From assembly GCA_921293015.1 (NCBI GenBank), contig OV121081.1, forward strand, positions 55,081,877 through 55,145,876: a DNA stretch of 64,000 nucleotides, written 5' to 3'. This DNA comes from Phorcus lineatus. Lineage: Eukaryota; Mollusca; Gastropoda; Trochida; Trochidae. Shown piece by piece: positions 1 through 64,000 of this stretch. Position 1 is the first letter of the stretch. Each line of letters begins with the position of its first letter. The notes beneath the pieces were generated by a model that made no database searches, had not been told where the DNA came from, and worked only from the letters and a program-made list of their open reading frames with translations. The position numbers were made by a program, and so were the translations under genes.

Positions 1-467
1 ATATCTAGTTCTGCAAGCTTGCAATCGGAAATATTTTTTTTTATTTACATAATAGAATGTATTGAATAAATTGAAGTGATAATAAAAAACATAGTTTCAT
101 CTTTTATAAAAGTATCGTTTAAAAATTAGTCATTCTATTTCAAAAATTGAATTAACGTCCTTCACAAAATGATTATGACATTAACTCATTTAATGTTTTA
201 CTCTAGTAAATGACTGAATGACATTGCAGTGTCGAGTCCTAGTAGTCCGCAAGAGTTACTTCCCTTTATGAAAGCAACATATTTGAAAGTTCATTCTCCA
301 ACACAATAATAAACATTTTCTGATTAAACATTTAAACGAATTTTAATCAAAAAAGGAAGCAGCAGGGACAATGTTTTAAAATATCCTTTAATCTAATGAC
401 AATAAATCTGTTCGATTCCAATACAATTGAATATAAATGATGGACGTAGGATGTGATTTGCAGTTAC
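1..467. other. non-coding, AT-rich, downstream of a membrane exon
   Basis: No coding exon is visible. If the membrane exon just to the right belongs to a minus-strand receptor, this stretch is the start of the following intron. Positions 236-275 contain GAGTTACTTCCCTT, which recurs near 14208, and a GAGTTATCTCCCTT variant lies near 35228, so a dispersed element may be present. Confidence 0.4.
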
Positions 468-576
468 CTTATAAGACACAGAAGAACATGTACAATTAGA
501 CAGAGTACACCAAGTCCACTAGTGACTAATGCTGCCAGTGCTGGTATGAATGGTAGACAAATTTTTCTTGACGTAT
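468..576 (-). CDS. transmembrane exon of an Ig-type receptor (possibly receptor A)
   Basis: On the minus strand a pyrimidine-rich acceptor ending TTCCAG precedes 576 and a donor AAG|GTAACT follows 468. The 109-nt exon is open in one frame and encodes a short basic lead (TSRKI) followed by about 27 hydrophobic residues (IPALAALVTSGLG...LLCLI), a single membrane span. It starts in phase 1 and ends in phase 2, exactly like the membrane exon of receptor B at 28471-28555. Receptor A, whose last clear exon ends in phase 1 at 19812, has no obvious membrane exon of its own, so this may be it across a roughly 19-kb intron. It could also belong to a third paralogue. The cytoplasmic exon would lie outside the window. 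Confidence 0.6.
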
Positions 577-755
577 CTGGAATAAAAGGAATAACCCTGA
601 TGTAATTAATTTTGATCATTTGGTAAAAATGTAATCGAAATGTGCGTTTTCTGATATTTATATTTGATATTGGATAATTGACACAAGATTGCATTCGTAT
701 TACTTAGAATATGGTTTTCGCTAGGTTTAACTCAGCATCTATGTGTAATTGTTAC

Positions 756-960
756 GAACAATCTGGGGTAGGCCTATATCACAATCGAACAATCTGCAGA
801 TTGTTTGCTCACAATCTAGGAATTCCTAGACTGTTTAAACAATCTGCAGATTGTGCGACCTGAACAATCTGGGAATGATCACAATCTGGGAATGATCACA
901 ATCTGGGAATTTGTGTTTTAGTAGTATTTTCATCATTATAAAATGTGAATTATTTAGCTT
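756..960 (+). repeat. left outer domain of the foldback element
   Basis: Contains two copies of the palindrome ACAATCTGCAGATTGT (or one-base variants) at about 789-855, TAGGAATTCCTA at about 817, and three spaced copies of ACAATCTGGGAATgATC at about 863-910, followed by an AT-rich spacer. The same blocks occur inverted at 12830-13066. The left copy lacks one palindrome present on the right and has one extra ACAATCTGGGAAT block. Confidence 0.8.
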
Positions 961-3260
961 AGTAAGGTTTTTCTTTTTAGCAAGTATAAGGATCGATTCC
1001 TAGATTGTGATGAGCAATCAGCTTGTCTCTTTCTCAAAATGAGGGGGTGTGGGAGCCGATTCCCAGATTGTGAAGGACATTCAGCTCGTCTTTATGTCAA
1101 ACTTAGGGGATGTAAGGGTTGACTCCTAGATTGTGAAGGGCTCATAGCTCACCTTTATTTAAACTGAGACGGTATATATGAGTCGATTCTCAGATTGTGA
1201 AGGGCTCACATTTCGCCTATATATCAAACTGACGGCGTATCGGGTTCGATTCTCAGATTGTGAAGGGCTCATAGCTCACCTTTATTTAAACTAAAGGGTA
1301 TTGCAGTCGATTCTAAGATTGTGAAGGGCTCACAGATCGGCTTTATGTCAAACTGAGGGAGTATAGGGGCCGATTACTAGATTGTGAAGGGCTCACAACT
1401 CGCCTATATGTAAAACTGACGGAGTAAAGGGATCGATTCCTAGATTGTGAAGGGCTCATAGCTCGCCTATAAATCAAACTGACGGAGTATAGAGGTCGAT
1501 TCTCAGATTGTGAAGAGCTCACAACTCGCCTATATGTCAAACTGAGAGGGTATAGCACTCGATTCTTAGATTGTGAAGGTCTCACAGCTCGCCTATAAAT
1601 CAAACTGACGCTGTATAGGGGCCGATTCCTAGATTGTTAAGGGCTCATAGCGCACCTTTATTTAAACTGACAGAATATAGGGGTCAATTCTCAGATTGTG
1701 AATGGCGCACATCTCGCCTATGTGTGAAACTGAGGGAGTATATAAGGGGCCGATTCCTAGATTGTGAAGGGCTTACAGCTCACCTATATATGAAACTGAG
1801 AGGGTATATAGGAGTCGATTTTCAGATTGTGAAGGGCTCACATTTCGCCTATATGTCAAACTGACGGAAATTAAGGATCGATTTTCAGATTGTGAAGGGC
1901 TCATAGCTCGTCTTTTTGTCAAACTGAGGGAGTATAGGGCCGATTCCTAGATTGTGAAGGGCTCACCGCTCGCCTTAAAGTCAAACTGAGGGGGTAGAGG
2001 GGTCGATTCCCAGATTGTGAAGGGCTCACAGCTCACCTTTATTTAAACTGAGAGGGTATAGCAGTCGATTTTCAGATTGTGAAGGGCTCACAGATCGGCT
2101 TTATGTAAAACTGAGGCAGCATAGGGGTCAATTCTCAGATTGTGAAGGGCTCACATCTCGCCTATTTGTCAAACTGACGGAGTATAGGGATCGATTCTCA
2201 GATTGTGAAGGGCTCATAGCTCGTCTTTATGTCAAACTTAGGGAGTACAGGGATCGATTCTCAGATTGTGAAGGGCTCATAGCTCACCTACAAACTGACG
2301 AGTATAGAGGTCGATTGTCAGATTGTGAAGAGCTCACAGCTCGCCTATATGTAAAACTGACGGAGTATAGGGATCGATTCTTAGATTGTGAAGGGCTCAT
2401 AGCTCGCCTATAAATCAAACTGACGGAGTATAGAGGTCGATTCTCAGATTGTGAAGAGCTCACAACTCGCCTATATGTCAAACTGAGAGCAGTCGATTCT
2501 TAGATTGTGAAGGGCTCACAGCTCGCATATAAATCAAACTGATGCAGTATAGGGGCCGATTCCTAGATTGTTAAGGGCTCATAGCGCACCTTTATTTAAA
2601 CTGACAGAATATAGGGGTCAATTCTCAGATTGTGAATGGCTCACATCTGGTTTAAACATATTTATTTCAAGAAGAATTGGATTGGTAAACAAGCCATAGG
2701 CTTATGTGAATACCGCTCCAAGATACAAATGTGATACATGTCATGGTGATTTTACAATATATGTATATACAGAAACGACAGTTTATTATAAATACAACAA
2801 ACGCAATGAGTGCAAAAAATTGAAATATAATCAACCAATAAGTCATTTTGCAAATCTGCCTGTTAAATTTATAAATTCGTGCACTGATGTTAAAAGTTCC
2901 ATATTTTTGGTAGCGGAACAATTTATGTTTCCGAATAAAACTGATTTTGGCTCACATCTCGCCTATGTGTCAAACTGAGGGAGTATAGGGGCCGATTCCT
3001 AGATTGTGAAGGGGGTATAGGGGTTGATTCCCAGATTGTTAAGGGCTCACAGTTAATCTATATTCAAACTGAGAGGGTATAGGAGTCAATTCTGGGATTG
3101 TGAATGGTTCATAGCTCGCCTATATATGAAACTGAGAGGGTAGAGGAGTCGATTCTCAAATTGGGAAGCGCTCATAGGTTGCTATTTATCAAACTGAGAG
3201 GGTATAAGAGTCTATTCTCAGATTGTGAAGGGCTCATAGGTCGTTTTTACGTCATATATA
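961..3260 (+). repeat. left tandem array of a ~63-bp unit
   Basis: About 30 diverged units with a period near 63 bp (for example GTGAAGGG at 1321 and 1384). Each unit has the order: GATTGTGAAGGGCTCA, a CTCGCCTATATGTCAAACTGA-like block, GGAGTATAGGGG, and TCGATTCCTAGATTGTGA. Units differ mainly by point changes and small gaps. Open frames through the array simply reflect the period being a multiple of three. The array is interrupted by a LINE 3'-end insertion at 2649-2947. Confidence 0.9.
2649..2947 (-). mobile_element. 5'-truncated LINE 3' end inserted in the left array
   Basis: The 12-bp sequence TGGCTCACATCT, part of the array unit, is present at both 2637-2648 and 2948-2959, a target-site duplication. 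Read on the minus strand, the insert ends in a segment resembling the 3' tail of LINE B at 10900-10960 (CTTGTT..CCAATCCA.., then AATAAATATGTTTAAA). The remainder is non-repetitive and has no recognised protein, so it is probably 3' untranslated LINE sequence. Confidence 0.65.
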
Positions 3261-3284
3261 CGGGGGTATAGAAGCATGTTTACA

Positions 3285-3655
3285 CAGATGAAAATGGAAA
3301 ATGGCAGCATCATATTGAAATATACTACGCAAAGCAAGTCCACTTATTGTTGTTAGTAAATCCCGCCTGTTCTTGTGGAAACATTCGGGAGGATCCTTTT
3401 CATTACTTCTTTAAATGCCCACTATATGATAGATTCCGATCAAATCAATACTTTTTAAAAAACTATATAACATTAAAATCTACCTTGAGCGGCGACAAAT
3501 CCTTGTCACAGAGTGCTAACGAATCCCTAATAATATCTGTGTATCATTTATTATAAATAAATTATCATAAATGATACCAACCGATTTTTATATCTCTTTA
3601 ATAAAATATGTACCAAATGCAAAGGTAGAGAATGCTTAATATGAATTTGATTTGA
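3285..3655 (+). pseudogene. internally deleted LINE fragment (LINE A family), plus strand
   Basis: Positions 3292-3345 match the LINE A segment encoding WQKHIDYILRKAS, but the sequence then jumps directly to the C-terminal zinc-knuckle region (CSCGN.REDPFHYFFKCPLYD at 3366-3430) and the tail ending SVYHLL at about 3553. Roughly 250 codons are missing, so this is a 5'-truncated and internally deleted copy. It ends in TTGATTTGATTTGATTT at about 3644-3662, where it meets the 3' end of LINE A in tail-to-tail orientation. Confidence 0.75.
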
Positions 3656-3899
3656 TTTGATTTAAACAATATTTTATTTCCAATAAAGATACAACATATT
3701 GTGCAAAACAATAAAATTACGCAACGGAAAAAGGATCAGCAAACAGGCTACATCAGCCTATATAAATGCTTCTCCTAAAACAATAAGGGTTAGAACAATT
3801 AAGTTTATAGTTACATTGATGGAAATGTACTAATGTTAATCTAGTTCATTAGTTGGTCATTTATCATGCATTCGGTACCGCACTTGAAACAAAAGACTG

Positions 3900-6800
3900 T
3901 CAAAAACGGTTGGTATGAGATATGAAATGATAAACAGATTTTATTATAGTTTCGTTATCGCTCTGTGACAACGATTCATCGCCGCTAAGAATAGTTTGTA
4001 GGTTTATATCGTTATAGAAATAGTATGCATTTGATCTGAGAGCATCATATAAAGGACACTGATAAAAGTAATGAAAAGGGTCCTCCCGCCTGTTTCCGCA
4101 GGAACAGGCACGATTTACTGATAACCCTCTATCAAACAGATGGGACTTAAGATCACTGCAGCCCAGGCGTATGCGACAAAGAAGAATTTGAGTTCCCCTT
4201 GGACCGTGAGATATATACTTTTTGAATATTGGTGATAAAGTTTTATCGCATGAAATCAAATTCTTAAATTGCGTCAGCGACTCTGCATTTCTGATACTTA
4301 TATCCAGCGAGTTCCAAGCGTTAACAGTAGATGGAAGAAAAGAGTTATTAAAAAGAGACAATCGCCCAGCAGTAAAACGTAGATTCTCGGAATTTCTTAA
4401 ATTATAGCTGCTTAGATTTGAAACATTTCGCGGAACCCATATTGAGAGGTATTGTGGAGTTAAACCATGTACCATTTTATAAAACATGCATAATTTGTGA
4501 AATCGTCGTCTTTCAGCTAACGAGGAATAGCCTGTCTCAGAATAGAGTTTGTCATGACTTGTACCCCTCACTGCGCCTGAAATGGTCCTTAGAGCATCTA
4601 AATGTAGTTTTTCTATCATATAAGCCTGTTCTTTGGTACAATTGTCCCATATGGTATCACAGTAGTCAAAAATAGGTATTATAAAAGATCTGTACATAGT
4701 TTCAATGGATACTCTATTCAGTCTATATTTTAAACTTCTCAAACAATTTATAAGAGGACTTGCTTTGCGTAGTATATAATCAATATGTTTCTGCCATTTT
4801 CCATCATCTTGTAGAATTAGACCGAGGTGTTTGTGTTCACTTACTTCCGAAATGTTAGTATTATCAAGTGTTAATTGAAGTTTCGGACTTGCATTATTCT
4901 TATTTGAAAATAACATAGCTTCAGTCTTTTCTGGGCTGAATTTAACCTGCCACTTATTTGCCCAGTCTGAAATGCGATTTAAATCGTTGTTGAGTAGTGT
5001 TTGAGTCTGACGTGGATCTTCGATAACTAGGTATAGAGAAGTGTCATCTGCAAAGAGTTTTACATTACTTATCAACCCGTCGGTTAAATCATTAATATAA
5101 ACAAGGAATAATAGTGGTCCCAGAACAGAGCCTTGAGGAACACCAGCCAATACAATTTTGGGATTTGATTTATGGCCATTGATAACAACCGACTGTTTCC
5201 TGTCACTAAGGTAATTTTTGAACCAACATAATACGTTGCCAGTTATTCCGACTGATTCAAGTTTTACTAATATCCCTGCATGCCAAACACGATCGAAAGC
5301 TTTACTGATATCACAAAATATAGCTCTGACTTCTTTACCATCCTCCATAGCTTTTGATATGACATGATATAGTTCAGTTAATTGATAAACTGTTGAGTCC
5401 CCAGGTTTAAACCCAGACTGGTGTTTTGATATGATTTCATTATCAATAAAGAAATTATAGACATGCTTAAAAATGCATTTTTCAAATACTTTAGCCAAAC
5501 AGGAAGATAGAGCGACGGGTCTGTAGTTATTACAATCATGAACACTCCCTTTCTTGTGAAGTGGCACAACTGCCGAGAATTTCCAAATGTCGGGAAATTG
5601 GGATAATTGTATAGATAAATTGAACAATTTTGTCATTGGCCTATGAAGAGGTCGAGCTAAGGCCTTAAGTATTTTATTGCTGATATTATCTGGACCCTTA
5701 GCTTTTGTGGTATCTAATGAACATAAAATATCAAAAACTTCATTTTCAGTCAGACAGAAATTTTCCAATTTGTTTTCACTGTAATTAGGAGGAGGTGGTT
5801 CAATATCAGGTTTATCGACTTGGGCTTGTTCTGTGAAAAAATCATTAAATCTGTTTGCTATATCATCTGGATTGTCAAGGATAGTACCGTTGTGAGCGAT
5901 AGGTGGAAACTGCTTGCCTGATTTTCTATTTTTCTTGATATACTTATTTACTACACGCCACCACGATTTCGTTCCTCTCTCAGTGTTGATAATATCGTCA
6001 AGTTTTAGGTCATATTCACGTTTAGCTTTTCTGACTTCCGAGATGACTTTGTTTCTAGCGACTTTAAAGCGATCCCAATGATAAGAATTATTTTTTCTTT
6101 TAGCAACCCTATGCAAGCGATTTCTTTTTCTCATTAATTTCCGTAGATGTCCGTTCATCCATATACCATCTTGTGGTCTTATAAACACCTCCTTATTTGG
6201 AATATGATTATCAATTAAGCTACTAAGTGTTTGAGTAAACTCGTTTGCAGCATTATTCATATCGTCATTGAACATAGAGTCCCAATCGATATTTAGAATA
6301 CTATCACTTAGCCCCTCAAAGTCCGCCTGGTTATAGTCATAGATGATTCTCTTAAATGCATCGTTGGATTGTTTTCCCAGTTTTAATGTAACGAAGACGG
6401 GACAATGATCGCTGCAGATTGGAGTAAGGACGCCCGATTCATGTACGATATTAAATGAGGAAGTAAGTATAATATCTAACAAAGTGCTAGTATTCTGCGT
6501 CACTCTTGTAGGTTCGTTGATTATCTGAACTAGGTCATACATGATTTGGAGATTTTTTATCTTATTGTTATTCGAACTGAGCATATTGGCATTGAAATCA
6601 CCTAAAATAAATAATCTAATATTTCTATTTACTGCTCTAGCAAACGAATCGTCGATCAAATCCCAATATTTATTGCTTAAATCAGCTCTGTAAAAAGTTC
6701 CAATTAGAAATTTACTATTATTTGTAATAACTTCGACCCAAATAGCTTCTAATTCAGGAATATCAAGATCTGATACATGTTTAAAATATAGAGTATCTTT

Positions 6801-7205
6801 AAGATATACTGCAACCCCTCCTCCCCTTGTAGGCCTGTCTTTACGAACGGGTGGGTGATAGCCGGGTATAAGTATGGAGTCATTTAACACGTCGGGACTT
6901 AACCAAGTTTCGGATAAACAGATAACATCATAATTACTATACTCTACTACAAGTAAATCGGTTTTTTCCCTCAAACTACGTATGTTTAAGTGAATAATGC
7001 TAAGAGCTGGGCCTGGATGAGGATGGACATCACCACAGCATATAAGTAGCAAGGATATCATTAGAAAATAACGTACCCCTAAGCATAGACATAGTACTAT
7101 ACAGAAACAAGTAAAACTATCGAAGCGGCGAGTATTTCTTCTAGCAGTAGACGCAGCAAACAACCCAACTGCCATCCTATATTGAGTTACGTCAACCCCC
7201 ATCAA
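3900..7205 (-). CDS. LINE A: intact endonuclease/reverse transcriptase ORF
   Basis: A single unbroken 1,101-codon frame of a non-LTR retrotransposon. In order: an N-terminal hydrophobic stretch (residues about 31-57) ending in DVHPHPGP (59-66); an exonuclease/endonuclease/phosphatase domain with LNIRSL (73-78), CLSETW (96-101), GDFNA (202-206) and SDH near 265; reverse transcriptase with AIFCDISKAFD, GVPQGSVLGPLLF and the catalytic FADD near residue 717; and a C-terminal CxC..H..C knuckle (CSCGNRREDPFHYFYQC). The enzyme nicks target DNA and copies its RNA there. The architecture is of the CR1/L2/Jockey-like group; the exact clade is not determined. The 3' untranslated region runs from 3899 down to about 3655 and ends in AAATC repeats. 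No stop or frameshift is present, so this copy may be young. Confidence 0.92.
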   Translation of the reverse strand: MMGVDVTQYRMAVGLFAASTARRNTRRFDSFTCFCIVLCLCLGVRYFLMISLLLICCGDVHPHPGPALSIIHLNIRSLREKTDLLVVEYSNYDVICLSETWLSPDVLNDSILIPGYHPPVRKDRPTRGGGVAVYLKDTLYFKHVSDLDIPELEAIWVEVITNNSKFLIGTFYRADLSNKYWDLIDDSFARAVNRNIRLFILGDFNANMLSSNNNKIKNLQIMYDLVQIINEPTRVTQNTSTLLDIILTSSFNIVHESGVLTPICSDHCPVFVTLKLGKQSNDAFKRIIYDYNQADFEGLSDSILNIDWDSMFNDDMNNAANEFTQTLSSLIDNHIPNKEVFIRPQDGIWMNGHLRKLMRKRNRLHRVAKRKNNSYHWDRFKVARNKVISEVRKAKREYDLKLDDIINTERGTKSWWRVVNKYIKKNRKSGKQFPPIAHNGTILDNPDDIANRFNDFFTEQAQVDKPDIEPPPPNYSENKLENFCLTENEVFDILCSLDTTKAKGPDNISNKILKALARPLHRPMTKLFNLSIQLSQFPDIWKFSAVVPLHKKGSVHDCNNYRPVALSSCLAKVFEKCIFKHVYNFFIDNEIISKHQSGFKPGDSTVYQLTELYHVISKAMEDGKEVRAIFCDISKAFDRVWHAGILVKLESVGITGNVLCWFKNYLSDRKQSVVINGHKSNPKIVLAGVPQGSVLGPLLFLVYINDLTDGLISNVKLFADDTSLYLVIEDPRQTQTLLNNDLNRISDWANKWQVKFSPEKTEAMLFSNKNNASPKLQLTLDNTNISEVSEHKHLGLILQDDGKWQKHIDYILRKASPLINCLRSLKYRLNRVSIETMYRSFIIPIFDYCDTIWDNCTKEQAYMIEKLHLDALRTISGAVRGTSHDKLYSETGYSSLAERRRFHKLCMFYKMVHGLTPQYLSIWVPRNVSNLSSYNLRNSENLRFTAGRLSLFNNSFLPSTVNAWNSLDISIRNAESLTQFKNLISCDKTLSPIFKKYISHGPRGTQILLCRIRLGCSDLKSHLFDRGLSVNRACSCGNRREDPFHYFYQCPLYDALRSNAYYFYNDINLQTILSGDESLSQSDNETIIKSVYHFISHTNRF

Positions 7206-7467
7206 ACTGTCTTACAGATATGTAGTAGGAGGCAGTGGGTTGGGCTAGAGTCTCATATTGCTGAGAGTTATGGAAAATAGTTATTTCAAGCATCTTCGAG
7301 GTGAGATGAAATAAATGAACGGTACCAGAATGCAAAATAGACCTAAGTGAAGACATTTGTGAGCATTTAACTGAAAAGGACGTGACACACGTCAGTTTGC
7401 AGACGAACATTGAAAAGGTTAAAATACACAGGACTCCAAACAATGGAGCAAGTAAAGAATAAGTCAT
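7192..7467 (-). CDS. small ORF overlapping the start of LINE A (uncertain)
   Basis: A 91-codon frame starting at 7467 whose end overlaps the ATG of the LINE A ORF (7205) by 14 bases in a different frame. Its N-terminus is hydrophobic. It has no recognisable ORF1 features (no coiled coil, RRM or CCHC knuckle). It may be a short upstream ORF in the LINE 5' region or a chance frame. Confidence 0.2.
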   Translation of the reverse strand: MTYSLLAPLFGVLCILTFSMFVCKLTCVTSFSVKCSQMSSLRSILHSGTVHLFHLTSKMLEITIFHNSQQYETLAQPTASYYISVRQFDGG

Positions 7468-7614
7468 GTTGACTAATTGACCTTACATAAAGATTAACAA
7501 AAATAGAGTTACTGTTAATACTCAATAATGGCATATAATACAATTTGATTTTAGTATGAATAATTGCAAATATATATTTTCACCAATGCACTTCATATCT
7601 TAATCGTTTCATGT

Positions 7615-7745
7615 TTGTTTCAGGAGAAGCATTTATATAGGCATTTGCTGCCTGTTTGCTAATCCTTTTTCCTTTTTGAATATATATATTCTGAATGTTG
7701 TGTATCACATGTTTCATGGAAATTAAATACTGTTTAAATCACACA
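7615..7745 (+). repeat. solo LINE A-family 3' end, plus strand
   Basis: GGAGAAGCATTTATATAGGC followed by GCCTGTTTGCTAATCCTTTTTCC matches the reverse complement of the LINE A 3' untranslated region (3715-3790). It ends GGAAATTAAATACTGTTTAAATCAC. This is an extreme 5'-truncation. Confidence 0.7.
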
Positions 7746-8560
7746 GAAGAAATTAGTTGTTTGCCACTGCCGTAACTATGGTCGCAGCACGTAGTAGAGA
7801 CGATGCCATTATATGACTCTTCTTGCAGCGTAGTTAATAATCCACTCAAAATAAAATATTCTTAAAATATTGAATCATGAACAGATAATAAATAAATCAA
7901 ATAAAACATTTCTTTGTAAAATTCACAAACCGATATAACGGAAACTATTATAAACGTTACAGAAAAAACATGTGTCAAAATGTTGACCATAGTGTGACCC
8001 AAGAGCAATTAAACATTTTACTCCAGTCAATTCATTATTGGGTAAGTATTTGCCCCATGATATCGTGCGATAGATAAACATCAAATTACAGAGAGGAAGT
8101 TAATGTGATTGTACGCGAATTTACGCGCAAGTTTGAGTAGAGACGCGACACAGTGACACGTTGCTTTGATAAGCAGACCCTGCTAGACATCTGGTCTAAT
8201 TATTCACGACAACACAAAATGTTAACTGTTCGAGTATTATAAATTTTATAAAATCATACATGTATATTTAAAAACTGTTCATATAAAAACTCAAAAGAAA
8301 CAGTAACTTTCCGATTTATGCATCTTTCGTATAAAAACTTTCAATCTCACGATCCAGGAAGAAAATGAGGGGAAAAGGTAACAGTTATCAAGTTTCCATA
8401 ATGAACAATAAATATAAGAATCAGAGTTTGTTTTCTTTGATGTTTGAAACTTTTTTTAGCATCACGAGACTATTTCCTTCATTGTGCCCTGTAAGTGTAA
8501 GTGTCTATGCAAGTAATTCATACCAAAGGAGATTAGTGTTTTGTGTTGATACAGATAGTA
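7746..8560. other. unassigned centre of the foldback element
   Basis: No coding sequence recognised. The segment is AT-rich with a short GC-richer patch at 8110-8200 (TACGCGAATTTACGCGCAAG). It might be original central DNA of the element, since it is the longest stretch there not explained by LINEs. Confidence 0.35.
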
Positions 8561-10750
8561 ATTATGCTCAATGAATGGCTTAAATTCAAATCGCTTAGAA
8601 ATAAAGTCATATCCTCAGTACGTAAAGCAAAAAAACAGCACACAGCTAGAATTGATTCTGCAATTAGTGAATCAATAGGTACAAAAACTTGGTGGAAACT
8701 TGTAAAGAATTATTTGCAAAATAAAGCAGCTAAGAGTACTTGTCATTCAATTATTGACGATGATATTCTGTACGACGATTTGGACGATGTTACAGAAATA
8801 ATGAATAGCTATTTCACTGGTCAGTCCCAAGTAAAAGATCCTGATGACGACCCCCCTCCCATATATGACCGTTGCGGTAGTACTCTGAATAGTATAATAT
8901 TGGAGAAGGGGGAAGTCAAGGATATCTTGCTATCTGTAGATACAACTAAAGCAACGGGCCCGGATAAAATTGGAAACAAAATATTAAAAATGTGTGCTAA
9001 CTCTTTAGCACCGATTCTAACTAAATTATTCAACCTGTCCTTAAAATTTTCGAAATTCCCTACGCCTTGGAAAGAGGCATATATAACCCCTATCCATAAA
9101 ACCGGTAACTTATACGATTGCTCAAATTATAGACCAGTAGCCTTAACAAGTTGTATAGCTAAAATTTTTGAAAAATGTATCTTTAAATATGTGAACAATT
9201 TTCTAAGAGACAATAACCTTCTCTCGAATTTACAATCCGGATTTACCCCTGGCGATTCTACAACTAATCAACTGACTTACCTATATGATTTCATAGCCAA
9301 AGCACTTGACGATGGTAAAGAAGTAAGGGCGGTATTCTGCGATGTTAGTAAAGCATTCGATAAAGTCTGGCATAAAGGCATACTGCAAAAATTGAAATCG
9401 TACGGAATTGAAGGTAGCTTATTAAAATGGTTTGAAAGTTATCTAAACGATAGAACCCAGAGGGTTGTTATCAATGGACACGCGTCAAACCCTCAACCTG
9501 TCTTGGCAGGCGTCCCTCAAGGTTCCGTTTTGGGACCTCTGTTGTTTATAATATACATTAATGATATTGTAGATGATATTGATAGTAACATCAGACTTTT
9601 CGCAGATGATACTTCTCTTTACGTTATAATTGACGACCCCGACAAAGCTGCCAACTGTTTGAATAATGACCTATTGCTAATTTCAAAGTGGGCGAAAAAG
9701 TGGAAAGTGTCATTTAATCCTAAAAAAACGAAATCAATTCAGTTTAGTAGAAAGATAAACCGAAACACTAAACCGAATCTCACAATGGACGGAGAAAGAA
9801 TTCAGGAAGTAGAACACTATAAGCATTTAGGTCTGACTCTTCAAAATAATTGTCACTGGGATATTCACATAAACTCGATTATCAATAAAGTTAGCCCTTT
9901 GATAAACTGCTTAAGGAGCCTAAAATATCGTTTATCACGAAAAAGTTTGGATATTATTTATAAATCTTTCATCTTGCCAACTTTTGACTATTGCAGCCAC
10001 ATTTGGGATAATTGCACCAAACAACAGTGCATTTTACTCGAAAACTTGAATCTAGACGCATTGAGATCAATTTGTGGAGCAGTCCGCGGGACAAGCCATA
10101 ACAGTATTTATGAAGAAACTAATCAAAAACCCCTATCGGAACGTAGAAATATATCTAAATTGACAACGTTCTACAAAATGAAGAATAATATCGCGCCTCA
10201 ATATCTATGTAATCTTCTACCTCCAATACCTAACAATAACTACTACCTCAGAGAAAATTCATCCGTCCGAACTATCAAATGTAGAACAGCGTTATATGCA
10301 AGATCGTTTTTACCTGAAACAATAAAACTGTGGAATTCCTTAACTCCTGACGTTCAAAGTATTGATACATTATCCGGTTTCAGAAATTCAGTTCAAGGAC
10401 CCGGCAATAAAACTTCTACTTTCGATCTTAACTATGGTCCACGAATTTGCCAGATCATCCACTCTCGCCTCAGGCTCCACTGTAGTGACTTGAACGCTGA
10501 TAAGTTCAACAGACATATCATCGAAAGCCCGGCCTGCTCCTGTGGTCACCCAGTCGAAAACGCTGTCCACTATTTCTTCACTTGCCATAAGTACATAGAA
10601 TTAAGACAGAAGTCATTCTTTTATCTGAAAGGATTTGGTATCAAAACGGTTCTGCGGGGATGCACATCGCTCTCATTAAGTGATTCCAATAGATTATTGA
10701 ACTCTATTCATCATTACATAATGAAATCAGATCGATTTGATATTTCATAA
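8543..10750 (+). CDS. LINE B: 5'-truncated reverse transcriptase ORF
   Basis: 735 codons from the first ATG, but similarity to LINE A starts only around 8580 (FKSLRNKVISSVRKAKK against FKVARNKVISEVRKAKR), so the true element is truncated there and has lost the endonuclease. The reverse transcriptase is complete: AVFCDVSKAFDKVWH, GVPQGSVLGPLLF, FADDTSLY (about 9598-9621), then a C-terminal knuckle CSCGHPVENAVHYFFTC. It is clearly the same family as LINE A but diverged. The 3' untranslated region follows to about 10965 and ends AATAAATATGTTTAAATC. It has no internal stop. Confidence 0.9.
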   Translation: MLIQIVIMLNEWLKFKSLRNKVISSVRKAKKQHTARIDSAISESIGTKTWWKLVKNYLQNKAAKSTCHSIIDDDILYDDLDDVTEIMNSYFTGQSQVKDPDDDPPPIYDRCGSTLNSIILEKGEVKDILLSVDTTKATGPDKIGNKILKMCANSLAPILTKLFNLSLKFSKFPTPWKEAYITPIHKTGNLYDCSNYRPVALTSCIAKIFEKCIFKYVNNFLRDNNLLSNLQSGFTPGDSTTNQLTYLYDFIAKALDDGKEVRAVFCDVSKAFDKVWHKGILQKLKSYGIEGSLLKWFESYLNDRTQRVVINGHASNPQPVLAGVPQGSVLGPLLFIIYINDIVDDIDSNIRLFADDTSLYVIIDDPDKAANCLNNDLLLISKWAKKWKVSFNPKKTKSIQFSRKINRNTKPNLTMDGERIQEVEHYKHLGLTLQNNCHWDIHINSIINKVSPLINCLRSLKYRLSRKSLDIIYKSFILPTFDYCSHIWDNCTKQQCILLENLNLDALRSICGAVRGTSHNSIYEETNQKPLSERRNISKLTTFYKMKNNIAPQYLCNLLPPIPNNNYYLRENSSVRTIKCRTALYARSFLPETIKLWNSLTPDVQSIDTLSGFRNSVQGPGNKTSTFDLNYGPRICQIIHSRLRLHCSDLNADKFNRHIIESPACSCGHPVENAVHYFFTCHKYIELRQKSFFYLKGFGIKTVLRGCTSLSLSDSNRLLNSIHHYIMKSDRFDIS

Positions 10751-11300
10751 TGACTGCCAAACAAGCGAAATGTTATTCATGCATAACTACTATCTATGAA
10801 GCTATGATTGCAATCAGATATGTGTCACTACCATAAAGTTGTATATATATATATTTTCTCATGTGTAATTGCTTCGGAGCGGCCTTAAAATAAGCACCTA
10901 GGAGCTTGTTGGCCAATCCATTCATGATTTGTACATTTTCATGAATAAATATGTTTAAATCAATTATGCTCAATTAACCTTACTTAAGTCAAATAAGCGA
11001 GAATGAAGAATTAAATTTCAGCGTAATTAACTTTTCAGATAATAAGTTTACTTTTCATAGTGAATTGTTATTTATTGATTTCTATATGCAAACCTTTTAC
11101 ACATATAAGAAATAGTTCTTACTTCTACATAAATAGTAACACCCTCCAAACAGTGTTATACGGGTTACCGCAAACTATGATTAATGGAAATCTAAAATCG
11201 CAGAATCGATATGCAAATTTAGTTTTCTACCTCCACATATTCACAATATGTGAATTGAACCCTCTACTAGTTAAAAAACACACAAAGACAAGCGCAATGC
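10751..11300. other. LINE B 3' tail and unassigned sequence
   Basis: To about 10965 this is the LINE B 3' untranslated region. From there to the start of the right array the DNA is AT-rich and no gene is visible. Open frames in this stretch lack any domain signature. Confidence 0.5.
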
Positions 11301-12830
11301 CCTTCACAATCTATACTCCCTCAGTTTGACGGTGATCGGAAAAAAAGTAACCGGAAAAAAAGTAACAGATTTTGCTAGGAAAAAAAGTAACAGTTTTTTT
11401 GTTTTTTTATTTGATAAGTTTAACAAAATATGACATAATGTACTAACAGTTCACATTTTCATCAAAGCATCTTCTGCAAATTATTGGCTGTTTCAAGTAG
11501 GGTTCTACTCTAACTCTGGGATAGCCGCCAAAGATTATGTTTCTTGGTAGAGTTTTTGTGTCGAATGTAATGATTACAGAGCGAGTGTTTCTGTCCTGGT
11601 TTTTTTTATCCTTTGTACTGTAATGATATTTATATTGTGGTTGTATTTGTTTGCTACTTCTCTAGCTTCTTCTAAATCTTCATCAGTAAGGTCCTGATCT
11701 ATTTTTATAACCCCTTTGGATTGTGTTTCCCAGTAGGGTGTGGCGAATTATGAGCCCTTCACAATCTGGGAATCGATCCCTATACTCAGTCAATTTGATT
11801 TATAGGCAAACCATGAGCCTTTCACAATCTGAAAATCAAACCATATACTCTAACAGTTTGACATAAACGCGAGCTATGAGCCCTTCACAATCTGAGAATA
11901 GACCCATCTACTCCGTCAATTTAACATATAAACGCGCTGTGAGCCCTTCACAATCTATGAATCGGCCTCTATACTCCCTCAGTTTCACAAAATGACGATA
12001 TCTGAGCCCTTCACAAATCTTCTATTTCCTCTCAGTTTGACATAAAAGCAAGCTGTGAGCCCTTCACAATCTGAGAATCGACCCTTATTCTCCGTCAGTT
12101 TGACATAAAGGCGCGCTGTGAGCCCTTCACAATCTAGGAATCGACCCCTATATTCCCTAAGTTTCACATAATGACGATATCTGAGCCCATCACAATCTGA
12201 GAATCGACTGCTATACCCTCTCAGTTTAGATAAAGATGAGCTATGAGCCTTCACAATCTGAGAATAGATCCCTATACTCCCTCAGTTTGACATATAGGCC
12301 CACTGTGAGCCCTTCACAATATAGGAATCGGCCCCTATATTCCCTAAGTTTCACATAATGACGATATCTGAGCCCATCACAATCTGTGAATCGACTGCTA
12401 TACCCTCTCAGTTTAAATAAAGGTGAGCTATGAGCCTTCACAATCTGAGAATCGACCCTTATACTCCGTCAGTTTGAGTTAAAGGCGAGCGGTGAATCGA
12501 TTCATATACTCCCTCAGTTTGACATATAGGCGAGCCCTGAGTCCTTCACAATCTAGGAATCGACCCCTATACTTCCTCAGTTTGACATATAGGCGAGATA
12601 TGAGCCCTTCACAATCTGGTAATTGACCCCTATATTCCCTTAGTTTCATATAATGACGATATCTGAGCTCTTCACAATCTGAGAATCGACTGCTATACCT
12701 CTCAGTTTAAATAAAGATGAGCTATGAGCGTTCACTATCTGAGAATCGATTCATATACTCCCTCAGTTTGACATATAGGCGAGCTGTCAGCCCTTCACAA
12801 TCTATGACTTGACAACTATTCTCCATCATT
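11300..12830 (-). repeat. right tandem array of the ~63-bp unit (inverted)
   Basis: The same unit as the left array in the opposite orientation (GAGCCCTTCACAATCT..GAATCGACCCCTATACTCC..TCAGTTTGACATATAGGCGAG). About 16-18 units lie between 11748 and 12815, plus part of one at 11300-11332 before an insertion. The inversion relative to 961-3260 is what makes the whole a foldback structure. Confidence 0.9.
11333..11745 (-). pseudogene. fragment of a LINE ORF1 (gag-like) in the right array
   Basis: On the minus strand a frame reads RSVIITFDTKTLPRNI, then GGYPRVRVEPYLKQP, IICRRCF and a stop at about 11440. This is the end of an RNA-binding fold running into the first CxxC of a CCHC knuckle, typical of non-LTR ORF1 proteins. 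An upstream piece in another frame reads LTDEDLEEAREVANKY, so there is a frameshift near 11590. The right flank of the fragment carries three copies of GGAAAAAAAGTAAC (11337-11395). The array resumes at 11748. Confidence 0.5.
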
Positions 12831-13066
12831 TGAATGCATACACAAATAAAAACCTAAAGAAACTAAACAATTCTCATTTTATAATGCAAGATGTACTACA
12901 AACAAGCAAATTCCCAGATTGTGATCATTCCCAGATTGTTCACGTCTCACAATCTGCAGATTGTTTAAACAATCTAGGAATGAAAAAAATTCCTAGATTG
13001 TTCGAACAATCTGCAGATTGTGAGCGAACAATCTGCAGATTGTGATCATTCCGAGATTGCACGGAA
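12830..13066 (-). repeat. right outer domain of the foldback element
   Basis: Contains AATTCCCAGATTGTGATC and CATTCCCAGATTGTTCAC (12909-12942), three ACAATCTGCAGATTGT palindromes (12949-12964, 13006-13021, 13028-13043) and paired AATCTAGGAAT / ATTCCTAGATT (12970-13000). It aligns inverted with 756-960 over nearly its full length, including the AT-rich spacer. Confidence 0.8.
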
Positions 13067-13133
13067 TATAATAACATACAATAATCACCTATCGTTCTAC
13101 TTATCATTGCTGGAAAGGACGTGATGAGTGTAC

Positions 13134-13244
13134 CTGATTCATCGCTCGCATGAAGACAGGATGGCGTGGATAGTACCTGACGTGTTACTGAAACTACGTC
13201 ATCATCAGTAATAGACAAGCTGCCGTCTGTTGTTACGCTGATGC
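13134..13244 (-). CDS. possible stalk exon of Ig receptor A
   Basis: Minus-strand acceptor AAACATCAG|GC and donor AATCAG|GTACAC bound a 111-nt open exon (phase 1 to phase 1) encoding ISVTTDGSLSITDDDVVSV followed by a Ser/Thr-rich segment ending ASDES. Both phases would let it sit between the last Ig exon of receptor A (ends phase 1 at 19812) and the membrane exon at 468-576 (starts phase 1). There is no counterpart in receptor B, and no domain match. It lies only 68 bp from the foldback element. It could be a chance open frame. Confidence 0.3.
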
Positions 13245-15785
13245 CTGATGTTTAAAGGAAAAACAGAAGAGGCTGTTTGCTTTCATTTGATAGGTAATTC
13301 ATGTAGTCACCGACTGAAACAGATGTTCAAGTTAGATGAACCCTCGCGAACGTGAATCATAAATGACGAGGTGTTCATTGACATGCACGAGTGTTCATCT
13401 TACTTGAACCCGAGGTCGTGATCAGTAACTAATTTACACACTAGCTAAACGCTAAGCCAATCCGCACACAAAAGGAAATGGATGTTAATACATATACAAT
13501 GTAATGCAAGTCTTTCTTTGTAACGTAATTTTGTCTAAATATATTTTGAAATTGCAACATTGACTTTTCTCTCGATTATTTCAGGGAGTTAACAATGACA
13601 TGTGGTTCTCGTGAACTCCGTAAACACAGCTGAAATGTTCAAGTTAGCGCAACAAAATGAATGGTCATTGTCAAATGACCCTAGTTTACAGGAAGCTTAT
13701 CACAATTTTAAAGTGTTTAGAAACATACATTAATACATATACTAAATAGTATTACACAAAGTTATTTTCTACTTAAGGCAATGAATAAAACTTGATAAAT
13801 TGGCCATAAAAATCAAATCCTGAAAATTCAACTTCCGTCGTCGAATGGTAAGTTTTCTTGGCCTGAAACCATTAGGTCACAGGTTCGAACCCGTCATTCG
13901 ATTTAACTCGAAAAGCACAGGCGCCAGACTCTAAATATACACATAAGCATTCATACCAATCTATATTTCATATGAAGAAGGTACGACGAAGTCATCCATC
14001 TTGGATGTCTCCCCTGCCTTGAAATGGAAACTGGGAGCGGTCTACGAACTTGATAAATAGCATTTGAGCCAAGAGACCATTTCCGGGAAATGAAGAGGTC
14101 CAAGAAGAATTTGTCCTGCATTCTTTATATGTAGATAGATATGGATACCTACATGTATGTTTAGAGTCTACGTTATCATGGTGACATTCTCTCCTCTAAG
14201 TCTGCACGAGTTACTTCCCTTCGCTAAAAGGAATATGTTTGTAATTTCGTGTTTTTGCGACACTGTGTGCACTTCCAAAAGAGAGCCTGACCTAACCTCT
14301 GTCATCTTCGCTCATATGGCCTTAAATTGCACTAGTCACAATCACTGGAAAATTTAAACCTTGCTGCCAGCCCGTAAAAATTCGTGTTCTGAGGACAGCG
14401 CTTTTCTGCGAAAAGTTGCAATTCGCATATGATTTCTTTTTTGACAATCGCGATATATGGCAGCAGCCTGGATGACAAGCACAGAAAAATTTGGTAAATG
14501 CGGCAAGGCCTATCAAAGCAAGTCATTGGGGCTGGGGAAAGTATACATTGTAGGCTATGCTTGGGAAGATGAACCTCTGTTTGAAAACGAGTATTTCTCG
14601 GGCTAGAATTCAAGCTGCCTGATTGGATGCATTCAAAGTTAGTTGTGTAATCAACGTCACCCTTCATGAGTAATCTTTCGAAAAGCCTCAATCACGTGTG
14701 TATGCTTTGGAAAAAAACTCAAATATGTACGATTGTGCACTTTGCTCTTTGAGTCTTCTTGACAAAGCACCGTCTTGTAATATAGAGACTGAACAATGGA
14801 ATAGACAAGCTTTCAGTGCAAGAAGTGTTTTAATTGGCTGCAATTGTTTGCAAGCTTTAGCCAGGGGAATCTGCCGGAATCCTGAGAAGTGATCGTATTC
14901 AAACAGAGGTTAGTCGAGGATATTATTACACGAGCTACCTCTGTTGGGAGAGAATGACCAAACCGAGGAAAACTACATATTAAAGAAAAATTCCATTTAT
15001 GCATTATGAACTGTATCCATTTGCTTAGGGAAGCGCACACAGCAGTGACAATATGTATATTTTTAATAAAAGACAAGCCATGATCATAAGAGCTGTAAGA
15101 ACAGGTCAATGTATATTTATTCAGTAATTAATTAGGTTTTTTTAATTAATGACTTTAATTCACACTGAGTTTGTTTTAAAAAGGATAGGCGTTTTAATTT
15201 GTCAAATGGTCTAAGGTCAGTCAAATGATGAATTATTTGTAAATAAGTGCATTTTCTATCAACACATTTTGGATCCTCTCGAAACCTATAGGAAGTATAG
15301 CCTGCGACTTTTTGGGGAGATATGACCTTCGTGAAACTTAAAAAAACTGTTCTACTAACCTTCCTTACTGAGATTCCCCCAGGCAACAAAAATGAGATAG
15401 CAACTCCACAATTTGCCTTTCATTATCACAAATAAAAACTTCACTACATGTATTTAGAATTTGAGATATTTAAGATTGAGTTGTTACGACGGTTCTATTA
15501 ATTTTCATTATTGAAAGAAGTTCACAAGGAATTATCAAAGATGAATAATGGTTTCGGTTTCGTGTGCTAGAAATGAAACCAATGTCGTGACAACACTTAA
15601 GTGTTATTTGTATAGTGTGTCTTAATACGAGGGAAGTCAATAAGTTCTCAGAATTGAGTATTGATACATCCCTGAAGACATCATCGGTGATATCAATATT
15701 GAGAAAGGCCATCTGACCGACAGTTTACAGACATAAACAACCCTTCTTGATAATTTACTTGATATTTACAGCCTGTTGAACACAG
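13245..15785. other. non-coding stretch with dispersed repeats
   Basis: No exon with convincing splice sites is seen. A tRNA-like/SINE piece lies at 13825-13935. GAGTTACTTCCCTT at about 14208 echoes 247. Open frames at 14.2-15.7 kb lack domain signatures. Confidence 0.4.
13825..13935 (+). repeat. tRNA-derived SINE-like fragment
   Basis: CGTCGAATGGTAAG resembles a Pol III A box and GGTTCGAACCC at about 13881 is a consensus B box, spaced as in tRNA. The T-arm does not pair properly and no full cloverleaf forms, so it is not a functional tRNA. It is followed by CACAGGCGCCAGACTCTAAAT (one base longer than a unit also found at 28988 as CACAGGCGCCAGACTCTGAA), so that segment is dispersed. Confidence 0.4.
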
Positions 15786-16330
15786 GTACCCTCCTGTAAT
15801 GATTGAAAGTTCTAAAACTGGGTATCATGCGGTTATCAAGTTTCTCTCGAAAGAAGGGGTGAATGCGACCGACATACATAAACGTATGACCAATGTGTAT
15901 GGGAAAGAAGCCCCTCAATATTCTAACATAGCAAAATGGTCAGCTGAGTTTAAGCAGGGTCGCAGCTCCTTGGACGATGACCAACGGTCAAGAAGGCCAT
16001 TTGAAGCCATTACAGATAATATGGCTGCACGGGTCCAGGATCTAATCATGTCCGATTGTAGAATAATGGTGGACGGCTGTTTTTCAACAACATGGCTTTG
16101 AGCGACTTGACCATCCCCCTACAGTCCAGATCTGGCCTAGAACAACTAGTATCTGTTTTGCAATTTGAAATCACACTTGCATAGTATAAGCTTTGGCGAT
16201 GATGATAAACTCAAGGCAGCTACTGATGAGTGGCTGAAGGGCCAGTCAGAAGAATTCTACCACAAAAAGAAAAATTGTCAAAGTGCATCGACGTCCAGGG
16301 AGATAATATTAAAAAAATAAAATCATTATT
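15785..16330 (+). pseudogene. internally deleted mariner transposase
   Basis: The N-terminal part is clear: an open frame from 15799 encodes VIKFLSKEGVNATDIHKRM, then KWSAEFKQGRSSLDDD and RPFEAITDN, the HTH DNA-binding region of mariner transposases. After VMD-like MSDCRIMVD (about 16071) the sequence jumps to the C-terminal block: HGFERLDHPPYSPDLA-like remnants (16092-16140) and KLKAATDEWLKGQSEEF (about 16211-16257). The middle, with the first catalytic aspartate, is missing. A related copy lies at 39290-39790, with the same upstream GAACACAGGTA at both. Confidence 0.8.
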
Positions 16331-19300
16331 ACAATCATTGGCTTCTGTTATATATGCACATTCTCTTAACTTATTGACTTCCCCTTCGTATCCCTGGACA
16401 GTTTCTGTAACTTAAATTTCCTGATTTAAACCTTTTGATCTGGAGTGGAACAGCCACAAGTGAAATATTCATGTTTCTACATGTACTTGCGAGAGGAGGT
16501 AAACTAAATATTTGTCACGAAATGAAATACATCTTTTTTATCATATGAAATTATCTGTGTTTTATGTCCATATTGACCTTTTAAAGGTCTATTTGCGACC
16601 TGAGAAAGCTGATACCATAATTGTAAGAGACGTCTTATCATTGTTCTGATGTCGTCATTCGAGTACAATAACATCTATTATCGCCACTCAGTAGAGTGAG
16701 GACAAAAGGGCTTGATAAAAGGTTTATTTCATTGATAGAACAGATTATGTTACTCTTAATGGTATAATAACGCAATCATTGGTTCAATTATTATGTGGCA
16801 ATATAGAGAGTGCGATGCAGAAAAAAAGAAATTCCTCTCTAATACCTTTCAGCGTCCATGCTCGCTTGCTTCAACACACTACATCACAATGCTAATTTTT
16901 GGTGAACAACAACCAACCTTCTGCTGCGGTATGATATTAAAGTGACACAGAGTATGTTTTTGGATTTTTTATGTTCCAAAAATAAGAGCCAAATTACCAT
17001 ATGTCCTCAAGTTAGTTCAAATCGCCTACCTAACTCGAGTGTATATCTCCCAATTTCCCAAATTGTGATATTTTTATGTTTTCCATGATAAAAGAAAAAC
17101 GGCAATTTAAATGTTAGGATGTCGAAATTCTGCGTACATTTTACATGTATATTAGTTAAATGTCCTAATCAATACTACCAATCCAGTTTTACATTTCTGT
17201 CTGCTGTAAATAAGTTTCCAAAATTACGTTTCAGTCATTGACGCGCGTCATTGTCCGGTTTTCGATCACAAATCGAGACTTTAACCTGTTTGTTGTCACT
17301 ATACTGAACTTATAAGCACTAAGATGCTAATTTTTGGAAACAACAATCACTTCTCGATAAAATAACACCATTTATGAAGTTTGGCATATTTGACTCCAAC
17401 AACATACTCTGTGGCCCTTTAATATATTTATGAGACATCTCTGCACACTGTTAATGAAACTGGGTGACCGAAATCAGACTAAACTAAATGCTTTTACAAT
17501 AAAACTACTTGTGGCATAATTTATTATGTTCATTGTCATACTTTGGTGAGGAGACACAGAAGACCATTTATCCTTTGTAGGGTCTTATTTGTACAACAAA
17601 TTTACAATACGTACCTAGCATTGCTTGATACAACTTTTAGAATTCAACAAACAAGATAAAAAGAGTTTTCCTCAACAAAGAGCTTTATTTAAAGTAAGCT
17701 TTAGAAATTGTGAGATAGCTGATAAATCTGCTCTAGTATTATTTTCATTAAAGGGCTAGTCTCTCCTTTGACATACAAGTTACAGTATGACTGAGAAAAA
17801 ATTGACCAACTCTCAAGGGTGAAAAGAAAAACATTATTGCCTCATTTCTTGTTTAACTTGTTTAACAAGCCAAATTTCCACTTACATGTACATTGTTGTG
17901 GAAATTTGGTTAGATTTCACTTTAAAATCAAATCATAAAATAAAATAATTTTAAGATTTCCTTATTCGACTGTTAATCATTCTTTCTTTTTGACAAATAG
18001 TTTCGATGCTGTCGTTTTTCCGTCTTTCTTTTGGTTGCGTATTCCTTCAGTTTATCGCACCAGTTCGCTCAAGGAACCTGAAATAGAGAATCCTGCATAT
18101 TAATAAGGAAATGTTGAATATACCAATTAATATTTACGAATCAAATTCCTGTTGACAAAATATCAAAGTTTCTTAAAAATGGCCGCCAGTGGCTTTTTAC
18201 ATGATACTTGATTACTTCCTCTATGGCTTTGGATGATAATGATAATAACAATGATAATGGTAATGAGATGCGTTGACCCTTAGAAGAAAATACATTTGAC
18301 ATAAACTAATGTTTATTGGGGGAAATATTTAAGAAACACATCCGTCAAAAGTGTGCCTCTAACCCTACATGAATTAATGGGAAAAAATAATCACTCACCT
18401 AAAACAGGCAAGGAAGATGAGGTGGGGGAGATACGCCGTGTTTACGTGTGTATCACAGGCGCCTGAGATGGAGGCAGCTTCTGCAGTTGAAGAACATGGA
18501 TAAGTAGTTGGATGGGGTGTTTTGAGGAGTAGGGAGAACTTTAACGGAAGGGTCTTTATATGACCAAGCTAGTTACCATTATGATTGTTCGCACCTTGCT
18601 TGGTCCTACCACAAATCTTTTGAACGAATGCAGCATATCTGTTGGTGAGTTTTTATTTTGTGATGTGAATGGTTTGATACATTGGTTAAATACATTATTA
18701 CATTAACTAACATTGCAATTTGCATTGCTTAAAGTTACTATTGCTTGCGTTTCAGATATCGTTATATATTTTCTTATGATTACAAAACAAACTTTCAAAT
18801 CTCCATTTCTGTCATACGTGTATTGTTCCTTGATTTCATAATAAATTAATTTTCACGATAGGAAGGTGCCAAGTCACGTCACAACACTGCATTGTACAAG
18901 GTATGAATTGGCTGGATATTCGAATCAAAAAACATTTTTCAAAATTGACATCTGTCATTATGATAACCAGTTATAATATGAGTCCTGAGTCATACCTTCC
19001 TGAAGAAACGTTAGGTCAAATAAGCTCACAACTGCCAATAGAGTCCCTTTGAAGTATATAAAGGAGTTCGTACATATTCATAACATCGATTGACTATTTT
19101 AAGCTTCGCTGAGGATATTCACCGAGGATATTCTATTGTAAAGACGTTTTAAGAAGTGAAACTATGTGTTTTGTTGATTAGTTAACATCATTTCACTTAC
19201 GGGTGTAGTTATAGAGCCAAATAAGTTGGAGAGATACGGCAAGGTTGAAAGTTGCGAAAGAATGTACCTTCAGCCGGTGGATTATTAACTGTAGAAGGAT

Positions 19301-19811
19301 AGGGCAGGGTTGTCCTGGTCTTAAGAGACTGTGAGCTCGTACTGTGTGATGTGACAGGACTGATGGTCAGGGCTTGGGATAACAGAAACGTGGATAGGTC
19401 AGATATGTTTTACAGAATTTTTTTGCAGTAACAGTAACAAGACATAGATATGAAATCGAATAGAGAGAATATAAGATATTAATTCTTTAAAAGAAATACT
19501 GAGTCTTACTATCTTGCACTTGAAGCATTTTTAAGATGAAAATTGTAATTTTAGTGCCAAATAAGCAACTACAATATTCGTCAATATTGATGATATAGCG
19601 AAATTGTCTTTAATTTTTTTTTTTTAAAGTAAATCTTCTCACCGGGAGTTAAAATGAATTCTGTTGCATAAGGATGATATCTTGATTATAGGAGTCCGTT
19701 TTGGTTTTTTATTCGAAGATTTGAAGGCTATTCTTTATTCGCATTTCAAAATTTAAAAAGTTATGGAATTTTCAAATTAGATGACCACAAGGTTGATATA
19801 CTGAAACTCAC
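16331..19811. other. intronic or intergenic, mostly unassigned
   Basis: Holds a MITE (16941-17418), a 12-bp perfect inverted repeat CCAAATTTCCAC/GTGGAAATTTGG at 17873-17912, and a GATAAT-rich patch at 18225-18265. Two open stretches with plausible splice signals on the minus strand (about 18400-18482 and 19205-19390) were considered but are too weak to call. If 468-576 is the membrane exon of receptor A, this is that gene's intron. Confidence 0.4.
16941..17418. mobile_element. MITE flanked by TTAA (copy 1)
   Basis: Starts AGTGACACAGAGTATGTT and ends with the inverted form (reverse complement AGGGCCACAGAGTATGTT), about 24 bp with 3 mismatches, and is bounded by TTAA on both sides (16937-16940, 17419-17422). 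It has no coding capacity. A second diverged copy is at 30144-30601. TTAA duplication with short inverted repeats is typical of piggyBac-type non-autonomous elements; no transposase of that type is in the window. Confidence 0.75.
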
Positions 19812-19960
19812 GTATACGAGTCAGAATCATGGTGCCTTTAGCCTGGCCCGCTGTGTTCTTGCCCTCACAAGTGTAGTTTCCTTGGCCACTGGAGGACACT
19901 GCCTCTACATCTTCAGCTATTACCTTCCCTTGGTAGTACCATGTGACCTCGGGTATTGGT
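19812..19960 (-). CDS. receptor A exon 5: second half of Ig domain 2
   Basis: Acceptor TACTTAG|ACC, donor ATAC|GTGAGT, 149 nt. Encodes PIPEVTWYYQGK ... GNYTCEGKNTAGQA ... MILTRI, the W strand and the YxC of a C2/I-type Ig fold. Ends in phase 1. Confidence 0.85.
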
Positions 19961-22900
19961 CTAAGTAGAGTTAAATACGAAGTTGTCTTAAAACTTAAAG
20001 CAAAAGATGATTCTATTTGGCATTAGGATGTTTTGTTAAAACAAGAGAACAAATATTTGCAACCGAAGAATGTTAAAATTTCAAAATTAATTCGAAAACA
20101 TGCATTATGGAATATTTTTAATATGAGAATATGATATGAGCATGCTAATGAAGATAATATTGTTTCTTCATCATTATCGGATGATATAATATGCACTTTA
20201 ACACATACTTTCCCGCGAAGACGCACGAGATTGTTATGGTATCGTCTTGCCGTACACGTGTGTTTGGGGTGATCGACAGTAGCTTGGGTTTAACCTCCTC
20301 CGGTCCTGTAAGCACACATCGCCATTGATCTAACTTCATTAAATGAAATTATACCGTTTGTAAATATTTCAAATCAATCCATGGTATTGATGTCACTTTA
20401 CTGTGTCAACAGTGGAATATTTTCAAGAATCAACTGCTCTTTGACTGTCCTGGCGAGGAGGGATGTGAGGTTTTTAATGTTTGAAATTCTTATGATGTAG
20501 AGTGTGGTCTGTTTGTTTCAGTTATGAGAAATCTAAAACTTTTGAAAGTGTGTTAGTCATGTTTCGAACAATCATACATCCGACTTTTAAACCAGCGTTT
20601 TTATCCACATGCAAAGATGTCTTAAGAATTTTAAAATGACAGTTAAAAAGTCATGTTTTAAGCATGAGAATATATAAAGAGGAGTGGATCGGTAAATAAT
20701 AACCAACGGATAAAATCGTTGATTATTTTTCACAGGATTAATCATGGTATTTTCCTGCAGGTATTTAAGCACCTAGATCAACATAGATGACTAACACTAC
20801 GTATATTTAATTACTTTATCACTTACGTAAATCTGTTATCTAAAATTTATGAAAACATTGCATTCTTCTTAGCCTTCAATTTTGAAATTCAAATAACCAC
20901 ATCCCTATCCTCTTTAGTACGTTATGCCCAAAAACGTTTCATAAAGATCACGTGAAATTTGCCTGTGGACATACACAATATTGAGTGATTGCATAGGGCA
21001 GGAGGATTGCATATACAGTTAATAAAGGGCCTTTTTGAGCTCTTGGGTCATCTTCTTAACAATGTGAATTTAAAAGGACAGTAGCATGTTTTTTAAGATG
21101 AATAAAAAGATATCACATGATATCAAATAAATAAACTAACAGGCAAAAGAAAGGTTTCACTTATTTTTCAAGTCTGTAGAATAAAAACAAATGCAGAATT
21201 CTAACGATTTTATAATAAACAGAAATCATTTTCCAATATTCCCTTTAGAAAGCATCCAAATATCGACATTTAATTTTCCCCAATACACAAGGAAAGAGAC
21301 AGGGGGTCATTATAAAAAATTACACAAATGTGTAGTTAAAAGACAAGGGCACAGAAACTCTCAGTAGTCACTTGATTCAATGAGTCTGTCATCAGTAGCG
21401 ATTGGGAACACCCTGGGCAAGTACACGCCTCCTCATTGAAGTCGTCAGGGGTCGGATGTCGTCAGCAGGATCTTGTTCCATATGTTTAACATTGGTTGCT
21501 CAAGTTCCTGTTGATTGTTTGGAGGTGGCACCAGATGTCATGGCGGTCAAGGTGATCCCAAAGGTGTTAAATGGGATTCATATCTGGCGAAACGGCAAAA
21601 CAGTGACGTTGGCGTTCTCGAGGTAGTCGCTAACCATTCCGGCAGTGTGAGGTCTCGCTTTGTCGTGTTGCAATATCAGTCTTCTTGGCTGTTGTTGGAT
21701 GCAAGGAACGACGATAGGTCTCAGTGCCTCATCAATGTATCGCTGGCCAGTCAGATTCCTCGCAGAACCACCAGCGGCGGCGTCATTTGGCCACAAATTC
21801 CCACACCATGATGCCCTCGCCTCAAAACGGGTGAACCTCTCTCATGCAGTTTGGCGCGAGACGCTCGCCCCTTCGTCGATTAACTCGAACTCTGCCATCG
21901 TTTCTGAATAGGTCAAACCTGCTCTCGTCTGTAAACAGCAACCTCTCCCAGTCACGTCGCTGCCACCGGCGTACAGTACGTGTCCCTCATAATCAGCGTT
22001 GACGGTGTAAACGGATCAAAGCCTTTCCACGAAATAAATCTTTTTAAAAAACGTGCTAACGCCCTTTTAAATACATCTGCAAGACATTTGATGTTGGACT
22101 ATATCTACAACCTAAAGATTTGCTTTGCCAAATTGATAAAATGACTCACCATTCGGCTTGGAGACATCTAGTTCAGTAGTATGTCTGAACGACAATGACC
22201 CGCCCGGCACGTTGAATGCACATTTGTATATGCCAGCATCATCAGCCTCAACATACACAAAGTACAGTTTACCTGGACACACAAAAATTCTATTAATCAA
22301 GATACATATACAAGCCAGCTGGACTGTTCTTTGGACAAATACTGACCACTAAAACTCTACCTATGACCAGTTGTCATATGATTGATCCGGATTGGTGTAC
22401 AAGGTTACAGTTGTTGTAAAGCTATCAAGGCCGGTCAGCGATTGAGCGTGGACGCAGACTCTTGCACAAGACATGTGAGACTACAACCACACCCGTCGCT
22501 ACTGAACAAGTGTCAATGCAGGGATATGATGACAACTCAGCTGATAATATATCAGTCAAACTTACCTCAGCTCATATATAACTTGAACAACTTCGATGTG
22601 TAGAAAGTGTTAACGGAACATCAGGAAAACCAAAAATCATAGGAAATTTAGCCAATTTGGTTTAGGGAAATAAAGACGTATATCTTAATATAAGATTGTT
22701 TTTGCCGTTTGCAGGACATTATTTATTTGATTTTAAATAGAAGCTATTCTAAAAGGATCATCCAAGTACTGTATGTTACAAGAATTCCATGGATTTTAAA
22801 GATGTTTACATTAAAATGTCCGCATGCAGTTTTCATCTAATATAAACCACTTAATTTCACAACAACTGATAATCTAGTTGAGTAATGCGATGTTTTCTTG

Positions 22901-24564
22901 TCTGAAAAAAATATCCAATACATAACATAATATTTCAAATTTGAATAAATCAACCTCTAAACTTTAACCCATGCTTTTAACCCCCCGCTCGCTTGACATG
23001 TTAACAAACTACAAAAAAACTGGTTATTTCAGCGTTAGCTTTTAATGGTATGTTGTTTAAGTATTGTGGATTAATAATTGGTGCTTTCTTCCCAATTTTA
23101 CCTTTTTCATTATTTCATTTAATTCATAACACTTTAGTGTAAAATTTCATTTGGACAAAGGGTAATTTGTTTAAAACGCTTTGTTAATTAGGGTAAAACT
23201 GTTTACCACTTAGGACACGCTTTCTTTTATCAGGGACGATCTGGTCTGGTTTTGCCTTTTCCCCTTCTCCAACCATCTTGTACCATCCCTGGAACTTATG
23301 TTCATCATCTTCGGTGATACAGTTCAAAGATACAGACTCGGACTCTATGACGCTCACCGTTTTTCCATCGCTTCCTGTAATTTGTTTCATCTCTTATAGA
23401 GGCATTCTTAACGGGATGATCAACTTTCTTATGTAAGATCAATGGTCCTTACAGGCTTTTAATATGTACTTCTGTTAAGGATGATTGCCGAAACATCGAT
23501 AAAGAGTGATATCCATCAGATATGTTATTAAACATTATATAGGTTTGTCGAACATTGACCTTGTGATTACGAACAAGCTGTTCATCAGCATAAAATTCAA
23601 CCTGTTCAAATGTCTTTCGAAATAAACATTCAAACTAATCTATGGTTACTGATGACCTCAACTTGTATTATCATATGGAGAGGCTCATATTGCTATTAGA
23701 TAAAGCTAAACGAGACTCGATTAAATGAAATATTTCCTGCTTAAGGGCATGAAACCGCTTTTCGTGAGCTATGCTGTATATTTAAAGTGGCAGTAGCACG
23801 TTCATAATTTGAACAAAATGATGTCACGAAAACAAAACTAGATGTTACCAATTGAAAGCTAATGCAATATTCTTGTAATGTAAAAAGTAGCTCTCAAATG
23901 AATGTAACATGTTCGGTTAAGCTACGAAAATCCATCTGCCTACCTTAAATGATTTAAAGGTGTTAACATTAAAATGGTTGCCAGCAGATTTCTCTTGACA
24001 TTTCAAAATGTCTCTACGAATATTGATAAGCGGACTGAGTAATGAGGTGATTGAACATCTTGTAGATAATGCTTTTGATGTAAACATATATTTATAATGG
24101 AACATTTTTAGAAATAAAAACATTTTGAAAAGGTTATACTGCCCCTGTGAGGTGAGTTGCATGAAAGAGAGGCTGTAAATGAGATTACAGCCATACCTTT
24201 CGACATTCCAACTATTTTGAAAAAAATACATCTAATTCTCATTATTATCATCAATGTTCAACGTAATTTACATCATTGTTCAACTTAAATTACATCATTG
24301 TTCAACGTAAATTATATCATTGTTCAACGTAAATTATATCATTGTTCAACGTAAATTACATCATTGTTCAACGTAAATTATATCATTGTTCAACGTAAAT
24401 TATATCATTGTTCAACGTAAATTATATCATTGTTCAACGTAAATTACATCATTGTTCAACGTAAATTACATCATTGTACATCAACGTATATTCAAGGCGT
24501 ACTCACCACGGCAGAATACAATTAACAGCATGAGACCGCATAAAGCGTTAATTTTAAAGGCCAT
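19812..24564 (-). CDS. Ig-domain cell-surface receptor A (gene span, five clear exons)
   Basis: Spliced on the minus strand: 24564-24507, 23374-23207, 22272-22150, 20305-20209, 19960-19812. All junctions use AG/GT and keep frame. The product begins with a signal peptide (MAFKINALCGLMLLIVFC), then a V-like Ig domain with C (VSLNC), W (GWYKM) and DDAGIYKC split over two exons, then a C2/I-like Ig domain with C (TISCVF), W (EVTWYY) and GNYTCEG split over two exons. The role of such proteins is cell-surface recognition or adhesion; the ligand is unknown. It lies directly downstream of the paralogue receptor B on the same strand, a tandem pair. The membrane part may be the exon at 468-576 far downstream, with an optional stalk exon at 13134-13244. 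It could otherwise be a secreted form if a stop follows in an unspliced transcript. Confidence 0.8.
20209..20305 (-). CDS. receptor A exon 4: first half of Ig domain 2
   Basis: 97 nt, the same length as exon 4 of receptor B. Acceptor GCTTACAG|GA, donor GGGAAA|GTATGT. Encodes PKLLSITPN ... DDTITISCVFAGK with the first Ig cysteine. Confidence 0.85.
21400..22010 (-). pseudogene. Tc1-type transposase relic in receptor A intron 3
   Basis: On the minus strand, fragments of a DD34E transposase in several frames: RRVL-like and FTDES-like remnants near 21950, then ARNLTGQRYIDEALRPIVVP and LQHDKARPHTAGMVSDYLE (about 21600-21780), where the D of HDKARPH is the second catalytic aspartate. Multiple stops and frame changes show it is dead. 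Its left edge reads RPLTTSMRRRV near 21430. Confidence 0.8.
22150..22272 (-). CDS. receptor A exon 3: second half of Ig domain 1
   Basis: 123 nt. Acceptor GTCCAG|GTAA, donor GAATG|GTGAGT. Encodes GKLYFVYVEADDAGIYKC..., ending ELDVSKPNG; the DxGxYxC motif of a V-type fold. Paralogous to 30692-30811. Confidence 0.88.
23207..23374 (-). CDS. receptor A exon 2: first half of Ig domain 1
   Basis: 168 nt, phase 1 to phase 1. Acceptor AATTACAG|GA, donor AAGTG|GTAAAC. Encodes SDGKTVSVIESESVSLNC, then KFQGWYKM, with the first Ig cysteine and tryptophan. Confidence 0.85.
24251..24480. repeat. 22-bp minisatellite in receptor A intron 1
   Basis: About ten head-to-tail copies of CATTGTTCAACGTAAATTAY (22-bp period). 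They differ mainly by AC/AT in one position and one diverged first copy. Confidence 0.95.
24507..24564 (-). CDS. receptor A exon 1: signal peptide
   Basis: ATG at 24564-24562 preceded by GAAAGAGAT; donor CCGTG|GTGAGT. Encodes 19 residues with a hydrophobic core (LCGLMLLIVFC), a classic cleavable signal peptide. It ends in phase 1, as does exon 1 of receptor B. Confidence 0.82.
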
Positions 24565-25314
24565 ATCTCTTTCTCCTGTTTGCTCTACTCATCCGACAAC
24601 ATCCGACTGGTAATCCTCATTTAGAACTTCCATCGAGGTTAATAAAACGACAGAGTTTCATATTGTGCATTCATAGATACAAATCAAAGTTTCGGTTTCG
24701 TGTTCCTTGGATTTTAGAGGATTGAATTCTAAAATGTGTCGTTATTCCTAAGGAATCAATTGTATCGTTTTTCATTGCTGTGTGTTATTGTAAAATTAGT
24801 TCGAGGAAAATATATAGTTTTTATGTCCTAGTCTAGTAGCAGTTTCTGAGACCCGTACATCTATATTTTATAAACCTTTTTTTAGTATTCAAACAAACGT
24901 GTTTAAATAGTCTGAGTCGCATGCTTTGTTTCATGGATTCTTAAATCATGGAGACCTAGACATTTTTATTTTTTGCCCAAACTTTTCATAAACAAAAGGT
25001 GAAAGAATATGTTGGGATTTGTATCCAATAGGATTGATTGTTTAATGCAATATTGTGTTTACAGTCAGGCGGACAGCTGAACTCTACAGTCATCATTTTT
25101 ATGCAACATGGATGAATTTAATTAAGGGCTGAGTTTACAAAAACATCATGTATATCAATCAATTATCAGGTGAGGTGATTCGGGGTTTAAAGCCGCTTTC
25201 AACAACATTTCACATGTATCACAGCTGCTAGTATCATTAAAGTGAAAAAGCCCGCAACACCCATATGGCTATGCATTACAATGAAATCTGCGGCGCAACT
25301 TTCTCGTGTGATGG

Positions 25315-25405
25315 CTTCTGCACACGTCCGGTAAAAAACATTTTCTCGAATGAAAAAAATTCTTTTCACGAGAGGTAAATTTGGTGAGGGTTTCTACTAA
25401 AGGTA
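25315..25405 (+). repeat. end of a dispersed element (CTTTAG..CCTCACC family)
   Basis: TTCACGAGAGGTAAATTTGG followed by TGAGGGTTTCTACTAAAG is the reverse complement of the end found at 55458-55495. Only this one end is recognised here. Confidence 0.5.
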
Positions 25406-25610
25406 GGCGACACCGGAGCTTCGAGTATAGGCTGGAACTAGCGATCGATGGGTGCTGCGCTGAAATTTAGTGCAGCATTGCACCCATACCTTACTCTACT
25501 GCAGACAAAGTTGTCGAGTCTCTGGCGGGATCCGGACCGGTAACCTCATGATTCGAAGCCGAAAGCGCTAACCACTGCACTATTCTGCTCTGCATCAACT
25601 ATCAGACATC
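25390..25610 (-). repeat. tRNA-derived SINE
   Basis: Read on the minus strand: TAGTGCAGTGGTTAGCGC (A-box region) and GGTCCGGATCCC (B-box region) at tRNA-like spacing, followed by a body containing GCAATGCTGCACTAAATTTC and CGCTAGTTCCAGCCTATACT. A degenerate relative of the body is at 58925-59020. Confidence 0.6.
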
Positions 25611-26789
25611 ACTTGTCAAAAAAGATGTTTATGGCATAGACTAGGTTGTTAGGGTCAAATACGTCAAATGTTACTAATGGTGTCAACTTATCAAGAAATA
25701 ATGACTGTTGGTGATATTACCATTTTAATGCCACTTGGTTCCATAAGGGTTACATTGAAACGATTTCAGTCATGATTAATGATCGAAAACATGACATTAA
25801 GGATTTTTATGAAAGATACTTTTTTGTCATTTGAGACAAAAACAACGTCTTGGGGAAACAATCAAAGTTCCAGCTGATAACATCATTTTAAGGAAACATT
25901 AATTTTAATATCTTATACAAGTATAATCGTGTCTATAGCATGATTATAAATATTGTTTTTAAGGAAGAAATCTAAAAAGCTTCATTAAAAAAATTTCATT
26001 TCAGGATCTAAAGGTAAGTTCATTTGATTTGTACATTTAGAGGAATATTAAAGAGTTGAAGAAAAGGAACTAGTAAATGAATAAATATGAGAGGTTAAAC
26101 TATCTGCACCGTTGACACTTATAAACGTGACTATAATATTCACAAGTTTACTCTCTATTTCTGTAACCAAAATCACTAGTGTTGCAATTTCAAATGAAAA
26201 TGACAAAAAAATGTGTTTTGTTTTTATGTTTATTTAATAAAAAAAAACCCATTTATTAGATACATGGAAAGCAATGGGCAACATTCTCAGTTTCAAATAG
26301 CTTCTAGTATTCCTTGGATGCATTTGTGATCCTGCTTTGGAGATGTTACCTTTGCAAACAGCAACCCGGTGATCCAGGCCTTCCTGAGCAACTACATTTT
26401 CCCGTTTTGATGGTCTTCAGACCTTTGACCCCATTCCTACTATAAACTGAGACGACTGACTGGATGAAATCTAAGTAAGCCGTGCAATCAGCTACGCCGT
26501 TTCAAAAGTTATCATTCTCCAAGCCTTGGTCAGTTCAGTTAATTTCAGGAAAAATATACATTATGCGAAATAAAACTCACTCATATATATGCGACTGAAT
26601 TACAGTATCGACCTCTATGATAGCAAGCAAGCCTACCATGCAAGAAGTGTATTCGTTTGTTTAAATATGGCAGATAGTTTCTGTTGTTGCTGAAGGGATG
26701 AGCCGAAACCACAGAAAGAGCTCGTATCTAAGCAGTGGTTAGCATAGGATGAGACTTGGGCAATCGTTTGGGGGATATAATGCATTCCC

Positions 26790-27615
26790 CTAAGCTTCTG
26801 ATTCGCCGACTGTTTTGTTTCCTGCCATTTCTGTATCAATGGTTTCCTTTTCTTCAGAGCTCTTTCCACATATATTAGTCTCCCTATCAGACTTGTAGTT
26901 GTTTCCATTACCTCCAGCGGTGACGACAACTCCGATGGCCTTTGACGCTTCACCCTCCAAACCCTGATCATTTACCGTCTCTTCTGTCTTTTCCTTACTG
27001 CTCCCTTGTTTCTCCTGTTCACAAGGTGCGAATACTTCATTCATTCTGCGGTTTTCAGTTTGTACAGCACTGTCACCATAGCTTTCTATCTCTTCTTTCT
27101 CGTCTCCACAACTATTCGTTCGTCCTTCTTTTAGATCCATCCCATTAGTGCCTTTTTCTTTATTTCCTATGAAATCACCGTTACCTGCACTCTTGTGTCC
27201 TACCTCGGCCGGGTGATTGTTCTTCTCTCGAGATTTCTTTCCACTGCTCTCTGTCTCTTCATCCTTCCCCCCGTAGTCATCGTTCCCCTGTACGCACTTC
27301 AAGTCTGCTTCTATCTCCTCTGCGTGTTTAACCTCGTTCTCTCCTGTCCAATCTTTCTGGTTGTCATGGTTTTCTGTTTCCTCTCGCATAAGTGTATGAC
27401 TATCGATTTCCTCTTGTACATTCTCGCAGTTGTCTATTTCAAGTTTTTGGGACTCTCCTGAAGGATCTTCGTGCTTCTTCGTCTCCGATGTGTTGCTCGT
27501 CTCCGCCTCCTCATGGATCATCCTGTATCCTTCCGCCTCCTCCTCATGGACCATCCTGTATCCTTCCGCTTCCTTCCTCAGCATGATACGTCTCTTCCGC
27601 TTCCAGGAGCACCAC
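26790..27615 (-). CDS. receptor B exon 7: cytoplasmic tail
   Basis: Acceptor TTGCCACAG|GTGG at 27616; open to the stop at 26790-26792. Starts WCSWKRKRRIMLRK (basic, just inside the membrane), then a duplicated EAEGYRM block giving two YxxPhi sites 11 residues apart, then a long low-complexity tail rich in E, K, N, G and D, without a known domain. The ATG at 27662 lies in the intron and is not used in this model. Confidence 0.82.
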
Positions 27616-30600
27616 CTGTGGCAACTATACGAATGAATGATAATTAAAAGGGGGTCATTCAAGACAATGTAATCAAGTTAGTCGTAGGCGCTAGGCGCAC
27701 ACTGTATCTATCTAAGATTGTATCACAAAAGTTTGGTCATTTTCCAGTTTTTCGAGATATAATTGTCAACAATAAAGGAATGTGTTTTCACACCTGGGCG
27801 AAAAACACAAGGTTAACGTTCGTATTTCCTTCAAATGAAACTAATCCTGATACAAAGGCTTTTAATAAGATAACTTACTTGCTTATAGGAGCAAACAGTA
27901 AAATCTATGCAACACTTTCAGAAATCATGTTCAATAATGGAATTGTTATCATTTCGTACATATTTATAACAAATATCAATATCAAGAGTCATGACATTTT
28001 ACACATTTTTACATTCTCGACGGATACCATGTTTATCTCATGGTATGAAGAATAATTTATATTTTCACGGGTTTCTATGCAACGTATGTAAATAGTATTA
28101 TATATTTGTTTCAGGATATGAAATAGTTGACATTTAACGATAAATGTCTTATACTCTATTTATCATAGAAAATAGTATATCTGGAAAACGCTTATACTTA
28201 ACGTTACCAAAGATTGGTAACATGACCTTATGTTGACATTTCCATGGGAGCTGATAAGTCCAGATTAAAATTTTTTTTGTTTTCATTACTTTTTTTTATT
28301 TTTGGGTGGGACAACTTTTTTGACCACGAGAATAGTACCTTGAAACTAAAGATTATGTGGTTCAACTTGTTTAAAAATTTGTTACAGCATGCTCGAAAGG
28401 ACATTAATTAATTACATTAATATGTGAATAAATAAGAAAGCAGTATTTAGGATGAAGTATAAAGCCTTACCATCGACCTATAGCTAAAGCGGTTATAAGC
28501 CCCATGACTCCTAATCCAGCCCATATCCACTTGAGAAGGTTTCTTCTCCTATAACCTTAACAAAGGAAAGGAAGAATGAGCACAGTTTACAAGACATATA
28601 CTACTTTTGTTGTGGAAAAATGAAAGAGACATGATATTTTTCCTATCGTTTTCAGAAATGAAATGACGTAACCATCTTCAAAGAGGCCATTATCATGGGA
28701 CGAAATTATCAATTATCTGCCGTCATACTTTACTGCGGTCAGTCGTTGATATATTCCTTTTGTAAGTGTCCATATGTGAATGAAAGATTTATGAAATATT
28801 CTTGGATCTCTAACTATTCAATACTTTTTTTACAAAGTTTAGAAATATGTTTAACAAATTCATTAGAAGGTCTTTAAATCCCCAAAAGGTATGAAATTCC
28901 CTGACTGCATTGTCTTCTGGGAAACTCAGGTGTTCCGGAAGTTCAAATTACAACATAAGAAGGTTTTCATTTCGATCAGAGTGTAACCACAGGCGCCAGA
29001 CTCTGAATGTACAATATCATGTAAGTATATATACTTGTAGCAGTATAACATAAACAAGGTATGACACAGTCGTGTCTACAGGGGGATCTATTGTAAATTC
29101 AGGGTTTGGCGCCTGTGAGTGTAACTTACTGATCAAAATAATGTCTTGTCTCTCTTTGCCCGCGCTATTCTCTCCTATGCAGGTATATTTTGTGGTAGGA
29201 GGGATGTTTTCCGACGGATTGAGGGTGCTTTTCATACCATCCGTCTGTACACCCGTTATAACAATCTCATCATTATGCAACCACGTGATGTTGGGTATTG
29301 GTCTGTAACATAAACATTATTTGTAAATATACAACGACATGTACATACATCACCTTGCTGCATTTTATCAATGCTGAACTGGAGAGTGCTTCATTCACAC
29401 CAAGAATTTTTACGCGTTGTATAATTGCTGTTTTCACATAAATATCTTTGTACGTGATTAATTAAGACTAAAAATTCATAACTGAGTATAAAATTTGATT
29501 GAAACAGTTTATAAAAATTAAATTGAATTATTTGCTTAATGTTCTTCTATGAACTCATTTGTGTTAATAATCTCACATGAGTGAAACGCCACTAATGTTG
29601 GCAGCCTGTTAAATGAATCTAAATTTGTTGTTTTGCTGTAATTTGTTTTTGCATAATTGAAATTTTCAATGAAACTAGAAATCAACAGTATGTTAAATTT
29701 CAAAATTTGAATTTGTAAGAAATAAAGTTCTCTGGATTATAAAGGGTAAGAAATGTATACTGTCGTATAAATGCCGTCGACATGCTACGGCCTTTATCCC
29801 GTTTCAATTTGCACTCTTCAAACCTTTAATAAGCCAATGAACAAACACATTATTAAATTAAGACAAGTATGACTCTATGTTTTACAAAAGCTTTAATACC
29901 TTCCAGCGAAAACACAGGTGAGTTCCTTGGGATGTAGATTCGATCTAGTCATATTACCACTACTCCATAACAGCTGTGGTTTTGTCTGATTTGAACCTGA
30001 AATAGTTATAATTCTGTATGTCCTAGCACTAAGATAGGGAGCTGTCTTACATTTATATATTAAACCTTTTAAAGATAACCCTTGATTATGAATTTATGTT
30101 TGAGAAGATTCTAGAGTCATTCTGGGTTAATTGTTGTAGTTAAAGAGCCACTCAGTGATTTTCATAAGATATTATTTACCTTTGATACGAACCTAAATGC
30201 CATATGTGGTGATATAAAATCAAAATATCAAAAGACATATAAATGACAAATACTGGTTTTCCATGAAAATCTAAAAAAACAGCCTTATAAATGCACAGAG
30301 GTGTAGATATCACGTCCCATATACATGGATACTAGTTATATAACCTAACAAACACTATCAACTCCTAACTGCCCTCCTGGCAGTTTTAGATAAGTCTCCA
30401 AAATTACGTTTGACTATTTGACGCGCGCCACTGTCCGGTTTTCGATCATAATTACGACGCTCTACCTTCATCTACCTGTCACTGTGAAATAACAATAAGC
30501 TTTAAAATGTGTCTTTTAGGTAACAGTCGATACTTCGCGATCAAATGACATTATTGATCTAGTTTGACATACATGACTCCAACAACTCACGGAGTGGCTC

Positions 30601-32057
30601 TTTAATGCACAACGTAGTTGGTTCCCCAAACAAAATAAAATCCACTAAATGAGTAATAAACCGTTCCATGATGATATCAGGGAGTACTTACCGGTTGCAC
30701 TTGTAACATTGAGAGTGACATTTTTTCCAAAATTTATGGAGCTGTTGTTTATTGTAGAACACCCGTATACACCGGTATCACTGGGACGCACGTAAGAGAA
30801 GTATAACGTACCTGTAAATATGGTTAAGGAACATGTCATCGAAGCATTAATGCCAATAGGGACATTGTTCTCAGCATCATGACATATGAATTATGTTAAC
30901 TTTAAGATGAAAACAAAAGTGGTTACGGTTTTGTAATGATGCTATAAAAAATGATGCCTCAACACATCTCAAAGCGCAGCGGCTGATCGAAATTGAAAAC
31001 CCGATGTCTGTTTTTTAGTTCAGCTGATGCTTGGAGACTAAAATTCACATTTGTCATCTATACTAATGTGCGCTCATTGCAACCTCTTACTTGTATATAG
31101 ATGGATGGAAATGAACGGAGAAGGAAGTTTCCGTAAATGGTATCATAATAGTCTTCGCATACAGTATTTTTCTTTGAAACCGATAAATCTAGTTGGCCAA
31201 AATGGATATTATAGCTGATGCATGGAAACTGATCTGTTGATTAAGTAATTACCTTCACACAAATGTTTGGGTGACAGACAGGGTAAAGTTGTTTAGTCAT
31301 TAGTCCAAACAAAACATAGCCCTATGTCATTATACATTGTGTCATTTATCAGATTCAACCATCATTGAAAAACATTCAAAAATTCAAATTCACCATTATT
31401 ATCCACAACGAAACGGTCATCACTTCCGAATTGCTCTGGAGGTTGGCGATCTTTTCTATACCAGCTTAAAACACCTGGTTTGGGCGGGAACATGTTACAA
31501 ATGATGCACGCAGGCTGACCATCCGGTACTGTCACTTCCGAGTTATTGCATTCCATTCCTTATAAATAAATGTTATCTTTATGTCGCCGGTCAAAAATTT
31601 AAGAACGTATCCTCGAAAAAATCAGCTAAAAATTAAAAGCCAATAAAAAGTACAGTTACAAAGGAAACATTATCCCGTTTTGTTTATACTTATATATGTA
31701 CTGTGTACCTATGTACCCATCAGGGGTTACATTTAGATATCATATTGGTAATGTGACAAAATTTACATAAACTAATCATTCATATTTATTAATCTTCACG
31801 TTATGGCTATCTGCATAACATGCGTTTGATCGAATACTGCTAAGTCGAAAGAAAAGAAAAACTAAAATAATCGACCCAATACAAGTCCCGAATTCATTAC
31901 CAAGCAAATAAGTGTTTAAGGCCACAACTCAAACGCTTTAAACATTAAATCTAAACACTTTTGGCATTTGTAAAAATTAAATTAGCCATCTCTTACCATG
32001 ACAGAGGTGGGGCCCAAATGATGGGATGAACACCAGGTACAGTAGTAGACCCAGCAT
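26790..32057 (-). CDS. Ig-domain transmembrane receptor B (gene span, seven exons)
   Basis: Complete by splicing on the minus strand: 32057-31997, 31558-31394, 30811-30692, 29996-29900, 29302-29130, 28555-28471, 27615-26790. The sum is 1,527 nt, 508 residues plus stop, with every junction AG/GT and in frame. Order: signal peptide; V-type Ig (two exons); C2/I-type Ig (two exons); basic juxtamembrane RRR plus single membrane span; 274-residue acidic cytoplasmic tail. A type I cell-surface receptor; ligand unknown. Near the membrane the tail holds GYRMV-x7-YRMI, spaced like an ITAM. Paralogue of receptor A with the same exon phases. Possible donor ambiguity exists at exon 2 (31394), chosen because it keeps phase with receptor A. 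Confidence 0.85.
28471..28555 (-). CDS. receptor B exon 6: transmembrane segment
   Basis: 85 nt. Acceptor GTTAAG|GT, donor CGATG|GTAAGG. Encodes YRRRNLLKWIWAGLGVMG then LITALAIGR: a basic stop-transfer-like lead and about 20 hydrophobic residues. Phase 1 to 2, matching 468-576. The acceptor lacks a strong pyrimidine tract. Confidence 0.75.
29130..29302 (-). CDS. receptor B exon 5: second half of Ig domain 2
   Basis: 173 nt. Acceptor GTTACAG|AC, donor ATCA|GTAAGT. Encodes PIPNITWLHNDE ... KYTCIGENSAGKERQDIIL: tryptophan, YxC and a NSAG turn typical of I-set Ig domains. Homologous to 19812-19960. Confidence 0.88.
29900..29996 (-). CDS. receptor B exon 4: first half of Ig domain 2
   Basis: 97 nt. 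Acceptor ATTTCAG|GTTC, donor GGAAG|GTATTA. Encodes KPQLLWSSGNM ... LHPKELTCVFAG with the first cysteine of the second Ig domain. Same length and phase as 20209-20305. Confidence 0.85.
30144..30601. mobile_element. MITE flanked by TTAA (copy 2), in receptor B intron 3
   Basis: Bounded by TTAA (30140-30143, 30602-30605) with inverted ends AGAGCCACTCAGTG / AGAGCCACTCCGTG. Internal blocks CCAAAATTACGTTT, GACGCGCGCCACTGTCCGGT and TTTTCGATCA are shared with copy 1 at 17219-17268. Confidence 0.75.
30692..30811 (-). CDS. receptor B exon 3: second half of Ig domain 1
   Basis: 120 nt. Acceptor TTTACAG|GTACG, donor AACCG|GTAAGT. Encodes GTLYFSYVRPSDTGVYGC then NNSSINFGKNVTLNVTSAT, with DTGVYGC and several N-glycosylation sequons. 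Confidence 0.88.
31394..31558 (-). CDS. receptor B exon 2: first half of Ig domain 1
   Basis: 165 nt. Acceptor TTATAAG|GA (weak tract), donor AATAATG|GTGAAT. Encodes GMECNNSEVTVPDGQPAC, then CNMFPPKPGVLSWYRKDR. The first Ig cysteine and tryptophan are present. Confidence 0.8.
31997..32057 (-). CDS. receptor B exon 1: signal peptide
   Basis: ATG at 32057-32055; donor GTCATG|GTAAGA. 20 residues beginning MLGLLLYLVFIPSF, a strong hydrophobic core; ends in phase 1. Confidence 0.82.
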
Positions 32058-33985
32058 CACTGAACAATCACTGTGGTATCTTGAGCTTAAATAGACTGTT
32101 CAAGTGAATAACCTAACGTATGAAACCATTCAAGTGAACAGTTCCTTGTTTGTGATCTTGAAAGATGATTATGAAGGAAACAAGCAGCACAGCAAGTTTA
32201 CAAGAAATACATTGTTTATATACATACATGTAATTTATTTTTTTAAGCTTCTCAAACATCATGACACACTGATTAGGCATGAGAAACATGAGTATTTGAA
32301 TTATTCATCTATGATGGGTCACTTTCATTTGAAATAAACATCCCTTCCTCGTATTCATATGTCACTTTCGCTCCGGAAGGTCTCTCATGGCCGACCCTAT
32401 CCTGTTAAAAGATGTGTCCTTGCTGATATTCACAAGAGAATGCACGTATATATGTATGTATGTATATATATATATATATATATATATGTCTTGCCCTTCA
32501 TGTCATGCTTCCTAAAATATCAAATTAAAAACATACCTCTATCAATGTTTTCGAAATGGCCTTCAATAATGTTTAAAATGATTTTAATAATAATTGAATC
32601 AAGGAAATACTAGTTTCTAAATGAAATGTTTCCTGCTTCAGTGTATGTTGTTTTCATGTTCTTCCTCAGTAACGGAAATTGAAAGCATCATGGTGCAATT
32701 TCCTTGAGAGAAGCATATTAGAAACTTAAAACAACAATTGTCAATATCATCATGGCAAATTATATCATGACCTTATCCTAAAGGCCCGATAGCACAGTAT
32801 ATCTTTACATCTGGGCATATTAAATGTTATACTCGTAAATGTATTGATGTAAAGTGTGTGTGTGGGTGTGTGCGTGTGGGTGGGTGTGTGCGTGTGTGTG
32901 TGTATGTGTGTGTATGTATGTGTCGTACGTATTGTATTGTATTGTATGGTATCGTACGTATTGTATGAATGATATAGTTTGTTTAAGATCGTATATATGG
33001 TGGGTATTGTATGTATGATACTGTACGAATGTTATCGTATGTATGGTATCGTGTGTATGGTTAGGTCTGTTTGTTATTGTATGTCCTTGTGTTGTACCGT
33101 ATTGTGTGGTAGAATATTGTACTGTATTGTGTGGTAGAATATTGTAGTGTATTGTGCGGTCATGTACTTTATTGTATTGTGCTACATTGAATTGTATGGT
33201 ATTGTATTGTGTGGTATGTTTACTATTTTAAAATGTATAATTTTACCTAATTCATTTTAATGTGGTTATTTTTATGTATTTAGTGTCTCATAAGCCTTTT
33301 GGCTGGATGTTACCTTTTATTAAGTGTTTTTTTGGCTACAAAAACAAGAAATGTGTAACATGTGGCACTGAAATAAAATAATTTTCTTCTCTTCTTCTTC
33401 TTCTCTGTATAAGAGTCGGGAAGTAAGTGCTAATTACAGGTGAGTACGTTATGGAGAGGGGTCGGGAAGGAGGGGTTCATTACAGGTGGGTAAATCGTGT
33501 ATAGGTGTCGGCAAAGGGAAAAGCATATTTCAAGCTGTTATTTATATTATTTTTAACCTTAATGCTTTTGTGAGTATTGTACAAGTTTGTAACAAAGAAA
33601 AAGGAAGTATCCACCTCTGGAATTTGTCTTAAGATGGGCTTATGGCATTGCTTGTCGTTGTCGTCCGTCGACTTTTCACTATTTCATCCTCTTCTCCAGG
33701 AAATCTGAAACCTTCAGACTCCTTGACTGAGGTAGTTTCTTAAAAAAGCCACAGCGGCCACACCCTCAAAACCTTTTTTCATTTTCTGCTCAGACAGCAG
33801 GAGGCATGGAGAGCTGACTCCTTATATGTACAGACACCTTAGCTGATGGGAATAATAGATTATAAAATTGGTGACCCTGTGACCCCAAATATAGGTCACA
33901 GGGGCAGCACCCTAAACTATTAACCTATTTTATATATTTTTCCAAAATTAAGAACTTTTTGTATCCTCTGTTTTCATGATTTCAG
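32058..33985. other. low-complexity spacer upstream of receptor B
   Basis: No gene seen. Holds an (AT)n tract at about 32463-32487, a GT-rich tract at 32855-32925 that grades into degenerate TATTGTATG(G/T) repeats to about 33220, and CTTCTTCTTCTT at about 33386. The receptor B promoter should lie just right of 32057 but no motif is certain. Confidence 0.5.
32855..33220. repeat. GT-rich microsatellite decaying into TATTGTATG-type repeats
   Basis: TGTGTGGGTGTGTGCGTG at 32858 passes into many imperfect copies of GTATTGTATGGTATCGTA-like units. No coding potential. Confidence 0.8.
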
Positions 33986-34137
33986 GCTGGCTGTTTGACC
34001 TCAACGGAAGTTATTCCATGTCCTTCATCTGCATCTCTGTCTCCGGCGTGCTCTCCTGTATACCCACAATACTTTGCGTGACTGCGGGCACCTTGCTGAG
34101 GCGGCGTCGGGTTTCCGTGCAAGCAGTGACTGAGTGA
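33986..34137 (+). CDS. terminal exon of a monocarboxylate-transporter-like (MFS, SLC16) gene
   Basis: Acceptor TGATTTCAG|GC; open to TGA at 34135-34137. With the G supplied by the previous exon it reads GWLFDLNGSYSMSFICISVS, then a hydrophobic segment and a basic tail TLLRRRRVSVQAVTE. The GWLxDxxGSYxxSF signature precedes the last membrane helix in SLC16 transporters, which move lactate, pyruvate and similar acids with protons across membranes. An AATAAA lies 52 nt after the stop, supporting a last exon. No other exon of the gene is recognised upstream on this strand, so it is orphaned here: either separated by a long intron containing receptor B, or a rearranged remnant. Confidence 0.55.
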
Positions 34138-34188
34138 ACTCCGAGTTATTGGTATACGGGATACAGCCTAAGCCGACAAAGTATCCCA

Positions 34189-34194
34189 AATAAA
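34189..34194 (+). promoter_or_regulatory. polyadenylation signal AATAAA
   Basis: AATAAA 52 nt downstream of the stop of the SLC16-like exon, the expected place for a short 3' UTR. Confidence 0.4.
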
Positions 34195-37100
34195 TTTGGC
34201 AAACATATTCAATTCTCTCCTTTCTTTGGTAATCAAGTCATTCATACCAAGACACGCGCCTTTAATTGCCTCTTGAGAAAGTGCTGTACTCATGTTTAAG
34301 GAAGATAGATAAGGATCCTGATCAAGGTTTGAGAAGACTTTTTATAAGTAAACTTTGTCTTCATCGAACAACAGGCTTAACGATGTTTGAAGAAACAAGT
34401 GAATGCTCTAGGATAGGTCCAAATTAATAATTTAGTCAACACACCGCTGACGAAATCCCCGCTATGTTGTCAAGAGTGATTTAAGACATGCAATTTAGAT
34501 CTTTAACAGCAGTTTCTGCAATAGCACAGATTCTTGTACCTCGACGCTTGGTGGTCGTGTGAGTAAGTCTTTGATACGATCAGTGCTTGCAGAGTTGTCT
34601 CACCTAGGAATGCGAACAGCCGAAATGTTCAACATCTGCTTTATTACAGATAGTGTGAATATAACAAAAGTACATAATTATGAAGCTGTAGTTATATATA
34701 GGTTCCGTAAAAGTGGGATCGTTTTGGAATGAGCGATTAAAGTGAAAGTAATTACGAACACGTTCCACGTGGTCCTTTAATGGTGGTTGGTAGCATGGTT
34801 TATAACGGGGATCATATTTTCTTGTTCAAAGCTAATCTTATAGTATTTGACCGATATTTTTCTAAAATGTCCTATGTTTTTGCAGTTCACGATTTTGAAC
34901 TTTGAAATCTTTACAGGAAGCGTCAGTATTGTTTTTTCACTGTGACTTTTGCCTTTTGGATTAGTGTAGATGGAATAATTATCCACGTTTGCATGCTAGT
35001 GTCAAAATTGCCATATCTGTTGCAATTAAAAAATTTAATTATTACAGTTTCAGTGCTTGATTCTAAGCATATATAATGAACACAATTAACCAAAAAAATA
35101 TTATCTCGACTTGCACAGCAATGTCGGCTACTTGTTGGCCAAAAGCGGTCACATGCCGTAGGTATATTTTTCTATGTTAAACTGGGTCACCCGCAACCCT
35201 TGCAACGAGAGACGACGTACGATCAAGAGTTATCTCCCTTGTCTCACTGTTAGGTGAACAAAGGCTAGGCTACGCTCCGCTGGTTTGTTGAACCCTACCT
35301 TTACACGCTCAGTGTATTTTCCCATTTATTAAAGTCATATCTTATAATCACACTGCTGGAACGAGAACTGCTGAAACGTTGGTGCCGAGAAAAAATCGTG
35401 ACAAGTCAAAAGGCTAGCTAACGGCCTCTCGATTCACCCGCTCGCAGCGGGGTAGTCCACGCGGCGAGCTGGAGATTGGAATGTTGAACCAGAAAACCAA
35501 TCTCAACACATATCAGTCGAGGTCATCACCGACTCTTCATCCAAATTCATTCATATTCAAACAACCAGTGCGTTGTGCAGTGATGCCTGCATGTTCTGTG
35601 CGCCCGACACTTTCAAACTAACTCGATCGCTCCTTTCACGACGGTCGGACATGAGAGTCAGAAAACTACGGAGATTTTAGCGTATGTATACGAAGTCACG
35701 TAATGAACAACTAAAATTTAATAAGCCCTGCAATGCTCGTTATGTTTATTCATTTTTGTTAATCCGCATTTACCGTCTAGTACAGTGAAGCGGTACTAAT
35801 CTATACTTTTTTAGATTTAAACGGTGATATAAAAATCATTTATGTAAATTCATAAATAAAAAAGTTATACTAACAAGATCAGCCGCCATTTTTACCCATC
35901 CAATCTTTCAAGCCATATTTAAAGCATACAATAAGGGTCCTCGTCGAGATAAATACGTTACCATGTGTCCGCGAGTTTGATATGGAGATATATCATGTGT
36001 TCTCGTTTGATATTTAACTCGAACACATGATATATCTCCATATCAAACTCGCTGACATATGGTAACTTATCATATTTTTTGCAATAACTTATTATTAATA
36101 TTATGTTAATTATATACACATTTATATGTACAATGTAAATATGCTGCTTTAATGGGCATAGATAGGTAAATACTATAATGTATAAGAGAAAAGAAAGAAA
36201 GACATAATGAAATGGAGTGAAGGCATGAATTAGTTAGAAACGACAATATATCTGAGTGATTCCTCCATGCAAGTGAGTATAAAACTGAATCATGTATGTG
36301 TAGGAGTGTTCATTGACATTTTATTTCAAAAGAAATAAAAAATTAACACATTCACATTGTTTTTATGACTTTGTTGAATCTGAAATGCTTAAATCTTATT
36401 ACACCATCAAAGGATCTTCGCTGTTATTGGATATTAATGCCTCATGTTATTTGGTAATTTTCCTAGATTCCTAGCGGTTAGATCAATAAAAAAAACGTTT
36501 GCAGACATTAAAAGTATAGTTTTTCATTAATCTAACAATTGAAAGACGTTACGTGATCACGTGTCCGTGGCAACCTTTGATCTCGGTTCTATCGATCAAC
36601 ATGGCGTATCACTATCAATATATATCATAATGGCGATTGGCGATAATGTGTCCTTAACCCAAAGTTGATTTGAATCATCGAGTTCTATCTACCAGAAAGT
36701 AAAGTGGAAAGCAAATGCTCATCTTCTGTCGAGTGACCGCGTTGTTTCATATCTGGTCACGGCGCCCTGTGGCACTGTGACGTTTGTTCATTTCAACCTT
36801 CTCTACCAGAATGACCTGTCAACCGATTCAGTAAGTAATTCATGTTGTACAGCCTCTACGGTCTGCTTATAGTAAAGTTTAAACCATCACCTTCTGAACG
36901 TTTATGTGACAGCAAAAAATGAATGTCCGAATTCAATCCGCCATCATGCTTCCCAATCAAACCGATACCCATAATTGTTTGTGGAATGTTAACCACGCAA
37001 TATGGCCCGCACTTCATGATCGGACGAACGAGTGTGTAAAAGAAAAGGTATTTGTAAACTAAGAGGTGTTTGTTTTAAGTTTTAAAGAAAACAATAACAA

Positions 37101-38416
37101 GAAAATAACATTCAAAATTGAATAAATAAAAAAGTTAGAATGCAAAACTAAAATAACCAAAGCTTGAAGCAATTAAATGTCGTTTTAAATTAGGCGTTGG
37201 GTTCTATACTTGCATTAGCCAGCAGTTCGTGGATTATTAATGTGAGTTATGTACTCACTTTATTTTATTTGGAGATGATTAAAGTCTGGATGGTTTCCAT
37301 AAAGATCATCTTGGCATTTTAGAAAGGAAATAAAGTACACTCTTCAAAAATGTGTTTTGTAATAAGTAAAGTATATATTAATAAACTATAAGTATAGACT
37401 ACCGTCCTCGTGCTTCAAAAATAATAGTTTTCACCTCGCTCTTATTCAAATGGACTTGATATTGGCGTTTACATACATATGTGGGTGAAAAAGGGACGGG
37501 GTGCATCTGTTTTGTCTTCAAGCACCACGGGATGATATAGTTATATGTAGAGTCTATCAACAAAGTCTCAACAAATATGTCAATATGTGTTGATATAAAG
37601 ACTAGCAACTTTGAAGTAGGGCTGGTTGGTTTTCAAAGTTAGCAGCCCTGGGCCTGCTTTAATTGCTTAAGGTAACCTTAGTGCAATGTTAAAGCATGGG
37701 AGTTAAGGTTAACCTTAGTTAAGTTTGCTTTGTGAAAGGAGGCCCTGGTGTCTGGTAGAGCTTTCTGGTAAGTTTCCTACACTGAGATATGCCATTATCA
37801 CATAAGCAGCTGCAACTTCTCGATGTGTATATCAGCACAACTTTCACAAATGTACCCTCTGTTGGTTGTTGAATTCTTGTTGAAGCTTTGTCCTATTCGG
37901 TATCTTTAAGTATTGCATCAATCGCCTTTCTGAAATCAGAAAGTTTAGATGTGTGTCAACGTAAATTTACTCATTTTCATACCAGTTCTTAGGTATTAAA
38001 GGTGTCAGAGTTTCAGAGGTGGATAGCTGTTTCTTTATACTTTCCGAAATCTTAGTTTAAAGAGAGTTACAGCTTCAAATGTAGTTTCCATACTTCTGTA
38101 TATGTTCTTGTTGGCTTTTAATTGTTTCCTGGGATTGTTAATTCTTCGAATTTGTCATCCCTAAAACATGTGTCAAAGGGGCTTTGAATATAAGATATGT
38201 GTTCATAAGGTTATCATAACATATTAAGAAATCAAAAACAAATTAATAAAGCAATCCCTTTTCCAGGTGTATATTTATGTATAATATTTGTCATTTATCT
38301 TTAATACATCATTCCGCTTATATGCTATTAAAGCAAGTAGGATTTGGAACAACGATGAATGAAAGAATATTTAGAAAAAAGAATCGAGCCTCAAGAGACA
38401 AATACGTAATGGATAC
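34195..38416. other. intergenic, no gene recognised
   Basis: A GC-richer patch at 35390-35480 (CCGCTCGCAGCGGGG, CCACGCGGCGAGC) could be promoter-like but no gene is attached to it. Contains the hairpin at 35957-36066 and a dispersed TTAAGGTTAACCTTAGTTAA-type repeat at 37665-37740. Open frames here are short and lack domains. Confidence 0.45.
35957..36066. repeat. 46-bp-arm near-perfect hairpin
   Basis: Left arm 35957-36002 and right arm 36021-36066 are inverted copies with two mismatches; the loop is 18 nt. The arms contain GAGTTTGATATGGAGATATA. Could be the core of a small foldback MITE. Confidence 0.9.
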
Positions 38417-38558
38417 CTACTGATAATACTTCATATCTACGTCAACGAGTATCCAGGTAAACAAAGGACGCTCCTCTTTTTTAACAATCTTGTATTTCAG
38501 CGTGTTCAGCCCTTCCTCCGATGATGGTCTTTTACTTTTCTTTCCTAATAAGGTATTT
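38417..38558 (-). CDS. B4GALT-like last exon
   Basis: Acceptor GATTTTCAG|A, stop TAG at 38417-38419. Encodes SSEEGLNTLKYKIVKKEE then PLFTWILVDVDM: the conserved C-terminal GLNxLxYK..xxxxxPL.T.I.VD pattern. Its starting phase equals the end phase of exon 4, so the two could splice directly in frame. Confidence 0.8.
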
Positions 38559-39284
38559 CTGAAAATCAAAATGATAATTATGAAGATCCTTTGTTACACG
38601 TATCTAAAGCTTTGAGGCATTCAAGCAGTGAAAACGACGAGCTTTAGATATTTAATGTACCATAACAAATTATATTTGTTTTATCTTATAGTCAGTAAAA
38701 CCTGAAAAAGAATTAAGATTAACACTTTTTAAGATTACTGTAATATCAAAATATAAAACGTAATTATTTAGAATGTTATTCAAGTTAATCGTAACACTTG
38801 ACATAGGGTCTAAATTTCGTGTAATGATAGCGTTGTTTGCTTTGTAAAATCTCAAAAAAACACCTTTAAACTCAAGTATTGTTTTGTACTCAATGATTTA
38901 ACTCGTATGAACTGTCATGATATTTTCGGGATTAATAAACATGTATTAAAATCTACAAGAGCTACTTCATCAGAGTCCGTCAGAATGTAATCAGCGTCGT
39001 TAACCTCTAATACCACTATGTATTATTTTCGGCCAAAGGCACAGAGTACATCACTTACTTGCACAGGTTAAATATGCAAGTACATGTTAACATGACTCAT
39101 TCGTAAAAGTCTCGCGCAGTCTTCGATTAAACTATGTTTCGTTGTTTTTACAGTTAGCAAGCTGGAATTGCCATACAATAAGTTTTCAAAACTTAAAAAA
39201 TCCTATTCCATTAGGTTTAATTTGTTGCATTATAGTTTAACTACTCACTACATAATCAACACTTTTCATTTGCCTGAGATTTAC

Positions 39285-39795
39285 AGCCTCTTGAACACAG
39301 GTATCCTATGTAATCATGTAAAGTTCTAAAATGGAGCAGTGTGGTTATAACGTTTCTCACGAAACAAGGGTTGAATGCGACCAAAATACATAAACGGATG
39401 ACCAATATGTATGGAAAGAAACCCCCAATATTCTACTGTTGAAAATGGTCAACTGAGTGTAAGAGGGATCGCAGCTCCTTGGACGATTACCCACTGTCGG
39501 GAAGGCATGTTGAAGCTATTTCAGATGATAAGGTTGGACGGTTCCGGGGCTTAAACATGTCCGATCATAGGTTTAAGGTGGACGAGACATCTTCAAAGTT
39601 GGCTTTTCTCAAGGAAGTGTTTGCAAAATAGTTCATGTGCATTTGCATATGTCGAAGGTGTCTACAAGATGGTTGCCACGAAACTGAAATGCACACGATC
39701 GACCACAGAGAGTTGAAACCTGGGAGATTATATCAAAACATAAATCAATATGACAACCATTTGCTTCTGTTTGATTACCAATTACTTCCCCTCGT
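39285..39795 (+). pseudogene. mariner transposase relic (copy 2)
   Basis: TACAGCCTCTTGAACACAGG starts it, as in copy 1 at 15770. Frame-broken remnants include NATKIHKRMTNMYGK-like, RDRSSLDDYPLSGR-like and GFSQGSVCKIVHVHLHMSK followed by VSTRWLPRN (about 39600-39690), the region after the HTH in mariner. Many stops. It sits in the galactosyltransferase gene where one exon is missing. Confidence 0.75.
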
Positions 39796-40434
39796 ATATT
39801 CAGGCCAGATATAAGAAAGCTTTCACTCACACATTTGATCAATCGGGTTTTCTACAATCAGCTGCGCGATTGTTCTCATACTTCTGGAAACTGTTTGCAA
39901 CTGGATTCATCAAGGAATTACCATCAAGTACAGGATTCACTATTATTTGATCATTACTATATTTTAGCTAGCTTTTTGACTCATTACATATTGTATAACT
40001 TATTTGTTTAAGTCTATATTGTAACATTAAACCCTTTGTTTATCATTGATTAAATTGTTATAATTACTATACTCAATTGTTTGTCATAATTTGATGTTTG
40101 AGAAGGGACAATTTCAAATGATGAATTAAAAGTAACAGTACGAATGGTATTTTGAATCTCGACAAGTATCTAATGGGGAAATATCACCTTTTTTCAATGC
40201 ATTTGATAATCTGAAATACGTAATGTTTGGCTTGATTGTCAACCAGTCATGAAATATAAGACCACGAGTTAACTTTCAAATGCATTGAGAAGTTGAGAGA
40301 CAAAGTTGAGTGTGATCAACCTCACTGAAATTAGAAAGGTGGTATCCTTTCAGTGCCATGCGTGTAGCAGTAAAGCAGTCGACCAGAGTACCTAACATTG
40401 TGCAGTCCTGTAGTAACACGGGCCTCATTCATAC

Positions 40435-40557
40435 CTGTCCGCTGAATCATCGTCTTCCCCTCCCAAGCCGAAGTACAGGTTTGATTGGCCGTTGATGGAC
40501 TGGTACGTAGACCTTGACATTCCCATCACTCCTCCCGCATACCCTTTGTACGGTAAC
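40435..40557 (-). CDS. B4GALT-like exon 4 (acceptor-binding loop)
   Basis: Acceptor GGTTTGCAG|G, donor GGACAG|GTATGA, exactly 123 nt. Encodes LPYKGYAGGVMGMSRSTYQS, then INGQSNLYFGLGGEDDD and SADR. The GGVxxxSxxxxxxINGxxNxxxGxGGEDDD pattern is diagnostic. Both tryptophans of the usual WGWGGEDDD are replaced (F and L), which is unusual because that loop shapes the active site. Confidence 0.88.
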
Positions 40558-40898
40558 CTGCAAACCAGTAGGTATCGGTTGAGTTATTCTCTCTTAACGC
40601 TTCACTTCACCCGTAAAGTAAAACAAAGATTCCTCACTGAAGAACTTACATTCTACTTTTGTCAGCCCTTAACTTTCAAGTGGATAAAAGAACAAAATCG
40701 AGCCTTTTTTACTTTTATATTGTCTTTCTAATAATCCGATGAGCAGCGACATGGTATCAGAATCGCGGTCATAACTTTTAGATAAATGACGTATTCAAAG
40801 TCAAAGAAGTTTATTGTACTTAAGGCCTCCGGCCCATATACAAGTGATACAATTTTACAGTGGGTACTAACATAATTATTAACATTAAATAGCAGAAT

Positions 40899-42404
40899 TC
40901 ACAATTCAGTTATTAATTTGTCTCTTAATATAACAGCATGATTTACGAAAAGGGCTAGATTACGTATTACTTTTTCGTTTCTGGAAGACATAATAGAAAT
41001 AAAGGCAGTTGAAGGGTACTTTGAAAGATAACGGTGTGAAATATACATTTTTCTTAAATCATCATAGTGTGGACAAACGAAAGCAAAGTGGACTTCATCT
41101 TCAACAGCAGATTTACATAATGGACATATTCTTAATTTTCTTTCTATCGAAGATCTCCTGCCTGTATTTACAGCTAAGTCTAACAGGCCCAATCGGAAAT
41201 ATACATATGTGCGTCTGATATTTCTTGATGTCAATATAGTAAGATATAATTCTGGTTGGATTAAACTCTTGTGGGATCTGTACAATTGATATCTTGTGCT
41301 GTTGTCTAGATTGGAATGCCACTCTTGATAAAACATGCTAACAGATTGTTCTCGAAATTGTTTAAGGAATAGGTTAATATTACCAACTGTTTGATTTAGC
41401 CACACAAATCCAAACCCATGAGAAAATAAAAGATTTTTTATATGAGTCACCCATGTTATCTTACCCATATCATCTAAGTGAACAAGCATGTTATAAGCTA
41501 GCTTTGGTAGTCTTTGCTCGTGCATTCCAAGGATCCTTAACCAGAATTTTAAACATCTTATTTGTGAATTTATGTATACTGGATATCTACCACATTCACC
41601 ATAAACCATGCAATTCGGTGTTGCCAGTGCTACATTTAAAAATCGTTTGCATGCTAGAAGGTGTAGTTTCTCAATACATTCATGACGTTGGAACCCCCAA
41701 ATTTCAGATCCATAGAGCATAATAGGTTGGATTTGTGAATCAAACAATTTAAAATATATTCTCGGATATAAAATCCCAAAGTTGTGGGAAACTGACATAA
41801 TGTTGATAAGGGCCTTTTTGGCACGTAACTTAAGGTCTAAAACGCTTTGTTTAAAGTTCATAGTGTAGGGAAATATAAGGCCAAGATATTTATACTTATT
41901 AACAATCGATACCTGTTTACCATTCAAAAACCATTTTTCTTTAGAGGCGACAGGACCACCCCTTCTAAAAATAACTATGTTCGTTTTTTCAAAGTTAACA
42001 GATAATTTCCATTCATTTGTATATCTTTCCAGAACATTTAGCTGGTTTTGTAGACCGATAACAGTATCTGAAACAAGAATAACATCATCGGCAAAAAGAA
42101 GAATAAAAATTTCAATCATAGATGGAAACATTTGTACACCATGTTTGCCTAACTGAGTTATATCATAATAAAGTTCGCTTATAAAGAAGGAAAACAATAT
42201 TGGGCTTAAAATACACCCTTGCCGAACTCCAATTGGACAGTCAAAATAATCGGTCACATCGTCATCACAACGAACACATAATTTGATATTTGAGTACATT
42301 GATCTTAAAATAGAATACATTTTCCCTTGTAAACCTGCTCTTCTTAAACATTGCCATAATTTACAACGATCTACAGAATCAAACGCATTTTTTAAAATCA
42401 ACAA
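40899..42404 (-). pseudogene. LINE C, reverse transcriptase half
   Basis: 501 codons continuing the frame of the next entry after a one-base slip. Encodes AFDSVDRCKLWQCL, GVRQGCILSPILFSFFI, catalytic FADDVILVSDT (near 42080), and a C-terminal knuckle CPLCKSAVEDEVHFAFVCPHY. The 3' UTR continues to about 40800 and ends GGGCCGGAGGCCTTAAGTAC..AATAAA. The subfamily differs from LINEs A and B. Located in intron 3 of the galactosyltransferase gene, same strand as the gene. Confidence 0.88.
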
Positions 42405-44097
42405 ATGCTACGTAAAGTTTATGTTTACTACGAGATAAACACTTTTGTATTATTGCATAAAGTGTGAATATATGGTCAGTAGTTGAATACTCTTTTCGAA
42501 ATCCTGCTTGACATTCAGGGATTAAATTTCTTAGATTTGACCAGTTCGAGAGTCTAGTGTTTAGTATAGATGTAAATATTTTACCAATAACACTCATTAG
42601 GGATATTCCTCGATAATTATCTGGATTGTGTTTAAGGCCTTTTTTATGTATTGGAACAATAATTGAACGAGACCAGCTCTCTGGAAAGGAACCACTTTCA
42701 AATACCCTATTAAAGCACTTTAGTAGGAAAGGTATTAATTGTGACTGAGAGCATTTCATCATCTCTATTATAACATTGTCAGGACCAGGTGATTTTCCCT
42801 TCTTTAAGCGATTAATAGCAGTCTTTATCTCATCTTCTGTTATTTGTTGTTCAAGAATCATTTGGTCAATATTGTCAAATTCGTGAGGAGAGATATCATC
42901 ATCATCGAACGAATAGCTATCAATTTGAAAAATACTATCATTTGAAAAAACTGTCTTAAAATGGGTCATCCATTCACATTTAGAAATATTACTTTTAGGA
43001 TTTGGTTTACTTTTGAATGAACGAATTTGTTTCCAGAATAAAGTGGGATTGTTGAAAGAATCATTCAGATTTTTCAATCTTTGATAACGTAGGTTAGATT
43101 TATATTTCCTGCAAGAAGCTTTGTATTTGTTTCTCATTTTACAAAAAAGATGTCTGTTATCATCTGATCGTTTACACCGAAAACTTCTTAGTGCTCTTCG
43201 AGCATCCCTACGGGCGGTTTTACATTCATCATTTAAGGGGGTTTTACGAGTTTGTTTGAATTTCCTACGTTTTTTCTTCATGCAACTTGCTGAATCTAGT
43301 ACAATGTCGACAAAATCATCCAAAGCTCCGTTCAGGTCGAACTCAAGTTTCGATAGGAGAAGGTCGATGGTAGACGAGATCTTATCTTTAAGGGTATCTA
43401 AAAATATATCACAAAAGGTATCGTTCCAGACAATGCTTTCTTTGAAATCATCGACATGATTGCTATTTTTAAGGTTCTTCTTATTTGGAAATTGACAAGT
43501 CAGTTCCAATGGTAAATGATCAGAGTCTACTCTGTCTCCAACGTTAAAAAACTTAATAAATTGAAAAAAGTCTGGTGAACAAATATAATAGTCATTAACA
43601 CTCGAACCCTGATGTCCATGAAACGTAAATTCACCATGCGAGTCTCCATACACTCTACCATTTACTATGAAGAGATTGAATGTAAAGCATAAATCAAGTA
43701 ATAGATTTCCAAAATTATTAATCACATTATCATGTGAACATCGGTCATCTATAGGATAATCATCATTATCAATAGTCTCATGGAATGGAGGATTTATATT
43801 ATCATGATCTAGACTTAATGTCACATTGTTTTGTTGGCCTGTACGTGCATTCATATCACCACAAATGACAGTGTGAGATTCAGCAAAGTCATTAACATTC
43901 GCTAAAAGATATTGTTCTAATTGTTCAATATTACACTTATGATTCATATGCTTGTAGTATGTTGAACCAATGGGAGGGATATAGGAACATATAAAATTTA
44001 CGTCTTTATCAATTGAAAACAATTCTTTAGAAAATTTGATACATATGAAATTATCAATGTTGGTTATTAATTGTGTAATTAATTGATAACGTAACAT
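42379..44097 (-). pseudogene. LINE C, endonuclease half (5'-truncated)
   Basis: 572 codons. Begins inside the endonuclease (NFICSYIPPIGS, ICGDMNARTG, then SDHLPLELT near residue 195) and lacks the first roughly 80 residues of that domain. Runs to LYVAFVDFKKCV, where the run GATTTTAAAAAATGCG has one base too many and the reverse transcriptase continues in the other frame from 42404. One slip from intact, so a fairly young copy. Confidence 0.85.
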
Positions 44098-44449
44098 ATA
44101 TCCCGACTACTCTCTGCGTGTTCTTATCATTCACAATGTCTTGACGAAGAGATCGTCGAATAAGATCGTTATATGCCACTCCACCCGGCTGATAGACAAA
44201 CATCCACTCTGTTATTGATCGGACCGATAAACAGCAACGGTTGCCAAGTACCATAGCAAAAACAAGATTTCGTTAAAACAGCTTCTTTGACGTGACCATG
44301 CACGTGGTGTTCTCCTTCATCAGGCGGGTTGTAAAGAGAACCAAAAGTGTCTACATAATAATATTATCGCAAATTAATCATAGATTGAAATAAAAGAATA
44401 TGTGGTACATTGACCATTGGCATTAGTATCAGGAGTAAAAAAATGACAG

Positions 44450-44745
44450 GTTGTCATGCTCTATCGGCTCTATTTAAGTGTTGATTACAAAGTGATTAAC
44501 TAGCAACGATTGGTTATACAGTGACATTTTGCAGTAACAAGTTTACTGGTAGGTTTGCTGTATCTGCTCTATTTAAGTATTGATTATAATTCTTTTAGCA
44601 TCGATTAGTTAAACAGTGATGGTTTGCAGTAAAACATTTACTGGTAGTCATACTCTATCGACTCTATTGAAGTGTTGATTATAAATTGATCAGCATCGAT
44701 TGAGTAAACAGTGACAGTTGCTGTTAAAGGTTTACCAGTCGGGGT
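44450..44745. repeat. ~97-bp tandem repeat, about three copies
   Basis: CTATCGGCTCTATTTAAGTG at 44461 recurs as TATCTGCTCTATTTAAGTAT (44561) and TATCGACTCTATTGAAGTG (about 44656), with TACTGGTAG and CAGCAACGATTG-like blocks keeping register. Lies just downstream of exon 3 within the galactosyltransferase intron. Confidence 0.8.
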
Positions 44746-44827
44746 ACCTGGCTGTGCAGAAGAAGATAACTGTTGTAGAAATGCTGGTAACGTCTGAGTC
44801 AGAGTTCTTTTAGAATGAGTCTGATAC

Positions 44828-45015
44828 CTGTATTTGAACTTGCTGTTTCCCACTGACATGTGTCTGGGTTGGTTTGAGCACCGGTAGTAGTTGGCATCGT
44901 GCACGGGGATGAGATCCACGTCGTGGAAGAAGAAGCACGTGAAGTTCATGGTCTTCAAGGCTTCCACGAAGCCCACATTCATCAGGAGAGCCCGATTGAA
45001 TGTTATCGCTTGAAC
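44828..45015 (-). CDS. B4GALT-like exon 3 (DVD motif)
   Basis: Acceptor GACGTCCAG|GTTC, donor AATACAG|GTATCA, 188 nt. Encodes AITFNRALLMNVGFVEAL, FFFHDVDLIPVHDANYYRC and SNQPRHMSVGNSKFKY. DVD coordinates the metal and sugar nucleotide; QPRHxS is a family signature. No damage in this exon. Confidence 0.92.
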
Positions 45016-45837
45016 CTGGACGTCGAAAAGAATATTACAACAGGACATTTTTTTTCTAATGTTCCGTGACCAGTCAATGCAGGTTTCGAACCAAAACCCT
45101 CAGAGCCAGTTAGATATTTTTTCACATTCCTAAAGGGAACTTACAGTTATTGCCAAATTTCCAATTTAAGTAACAGTTTCTACCAAGATTTCAACTTGTA
45201 TAAGGAAATATAAAGAACGGTTCGTCAGTAAGGCATGTCCTCTGCTAACGTCTCCGTCTACCCTAAATAGGGATTATGAAGGAATATTCTTATTGTACAT
45301 ATAAATAGGTACAGTAGTCTCTAAAAAGAATCAATTTCGCTCAGACTTTTGATCTTTGGTAACTTAAACATTCTCTCAAAAGCTCGTATTCACATAATAA
45401 TGTAATATTTGGGGTCAGCTCTCTTATAGAACATGTGATATTTGTATTCAACTTATGGTGACTTGAGAACTTATTTGTTCGCTCTTAGTACTGGATGAAT
45501 TTGTATACATCTGCTTACCTAGTACAACTTTCATGTAGTTCGGGATGTCTTAGAAGCATCATAGCATGACGAAAAAGAAACGCGTAATGTTGAATTTTCA
45601 ATACAGAAGTAAAGATTCATAGTACTTTAACATAATCTTATATCATACCAAACAATTAACCATAGCAGTTTTGGCAGGTCAAAATCCGAAAACACTCATT
45701 TTCATTTTTCGCTACAAAATAACTGAAGCATGTGTTTTCTCAGAGTTGTGCGCAGGTTGGTTGTCTCATTATCGATATGATCGATTATAAGTGAGAAGAT
45801 GACTTGAGGGTTTAACGTGTTTTTTAAGAACAGTTTG

Positions 45838-45908
45838 AATAAGTTGGATTCGAACCCGGGACCTCACTGTTGACAAGCAACGCCTGTACTATTTGAGCTA
45901 ACGAGGAT
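45838..45908 (-). repeat. tRNA-like / SINE fragment
   Basis: On the minus strand TCCTCGTTAGCTCAAATAG (A box) and GGTCCCGGGTTCGAATCC (B box) are correctly spaced. The T-arm and acceptor arms do not pair and the anticodon stem is poor, so it is a tRNA-derived remnant, not a working tRNA. Confidence 0.45.
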
Positions 45909-46546
45909 CCATGTCAGTATGTGCATTATGTTGTATATAACATATACTTTATGTATTTATAGGTGATAGATTTTTAATATTTCTGTTGTAAGCGATCTAG
46001 TTTTTAGCTTTAAAACATAAAGCAGGCGTGTATTGTAAATATTGTTTTGGACTCATTCGGTCAGATAACACCAACCCGCAATGTGTAAAAAGTATAAAGT
46101 TTATAAATTATTGTATATAAATAATTAAGTTGAAAATCATTCAAGGAATGTTCCGCTGGATCGTAAGTTAAATAATAACCGATCGCCATGCGTTTTGGCA
46201 ATAAACTCTGCTTTTGCTGCGCCCTCTCTGCACCGGGTTATTATTTACTACATAAAACTAATTTACTAATAAACACATTTCTTTTCACATTTCAAAGGTT
46301 TGAAATTTCAACAGTCAGTAAACGAAAAATAAAAACGTGTTTTCTTATTTCATGATTTTGGTCAATCAAATATTTTGCTTTTACTTTTTTCTAAAGAGAT
46401 TTAATTCGTGTTCGCGTACTAGATAGCAGGTGTCTCTGGTCGAAGATTCCTCGTACCGATAACGGATGCTTCATGAATGCTTGCTACCAGGTCGTAGTTG
46501 GGCGTAACTTATTTTGTATAAATGTTTATCAAGAAATTCAAATTAC

Positions 46547-46780
46547 CAGTTCCACGACGAAGATGACAAACTCGGACTGTTGCTTGACGAGGAAAGGAAT
46601 AAGATTGTTGAGAAGGACCATTAAGTGTTTCTCTCTGTCCCTGTAGGCGACTATATATAATCGCTGTCTTGTTGTGGGAAGTACAATTCGGCTTGAAGTG
46701 ACCCCCAGGCGCGAAGGCTGAATATTTTTTGTTGAGTGCTTCAAAATTCAGTACCCGTTTATCCACTGTGATTAGACCCA
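46547..46780 (-). pseudogene. B4GALT-like exon 2, frameshifted
   Basis: Acceptor GATTTTACAG|TG, donor GGAACTG|GTAATT, 234 nt. The first part reads VGLITVDKRVLNFEALNKKY then FAPGGHFKPNC..HNKTAI; the second part, one base out of register, reads IVAYRDREKHLMVLLNNLIP then FLVKQQSEFVIFVVEL. Both halves are plainly the catalytic-domain start of the family, and the entry and exit phases fit the neighbouring exons only if the frame changes near 46652-46662, in an AT-alternating run. As I recall, the vertebrate B4GALT1 counterpart is 236 nt. Confidence 0.85.
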
Positions 46781-47289
46781 CTGTAAAATCGTAAAAATAA
46801 ATTAGCATAGGACTATTTAGTATTTCAAAAGCTAAAAACCTGCGGGGAAAGAAACCACGTGCAGTATAGACTGACAACAGTGCTAAGTTCATGTAAAAGA
46901 CAGAGCGAGAAGAGGGATAGAGGGAGACAGCCGGATGGGACATGCTGAGGGTCAATGAGGAAGAGTTCGAGAGACAGAGGGAGGAAAAAGAGAGGATGGG
47001 AGAAAGGGATATACAAACAAAGTAAAAAAAGTTATGAACCCCTCTGTTGGTAGTTTCGGTGATTGTATAAGATAACAGTATGATCACATTAATCTTAATG
47101 ATGGAGAGATTGAAAAGCATTCTATTAACTATGAATCAGATTGTAAATAATCACTCTCTGGCCTGATGGTATATCAAAATTTTGCTCTTAATTATTGGGT
47201 TAAAATTGGTGCAAAAAGACAACAATTTAAGTTTGGTCAAAAATGAATTTTAAATTACGAAACAATATTCGGAATGGTCTGAGGGATCA

Positions 47290-48010
47290 TTGAGGGACCT
47301 GAGGTACAGAAACAGTCGATATCGCGAACTTCCACCATGCACTTCAATGTCAGCTTGAAGTCTTCACCTCACACCTCGAAATCGTCCTTTTGGCAGTCAC
47401 CCAAAAATGTCCCAAACATGTTCAAACGGATTAAGATCTGGACTTATTGTAGGCCACGGGAGGCGTGTCAGGCCATTATTCTTGATTACCCTCCTCACAG
47501 CTTGTGAACGATGCGGTCTAGCATTATCGTCCATGAATACAGGACTTGTTGCAAGTTCATGGATGTTGAAATTGGGAACGAAAACAGGTTCAAAGACATC
47601 CCAGATGCAATGTCCTGTCACGTTACCTCGTATGGTCACAAGATCAAGTTTGCAGTCAAACAAGAAGCACCCTGATATCATCACTGGTCCCCCGGAATGA
47701 GGTGCTGTTTGCATAATTTTTCGTAGTAGATAAGCTGTTCCTGGACGCCTGCAACCCCTGATCCTGCCATTCAATTGCTGAAGGAACCTGCTTTCGTCTG
47801 ACTAGTGAACCTTCTTCAATGATCTTAAAATTCCACACAAGTCTTTCTCTACACCATGCAAGACGCAACTGCTAGTGGTTGTTTCGGTCGCTTGATTACT
47901 CTTCTGGACTTTAATCAAGCGGCTTTGAGTCGACATTTTGACATTTTGATGACTGCACTAACTGCTGAAGCCATTGGCGTTTTAGGATTCTACTGGCAGC
48001 GAAAGGAAAC
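47290..48010 (-). pseudogene. Tc1-type transposase relic in B4GALT intron 1
   Basis: Minus-strand fragments in order: LKRQWLQQL (about 47970), RLAWCRERLVWNFK (about 47860), NGRIRGCRRPGTAYL, SGGPVMISGCFLFDCKLDLV, FMDDNARPHRSQAVRRV with the second catalytic D, and LPWPTISPDLNPFEHVWDIFG (47397-47470) with the final E. The DD34E catalytic core is well preserved but frames shift upstream. The relic begins only about 40-60 bp from the exon 1 donor. Confidence 0.88.
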
Positions 48011-48051
48011 CTTCTTACGAGCCTTAGCAATGATCTTACTGGAGAGCTCAC

Positions 48052-48283
48052 CTGTTGATGTGTTAAGAGGACACATCCTGTGTTGGTCAACACTCAACGT
48101 GGTGTGGTGGAAATCTGATGTTGTCAACAAGGAGTAGTTGGCTATGCTGAGCTTTGGTACACGATACACTTGGGAGTACTCGACTAGCACCAGACTTGTC
48201 AGTATGAAGAGGAGGGCCAACAGGAAGGTAACCGTCAGACCAATTTTCAGCCAGCTCCTTCTGTGGCTCTCTGTTTTACCCAT
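48052..48283 (-). CDS. B4GALT-like exon 1 (membrane anchor)
   Basis: ATG at 48283-48281, donor ATCAACAG|GTGAGC. 77 codons plus one base. A short basic cytoplasmic end (MGKTESHRRSWLK) is followed by a hydrophobic span IGLTVTFLLALLFILTSLVL and a stem with N-glycosylation sites, ending MCPLNTST. Type II Golgi topology. The phase-1 end joins exon 2 to give CPLNTSTVG, matching the family's CPxxxxxLVG. Confidence 0.85.
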
Positions 48284-49529
48284 TCTGTAAAATGAAGCTT
48301 AAATTGATTGAGGGTGACTTTACACATATTTGAAACAATTGATAATTTTACTCATAGACCTGGTATGGAAATTGGAATGATTTGAGGTAATGAAATTAAT
48401 AATTCTTAAGAAATTTCTTTCAAAGGACCAACCTTCCAAATTAAAGTATTTGCTCTTCTTTCGATGCATTTAGGTTAGTATGTTAATGTTAATGTTCTGG
48501 CATGCATCAGTAGGAATATAGATTATTCTGTATATGATCTAAAACTAGTTGAAAAGTTTATTATTTTTCAGGAAACAATTTGTCATTGTCATTGCTATAA
48601 AAAGTTTTCCATGGCATATTTCAGCAACTTGAATCCGATATGATAATGTATAACGTCACAAGCATACGCGCTTTCGACTTCATTCTTTAGAAATTTTTTT
48701 TACTCGAATGTTATATGGAACGTCCTTTTATGCTAACGAAAAATTGATAGTGTCCGAAAGATGGTCTTCTTGCCGGACCAAAGAGTGTTCTTTGAAAACA
48801 CCACCCCCCGCCAATTGAACGGGCCAATTTACCTTCGAAAGAATCATTTCAAATGAATATAAAGTGTGTGCAGTATTATCATTTCAAGAAAATTCATTTC
48901 ATTACGCAGCAGTGTATATATTCTACTGATAAGCTATTTTGACTTAGTGACATACAGTATAAAATCGCAGCTGATGTGTGCCAAAATGTAGGCTAATCAT
49001 ATCAATATAGTCATACCTAAATGTCAAATATATTGACACTTCATATTTATGAATGACATCTTTTATTATTTCCGTAGACCAAATCAGACATATTACCAAA
49101 ATAAGCAAATGCCATTTCAGCATTAGATATTACATTTTGACAAAAATACAATTTTGAAATAAAAATTATATATGATTCTAACAAGATACTTTTAGTCCCT
49201 TATAACTAAAACAGATCTTTATGAAAACATACATTCTGGCCTGAGACTACAAAGAACGCTGTCACATCTAGAAACTTATCAAGTACAACCCTTTTTTTGA
49301 AGCAGCAACTTAAATTTCTTCGATACAAGTAAACTATATTTATGTCAAAATACTAATGATATTCCAGTAGCAATGGAAGATTCGAGATGAAACCAAGACA
49401 AACATATTATATATAATCTGTCTTATTTCAAGATAGTTTTAGATTTGAGTAGTTGACATCTTTAATATATAAACATTGCCGAATTTACTTTGTCTACAGT
49501 CATGTTAATGTCATCATCATTCAAACATT
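48284..49529. other. upstream of the B4GALT-like gene, nothing recognised
   Basis: AT-rich, no exon or repeat identified. The gene's promoter would lie here. Confidence 0.45.
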
Positions 49530-50130
49530 AAGTTCATGGACGCAAGAAATCGTGTAGTGCAAACTTTCCATCAAAAGTTTGACGTGCATGAACCTCTGAT
49601 TCCAGGAGTCTCCCCATTCCTTGGATATATCTCCGTATTGAATCAGTGGTCTCCTTTTCCATTCCTTAAGCAAAGCGCCAGTCAAATCATTAAGCGTATT
49701 GACAGATTATTCTCTCTGTCTGACAAAGCGACCCAAAATGCCCCATCAGTGTTCTATTTGATTGAGATCCGAAGTCTGGCTGGCCACGGAATCGTCTCAC
49801 AATATTTTCGCATCGATTTTATGACAGCACGAGCTCTGTGTGGCCTGTCATCTAGAAAGATCGGTCCTGTGGCAAGAAGATGTATGTCAAACTGAGGATA
49901 ACCGCTTGGTTAAATACATTCTTAGGCTACCGAGGTCCATCGCAGTTTTCTCGGATTGTAATGAGGTCAATCTTGCAAGTCATGGATATCATGGAACCGT
50001 TCATGCATGGTTAGCCTCCACCCATGTGCCATCTTCACAACGTCAAGGCCGAAACGAAAAGATTTCTTACTCTTCCCGCTTCGCCCTTGACAACACAGTC
50101 CACATTTTCTGTGCTAAGAGTTTAGCCCAC
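49530..50130 (-). pseudogene. Tc1-type transposase relic
   Basis: On the minus strand: FLDDRPHRARAV (about 49830-49865; the DD of the catalytic block), then IPWPARLRISIK matching WPARSPDLNPIE with mutations, and IRLMI. Frame changes and stops throughout. Open frames on the plus strand here are antisense shadows. Confidence 0.65.
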
Positions 50131-52149
50131 TGCAGGCCCTTCTGATAGGCCAATCAGGAGGTGGCTTTCAAAATGAATTTCAAATGTCAACGGCAAAGAT
50201 AGCGGTAGGGACCTGTCGCGTTTGAAGAGAAGACTAATTTTAAATATAAATAATAATCCATAAATAATCCATCTGGTTAAATTTTAATATGAAATGTTCG
50301 CTTGGATTTTCTTTATCACAAGCTCTCAAGGCTGGGCGTAGGTTTCGAATGTAAACGGTGATTTCATTGGCTTCAGGTTAGCAGCTTGTAAGGGCGGTAA
50401 CTCGGTAATGGCGTTAGGTGTCGCTGCTTCGTGTCACAGGTTTTGTTACCGATGAGGGCAAGGTAGAAAATGGATAGAGCCTATATCGATACATTTTCAC
50501 CTTGCCATGGGAAGATGCCCATGTGCACGACCGTCCATCATTTGCAACAAAACGGAATCCTGCTAACGCTCGAAAGATCTTCTCTTATCAATAAAGTGTC
50601 GCAAGCCTCCTGCACCCCATTTTCTTTACAGCTTGTCAAACCAATGTAAGTCCACCACACTTCTTATTCCTGGGCTATAACCTCTTGGACCTATAGCAGC
50701 CCACAGATGTTTGAAGTGTGCGAACTATTAAGAGTTGATGTAGCAACTCCTGTATTTCAGTCAACCGATCTGTATCACATGTAAATAGATAACTTATATA
50801 AACTAATATGAATGTTAATATATAACTGACAGCTCCAAGATAGCTCATGGAACGTCATGAAGATTTTACGATGACGATGACAACGAAGAAAATGTTGGCA
50901 GCTTTATTCGAGGGAATCAACAACGGAAAGCCTTTTAATTTCGAAAACAAAAATATTGAACTAACTTGTCTGGATTCGCATGTCTCACTGAGAATTCAAT
51001 TTGTTTAACCTGCTGTTTATATTTTTACTTAAGTTTTTCCATAAGATATTCAACGAACTGTTAAGGATGCTTTAGCGTACAGTACCGAGTAGATAATGTT
51101 GGTACGGAAGTGTCCGTTAAGTTAGAGTTGTACATTTAGATGAGTCAGTGGTCCCTGAGGCCTTAACGCTCAAGTGACCGTCAATGTGAACACCAAAACA
51201 AATCTGAAGTTATAAGATATAATTGAAAAAAGCTTTTAGATGTGAATAGTTTGAGGATACTAATCGCATAAAACTCGTTAAACATTTGGTGAAAGTTATC
51301 TTAAGTGGTGGGGGTCAAATATGAACGGTATTTGTTTCATATTTTAAGATAAACATATGGTACGATTTCTTCAGGAAACTGAAATTTATAATGTTATTTC
51401 GAGATAGGAGACATTCATAAATCCTAATGCCAGGGAATTGCAAAGTAAGCACGAAATAATTGAAGAGAGAACATACTTATATTCATATGAGATTGAACTT
51501 TTTAACAAAAGTCTTGCCGTATATCGAAACTTATGCATGTCTTCGGTATTAGATAACGTTTACATACGGCGTGTTATGGATCATCACCGCCAATTATCTG
51601 CATTTGGTTCAGCACTATTATTACAACAAAAAATACTTTATTTTCCTTTTTACAGTTGACAAGACTGTATACTTACTACCGAGTACTTAAAAGGACAGTC
51701 CTATATCGGCAATCAGTCTGCCATTTGTTAGGGAATGGCATGAAAAAGAGCACATAACTTTTACTAGTTTTAAATCATAATAAAAATAAGTATGAGGTCT
51801 TATTCATAAAGTTGTCAATTCTAAATCAATCAATTGTTACCCGCAGTAACATATTTCAACTATGGTTTGTTTTAATCATGTACTGATAACACATATTGAT
51901 AAACTGGAATGTCCCCTTCAGTTTCGTTATCATAAACAATACCTGACATTTCTGTCCTTTGCAGGAACAATAAGTGTTATTTCATCTGCATATAGTAACA
52001 AACTTCATACATGTATATAGATTATCTCACCCAAGTGTCCTCTGTTATCAAATATATCAACACAAGTTGACTAAGGTAAGAAAAAAACGATATTTCGCTT
52101 GTAGATATCACTTTTTCTAACACAAGCGATATATCTACTGTGAAAACCA
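50131..52149. other. unassigned
   Basis: No coding exon, repeat family or RNA recognised. The open frame at 51438-51659 has no domain signature. Confidence 0.4.
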
Positions 52150-52590
52150 GATTTGGATGGCAAACCCAATCTATTTAAATGCTACAGTCTAAACTATTTA
52201 TCTTATGAGCATGGTCATTCATATTTATTGAGAACAATGTCGGCGACAAAACACATCCCTGGCAGACACCGTAGCATAAAGAAACAATTGTTTGCAAAGT
52301 CATCATTAATACATACCTTGGCTGAACAATCTAAATTATATCTAGATCGACAGATCAACATCATGTTTGGCCTAATATCTAAATACTGTTGATCTAAATT
52401 GATTAAGATTGATTGGATGAGGTAGTGTAGTACATACTACACTAAACTGCGTGTCAGAACCTCCCGTCAATACCAAGCTGGAGTAGCTTGTACCAGAGAT
52501 ATCTTGTTTACTTTATCAAATGTCTTCAGTGCATCAATACAGCAAACAAAACGAGACGAAACTACGGGCATCACATTGCACCTACTGATC
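52150..52590 (-). pseudogene. degenerate LINE reverse transcriptase fragment
   Basis: Minus-strand pieces: FVCCIDALKTFDKVNKISL (about 52500-52560, the conserved FxDxxKAFDxVxH region) and GVCQGCVLSPTLFSINMND (about 52215-52275, the GxxQGCxLSPxLFxxxxND motif). Many stops between them. Confidence 0.65.
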
Positions 52591-54540
52591 AGCACCGGTA
52601 ATCGAGACCCAGCCCCGCCCAATTACCAGACCTGCCATTGATTTACCTTTTAATCATAATTGATCTTAATGTGAAAATTGAGCGAACAGAAATTTTAATC
52701 GCATGACATGTCATTAATTACATCATCGATTGACACATTATTGACACAATATTTTATGTTATGTTATTGCGTTTGACCTTCCTCAAAAGTTCTTTGCAAA
52801 TATTGATCATCGAAGTTATAAATCGCTTTGGAACCATTGTAAAACATTTCAGCACAGAAAGTGATTAGCAATCGTTAACATGTTTCAAATTAAATTGTAT
52901 ACAATACTTTCTTATGATTCGCTTTACCTGTAATTCAAAAGATTAAATGATTTACTATAATGTTTATTTAGCTGTTAGAACAACACCAGCTTTTGTGTAA
53001 CGTCACGGTAGATTTTGAAGAAGATTAAACGAAAAGGATTTTTTGTTACAAGACATAATCAAAAGGATTTAGTTGATATGAAGTTACTCAGTGAACAAGA
53101 GGCATTCACTAAGTGGTCTTTGAACGGACAACCTTAGATAGACAAGTAGATAGCTGTACGTTTGTAACGATTTAAACATATTTCATTATTGAAAATACAC
53201 TTCATGAATGCATTGGCCATCAAGATCGAGGCTTTGAGGCCTATAAAAGGAAGTTATATATCTACAACAAGTAAATAAAGATGATAAAATAAGAGATGCG
53301 GTTTTTTTTCTTATGTCAGTAAAATATTTGAAAGTATTCATGAATATTAATACGTTCGTTTGACAGTGATTCTACCATGAAAGTGCCGGATACCCGATTC
53401 TGATTGGTTGTTTTTTACGATTCACAGGGTATCAATTCACGATTGAAGTTGCTCTGTTTACCCGAAATCCGTTCACAATGTATTACTACATACATTGACT
53501 TCCGACTATCCGACTGGTAACTTCAGAGTCGGTTTTCTGCTTTTAGGTGCGATTAATCTCTTTCCAGGAGTTAAGGAATTAACCTATTTGTTTTCGTGTG
53601 TTTACACGGAGAGAGCAAACTGTTTTGATCATATATCATATTTTGTACAAAATAAGAAGTTTGAGTGATCGATATGCGTAAACTTTGTTAACGGTTTAAC
53701 TTATTTTCAATACTAAAACGCAAAATCCCCGATACAGACGAGTTAGTTTTTGTTTGACGTCGGAACCTTTTACACTTTGCTTTTCGCTAGGTAAAAGAGT
53801 TCATCATTAAAATCTAATGCGCGTTCGGTTTCAATTTAATATTTACTCGCTATCAATCCAGTATAACATGTCTCTGATTTTAAAACACACTAGGTTTATC
53901 TCCTAACTATAACATAAAATCAAAACGATATCATTTCAATATTTAATTACGATTCAATTATTTTTTCAGATCACTGCTTTACAGTGTTGATACTAAAACC
54001 TTTCAAAAAAACATATAAAAGCAAACGCTTATTATCATATGATGAACTCTTTTTTCCTCCATCTCTTTCTCCATCTCTATCTCTCCCTCACTCTCTCTCT
54101 ATCTATCTCTCTCTTTCTCAACATCAAAATTCTTGTTTTGTAAACGTTTTGAAACGATTTTACTTTTGTAGTTATCCGACTTATTATAAAACAATAATAG
54201 AATTACAACTCACCCACTTATGACAATAATACTATGCTACCGAATGAACTTTAACACCATGGTCCTCTTGCTGTCTCTAAACAATGCGGAACGAATGGGA
54301 CATACTGCATTTTCACGCGCTGTTGAACATGGGTCCCACCCGTTCAGTAGCTTTCATCTAGCCGTTTGACTGGCATTCTAGAAGCTGTCAGTATAAGGAA
54401 GACAAGTAATTTATATGGGTAATCAGCTTCTTTATTGTACTGATAGTGACGTTTCGGTATAGATTCTTAAACCGTTATCAAGCAATTATTCTAGCCGTCG
54501 GGCAATTTAAATGTAAAGTAATATCTTTTTACGTTTTAGC
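52591..54540. other. unassigned, with a CT-rich tract
   Basis: No gene recognised. A pyrimidine-rich simple repeat (CTCTCTATCTATCTCTCTCT) spans about 54060-54120. Confidence 0.45.
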
Positions 54541-54984
54541 TATGAGCGAATGTGGCAGATTGTCTGTAAATTTAACCTATCTAATGAGGTGCATTAAGTT
54601 TTGGCTTAGATGTCTGAAATGATGTATTCTTTAGATAATGCTAATCGTCATACATGGGCTTCTTCGGTTAAGCATGTCTTGTATAGTTATGGCTTTGGCT
54701 ACGTCTTGATATTTCAAGGTGTTGGCAGTGTCGAATTGTTTTGGGCAGAATTCAAGCAACGGGTTACTGATATCTTAACTCAGGAATGGAAGTCTACCTT
54801 ACAATGAAGTAGTAGATATGAATGTTATTCATCTTTTGAATTAAATTTACAACCAGAAATATACTTGATTAATGGTGACTACTCTCTTTACCGTCGTGAT
54901 ATGACAAACTTGAACTGCGTATTGGCATAGCCAGATTGCAAGTTGAACTTGGGCGATGCTTTTATCAGAACAATGATGTTGTGT
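54541..54984 (+). pseudogene. LINE C-family fragment, left part
   Basis: RHTWASSVKHVLYSYGFGYV, FKQRVTDILTQEWKSTLQ and LQPEIYL.. (54640-54870) match LINE C (ITWVTHIKNLLFSHGFGFVW, QEWHSNL, IQPELYL). A stop replaces the codon after STLQ. It breaks off at VVLRI, immediately before the C-terminal knuckle, which resumes at 57267. Confidence 0.8.
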
Positions 54985-55143
54985 TAAGAATTGACTTCAA
55001 CATTTATTAAGTTCATGGAGGTATAAACTTAAAAACCGATGTGCAAACTGTGTGAATCCGCGTAGCGTATTTACGCCGAGTTTGCACATCGGTTTTTAAG
55101 TTTATACCTCCATGAACTTAATAAATGTTGAAGTCAATTCTTA
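54985..55143. repeat. perfect 64-bp-arm hairpin at the edge of an insertion
   Basis: Left arm 54985-55048 and right arm 55080-55143 are exact inverted copies; the 31-nt loop contains GCGTATTTACGC. The outer few bases of the arms (TAAGAATT) read as LINE coding sequence on the left, so the inversion includes target DNA. Confidence 0.93.
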
Positions 55144-57206
55144 TAAATAAATATATACATACTAGTTGTTTTTAAAATATTTTATTGCTCTAAATATACA
55201 TATTTGCACCAAATAGAGCTGCACTATATACGCGAATGAATTCAACGCTCAACAGCATGAAAGAGATAAAATGTCAATCAAAACGTCATCGGATCCCTAG
55301 CCCCGCCTACAAAACGTTCATCAGCCAATGAAAATCTGCAACGCACGTGGCCATGAACTTATCGGACGTCCGTCACACGTGGCCTTGACATTGCTAGTTC
55401 TTACAGTTGTAAACACAAATCGCGAACGTAGAATTCGGAGAGGAAACCAGCCGAATTTGGCCTAACTTTAGAATCCCTCACCAAATTTACCTCTCGTGAA
55501 AAGAATGTTTTTTTTAATTCGAGACATGCGCAGACGCCATTTCTCATTGAAGCGAGAGGTGTTAGACTTGACGCCATTTACGTTTACCGTGACTTTTGCC
55601 AGGTTGGCGGTTTTGGAAATTTTAGCCCTTTGGGTACAGATTGTTGATCTTATTTCGCACTAGGCCCCACGCTAACATCGTATCTTGTGGTTAGTATAAT
55701 TGTTCAGGGATCGTCACAGTCATGATTTCAAGAAATAGTGTTACCTTTTTGTCAGTAGGCGATTTCGACAACATGTTCATTGTTGGGTTTTTCCGGGCGT
55801 CTGATTGACGGTTTGCAAAGCCTTGGATACATTTCGACGATGTTATTTAACCCTTGGATCCCCTTAGGTTAAGTCGTACTGTCATTTTAGGTTGATGTCA
55901 GTCATTTTGTGTAAGAATTGCCATATTTATTTTCTGACGTGACCGAGTGATTCGCTGTTTGATTCGTGGTACATATAGTTTCGATTACTGATAATAGGTT
56001 ACGAGTTAACCCCTGGATACATCATGATATTCTCAGCCCTTTGATGAGATGCATTTTTGTTTCAAGGGTAAAGTTAAATGATGTAGTAATGTAAGCCTAG
56101 CTTCATCTTGAATAGTAAATATCCCGGTCCGGGGTGTAAATTTCCGGGCCTCGAGTTGTCACAAGTCACCAAAGAAAAAAGTATTATTAGATCTTATAAT
56201 AAAATTTACCACAAGGTAAGTTTCAATGAAAATAAATTATATATCTATAAGTATTTTAACAATATCTTAAATGCATTTGGTAGCGTGCGAATTTAGTTTA
56301 ATTTACCGTGGAAGTTAATGAAAACATCAACATTTTCACTTAGGCTAGGTCTTTCCTGTGAATCCTTCCAAGTTTTGTTTAAAAATAACTATGTTCATTC
56401 AAAAAATGATACACAAAATAATTCCTTACAGATGAAATGACAATCAGTCGTTAAAACTCTCATGTGACCGATATAGGCAGTGTCATAAACTGAAAATTAC
56501 AAAAACAACGTAAACAAAAACATCGCCGTTTCTGTCATGAGATTTTCCCCAAGTAACCTGTTCCTTATTTGGAAACATTCGTCACGTTAGGTAAGAATTG
56601 ACCAATCAGCTGCGACCAGATACGTCATCGGGATTTTCCCTCGATTGCCAAAGATCGGATGGATGTTTTTTGAGTAATACTAAAATTCATGTTTAAAACT
56701 ATCGTCTTTCAGACGAAGTTATAAATCATAATTTTGCCGATAGACACGAAAATGACCTCTATTTTCGTCTAAAATGTCTCCTTACGGAGATCAGCCCGCT
56801 GTCGCGTGCTTCTCTTATATATGGGGCGCCGCAGGCGCGTGCTTGTATAAAGATACACCACGAGAATTTTATGGTGAGGGATTCTAAAGGTGCTCCCTGC
56901 AACGGCCGCGAGAGCATTGAACAATGACATTTGCCTTCTGTGGGGTGGAACACGATCGGTTGTAATTTCTGATAGAGCTCTCTTGTTCATTATGAAAAGG
57001 ACTACCTTTAGAACCTTTGACAACAATAATTATTTCATACTGAATTATGTTAATTTTTTATTTACCTTCTTTCAAGAAGTGGCATTGCACAAAGTGTTGC
57101 TATTATTAGAAAAACGTAACTTGTTTACAAATAGTTCCGTCGATGGGCGTGACTTAAAATGATGTGACGTCACGAAATTAAGTTAATGGAGGTATGAACT
57201 GAACTT
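55096..57206. mobile_element. insertion splitting a LINE C-family copy
   Basis: The left end AGTTTATACCTCCATGAACTTA (55099-55120) and the reverse complement of the right end (AGTTCATACCTCCATTAACTTA, about 57179-57200) are inverted repeats with few mismatches. The interior has no transposase. A second inverted pair (55458 / 56893) is nested inside. The host LINE resumes at about 57255. No clean target duplication is visible. Confidence 0.5.
55458..56893. mobile_element. nested element with CTTTAGAATCCCTCACC inverted ends
   Basis: CTTTAGAATCCCTCACC at 55458 and its reverse complement GGTGAGGGATTCTAAAG at about 56876, each followed inwards by an ACCTCTCGTG / ATTCTCGTG block. One more copy of this end is at 25365-25405. 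Non-coding interior. Confidence 0.5.
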
Positions 57207-57244
57207 CTATTACCGTGCTCAGCGAATCAGATTGACGCAAAGCA

Positions 57245-57535
57245 ATTGCTATTTATTTATTAAAGTATGTGTTTTAATTATTTTGAAGATGAATTTCATT
57301 TCGTTATGATGTGTCCAGCATTTAGGAAACTTACATTTAAATATTTACCATTTATTTTTACCTCATATAACTTAAAAACTAGTTTCATCAATCTAATGGC
57401 ATCTCGTAAAGTGAATGTTATAAAAGCTCTACAGCTATACACCATGCATTGCGTCTTAGACGACAATTGTTATAATATTATTCAACCTGCTCACTGTTAC
57501 GGGCCGGAGGCCACACGTACTGAATAAAGAATCTG
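57245..57535 (+). pseudogene. LINE C-family fragment, right part and 3' end
   Basis: CFNYFEDEFHFVMMCPAFRK (57267-57325) corresponds to the LINE C knuckle CKSAVEDEVHFAFVCPHYDD; the frame continues to ASRKVNVIKALQLY. It ends GGGCCGGAGGCC..GTACTGAATAAAG, matching the LINE C 3' end at 40820-40845. Confidence 0.8.
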
Positions 57536-58138
57536 AATCTGTAATATCTTATAAGTATAATTTGATTTTATCAGAAATTATGCGATAATTTCAACCATCT
57601 TAGATTTTATTTACATTTGCATAAAAGTAGGAATAGGAAGACGACGTTTTCAACAAGCTTATCTGTGCATGCAAAACATAATCTGTTCGATATTGGATTA
57701 TGTATATAACGACCGGTTTTAATATTTGACAGACAGACAGACAGACATATTGTTTATTAGAAAGTGTGTGTAGAACATTTTAATTTGGCATGAGCTGATC
57801 AAAATTATTCAATTGATATATCTGTTCACCAAATTTTAACGGAACTAGATTTTGAGGTCTGCTTTTCATTGTCATTATTTACTCAGGTCCAAAATATGAA
57901 AATATTTATATGAAAATTTATCAACATTTTTTCCTTTCTAATGTTGTTTCCATTTTCAGCAACCTTAAAAGTGAACAATGTTTTTATATCCAATTTGTTT
58001 TAAATTTTATAAAATTAAATCAATAGTATATTATATCATTCCTTGATAAATCTCAAAAATGGCATTCTTGACCCAATTGTTTGCACCTATTTTATAATCA
58101 CAATTATACACTATTCATATTCGTGCATGCAATGCCTA

Positions 58139-58185
<47 letters not shown>

Positions 58186-59938
58186 GTGTGGGGACGATGT
58201 ACGTGTGTCAAGTGTACATGTGCGTTTGTTTTTGTGTGTTTTTATTACCTTGTATTTTCGAAGGCACTATAGCACGCATATTTGAGCTCAAATTGGCTAT
58301 GAGGATTCAGCACTCACATCACATTATACTTTACTTTATATGAATGCAATGAAATACTATTTTTACAGCTTAACTGCAATCGATCCTTTGAAAGCTAAGA
58401 TTGTTGATGTCACTTAATATTAAGAGTCGGTTATGCACATAAAATCAGAAATATTAACTGTATAAACGGCTACACTAGAATTGTCTGCAACTATCAAATA
58501 TATGTTAATCTCTGAATACTGAAAAGACTGATAACAAAGTATGAAATATTCTTATTTAAATATATCCGTCACATCACTGATTGGTTGTAGACAGTCTACA
58601 AATAAATATACCGCTTAGCGACGCTAAACAATATATTCACTCACTCACTTTACACAGTATATGCGCATAAAACTTCAGTTACATTAACCATATCGACTTA
58701 CGTTTTTGGTCTTAAGATTGTGACAAAATTTTAATATTGTTCATGCGGCTCTAATACAACGTTTTCTTAAAAACTTGTTTACGAATTCACTTTAAAACCT
58801 GCATATGTACATAATTATATTTCAAGTAACTTATACGGTATATCACTTATGTGCATACCGTTGCTTTAGTGATATCGAGAGATATACATCAACTTTACAT
58901 TATTTCATCTGCGAAAAACTGTCCTACATGCAGTAAGATTTGGGTGTAATGCTACACCGAATGTAAGCGCAGTATCAAACATCGTTCACTATAGTTCCAG
59001 CCTATATTACTATATAGCCTATATTACTAGCAGCCGTGATAAAAGTGAAACACTCGGCATTAAAAAACTCTTATCACCTCACCTCATTGGCTCAATAATA
59101 CATATCATGTGTTGAATACTCATAAATACTTCTTGTTCAGTCCTGAACAATGTGATTTAAGGTTCAATCGAAATGCCATGTCTGGGTTTTTTTAAACAAG
59201 TAATAAAAATGATTTGGATAGATATCCAATAAATTAACATCATTTCATCTACGAAAATTGGAATACATCAGTGCATTTAAAGTAAACTGTTAGTCTGTAG
59301 GCCAGACCCTGAAATAAGTAAGAAGCCTAAGCAAGTCTATGAAAGACTCAAGAGCTTAATAAATGAAAATGAAGAAATTTCAGTCTCCTTTTCATTTCAT
59401 TTAATATTTTTTTTAAATTTTCATTAACTGATACATTTTCATTTCAGAGTCTAATTGTTAGACTAGTAAACTGTCAGTACCAACTGAATCTATTATCACT
59501 CAAAAAAAGCATCGTTATGATATGAATGACTATATATCTCATGGTATGTTTTGATTACTATGTTTCAAGGATTGTGATACATGCATGTGTCACAATCTTC
59601 TAAGGCTCACAGTCAATCATTAATTGAAGAAACGAATATCAAAATTGACATTATGTCAATATGTACTATTACATTAATTCAGTAAAATAATTCATGTTCA
59701 GTCCTTAACAATGTGAAACAAGGTTTAATCGAAATGTTGTTGTTTTCTCAATGTAAACTCGTGTACTCCTTTGGTCATCCAGCATTTTTTAAATCCGCAA
59801 ATTCCCTTTACTGCCCTAATGACTACCAGGCCAGATGCCTTGAGCAGTGAAGGGGACCAGGCTATTACTTGTAAAATTGATATGCGAATGGTATCCTTTT
59901 AATGTACACTCAGATAAAAAAAACAAACACCTCCATGC
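57536..59938. other. unassigned with simple repeats
   Basis: (GACA)n at 57729-57747, (TG)n at 58140-58190, and a CACTCACTCAC end after GACGCTAAACAATATATT near 58620 that looks like the tail of a dispersed element. No gene is seen; frames across (TG)n are artefacts. Confidence 0.5.
58925..59020 (+). repeat. degenerate SINE body
   Basis: TAATGCTACACCGAATG, AGCGCAGTATC and CTATAGTTCCAGCCTATAT correspond in order to the body of the SINE at 25390-25500. The tRNA-like head is not recognisable. Confidence 0.45.
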
Positions 59939-59980
59939 ATTCCATACATGTTTTTTTTCATCATATATCGATACCTACTT

Positions 59981-60218
59981 GCCAGAAGGGGCTATCTTTC
60001 GAATTGGGCAAAATTTAGATTATCATACCAAAAGGTAGTAAAACATTCACTTTATATGTTCTAAATTTATTTTAGTAATGTCTTGCTTTTTAAAGAAAAT
60101 ATTTAATAATTTTCAAATTGCAATTTCTTATCCGATGTCTACCAGAAGGGGCTATCTTCAATGACGTTACTGCCAGAAGGGGCTATCTGCTAAAAAGTTA
60201 TATATAGCCCCTTCTGGC
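59981..60218. repeat. subterminal motif cluster GCCAGAAGGGGCTATC
   Basis: The 16-bp TIR core occurs at 59981-59996 (+), 60141-60156 (+, ACCAGAAG variant), 60172-60187 (+) and 60203-60218 (-). Near the other end, variants lie at 63331-63345 (-), 63374-63389 (+) and 63570-63585 (-). Repeated subterminal motifs commonly bind the transposase. Confidence 0.85.
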
Positions 60219-60678
60219 ATACCACCAACCATTGTTTACAGGAAGTGCCAGGGCTATCTCGGGAGGTTATCTCTTGGTGTCACATTAATTTTCAACTGTC
60301 TTCACTTAAGCCTGGGGTTTCAGAATATTCTCAGTTTAACCATCACATTCACACAAGTCCAACGCATTTTAGTGAGGAATATTGGGAGTTTGAGAAATAT
60401 TTTACATCAATATAATAAGGTAAGTGCATTATTTTCACAATCAGTGTTCATTCATGTTTATGTAGAATAGTGAAGATATTTTTCTTCTGTTACTTGAATT
60501 ATTATGTTTTTAAGTTAAAAATGTTTTGTTATTCCAATAATATGTTACTTTGATATGTGTGAAAAGCTGCAATATGTAATGTCATTAATTGATGAAAATT
60601 GTAAACAGCGTTGGTTGATATTTCATGATAATAATAGGTGTGAACAGGTAATAAGATTATGTATTCTTTTTATAGAAA

Positions 60679-60837
60679 ATGAACAATACAGATGAAGAAT
60701 GGAGTGACTGGTCTAAAACTGTTATTGATGAGATTTTGCAATATGGGAATGACATTCAAGGACATGAGATATCTGTCTTAGATTCAGAAGAGTCCAATAT
60801 TGATATTTCGAAGATTTGCTTATTGCAAAAAAAATGA
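60679..60837 (+). pseudogene. acidic N-terminal segment of the OTU-transposase frame
   Basis: ATG at 60679, 52 codons (MNNTDEEWSDWSKTVIDEIL...), rich in D, E and S. The same frame continues past stops near 60835, 60853 and 60951 into GDSNVSDCDEDPC and SRSPSIPDDSDMDSLYRPSD, then a TAG at 61135, then the OTU part. It may be the damaged start of one long protein. Confidence 0.5.
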
Positions 60838-61224
60838 CATATTCCCAGTTTCTGACAGTGCTACAGCGTTATCATTGGCTATCTCAATGAGGAGAGTTTC
60901 TTTGAAAGTGATTATGAACCGTTGGTTAGACTATTAAAACATGACAAAGCCTAACATGTAAACATCACAGGCGATTCAAATGTCAGCGACTGTGATGAAG
61001 ATCCATGTATATTCGTGAGAGAAAACTTCAATGATAGCGATGATGAACCACTTCAAAACATCAAGAAGAGGCTCTCCCGTAGTCCTTCCATACCAGATGA
61101 CTCTGACATGGATTCACTTTACAGACCCTCAGATTAGCACTCCTCAAGTAGTGACAACGATTCTACATGGAACACATTTGTACAAAAGAGGAAACATAAT
61201 CAACTGAGCAAAACGAGGAAGAGG

Positions 61225-61842
61225 ATGGCTCGATATCCTGGTCAGGTGAAAGGTCTTGGAAAATCTGCACCGAAGAAACCCAGAAATGGTCAAGAATATA
61301 AAAGGAACATGGAAGAGGCAAAACGTCGAAGTAGAATGGATTCGAAGTTGCGCTCACGCCTTGAACAGCTTCATTCTCAGCGTCTTCAAAATCTACTCAC
61401 AGCAAACAGGTTACAACTTGTTCCTGTGTCTGGAGATGGTAATTGCTTCATGGCGTCTGTTGCCCTACAGACTGAATCAGATGCTGCTACTCTGAGGCAA
61501 AGAATGTGTGACTATATTTCAGAAAGAAAAGACACATATTTACCCTTTGTCAACACTGCAACTAAAGAGCAAGATAATGCTGAGGATGTGTTTGATTCAC
61601 TTGTACAACAGCTAAGAAATGCAAGATGCTGGTTAAATGACACGGCAGATGTATTGCCGCTTGCTGTAGCCAACATGTTCAACAGACCAGTGAAGATATT
61701 CACTAGTAAAATAGGAATGCCTATTGTCAACATTAACCCAATGGATCAATCAACACCAGAGTCAAGACAACCAATATGTCTTGCTTACTTAGCAACTCCT
61801 GGCTTTGAACATTATAATGCCATTGAAAATGTTAGTACATAA
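61225..61842 (+). CDS. OTU-family cysteine protease, transposon-borne
   Basis: 205 codons from the first ATG after the stop at 61135. A basic N-terminus (KRNMEEAKRRSRMDSKLRSR) is followed by the OTU fold: LVPVSGDGNCFMASVAL carries the catalytic Asp71 and Cys74, and GFEHYNAIE near the end carries His196. OTU enzymes usually remove ubiquitin. The length of the core (about 135 residues) is normal and all three catalytic positions are present. The frame is the same as the acidic segment upstream and the transposase-like segment downstream, separated from the latter by one TAA. Confidence 0.88.
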   Translation: MARYPGQVKGLGKSAPKKPRNGQEYKRNMEEAKRRSRMDSKLRSRLEQLHSQRLQNLLTANRLQLVPVSGDGNCFMASVALQTESDAATLRQRMCDYISERKDTYLPFVNTATKEQDNAEDVFDSLVQQLRNARCWLNDTADVLPLAVANMFNRPVKIFTSKIGMPIVNINPMDQSTPESRQPICLAYLATPGFEHYNAIENVST

Positions 61843-61869
61843 GGAAAAAATCTTCAAATTGGTTCACCG

Positions 61870-62448
61870 TTGAAAACCTCAACACCTAAAGTGAAAAAGA
61901 ACAATTTGCAATACACACCAAGAAAATCTGCCATGTATTCAAGCCCAAACCTTAAACAATCAACAAGGAAATGGAAGGCAGAACTAAAATGCTGGAAGAA
62001 GAATATCAGAAAAGATAAAAGAAACAGTGGACAGTATATCGACAGTAGGGGAAAGCAAAGGGCCAAACGATGTCCACAGTCTGTTTATTGTGATAAATGC
62101 AAGTTCACTTGTACAGCACTCATTTCTGAAGAGGAAAGGCATGAACTTTGTAGTAACTATTGGGCAATGGGTTCATATACACAGCAGCGTCAGTATATCG
62201 TGGGCTCAGTGACACAGTGTGAAAGTAAAGGAGCATCGGACATAAAGAGAAGGTCAGTTTCAAGGCAATTTAGCTTCAACATTGACGGTAGACGTGTCAA
62301 CTTGTCATTCTTTAACCCCAAGAAAGATCAATGCAACATATATATGCACTGTGTACAATCAAAGGAAAGAAAGTGGAACATTAGATTCCAACTGCATAGA
62401 CCACTTCAAATTGCATCAAGAAAAGAAAGTAAGAGCGAGGTTGGATAA
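61870..62448 (+). pseudogene. transposase-like N-terminal region
   Basis: 192 codons in the OTU frame. Contains CPQSVYCDKCKFTCTALISE (a cysteine-rich segment), ERHELCSNYWAMGSYTQQRQ, KRRSVSRQFSFNIDGRRV and FFNPKKDQC. These resemble the N-terminal part of large uncharacterised transposase-like proteins I recall from insects and cnidarians. After PKKDQC the coding sequence moves to another frame. Confidence 0.6.
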
Positions 62449-62608
62449 AGACAATGATAAGAAGAAAGCAAAAGAAGCACCTAACTACTCTTGTGCCTGC
62501 TTTGACCTTGAGGCTATTCTTTCAACACCATGCTCATTAGTCAGCCAAATATACTACAAAAGAAAGCTCAATTGCTACAATTTCACAATTTATGAACTTG
62601 ATTTATGA
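62282..62608 (+). pseudogene. transposase-like central region, frameshifted
   Basis: Continues one frame over from the previous entry: YNQRKESGTLDSN, then FKLHQEKKVRARLDKDNDKK and CACFDLEAILSTPCSLVS followed by YYKRKLNCYNFTIYELD. The FDLxAxL..P..xVSxxYYKxKLxxYNFTxY pattern contains a conserved aspartate, possibly the first catalytic D of a DDE/D transposase. It breaks off at 62608. Confidence 0.6.
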
Positions 62609-62639
62609 ACATGCTGTAGAAGCGACTGACATCAATGTA

Positions 62640-63180
62640 ATTGATCACAAGTTTCTGGAAAGTGGTCACACACAAATGGAGTGTGACTCAGTCCATGCTA
62701 GCATTGCACATGTAAAGAAAAAACATCCATCTTTGTTCCTCATCAGTGGGATACAGTAATTTCGATGGCAAGAAAACAAAAACCATACTTAACCATTCCA
62801 TTGAAGCATTGGGATGTATCAGATTTCAAAACCTTTACAAAGGACAATTTTGGACAATTTCAGAAGGATACATGTGGCAACAAAGTCCAATGGAGACACA
62901 TAAGGTGGTTGCAGTTTAGAAAGGGTGAAAAGGAAGTAATTCACTTTAAGACCAGCTTTGACGAGGAAACCTTCCGTTGCATTGACGTGAACAAGCGCAA
63001 ACTCTGAGGTGGGCAATCTTCATTGAAACACTGCTATTCCTCAAAGATTCCAATATCAAATGCCAAGAAATCTGATTTGGTTTCTCTGTGTCAATCACTT
63101 GTGATTCCTGAAGAATTTCATCAGTATTATAGAGACCTCCCTGCTGGAACATCAGCCAAGGACTGCTGGGTATCTAAAAG
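62640..63180 (+). pseudogene. transposase-like C-terminal region, broken
   Basis: GHTQMECDSVHASIAHVKKK (about 62659-62718) then, in another frame, VPHQWDTVISMARKQKPYLT (62733-62790) and LKHWDVSDFKTFTKDNFG, and after a stop at 63005, DLVSLCQSLVIPEEFHQYY. The HTxMExDSxHxxI block likely holds the late catalytic acids. A gap relative to related proteins is probable just before 62640. Confidence 0.55.
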
Positions 63181-63629
63181 CTCAACTGATACCTAGGAGG
63201 ACATTTGATTTAAGTGTTTTTGTGAAAAGGAACATCATTTTCCACAATAGAAGAATTGCATGTTGTATTTGGAAGTTTTCAGGTTTTATAATATATAATA
63301 ATCTCTTGTCAATACATTACAATTAAATACATAGCACCTTCTGGCGGAAGAAAATTTTATGAAATGATTTCTTGCCATAAGGGGCTATCTCACTAATTAC
63401 CATAAATATGCCAATCAAAAGGTCATGGGTCATCAAGTTTAGCATGCCAAGATTCCTTGTAGCCATATATACTTATGAGTAAAAGTATATGAATATGAAA
63501 TATCTTCCTGATTTAGGGCGTGGAAATGAAACCTTTAAACACGTTTTTCTCAGTTTCATCTTTTCACGAGATAGCCCCTTCTGGCAGGCAGGTATCGATA
63601 TATATGATGAAAAAAAACATGTATGGAAT

Positions 63630-63765
63630 CCATCTTCCTGATTATACCTACAAACAAGACATATGGTTATGTAAAGAACATTGAAATACCGATATCTATC
63701 AGTGAAATAAAACTGTCGAAACATTGTTGATATCTTTAGATTACTATTTTGTGTAACTGATGACT

Positions 63766-63833
<68 letters not shown>

Positions 63834-64000
63834 ATATTTGAAAAAGAGTTCACAAGTATACAGTATTATATATTCAAAGACAAAAAATGACACATAGCCA
63901 TCATTACTCCAACATGTTTCATTGATATCTTCAGGGAGTCTTACAAAAACAGTTATGACGTTATGATGTCACAATATAATTGACATAACAATGGTATGAC
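63630..64000. other. right flank with (AT)n microsatellite
   Basis: An alternating AT tract covers about 63769-63826; the rest is unassigned. Confidence 0.7.

Follow-up and report, generated by a model that had tools for sequence, protein, structure and literature searches.

An earlier note had described, at 756-13066 of the window (the whole stretch of 64,000 nucleotides analysed here), a foldback-like element of about 12 kb with composite inverted repeats, and the question raised by this locus is whether such a structure is a mobile element, and of which kind, or a peculiarity of the place where it lies. The 12-kb structure is confirmed as one copy of a dispersed mobile family with inverted arms made of 63-bp arrays. 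Its coordinates had been nearly right: the mapped borders are 750-13068, as set by the 4-bp sequence TAAT, duplicated on either side (746-749 and 13069-13072).

The window copy begins with a left outer block, or TIR (750-975, + strand), which starts with TGTTACGAACAATCTGGGG and holds the palindromes ACAATCTGCAGATTGT and an AT-rich spacer. It is followed by the left arm (976-2654, +), composed of tandem 63-bp units with AGATTGT in a single orientation, by an insertion within this array that by eye resembles a LINE 3' end in reverse (2655-2947), and by the continuation of the arm (2948-3263, +). On the other side, an inner piece of the right arm (11240-11330, -) is separated from the inverted 63-bp array (11742-12834, -) by an insertion with GGAAAAAAAGTAAC repeats (11331-11741), by eye similar in style to the FLYWCH/Mutator-like insertions of copies L051 and L058. 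The right outer block (12835-13068, -) reads TGTTCCGTGCAATCTGGG from the outside in in intact copies, and its terminal bases are altered (GGAATA) in the window. The palindromic outer block, AT-rich spacer and 63-bp array, said to be mirrored at both ends, are borne out by alignment and by TRF: positions 789-2162 match 13021-11742 of the opposite strand with 73.7% identity over 1,388 columns, other alignments between the window arrays reach up to 78% identity, and TRF arrays with a period of 63 bp (or 62 bp) are found at 983-2645, at 3013-3243 and within 11742-12803. As for the outer blocks, the left block and the reverse complement of the right one share 188 of 228 aligned bases in copy L048; for the window copy the figure is 167 of 211.

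Between the arms lies a core shared with other copies, split here into three parts (all +): a LINE 3' end (3273-3653), a second part (7542-8575; 94.4% to the L048 core) and a third part (10962-11238; 94.7% to the L048 core). The first interruption is a nested LINE of 3,888 bp (3654-7541, -), flanked by the 10-bp duplication AATTTGATTT, with an ORF of 1103 aa (3903-7211, -) for an endonuclease (PF03372) and a reverse transcriptase (PF00078). The second is a LINE of 2,386 bp, apparently 5'-truncated (8576-10961, +), whose reverse transcriptase frame of 737 aa (8537-10747) starts inside the core. Both large LINEs are later insertions, and the label of a very large element does not hold: the 12.3-kb window copy is an element of about 5 kb swollen mainly by these two LINEs. 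Smaller inserted pieces also add to its length. In full copies, the core measures 1.65 kb and holds no transposase, a LINE 3' end forming part of it; the C-terminal LINE frame of the core (3350-3553) has 66% amino acid identity over 68 aa with the first nested LINE. The core is inverted in one of the 26 end pairs carrying a core 25-mer and, by a 74-bp match, in one of 16 core-bearing probes.

At the genome level, the left terminal 30-mer has 289 exact matches and the right terminal 26-mer 299, vs. none for the reversed-pattern control, which excludes both chance and an inverted duplication unique to this locus. Among the 100 left and 94 right ends listed, which cover part of the genome, 61 distinct correctly ordered pairs were found, together with one pair in opposite orientation and none in the wrong order; the recurring paired inverted ends that had been predicted are thus present among them. 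In the part of the genome surveyed, the distance between paired ends varies from 0.8 to 16 kb, with a median of about 5.3 kb. Separate loci carry near-identical interiors (99.6-99.7% for L039, L040 and L043; 99.8% for L050 and L057), and this near-identity suggests that the family has been active recently. Long inverted repeats of tandem subrepeats, a variable centre and dispersed copies with target duplications are all present, so that the earlier reading, a mobile element that resembles foldbacks and is bounded by composite inverted repeats, stands in the copies compared.

Concerning the termini, the element ends in TG...CA. The left terminus is TGTTA or TGTTG in the 24 distinct left ends read (pattern tolerating 3 mismatches), and the right one is TGTTC, which deviates from TGTNR. 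Target duplications at the paired ends had also been foreseen: the 4-bp duplication (TAAT, TGTA, TACA and similar) is perfect in 14 of the 19 complete copies, vs. a mean of 1.7 and a maximum of 9 in 100,000 shuffles; it is imperfect in the other five, the pair of L040 being without any resemblance. The target consensus is palindromic, GTG-TATA-CAC, with a TATA-like centre: of 57 half-sites, 55 have Y at +1, 56 have A at +2 and 52 have Y at +3. Copy L054 is inserted in a 44-bp tandem array, the neighbouring units of which display the empty site: among nine comparable units, five read GTGTATTCAC and four GTGTATTAAC or GTGTATTTAC, with a single TATT in each. When joined flanks were compared with the fetched loci, only microsatellite, own-locus or partial matches were obtained apart from this array.

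No family transposase was found in the frames of 19 complete copies, two partial copies and 24 interior probes, where frames were mostly judged by eye, with Pfam for some, and where short or broken frames would escape; this agrees with the earlier note, which had recognised none inside the window element. Likewise, no H2C2 plus DDE transposase was recognised in the copies examined, with queries that were not Ginger2-specific. In an rve search, which cannot separate Ginger2 from LTR integrases, 150 of 1,313 candidates were scored, and by eye none lay between listed ends. One rve candidate (C1:46841180) lies on the inner side of a right-end mark, at a distance of 12 kb. The FLYWCH/Mutator-like pieces of L051, L058 and L077 were considered as the driver and treated as nested, because the L051 insertion has its own duplication, AATAGTAA. 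A gene-like frame in L079 is multicopy and, by eye, its copies in C1, C2, C5, C7 and C9 lie away from listed element ends, its own excepted.

The TG...CA ends, the 4-bp duplications and the R-TATA-Y target point to a transposase of the integrase type, and the family is probably a non-autonomous TIR DNA transposon of foldback architecture, moved in trans, most likely by a Ginger2/TDD-like enzyme. Its membership of Ginger2 is unproven, since the family transposase was not found. A full copy consists of an outer inverted block of about 230 bp, inverted arms of 63-bp units and the 1.65-kb core. The trans-supplied enzyme would act on the ends and join them to the palindromic GTG-TATA-CAC target, producing the 4-bp duplication. 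The outer block is dense in ACAATCT/AGATTGT and the 63-bp units bear the same motif; in six copies counted, AGATTGT occurs 17-30 times on the + strand of left arrays, 9-31 times on the - strand of right arrays, and at most once in the core. The arrays probably offer the transposase many places to bind, and the inverted arms may recombine with each other, which would alter array length and could invert or remove the core. Copies receive insertions of LINEs and Mutator-like elements, and some of the copies enlarged in this way have gone on to transpose.

That the structure is an ordinary satellite or a local inverted duplication is hardly credible. Tandem copies of the 63-bp unit are plentiful (4,562 exact 24-mer matches genome-wide), but among the first 100 matches listed, within the first 23.5 Mb of C1, it forms by eye 12 short clusters rather than satellite blocks; of the 11 fully listed, eight show a + run followed by a - run, three are one-sided and the reversed order does not occur; no run among the matches listed exceeds 18 matches in 2.1 kb. 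These short clusters and the paired ends led us to reject this explanation in the surveyed part of the genome. Helitrons and Helentrons are not known to have TIRs or target duplications. An element of this type was rejected as very improbable given the TIRs, the 4-bp duplication, the palindromic target and the arrays inverted at both ends, even if Helentrons of a bivalve, Crassostrea, are reported to carry satellite-like arrays (PMC7492417, in excerpt). It is possible, if unlikely, that an element of the same kind depends on a transposase from a different or undescribed superfamily that makes 4-bp duplications, for instance an IS481EU-like or a wholly new one: no family transposase came from copies, probes or rve candidates, and IS481EU also has TGT..ACA ends and can produce 4-bp duplications, yet it is reported from parabasalids with mixed duplication lengths (excerpts of PMC10045372), and the RTATAY-type target matches published Ginger2.

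The LINEs raise a further alternative, a true partnership in which a LINE clade prefers the foldback element and relies on it for its spread as a composite; we consider it rather unlikely. LINE coding bases make up 25,957 of 130,835 inside 21 copies (18,882 of 85,795 in the 15 left once near-identical copies are dropped) vs. 2,809 of 136,630 outside, 5 of 17 and 3 of 25 LINE hits fall no more than 8 kb away from an element mark vs. 1% for random positions, and a LINE 3' end is built into the core. Yet the inside count is inflated by this constitutive piece and by shared ancestry, the query LINEs were picked because of their location within an element, the majority of LINE hits are distant from element marks, the clade is common (15,678 and 16,313 first-look candidates), and foldback elements may merely tolerate insertions. 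Moreover, mapped LINE insertions sit at differing core positions, despite close junctions near core 1535-1557, and a single fixed, Tx1-like target site was rejected on these differing junctions. In that interval, a Mutator-like insertion falls close to two LINE junctions. The earlier proposal that the element mobilises or hosts LINEs is supported in part: the LINEs occupy different sites and have their own duplications, but some LINE-carrying versions are present at several loci. Quite doubtful is the wider scenario of a Ginger2-like foldback lineage whose 63-bp transposase-binding unit became dispersed satellite arms, with a reciprocal association in which LINEs prefer the core and the element amplifies LINE cargo.

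For the favoured reading as a non-autonomous foldback transposon, the consequences are several. With about 300 exact copies per end, the growth of arrays, the flipping of the core and the capture of cargo can be measured directly; rearrangements are likely to arise from the long inverted arms, and the family offers a clear route for the seeding of dispersed satellite DNA by transposons. A limited literature search found no published description of a Ginger2 foldback family.

Among known systems, the Tx1 composites of Xenopus contain LINEs within a DNA transposon having internal tandem repeats, and Tx1L inserts site-specifically; the LINE-in-DNA-transposon layout is alike, whereas LINE sites vary in the present family. 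Tetris, a Foldback-type element of Drosophila assigned to Mutator (PMC4079207, in excerpt), resembles it in its long inverted repeats with internal tandems and its variable non-coding middle, but has 8-10-bp duplications instead of 4 bp with TG..CA ends. Galileo shares long TIRs with tandem repeats and structurally dynamic arms; its transposase belongs to the P superfamily (excerpts of PMC3688188 and PMC3573991) and, through its THAP domain, binds to sites lying among the tandem repeats that build the long TIRs (PMC3688188). As the foldback architectures in the excerpted literature belong to Mutator and P transposons, integrase-type ends on a foldback element would, if true, mean that satellite-like arrays arose convergently in a further transposase superfamily. 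Ginger1 has TGTNR ends, as on the left side here, and a 4-bp duplication in common, but its duplicated sequence, CCGG or CCGT/ACGG (PMC2836005, in excerpt), is absent here (TAAT, TGTA, TACA). Ginger2/TDD, whose reported hosts include a sea snail, has TGTNR termini, 4-bp duplications and RTATAY targets, with listed members of about 2.8-6.7 kb that carry 45-297-bp TIRs and encode their transposase (same source). The present family differs from it in that no gene was found, its satellite arms are much longer and its right terminus is TGTTC; it shares with Ginger2/TDD the TGTNR left terminus, the 4-bp duplication and the AT-rich palindromic RTATAY target.

The window lies at 55081877-55145876 of C1, a sequence of the 957.8 Mb genome assembly, and the inverted composite ends that the earlier note had described in it are real: positions 789-2162 pair with 13021-11742 on the opposite strand at 73.7% over 1,388 columns of a self-alignment, arrays of the two ends align at up to 78%, and TRF finds 63-bp arrays at both. 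The element, delimited by the termini read in other copies, spans window 750-13068; it starts with TGTTACGAACAATCTGGGG on the left and, in intact copies, finishes with CCCAGATTGCACRGAACA on the right, the window copy being adjoined by TAAT on both sides. TRF also reported, at window 24244-24477, 10.6 copies of a 22-bp tandem repeat with 95% matches.

This element is one copy of a dispersed family. Exact genome matches number 289 for a left 30-mer and 299 for a right 26-mer, the reversed-pattern control giving none for either; longer end queries yielded 1,060 and 1,155 first-look candidates, 40 of each being scored. Among the matches listed, 100 left ends and 94 of 100 right ends were used for pairing with a limit of 30 kb: 62 of the left ends could be paired with a right end in the correct order and strand, leaving 61 distinct pairs after removal of one spanning another copy, with no wrong-order pair and a single opposite-orientation pair. 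The recurrence of paired ends, a check proposed by the earlier note, was thus observed. The end-to-end lengths of the 61 pairs have a median of ~5.3 kb, the shortest being 845 bp and the longest 16.2 kb. For 38 listed left ends no exact right end lay within 30 kb; exact matching overlooks diverged ends, the window's own included.

The outer blocks measure ~230 bp each, left and right being ~82% identical in intact copies (188/228 in copy L048); between copies, the median identity over 171 pairs is 95.9% (left) and 98.3% (right). The motif AGATTGT keeps a fixed orientation in the arms; in the six copies counted it occurs 17-30 times per left array, 9-31 times, inverted, per right array and 0-1 times in the core, vs. 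14 on both strands together in the 50.9 kb of window outside the element. The 63-bp unit has 4,562 exact genome matches; in the first 100, covering the first 23.5 Mb of C1, eight of the 11 fully listed clusters show, by eye, a run in plus orientation and then one in minus; the other three are one-sided.

Insertion of the family element duplicates 4 bp of target. The flanking 4-mers match in 14 of 19 complete copies (shuffled expectation 1.7; maximum 9 in 100,000 shuffles), differ by one base in L039, L046, L047 and L052, and do not match in L040. The duplicated bases are TATA-like, and the three positions next to them are Y, A and Y in 55, 56 and 52, respectively, of 57 half-sites, which comprise 24 left flanks and 33 right flanks, some of them sharing an insertion; the target site is the palindrome GTG-TATA-CAC. 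The copy L054 lies within a 44-bp tandem array, nine units of which match its joined flanks (≤4 mismatches in 28), five as GTGTATTCAC and four as GTGTATTAAC or GTGTATTTAC. Since TATT is single in each unit vs. present on both sides of the insertion, these units represent the native empty site. Target duplications, for which the earlier note proposed to look, have thus been found, as has an empty site, here in units of the same array and not, as the note suggested, in other individuals.

A ~1.65-kb core is common to 16 of the 19 complete copies, the three others being short and lacking it. One 25-mer, shared by all 16, matches the genome exactly at 130 places but is missing from 35 of the 61 pairs; these 35 are short or diverged, belong to another subfamily, or are unresolved. 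Inversion of the core is seen in one of the 26 pairs that carry the 25-mer and, among 16 core-bearing probes compared through a 74-bp match, in one, as expected if inverted arms recombine. The opening ~570 bases of the core look like the 3' end of a LINE (~70% nucleotide identity, opposite orientation) and include a C-terminal frame that shares 66% identity with the window's LINE over 68 aa. No transposase was recognised in the core. L059, L062, L063 and L072 form a further subfamily, with a diverged core and a different LINE 3' end.

The length of the window copy is due to two LINEs in its core, one of 3,888 bp with a 1,103-aa open frame (endonuclease and reverse transcriptase domains) and one truncated to 2,386 bp, at separate sites and each with its own duplication. 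Without them and two smaller insertions it would measure ~5.3 kb, like the median pair, and the "very large" class member proposed earlier is not supported. Other copies carry LINE pieces at other core sites, and some LINE-bearing versions of the element occur at several loci: one insertion is common to L039, L040, L041 and L043, another to L053, L055 and L056, and a third, with identical junction, to L060 and L061 (also L074, judged by frame). Of the suggestion that the element mobilises or hosts LINEs, hosting is upheld; as to mobilising, the finding is these shared versions.

The LINE frame opens, before the endonuclease, with CGDVHPHPGP (window ~7005-7036, minus), whose counterpart in L056 (6487-4550, minus) is CGDVQTNPGP; we take both to be 2A-like motifs. 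With these LINE queries, LINE-like stretches in the rest of the window were found at 40923-43176 (minus) and 57276-57470, distant relatives at ~22-32% aa identity. C2:65573249-65606488 and C32:17474414-17491837 each hold three same-strand LINE matches over 17-33 kb, unevenly spaced and possibly duplications.

LINE coding sequence occupies 25,957 of 130,835 bases inside 21 copies, or 18,882 of 85,795 inside 15 once six near-identical relatives are dropped, vs. 2,809 of 136,630 outside elements, for query LINEs picked because they lie inside an element. LINE matches within 8 kb (a chosen cut-off) of a listed element mark amount to 5/17 and 3/25, vs. 1% of random positions (C1, C2, C5, C7), the window being entered once in each set and one of the five sitting on the outer side of the neighbouring element. 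Most LINE matches are far from any listed mark; marks overlook elements, as at C1:18544158, a LINE match between array runs. Enrichment of LINEs in family elements is likely, and may reflect no more than tolerance of insertions.

Other nested insertions are FLYWCH/Mutator-like, with A-rich ends of GGAAAAAAAGT type: L051 (core 1528-3476; duplication AATAGTAA), L058 (core ~1-1678), L077 and, by eye, window 11331-11741. Coding-like sequence of unrelated kinds occurs in two 11-kb copies: L079 (C7:46440000-46440499) holds a multicopy gene fragment and L078 (C9:12422500-12422999) a tandem coding repeat, either captured or nested. A family copy read without its right end (L002 1-1477; L049 1-340) lies, by eye, within a retroviral-type protease-like frame of an LTR retrotransposon.

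As a whole, this is a real non-autonomous foldback-type transposon family with integrase-type ends, probably recently active, the window holding a LINE-swollen copy. Inspection, mostly by eye, of the listed frames in 19 complete and two partial copies and 24 interior probes recognised no family transposase. Among 150 of 1,313 rve candidates scored, none was seen by eye between listed ends; one lies 12 kb inside the right-end mark C1:46829162. Evenly spaced rve matches at C37:5820959-5839158 (8,953 bp) and C1:57144136-57170286 (8,620 bp) suggest tandem arrays of whole integrase-bearing elements.

Of the known foldback elements, Tetris, with 8-10-bp duplications, has been assigned to Mutator (PMC4079207) and Galileo to P (PMC3688188, PMC3573991); in Galileo, the transposase THAP domain is described as binding sites within the tandem repeats of its long TIRs (PMC3688188); on that model, the 63-bp units would bind the transposase. 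As described in PMC2836005, Ginger2 has TGTNR ends, a 4-bp duplication and an RTATAY target. Because no family transposase was recognised, filing the family as Ginger2 is not justified; nevertheless, its TG..CA ends, 4-bp duplication and R-TATA-Y target resemble Ginger2, its target sites do not fit the CCGG-type sites given there for Ginger1 (PMC2836005), and the best-supported reading is that it would work like Ginger2.
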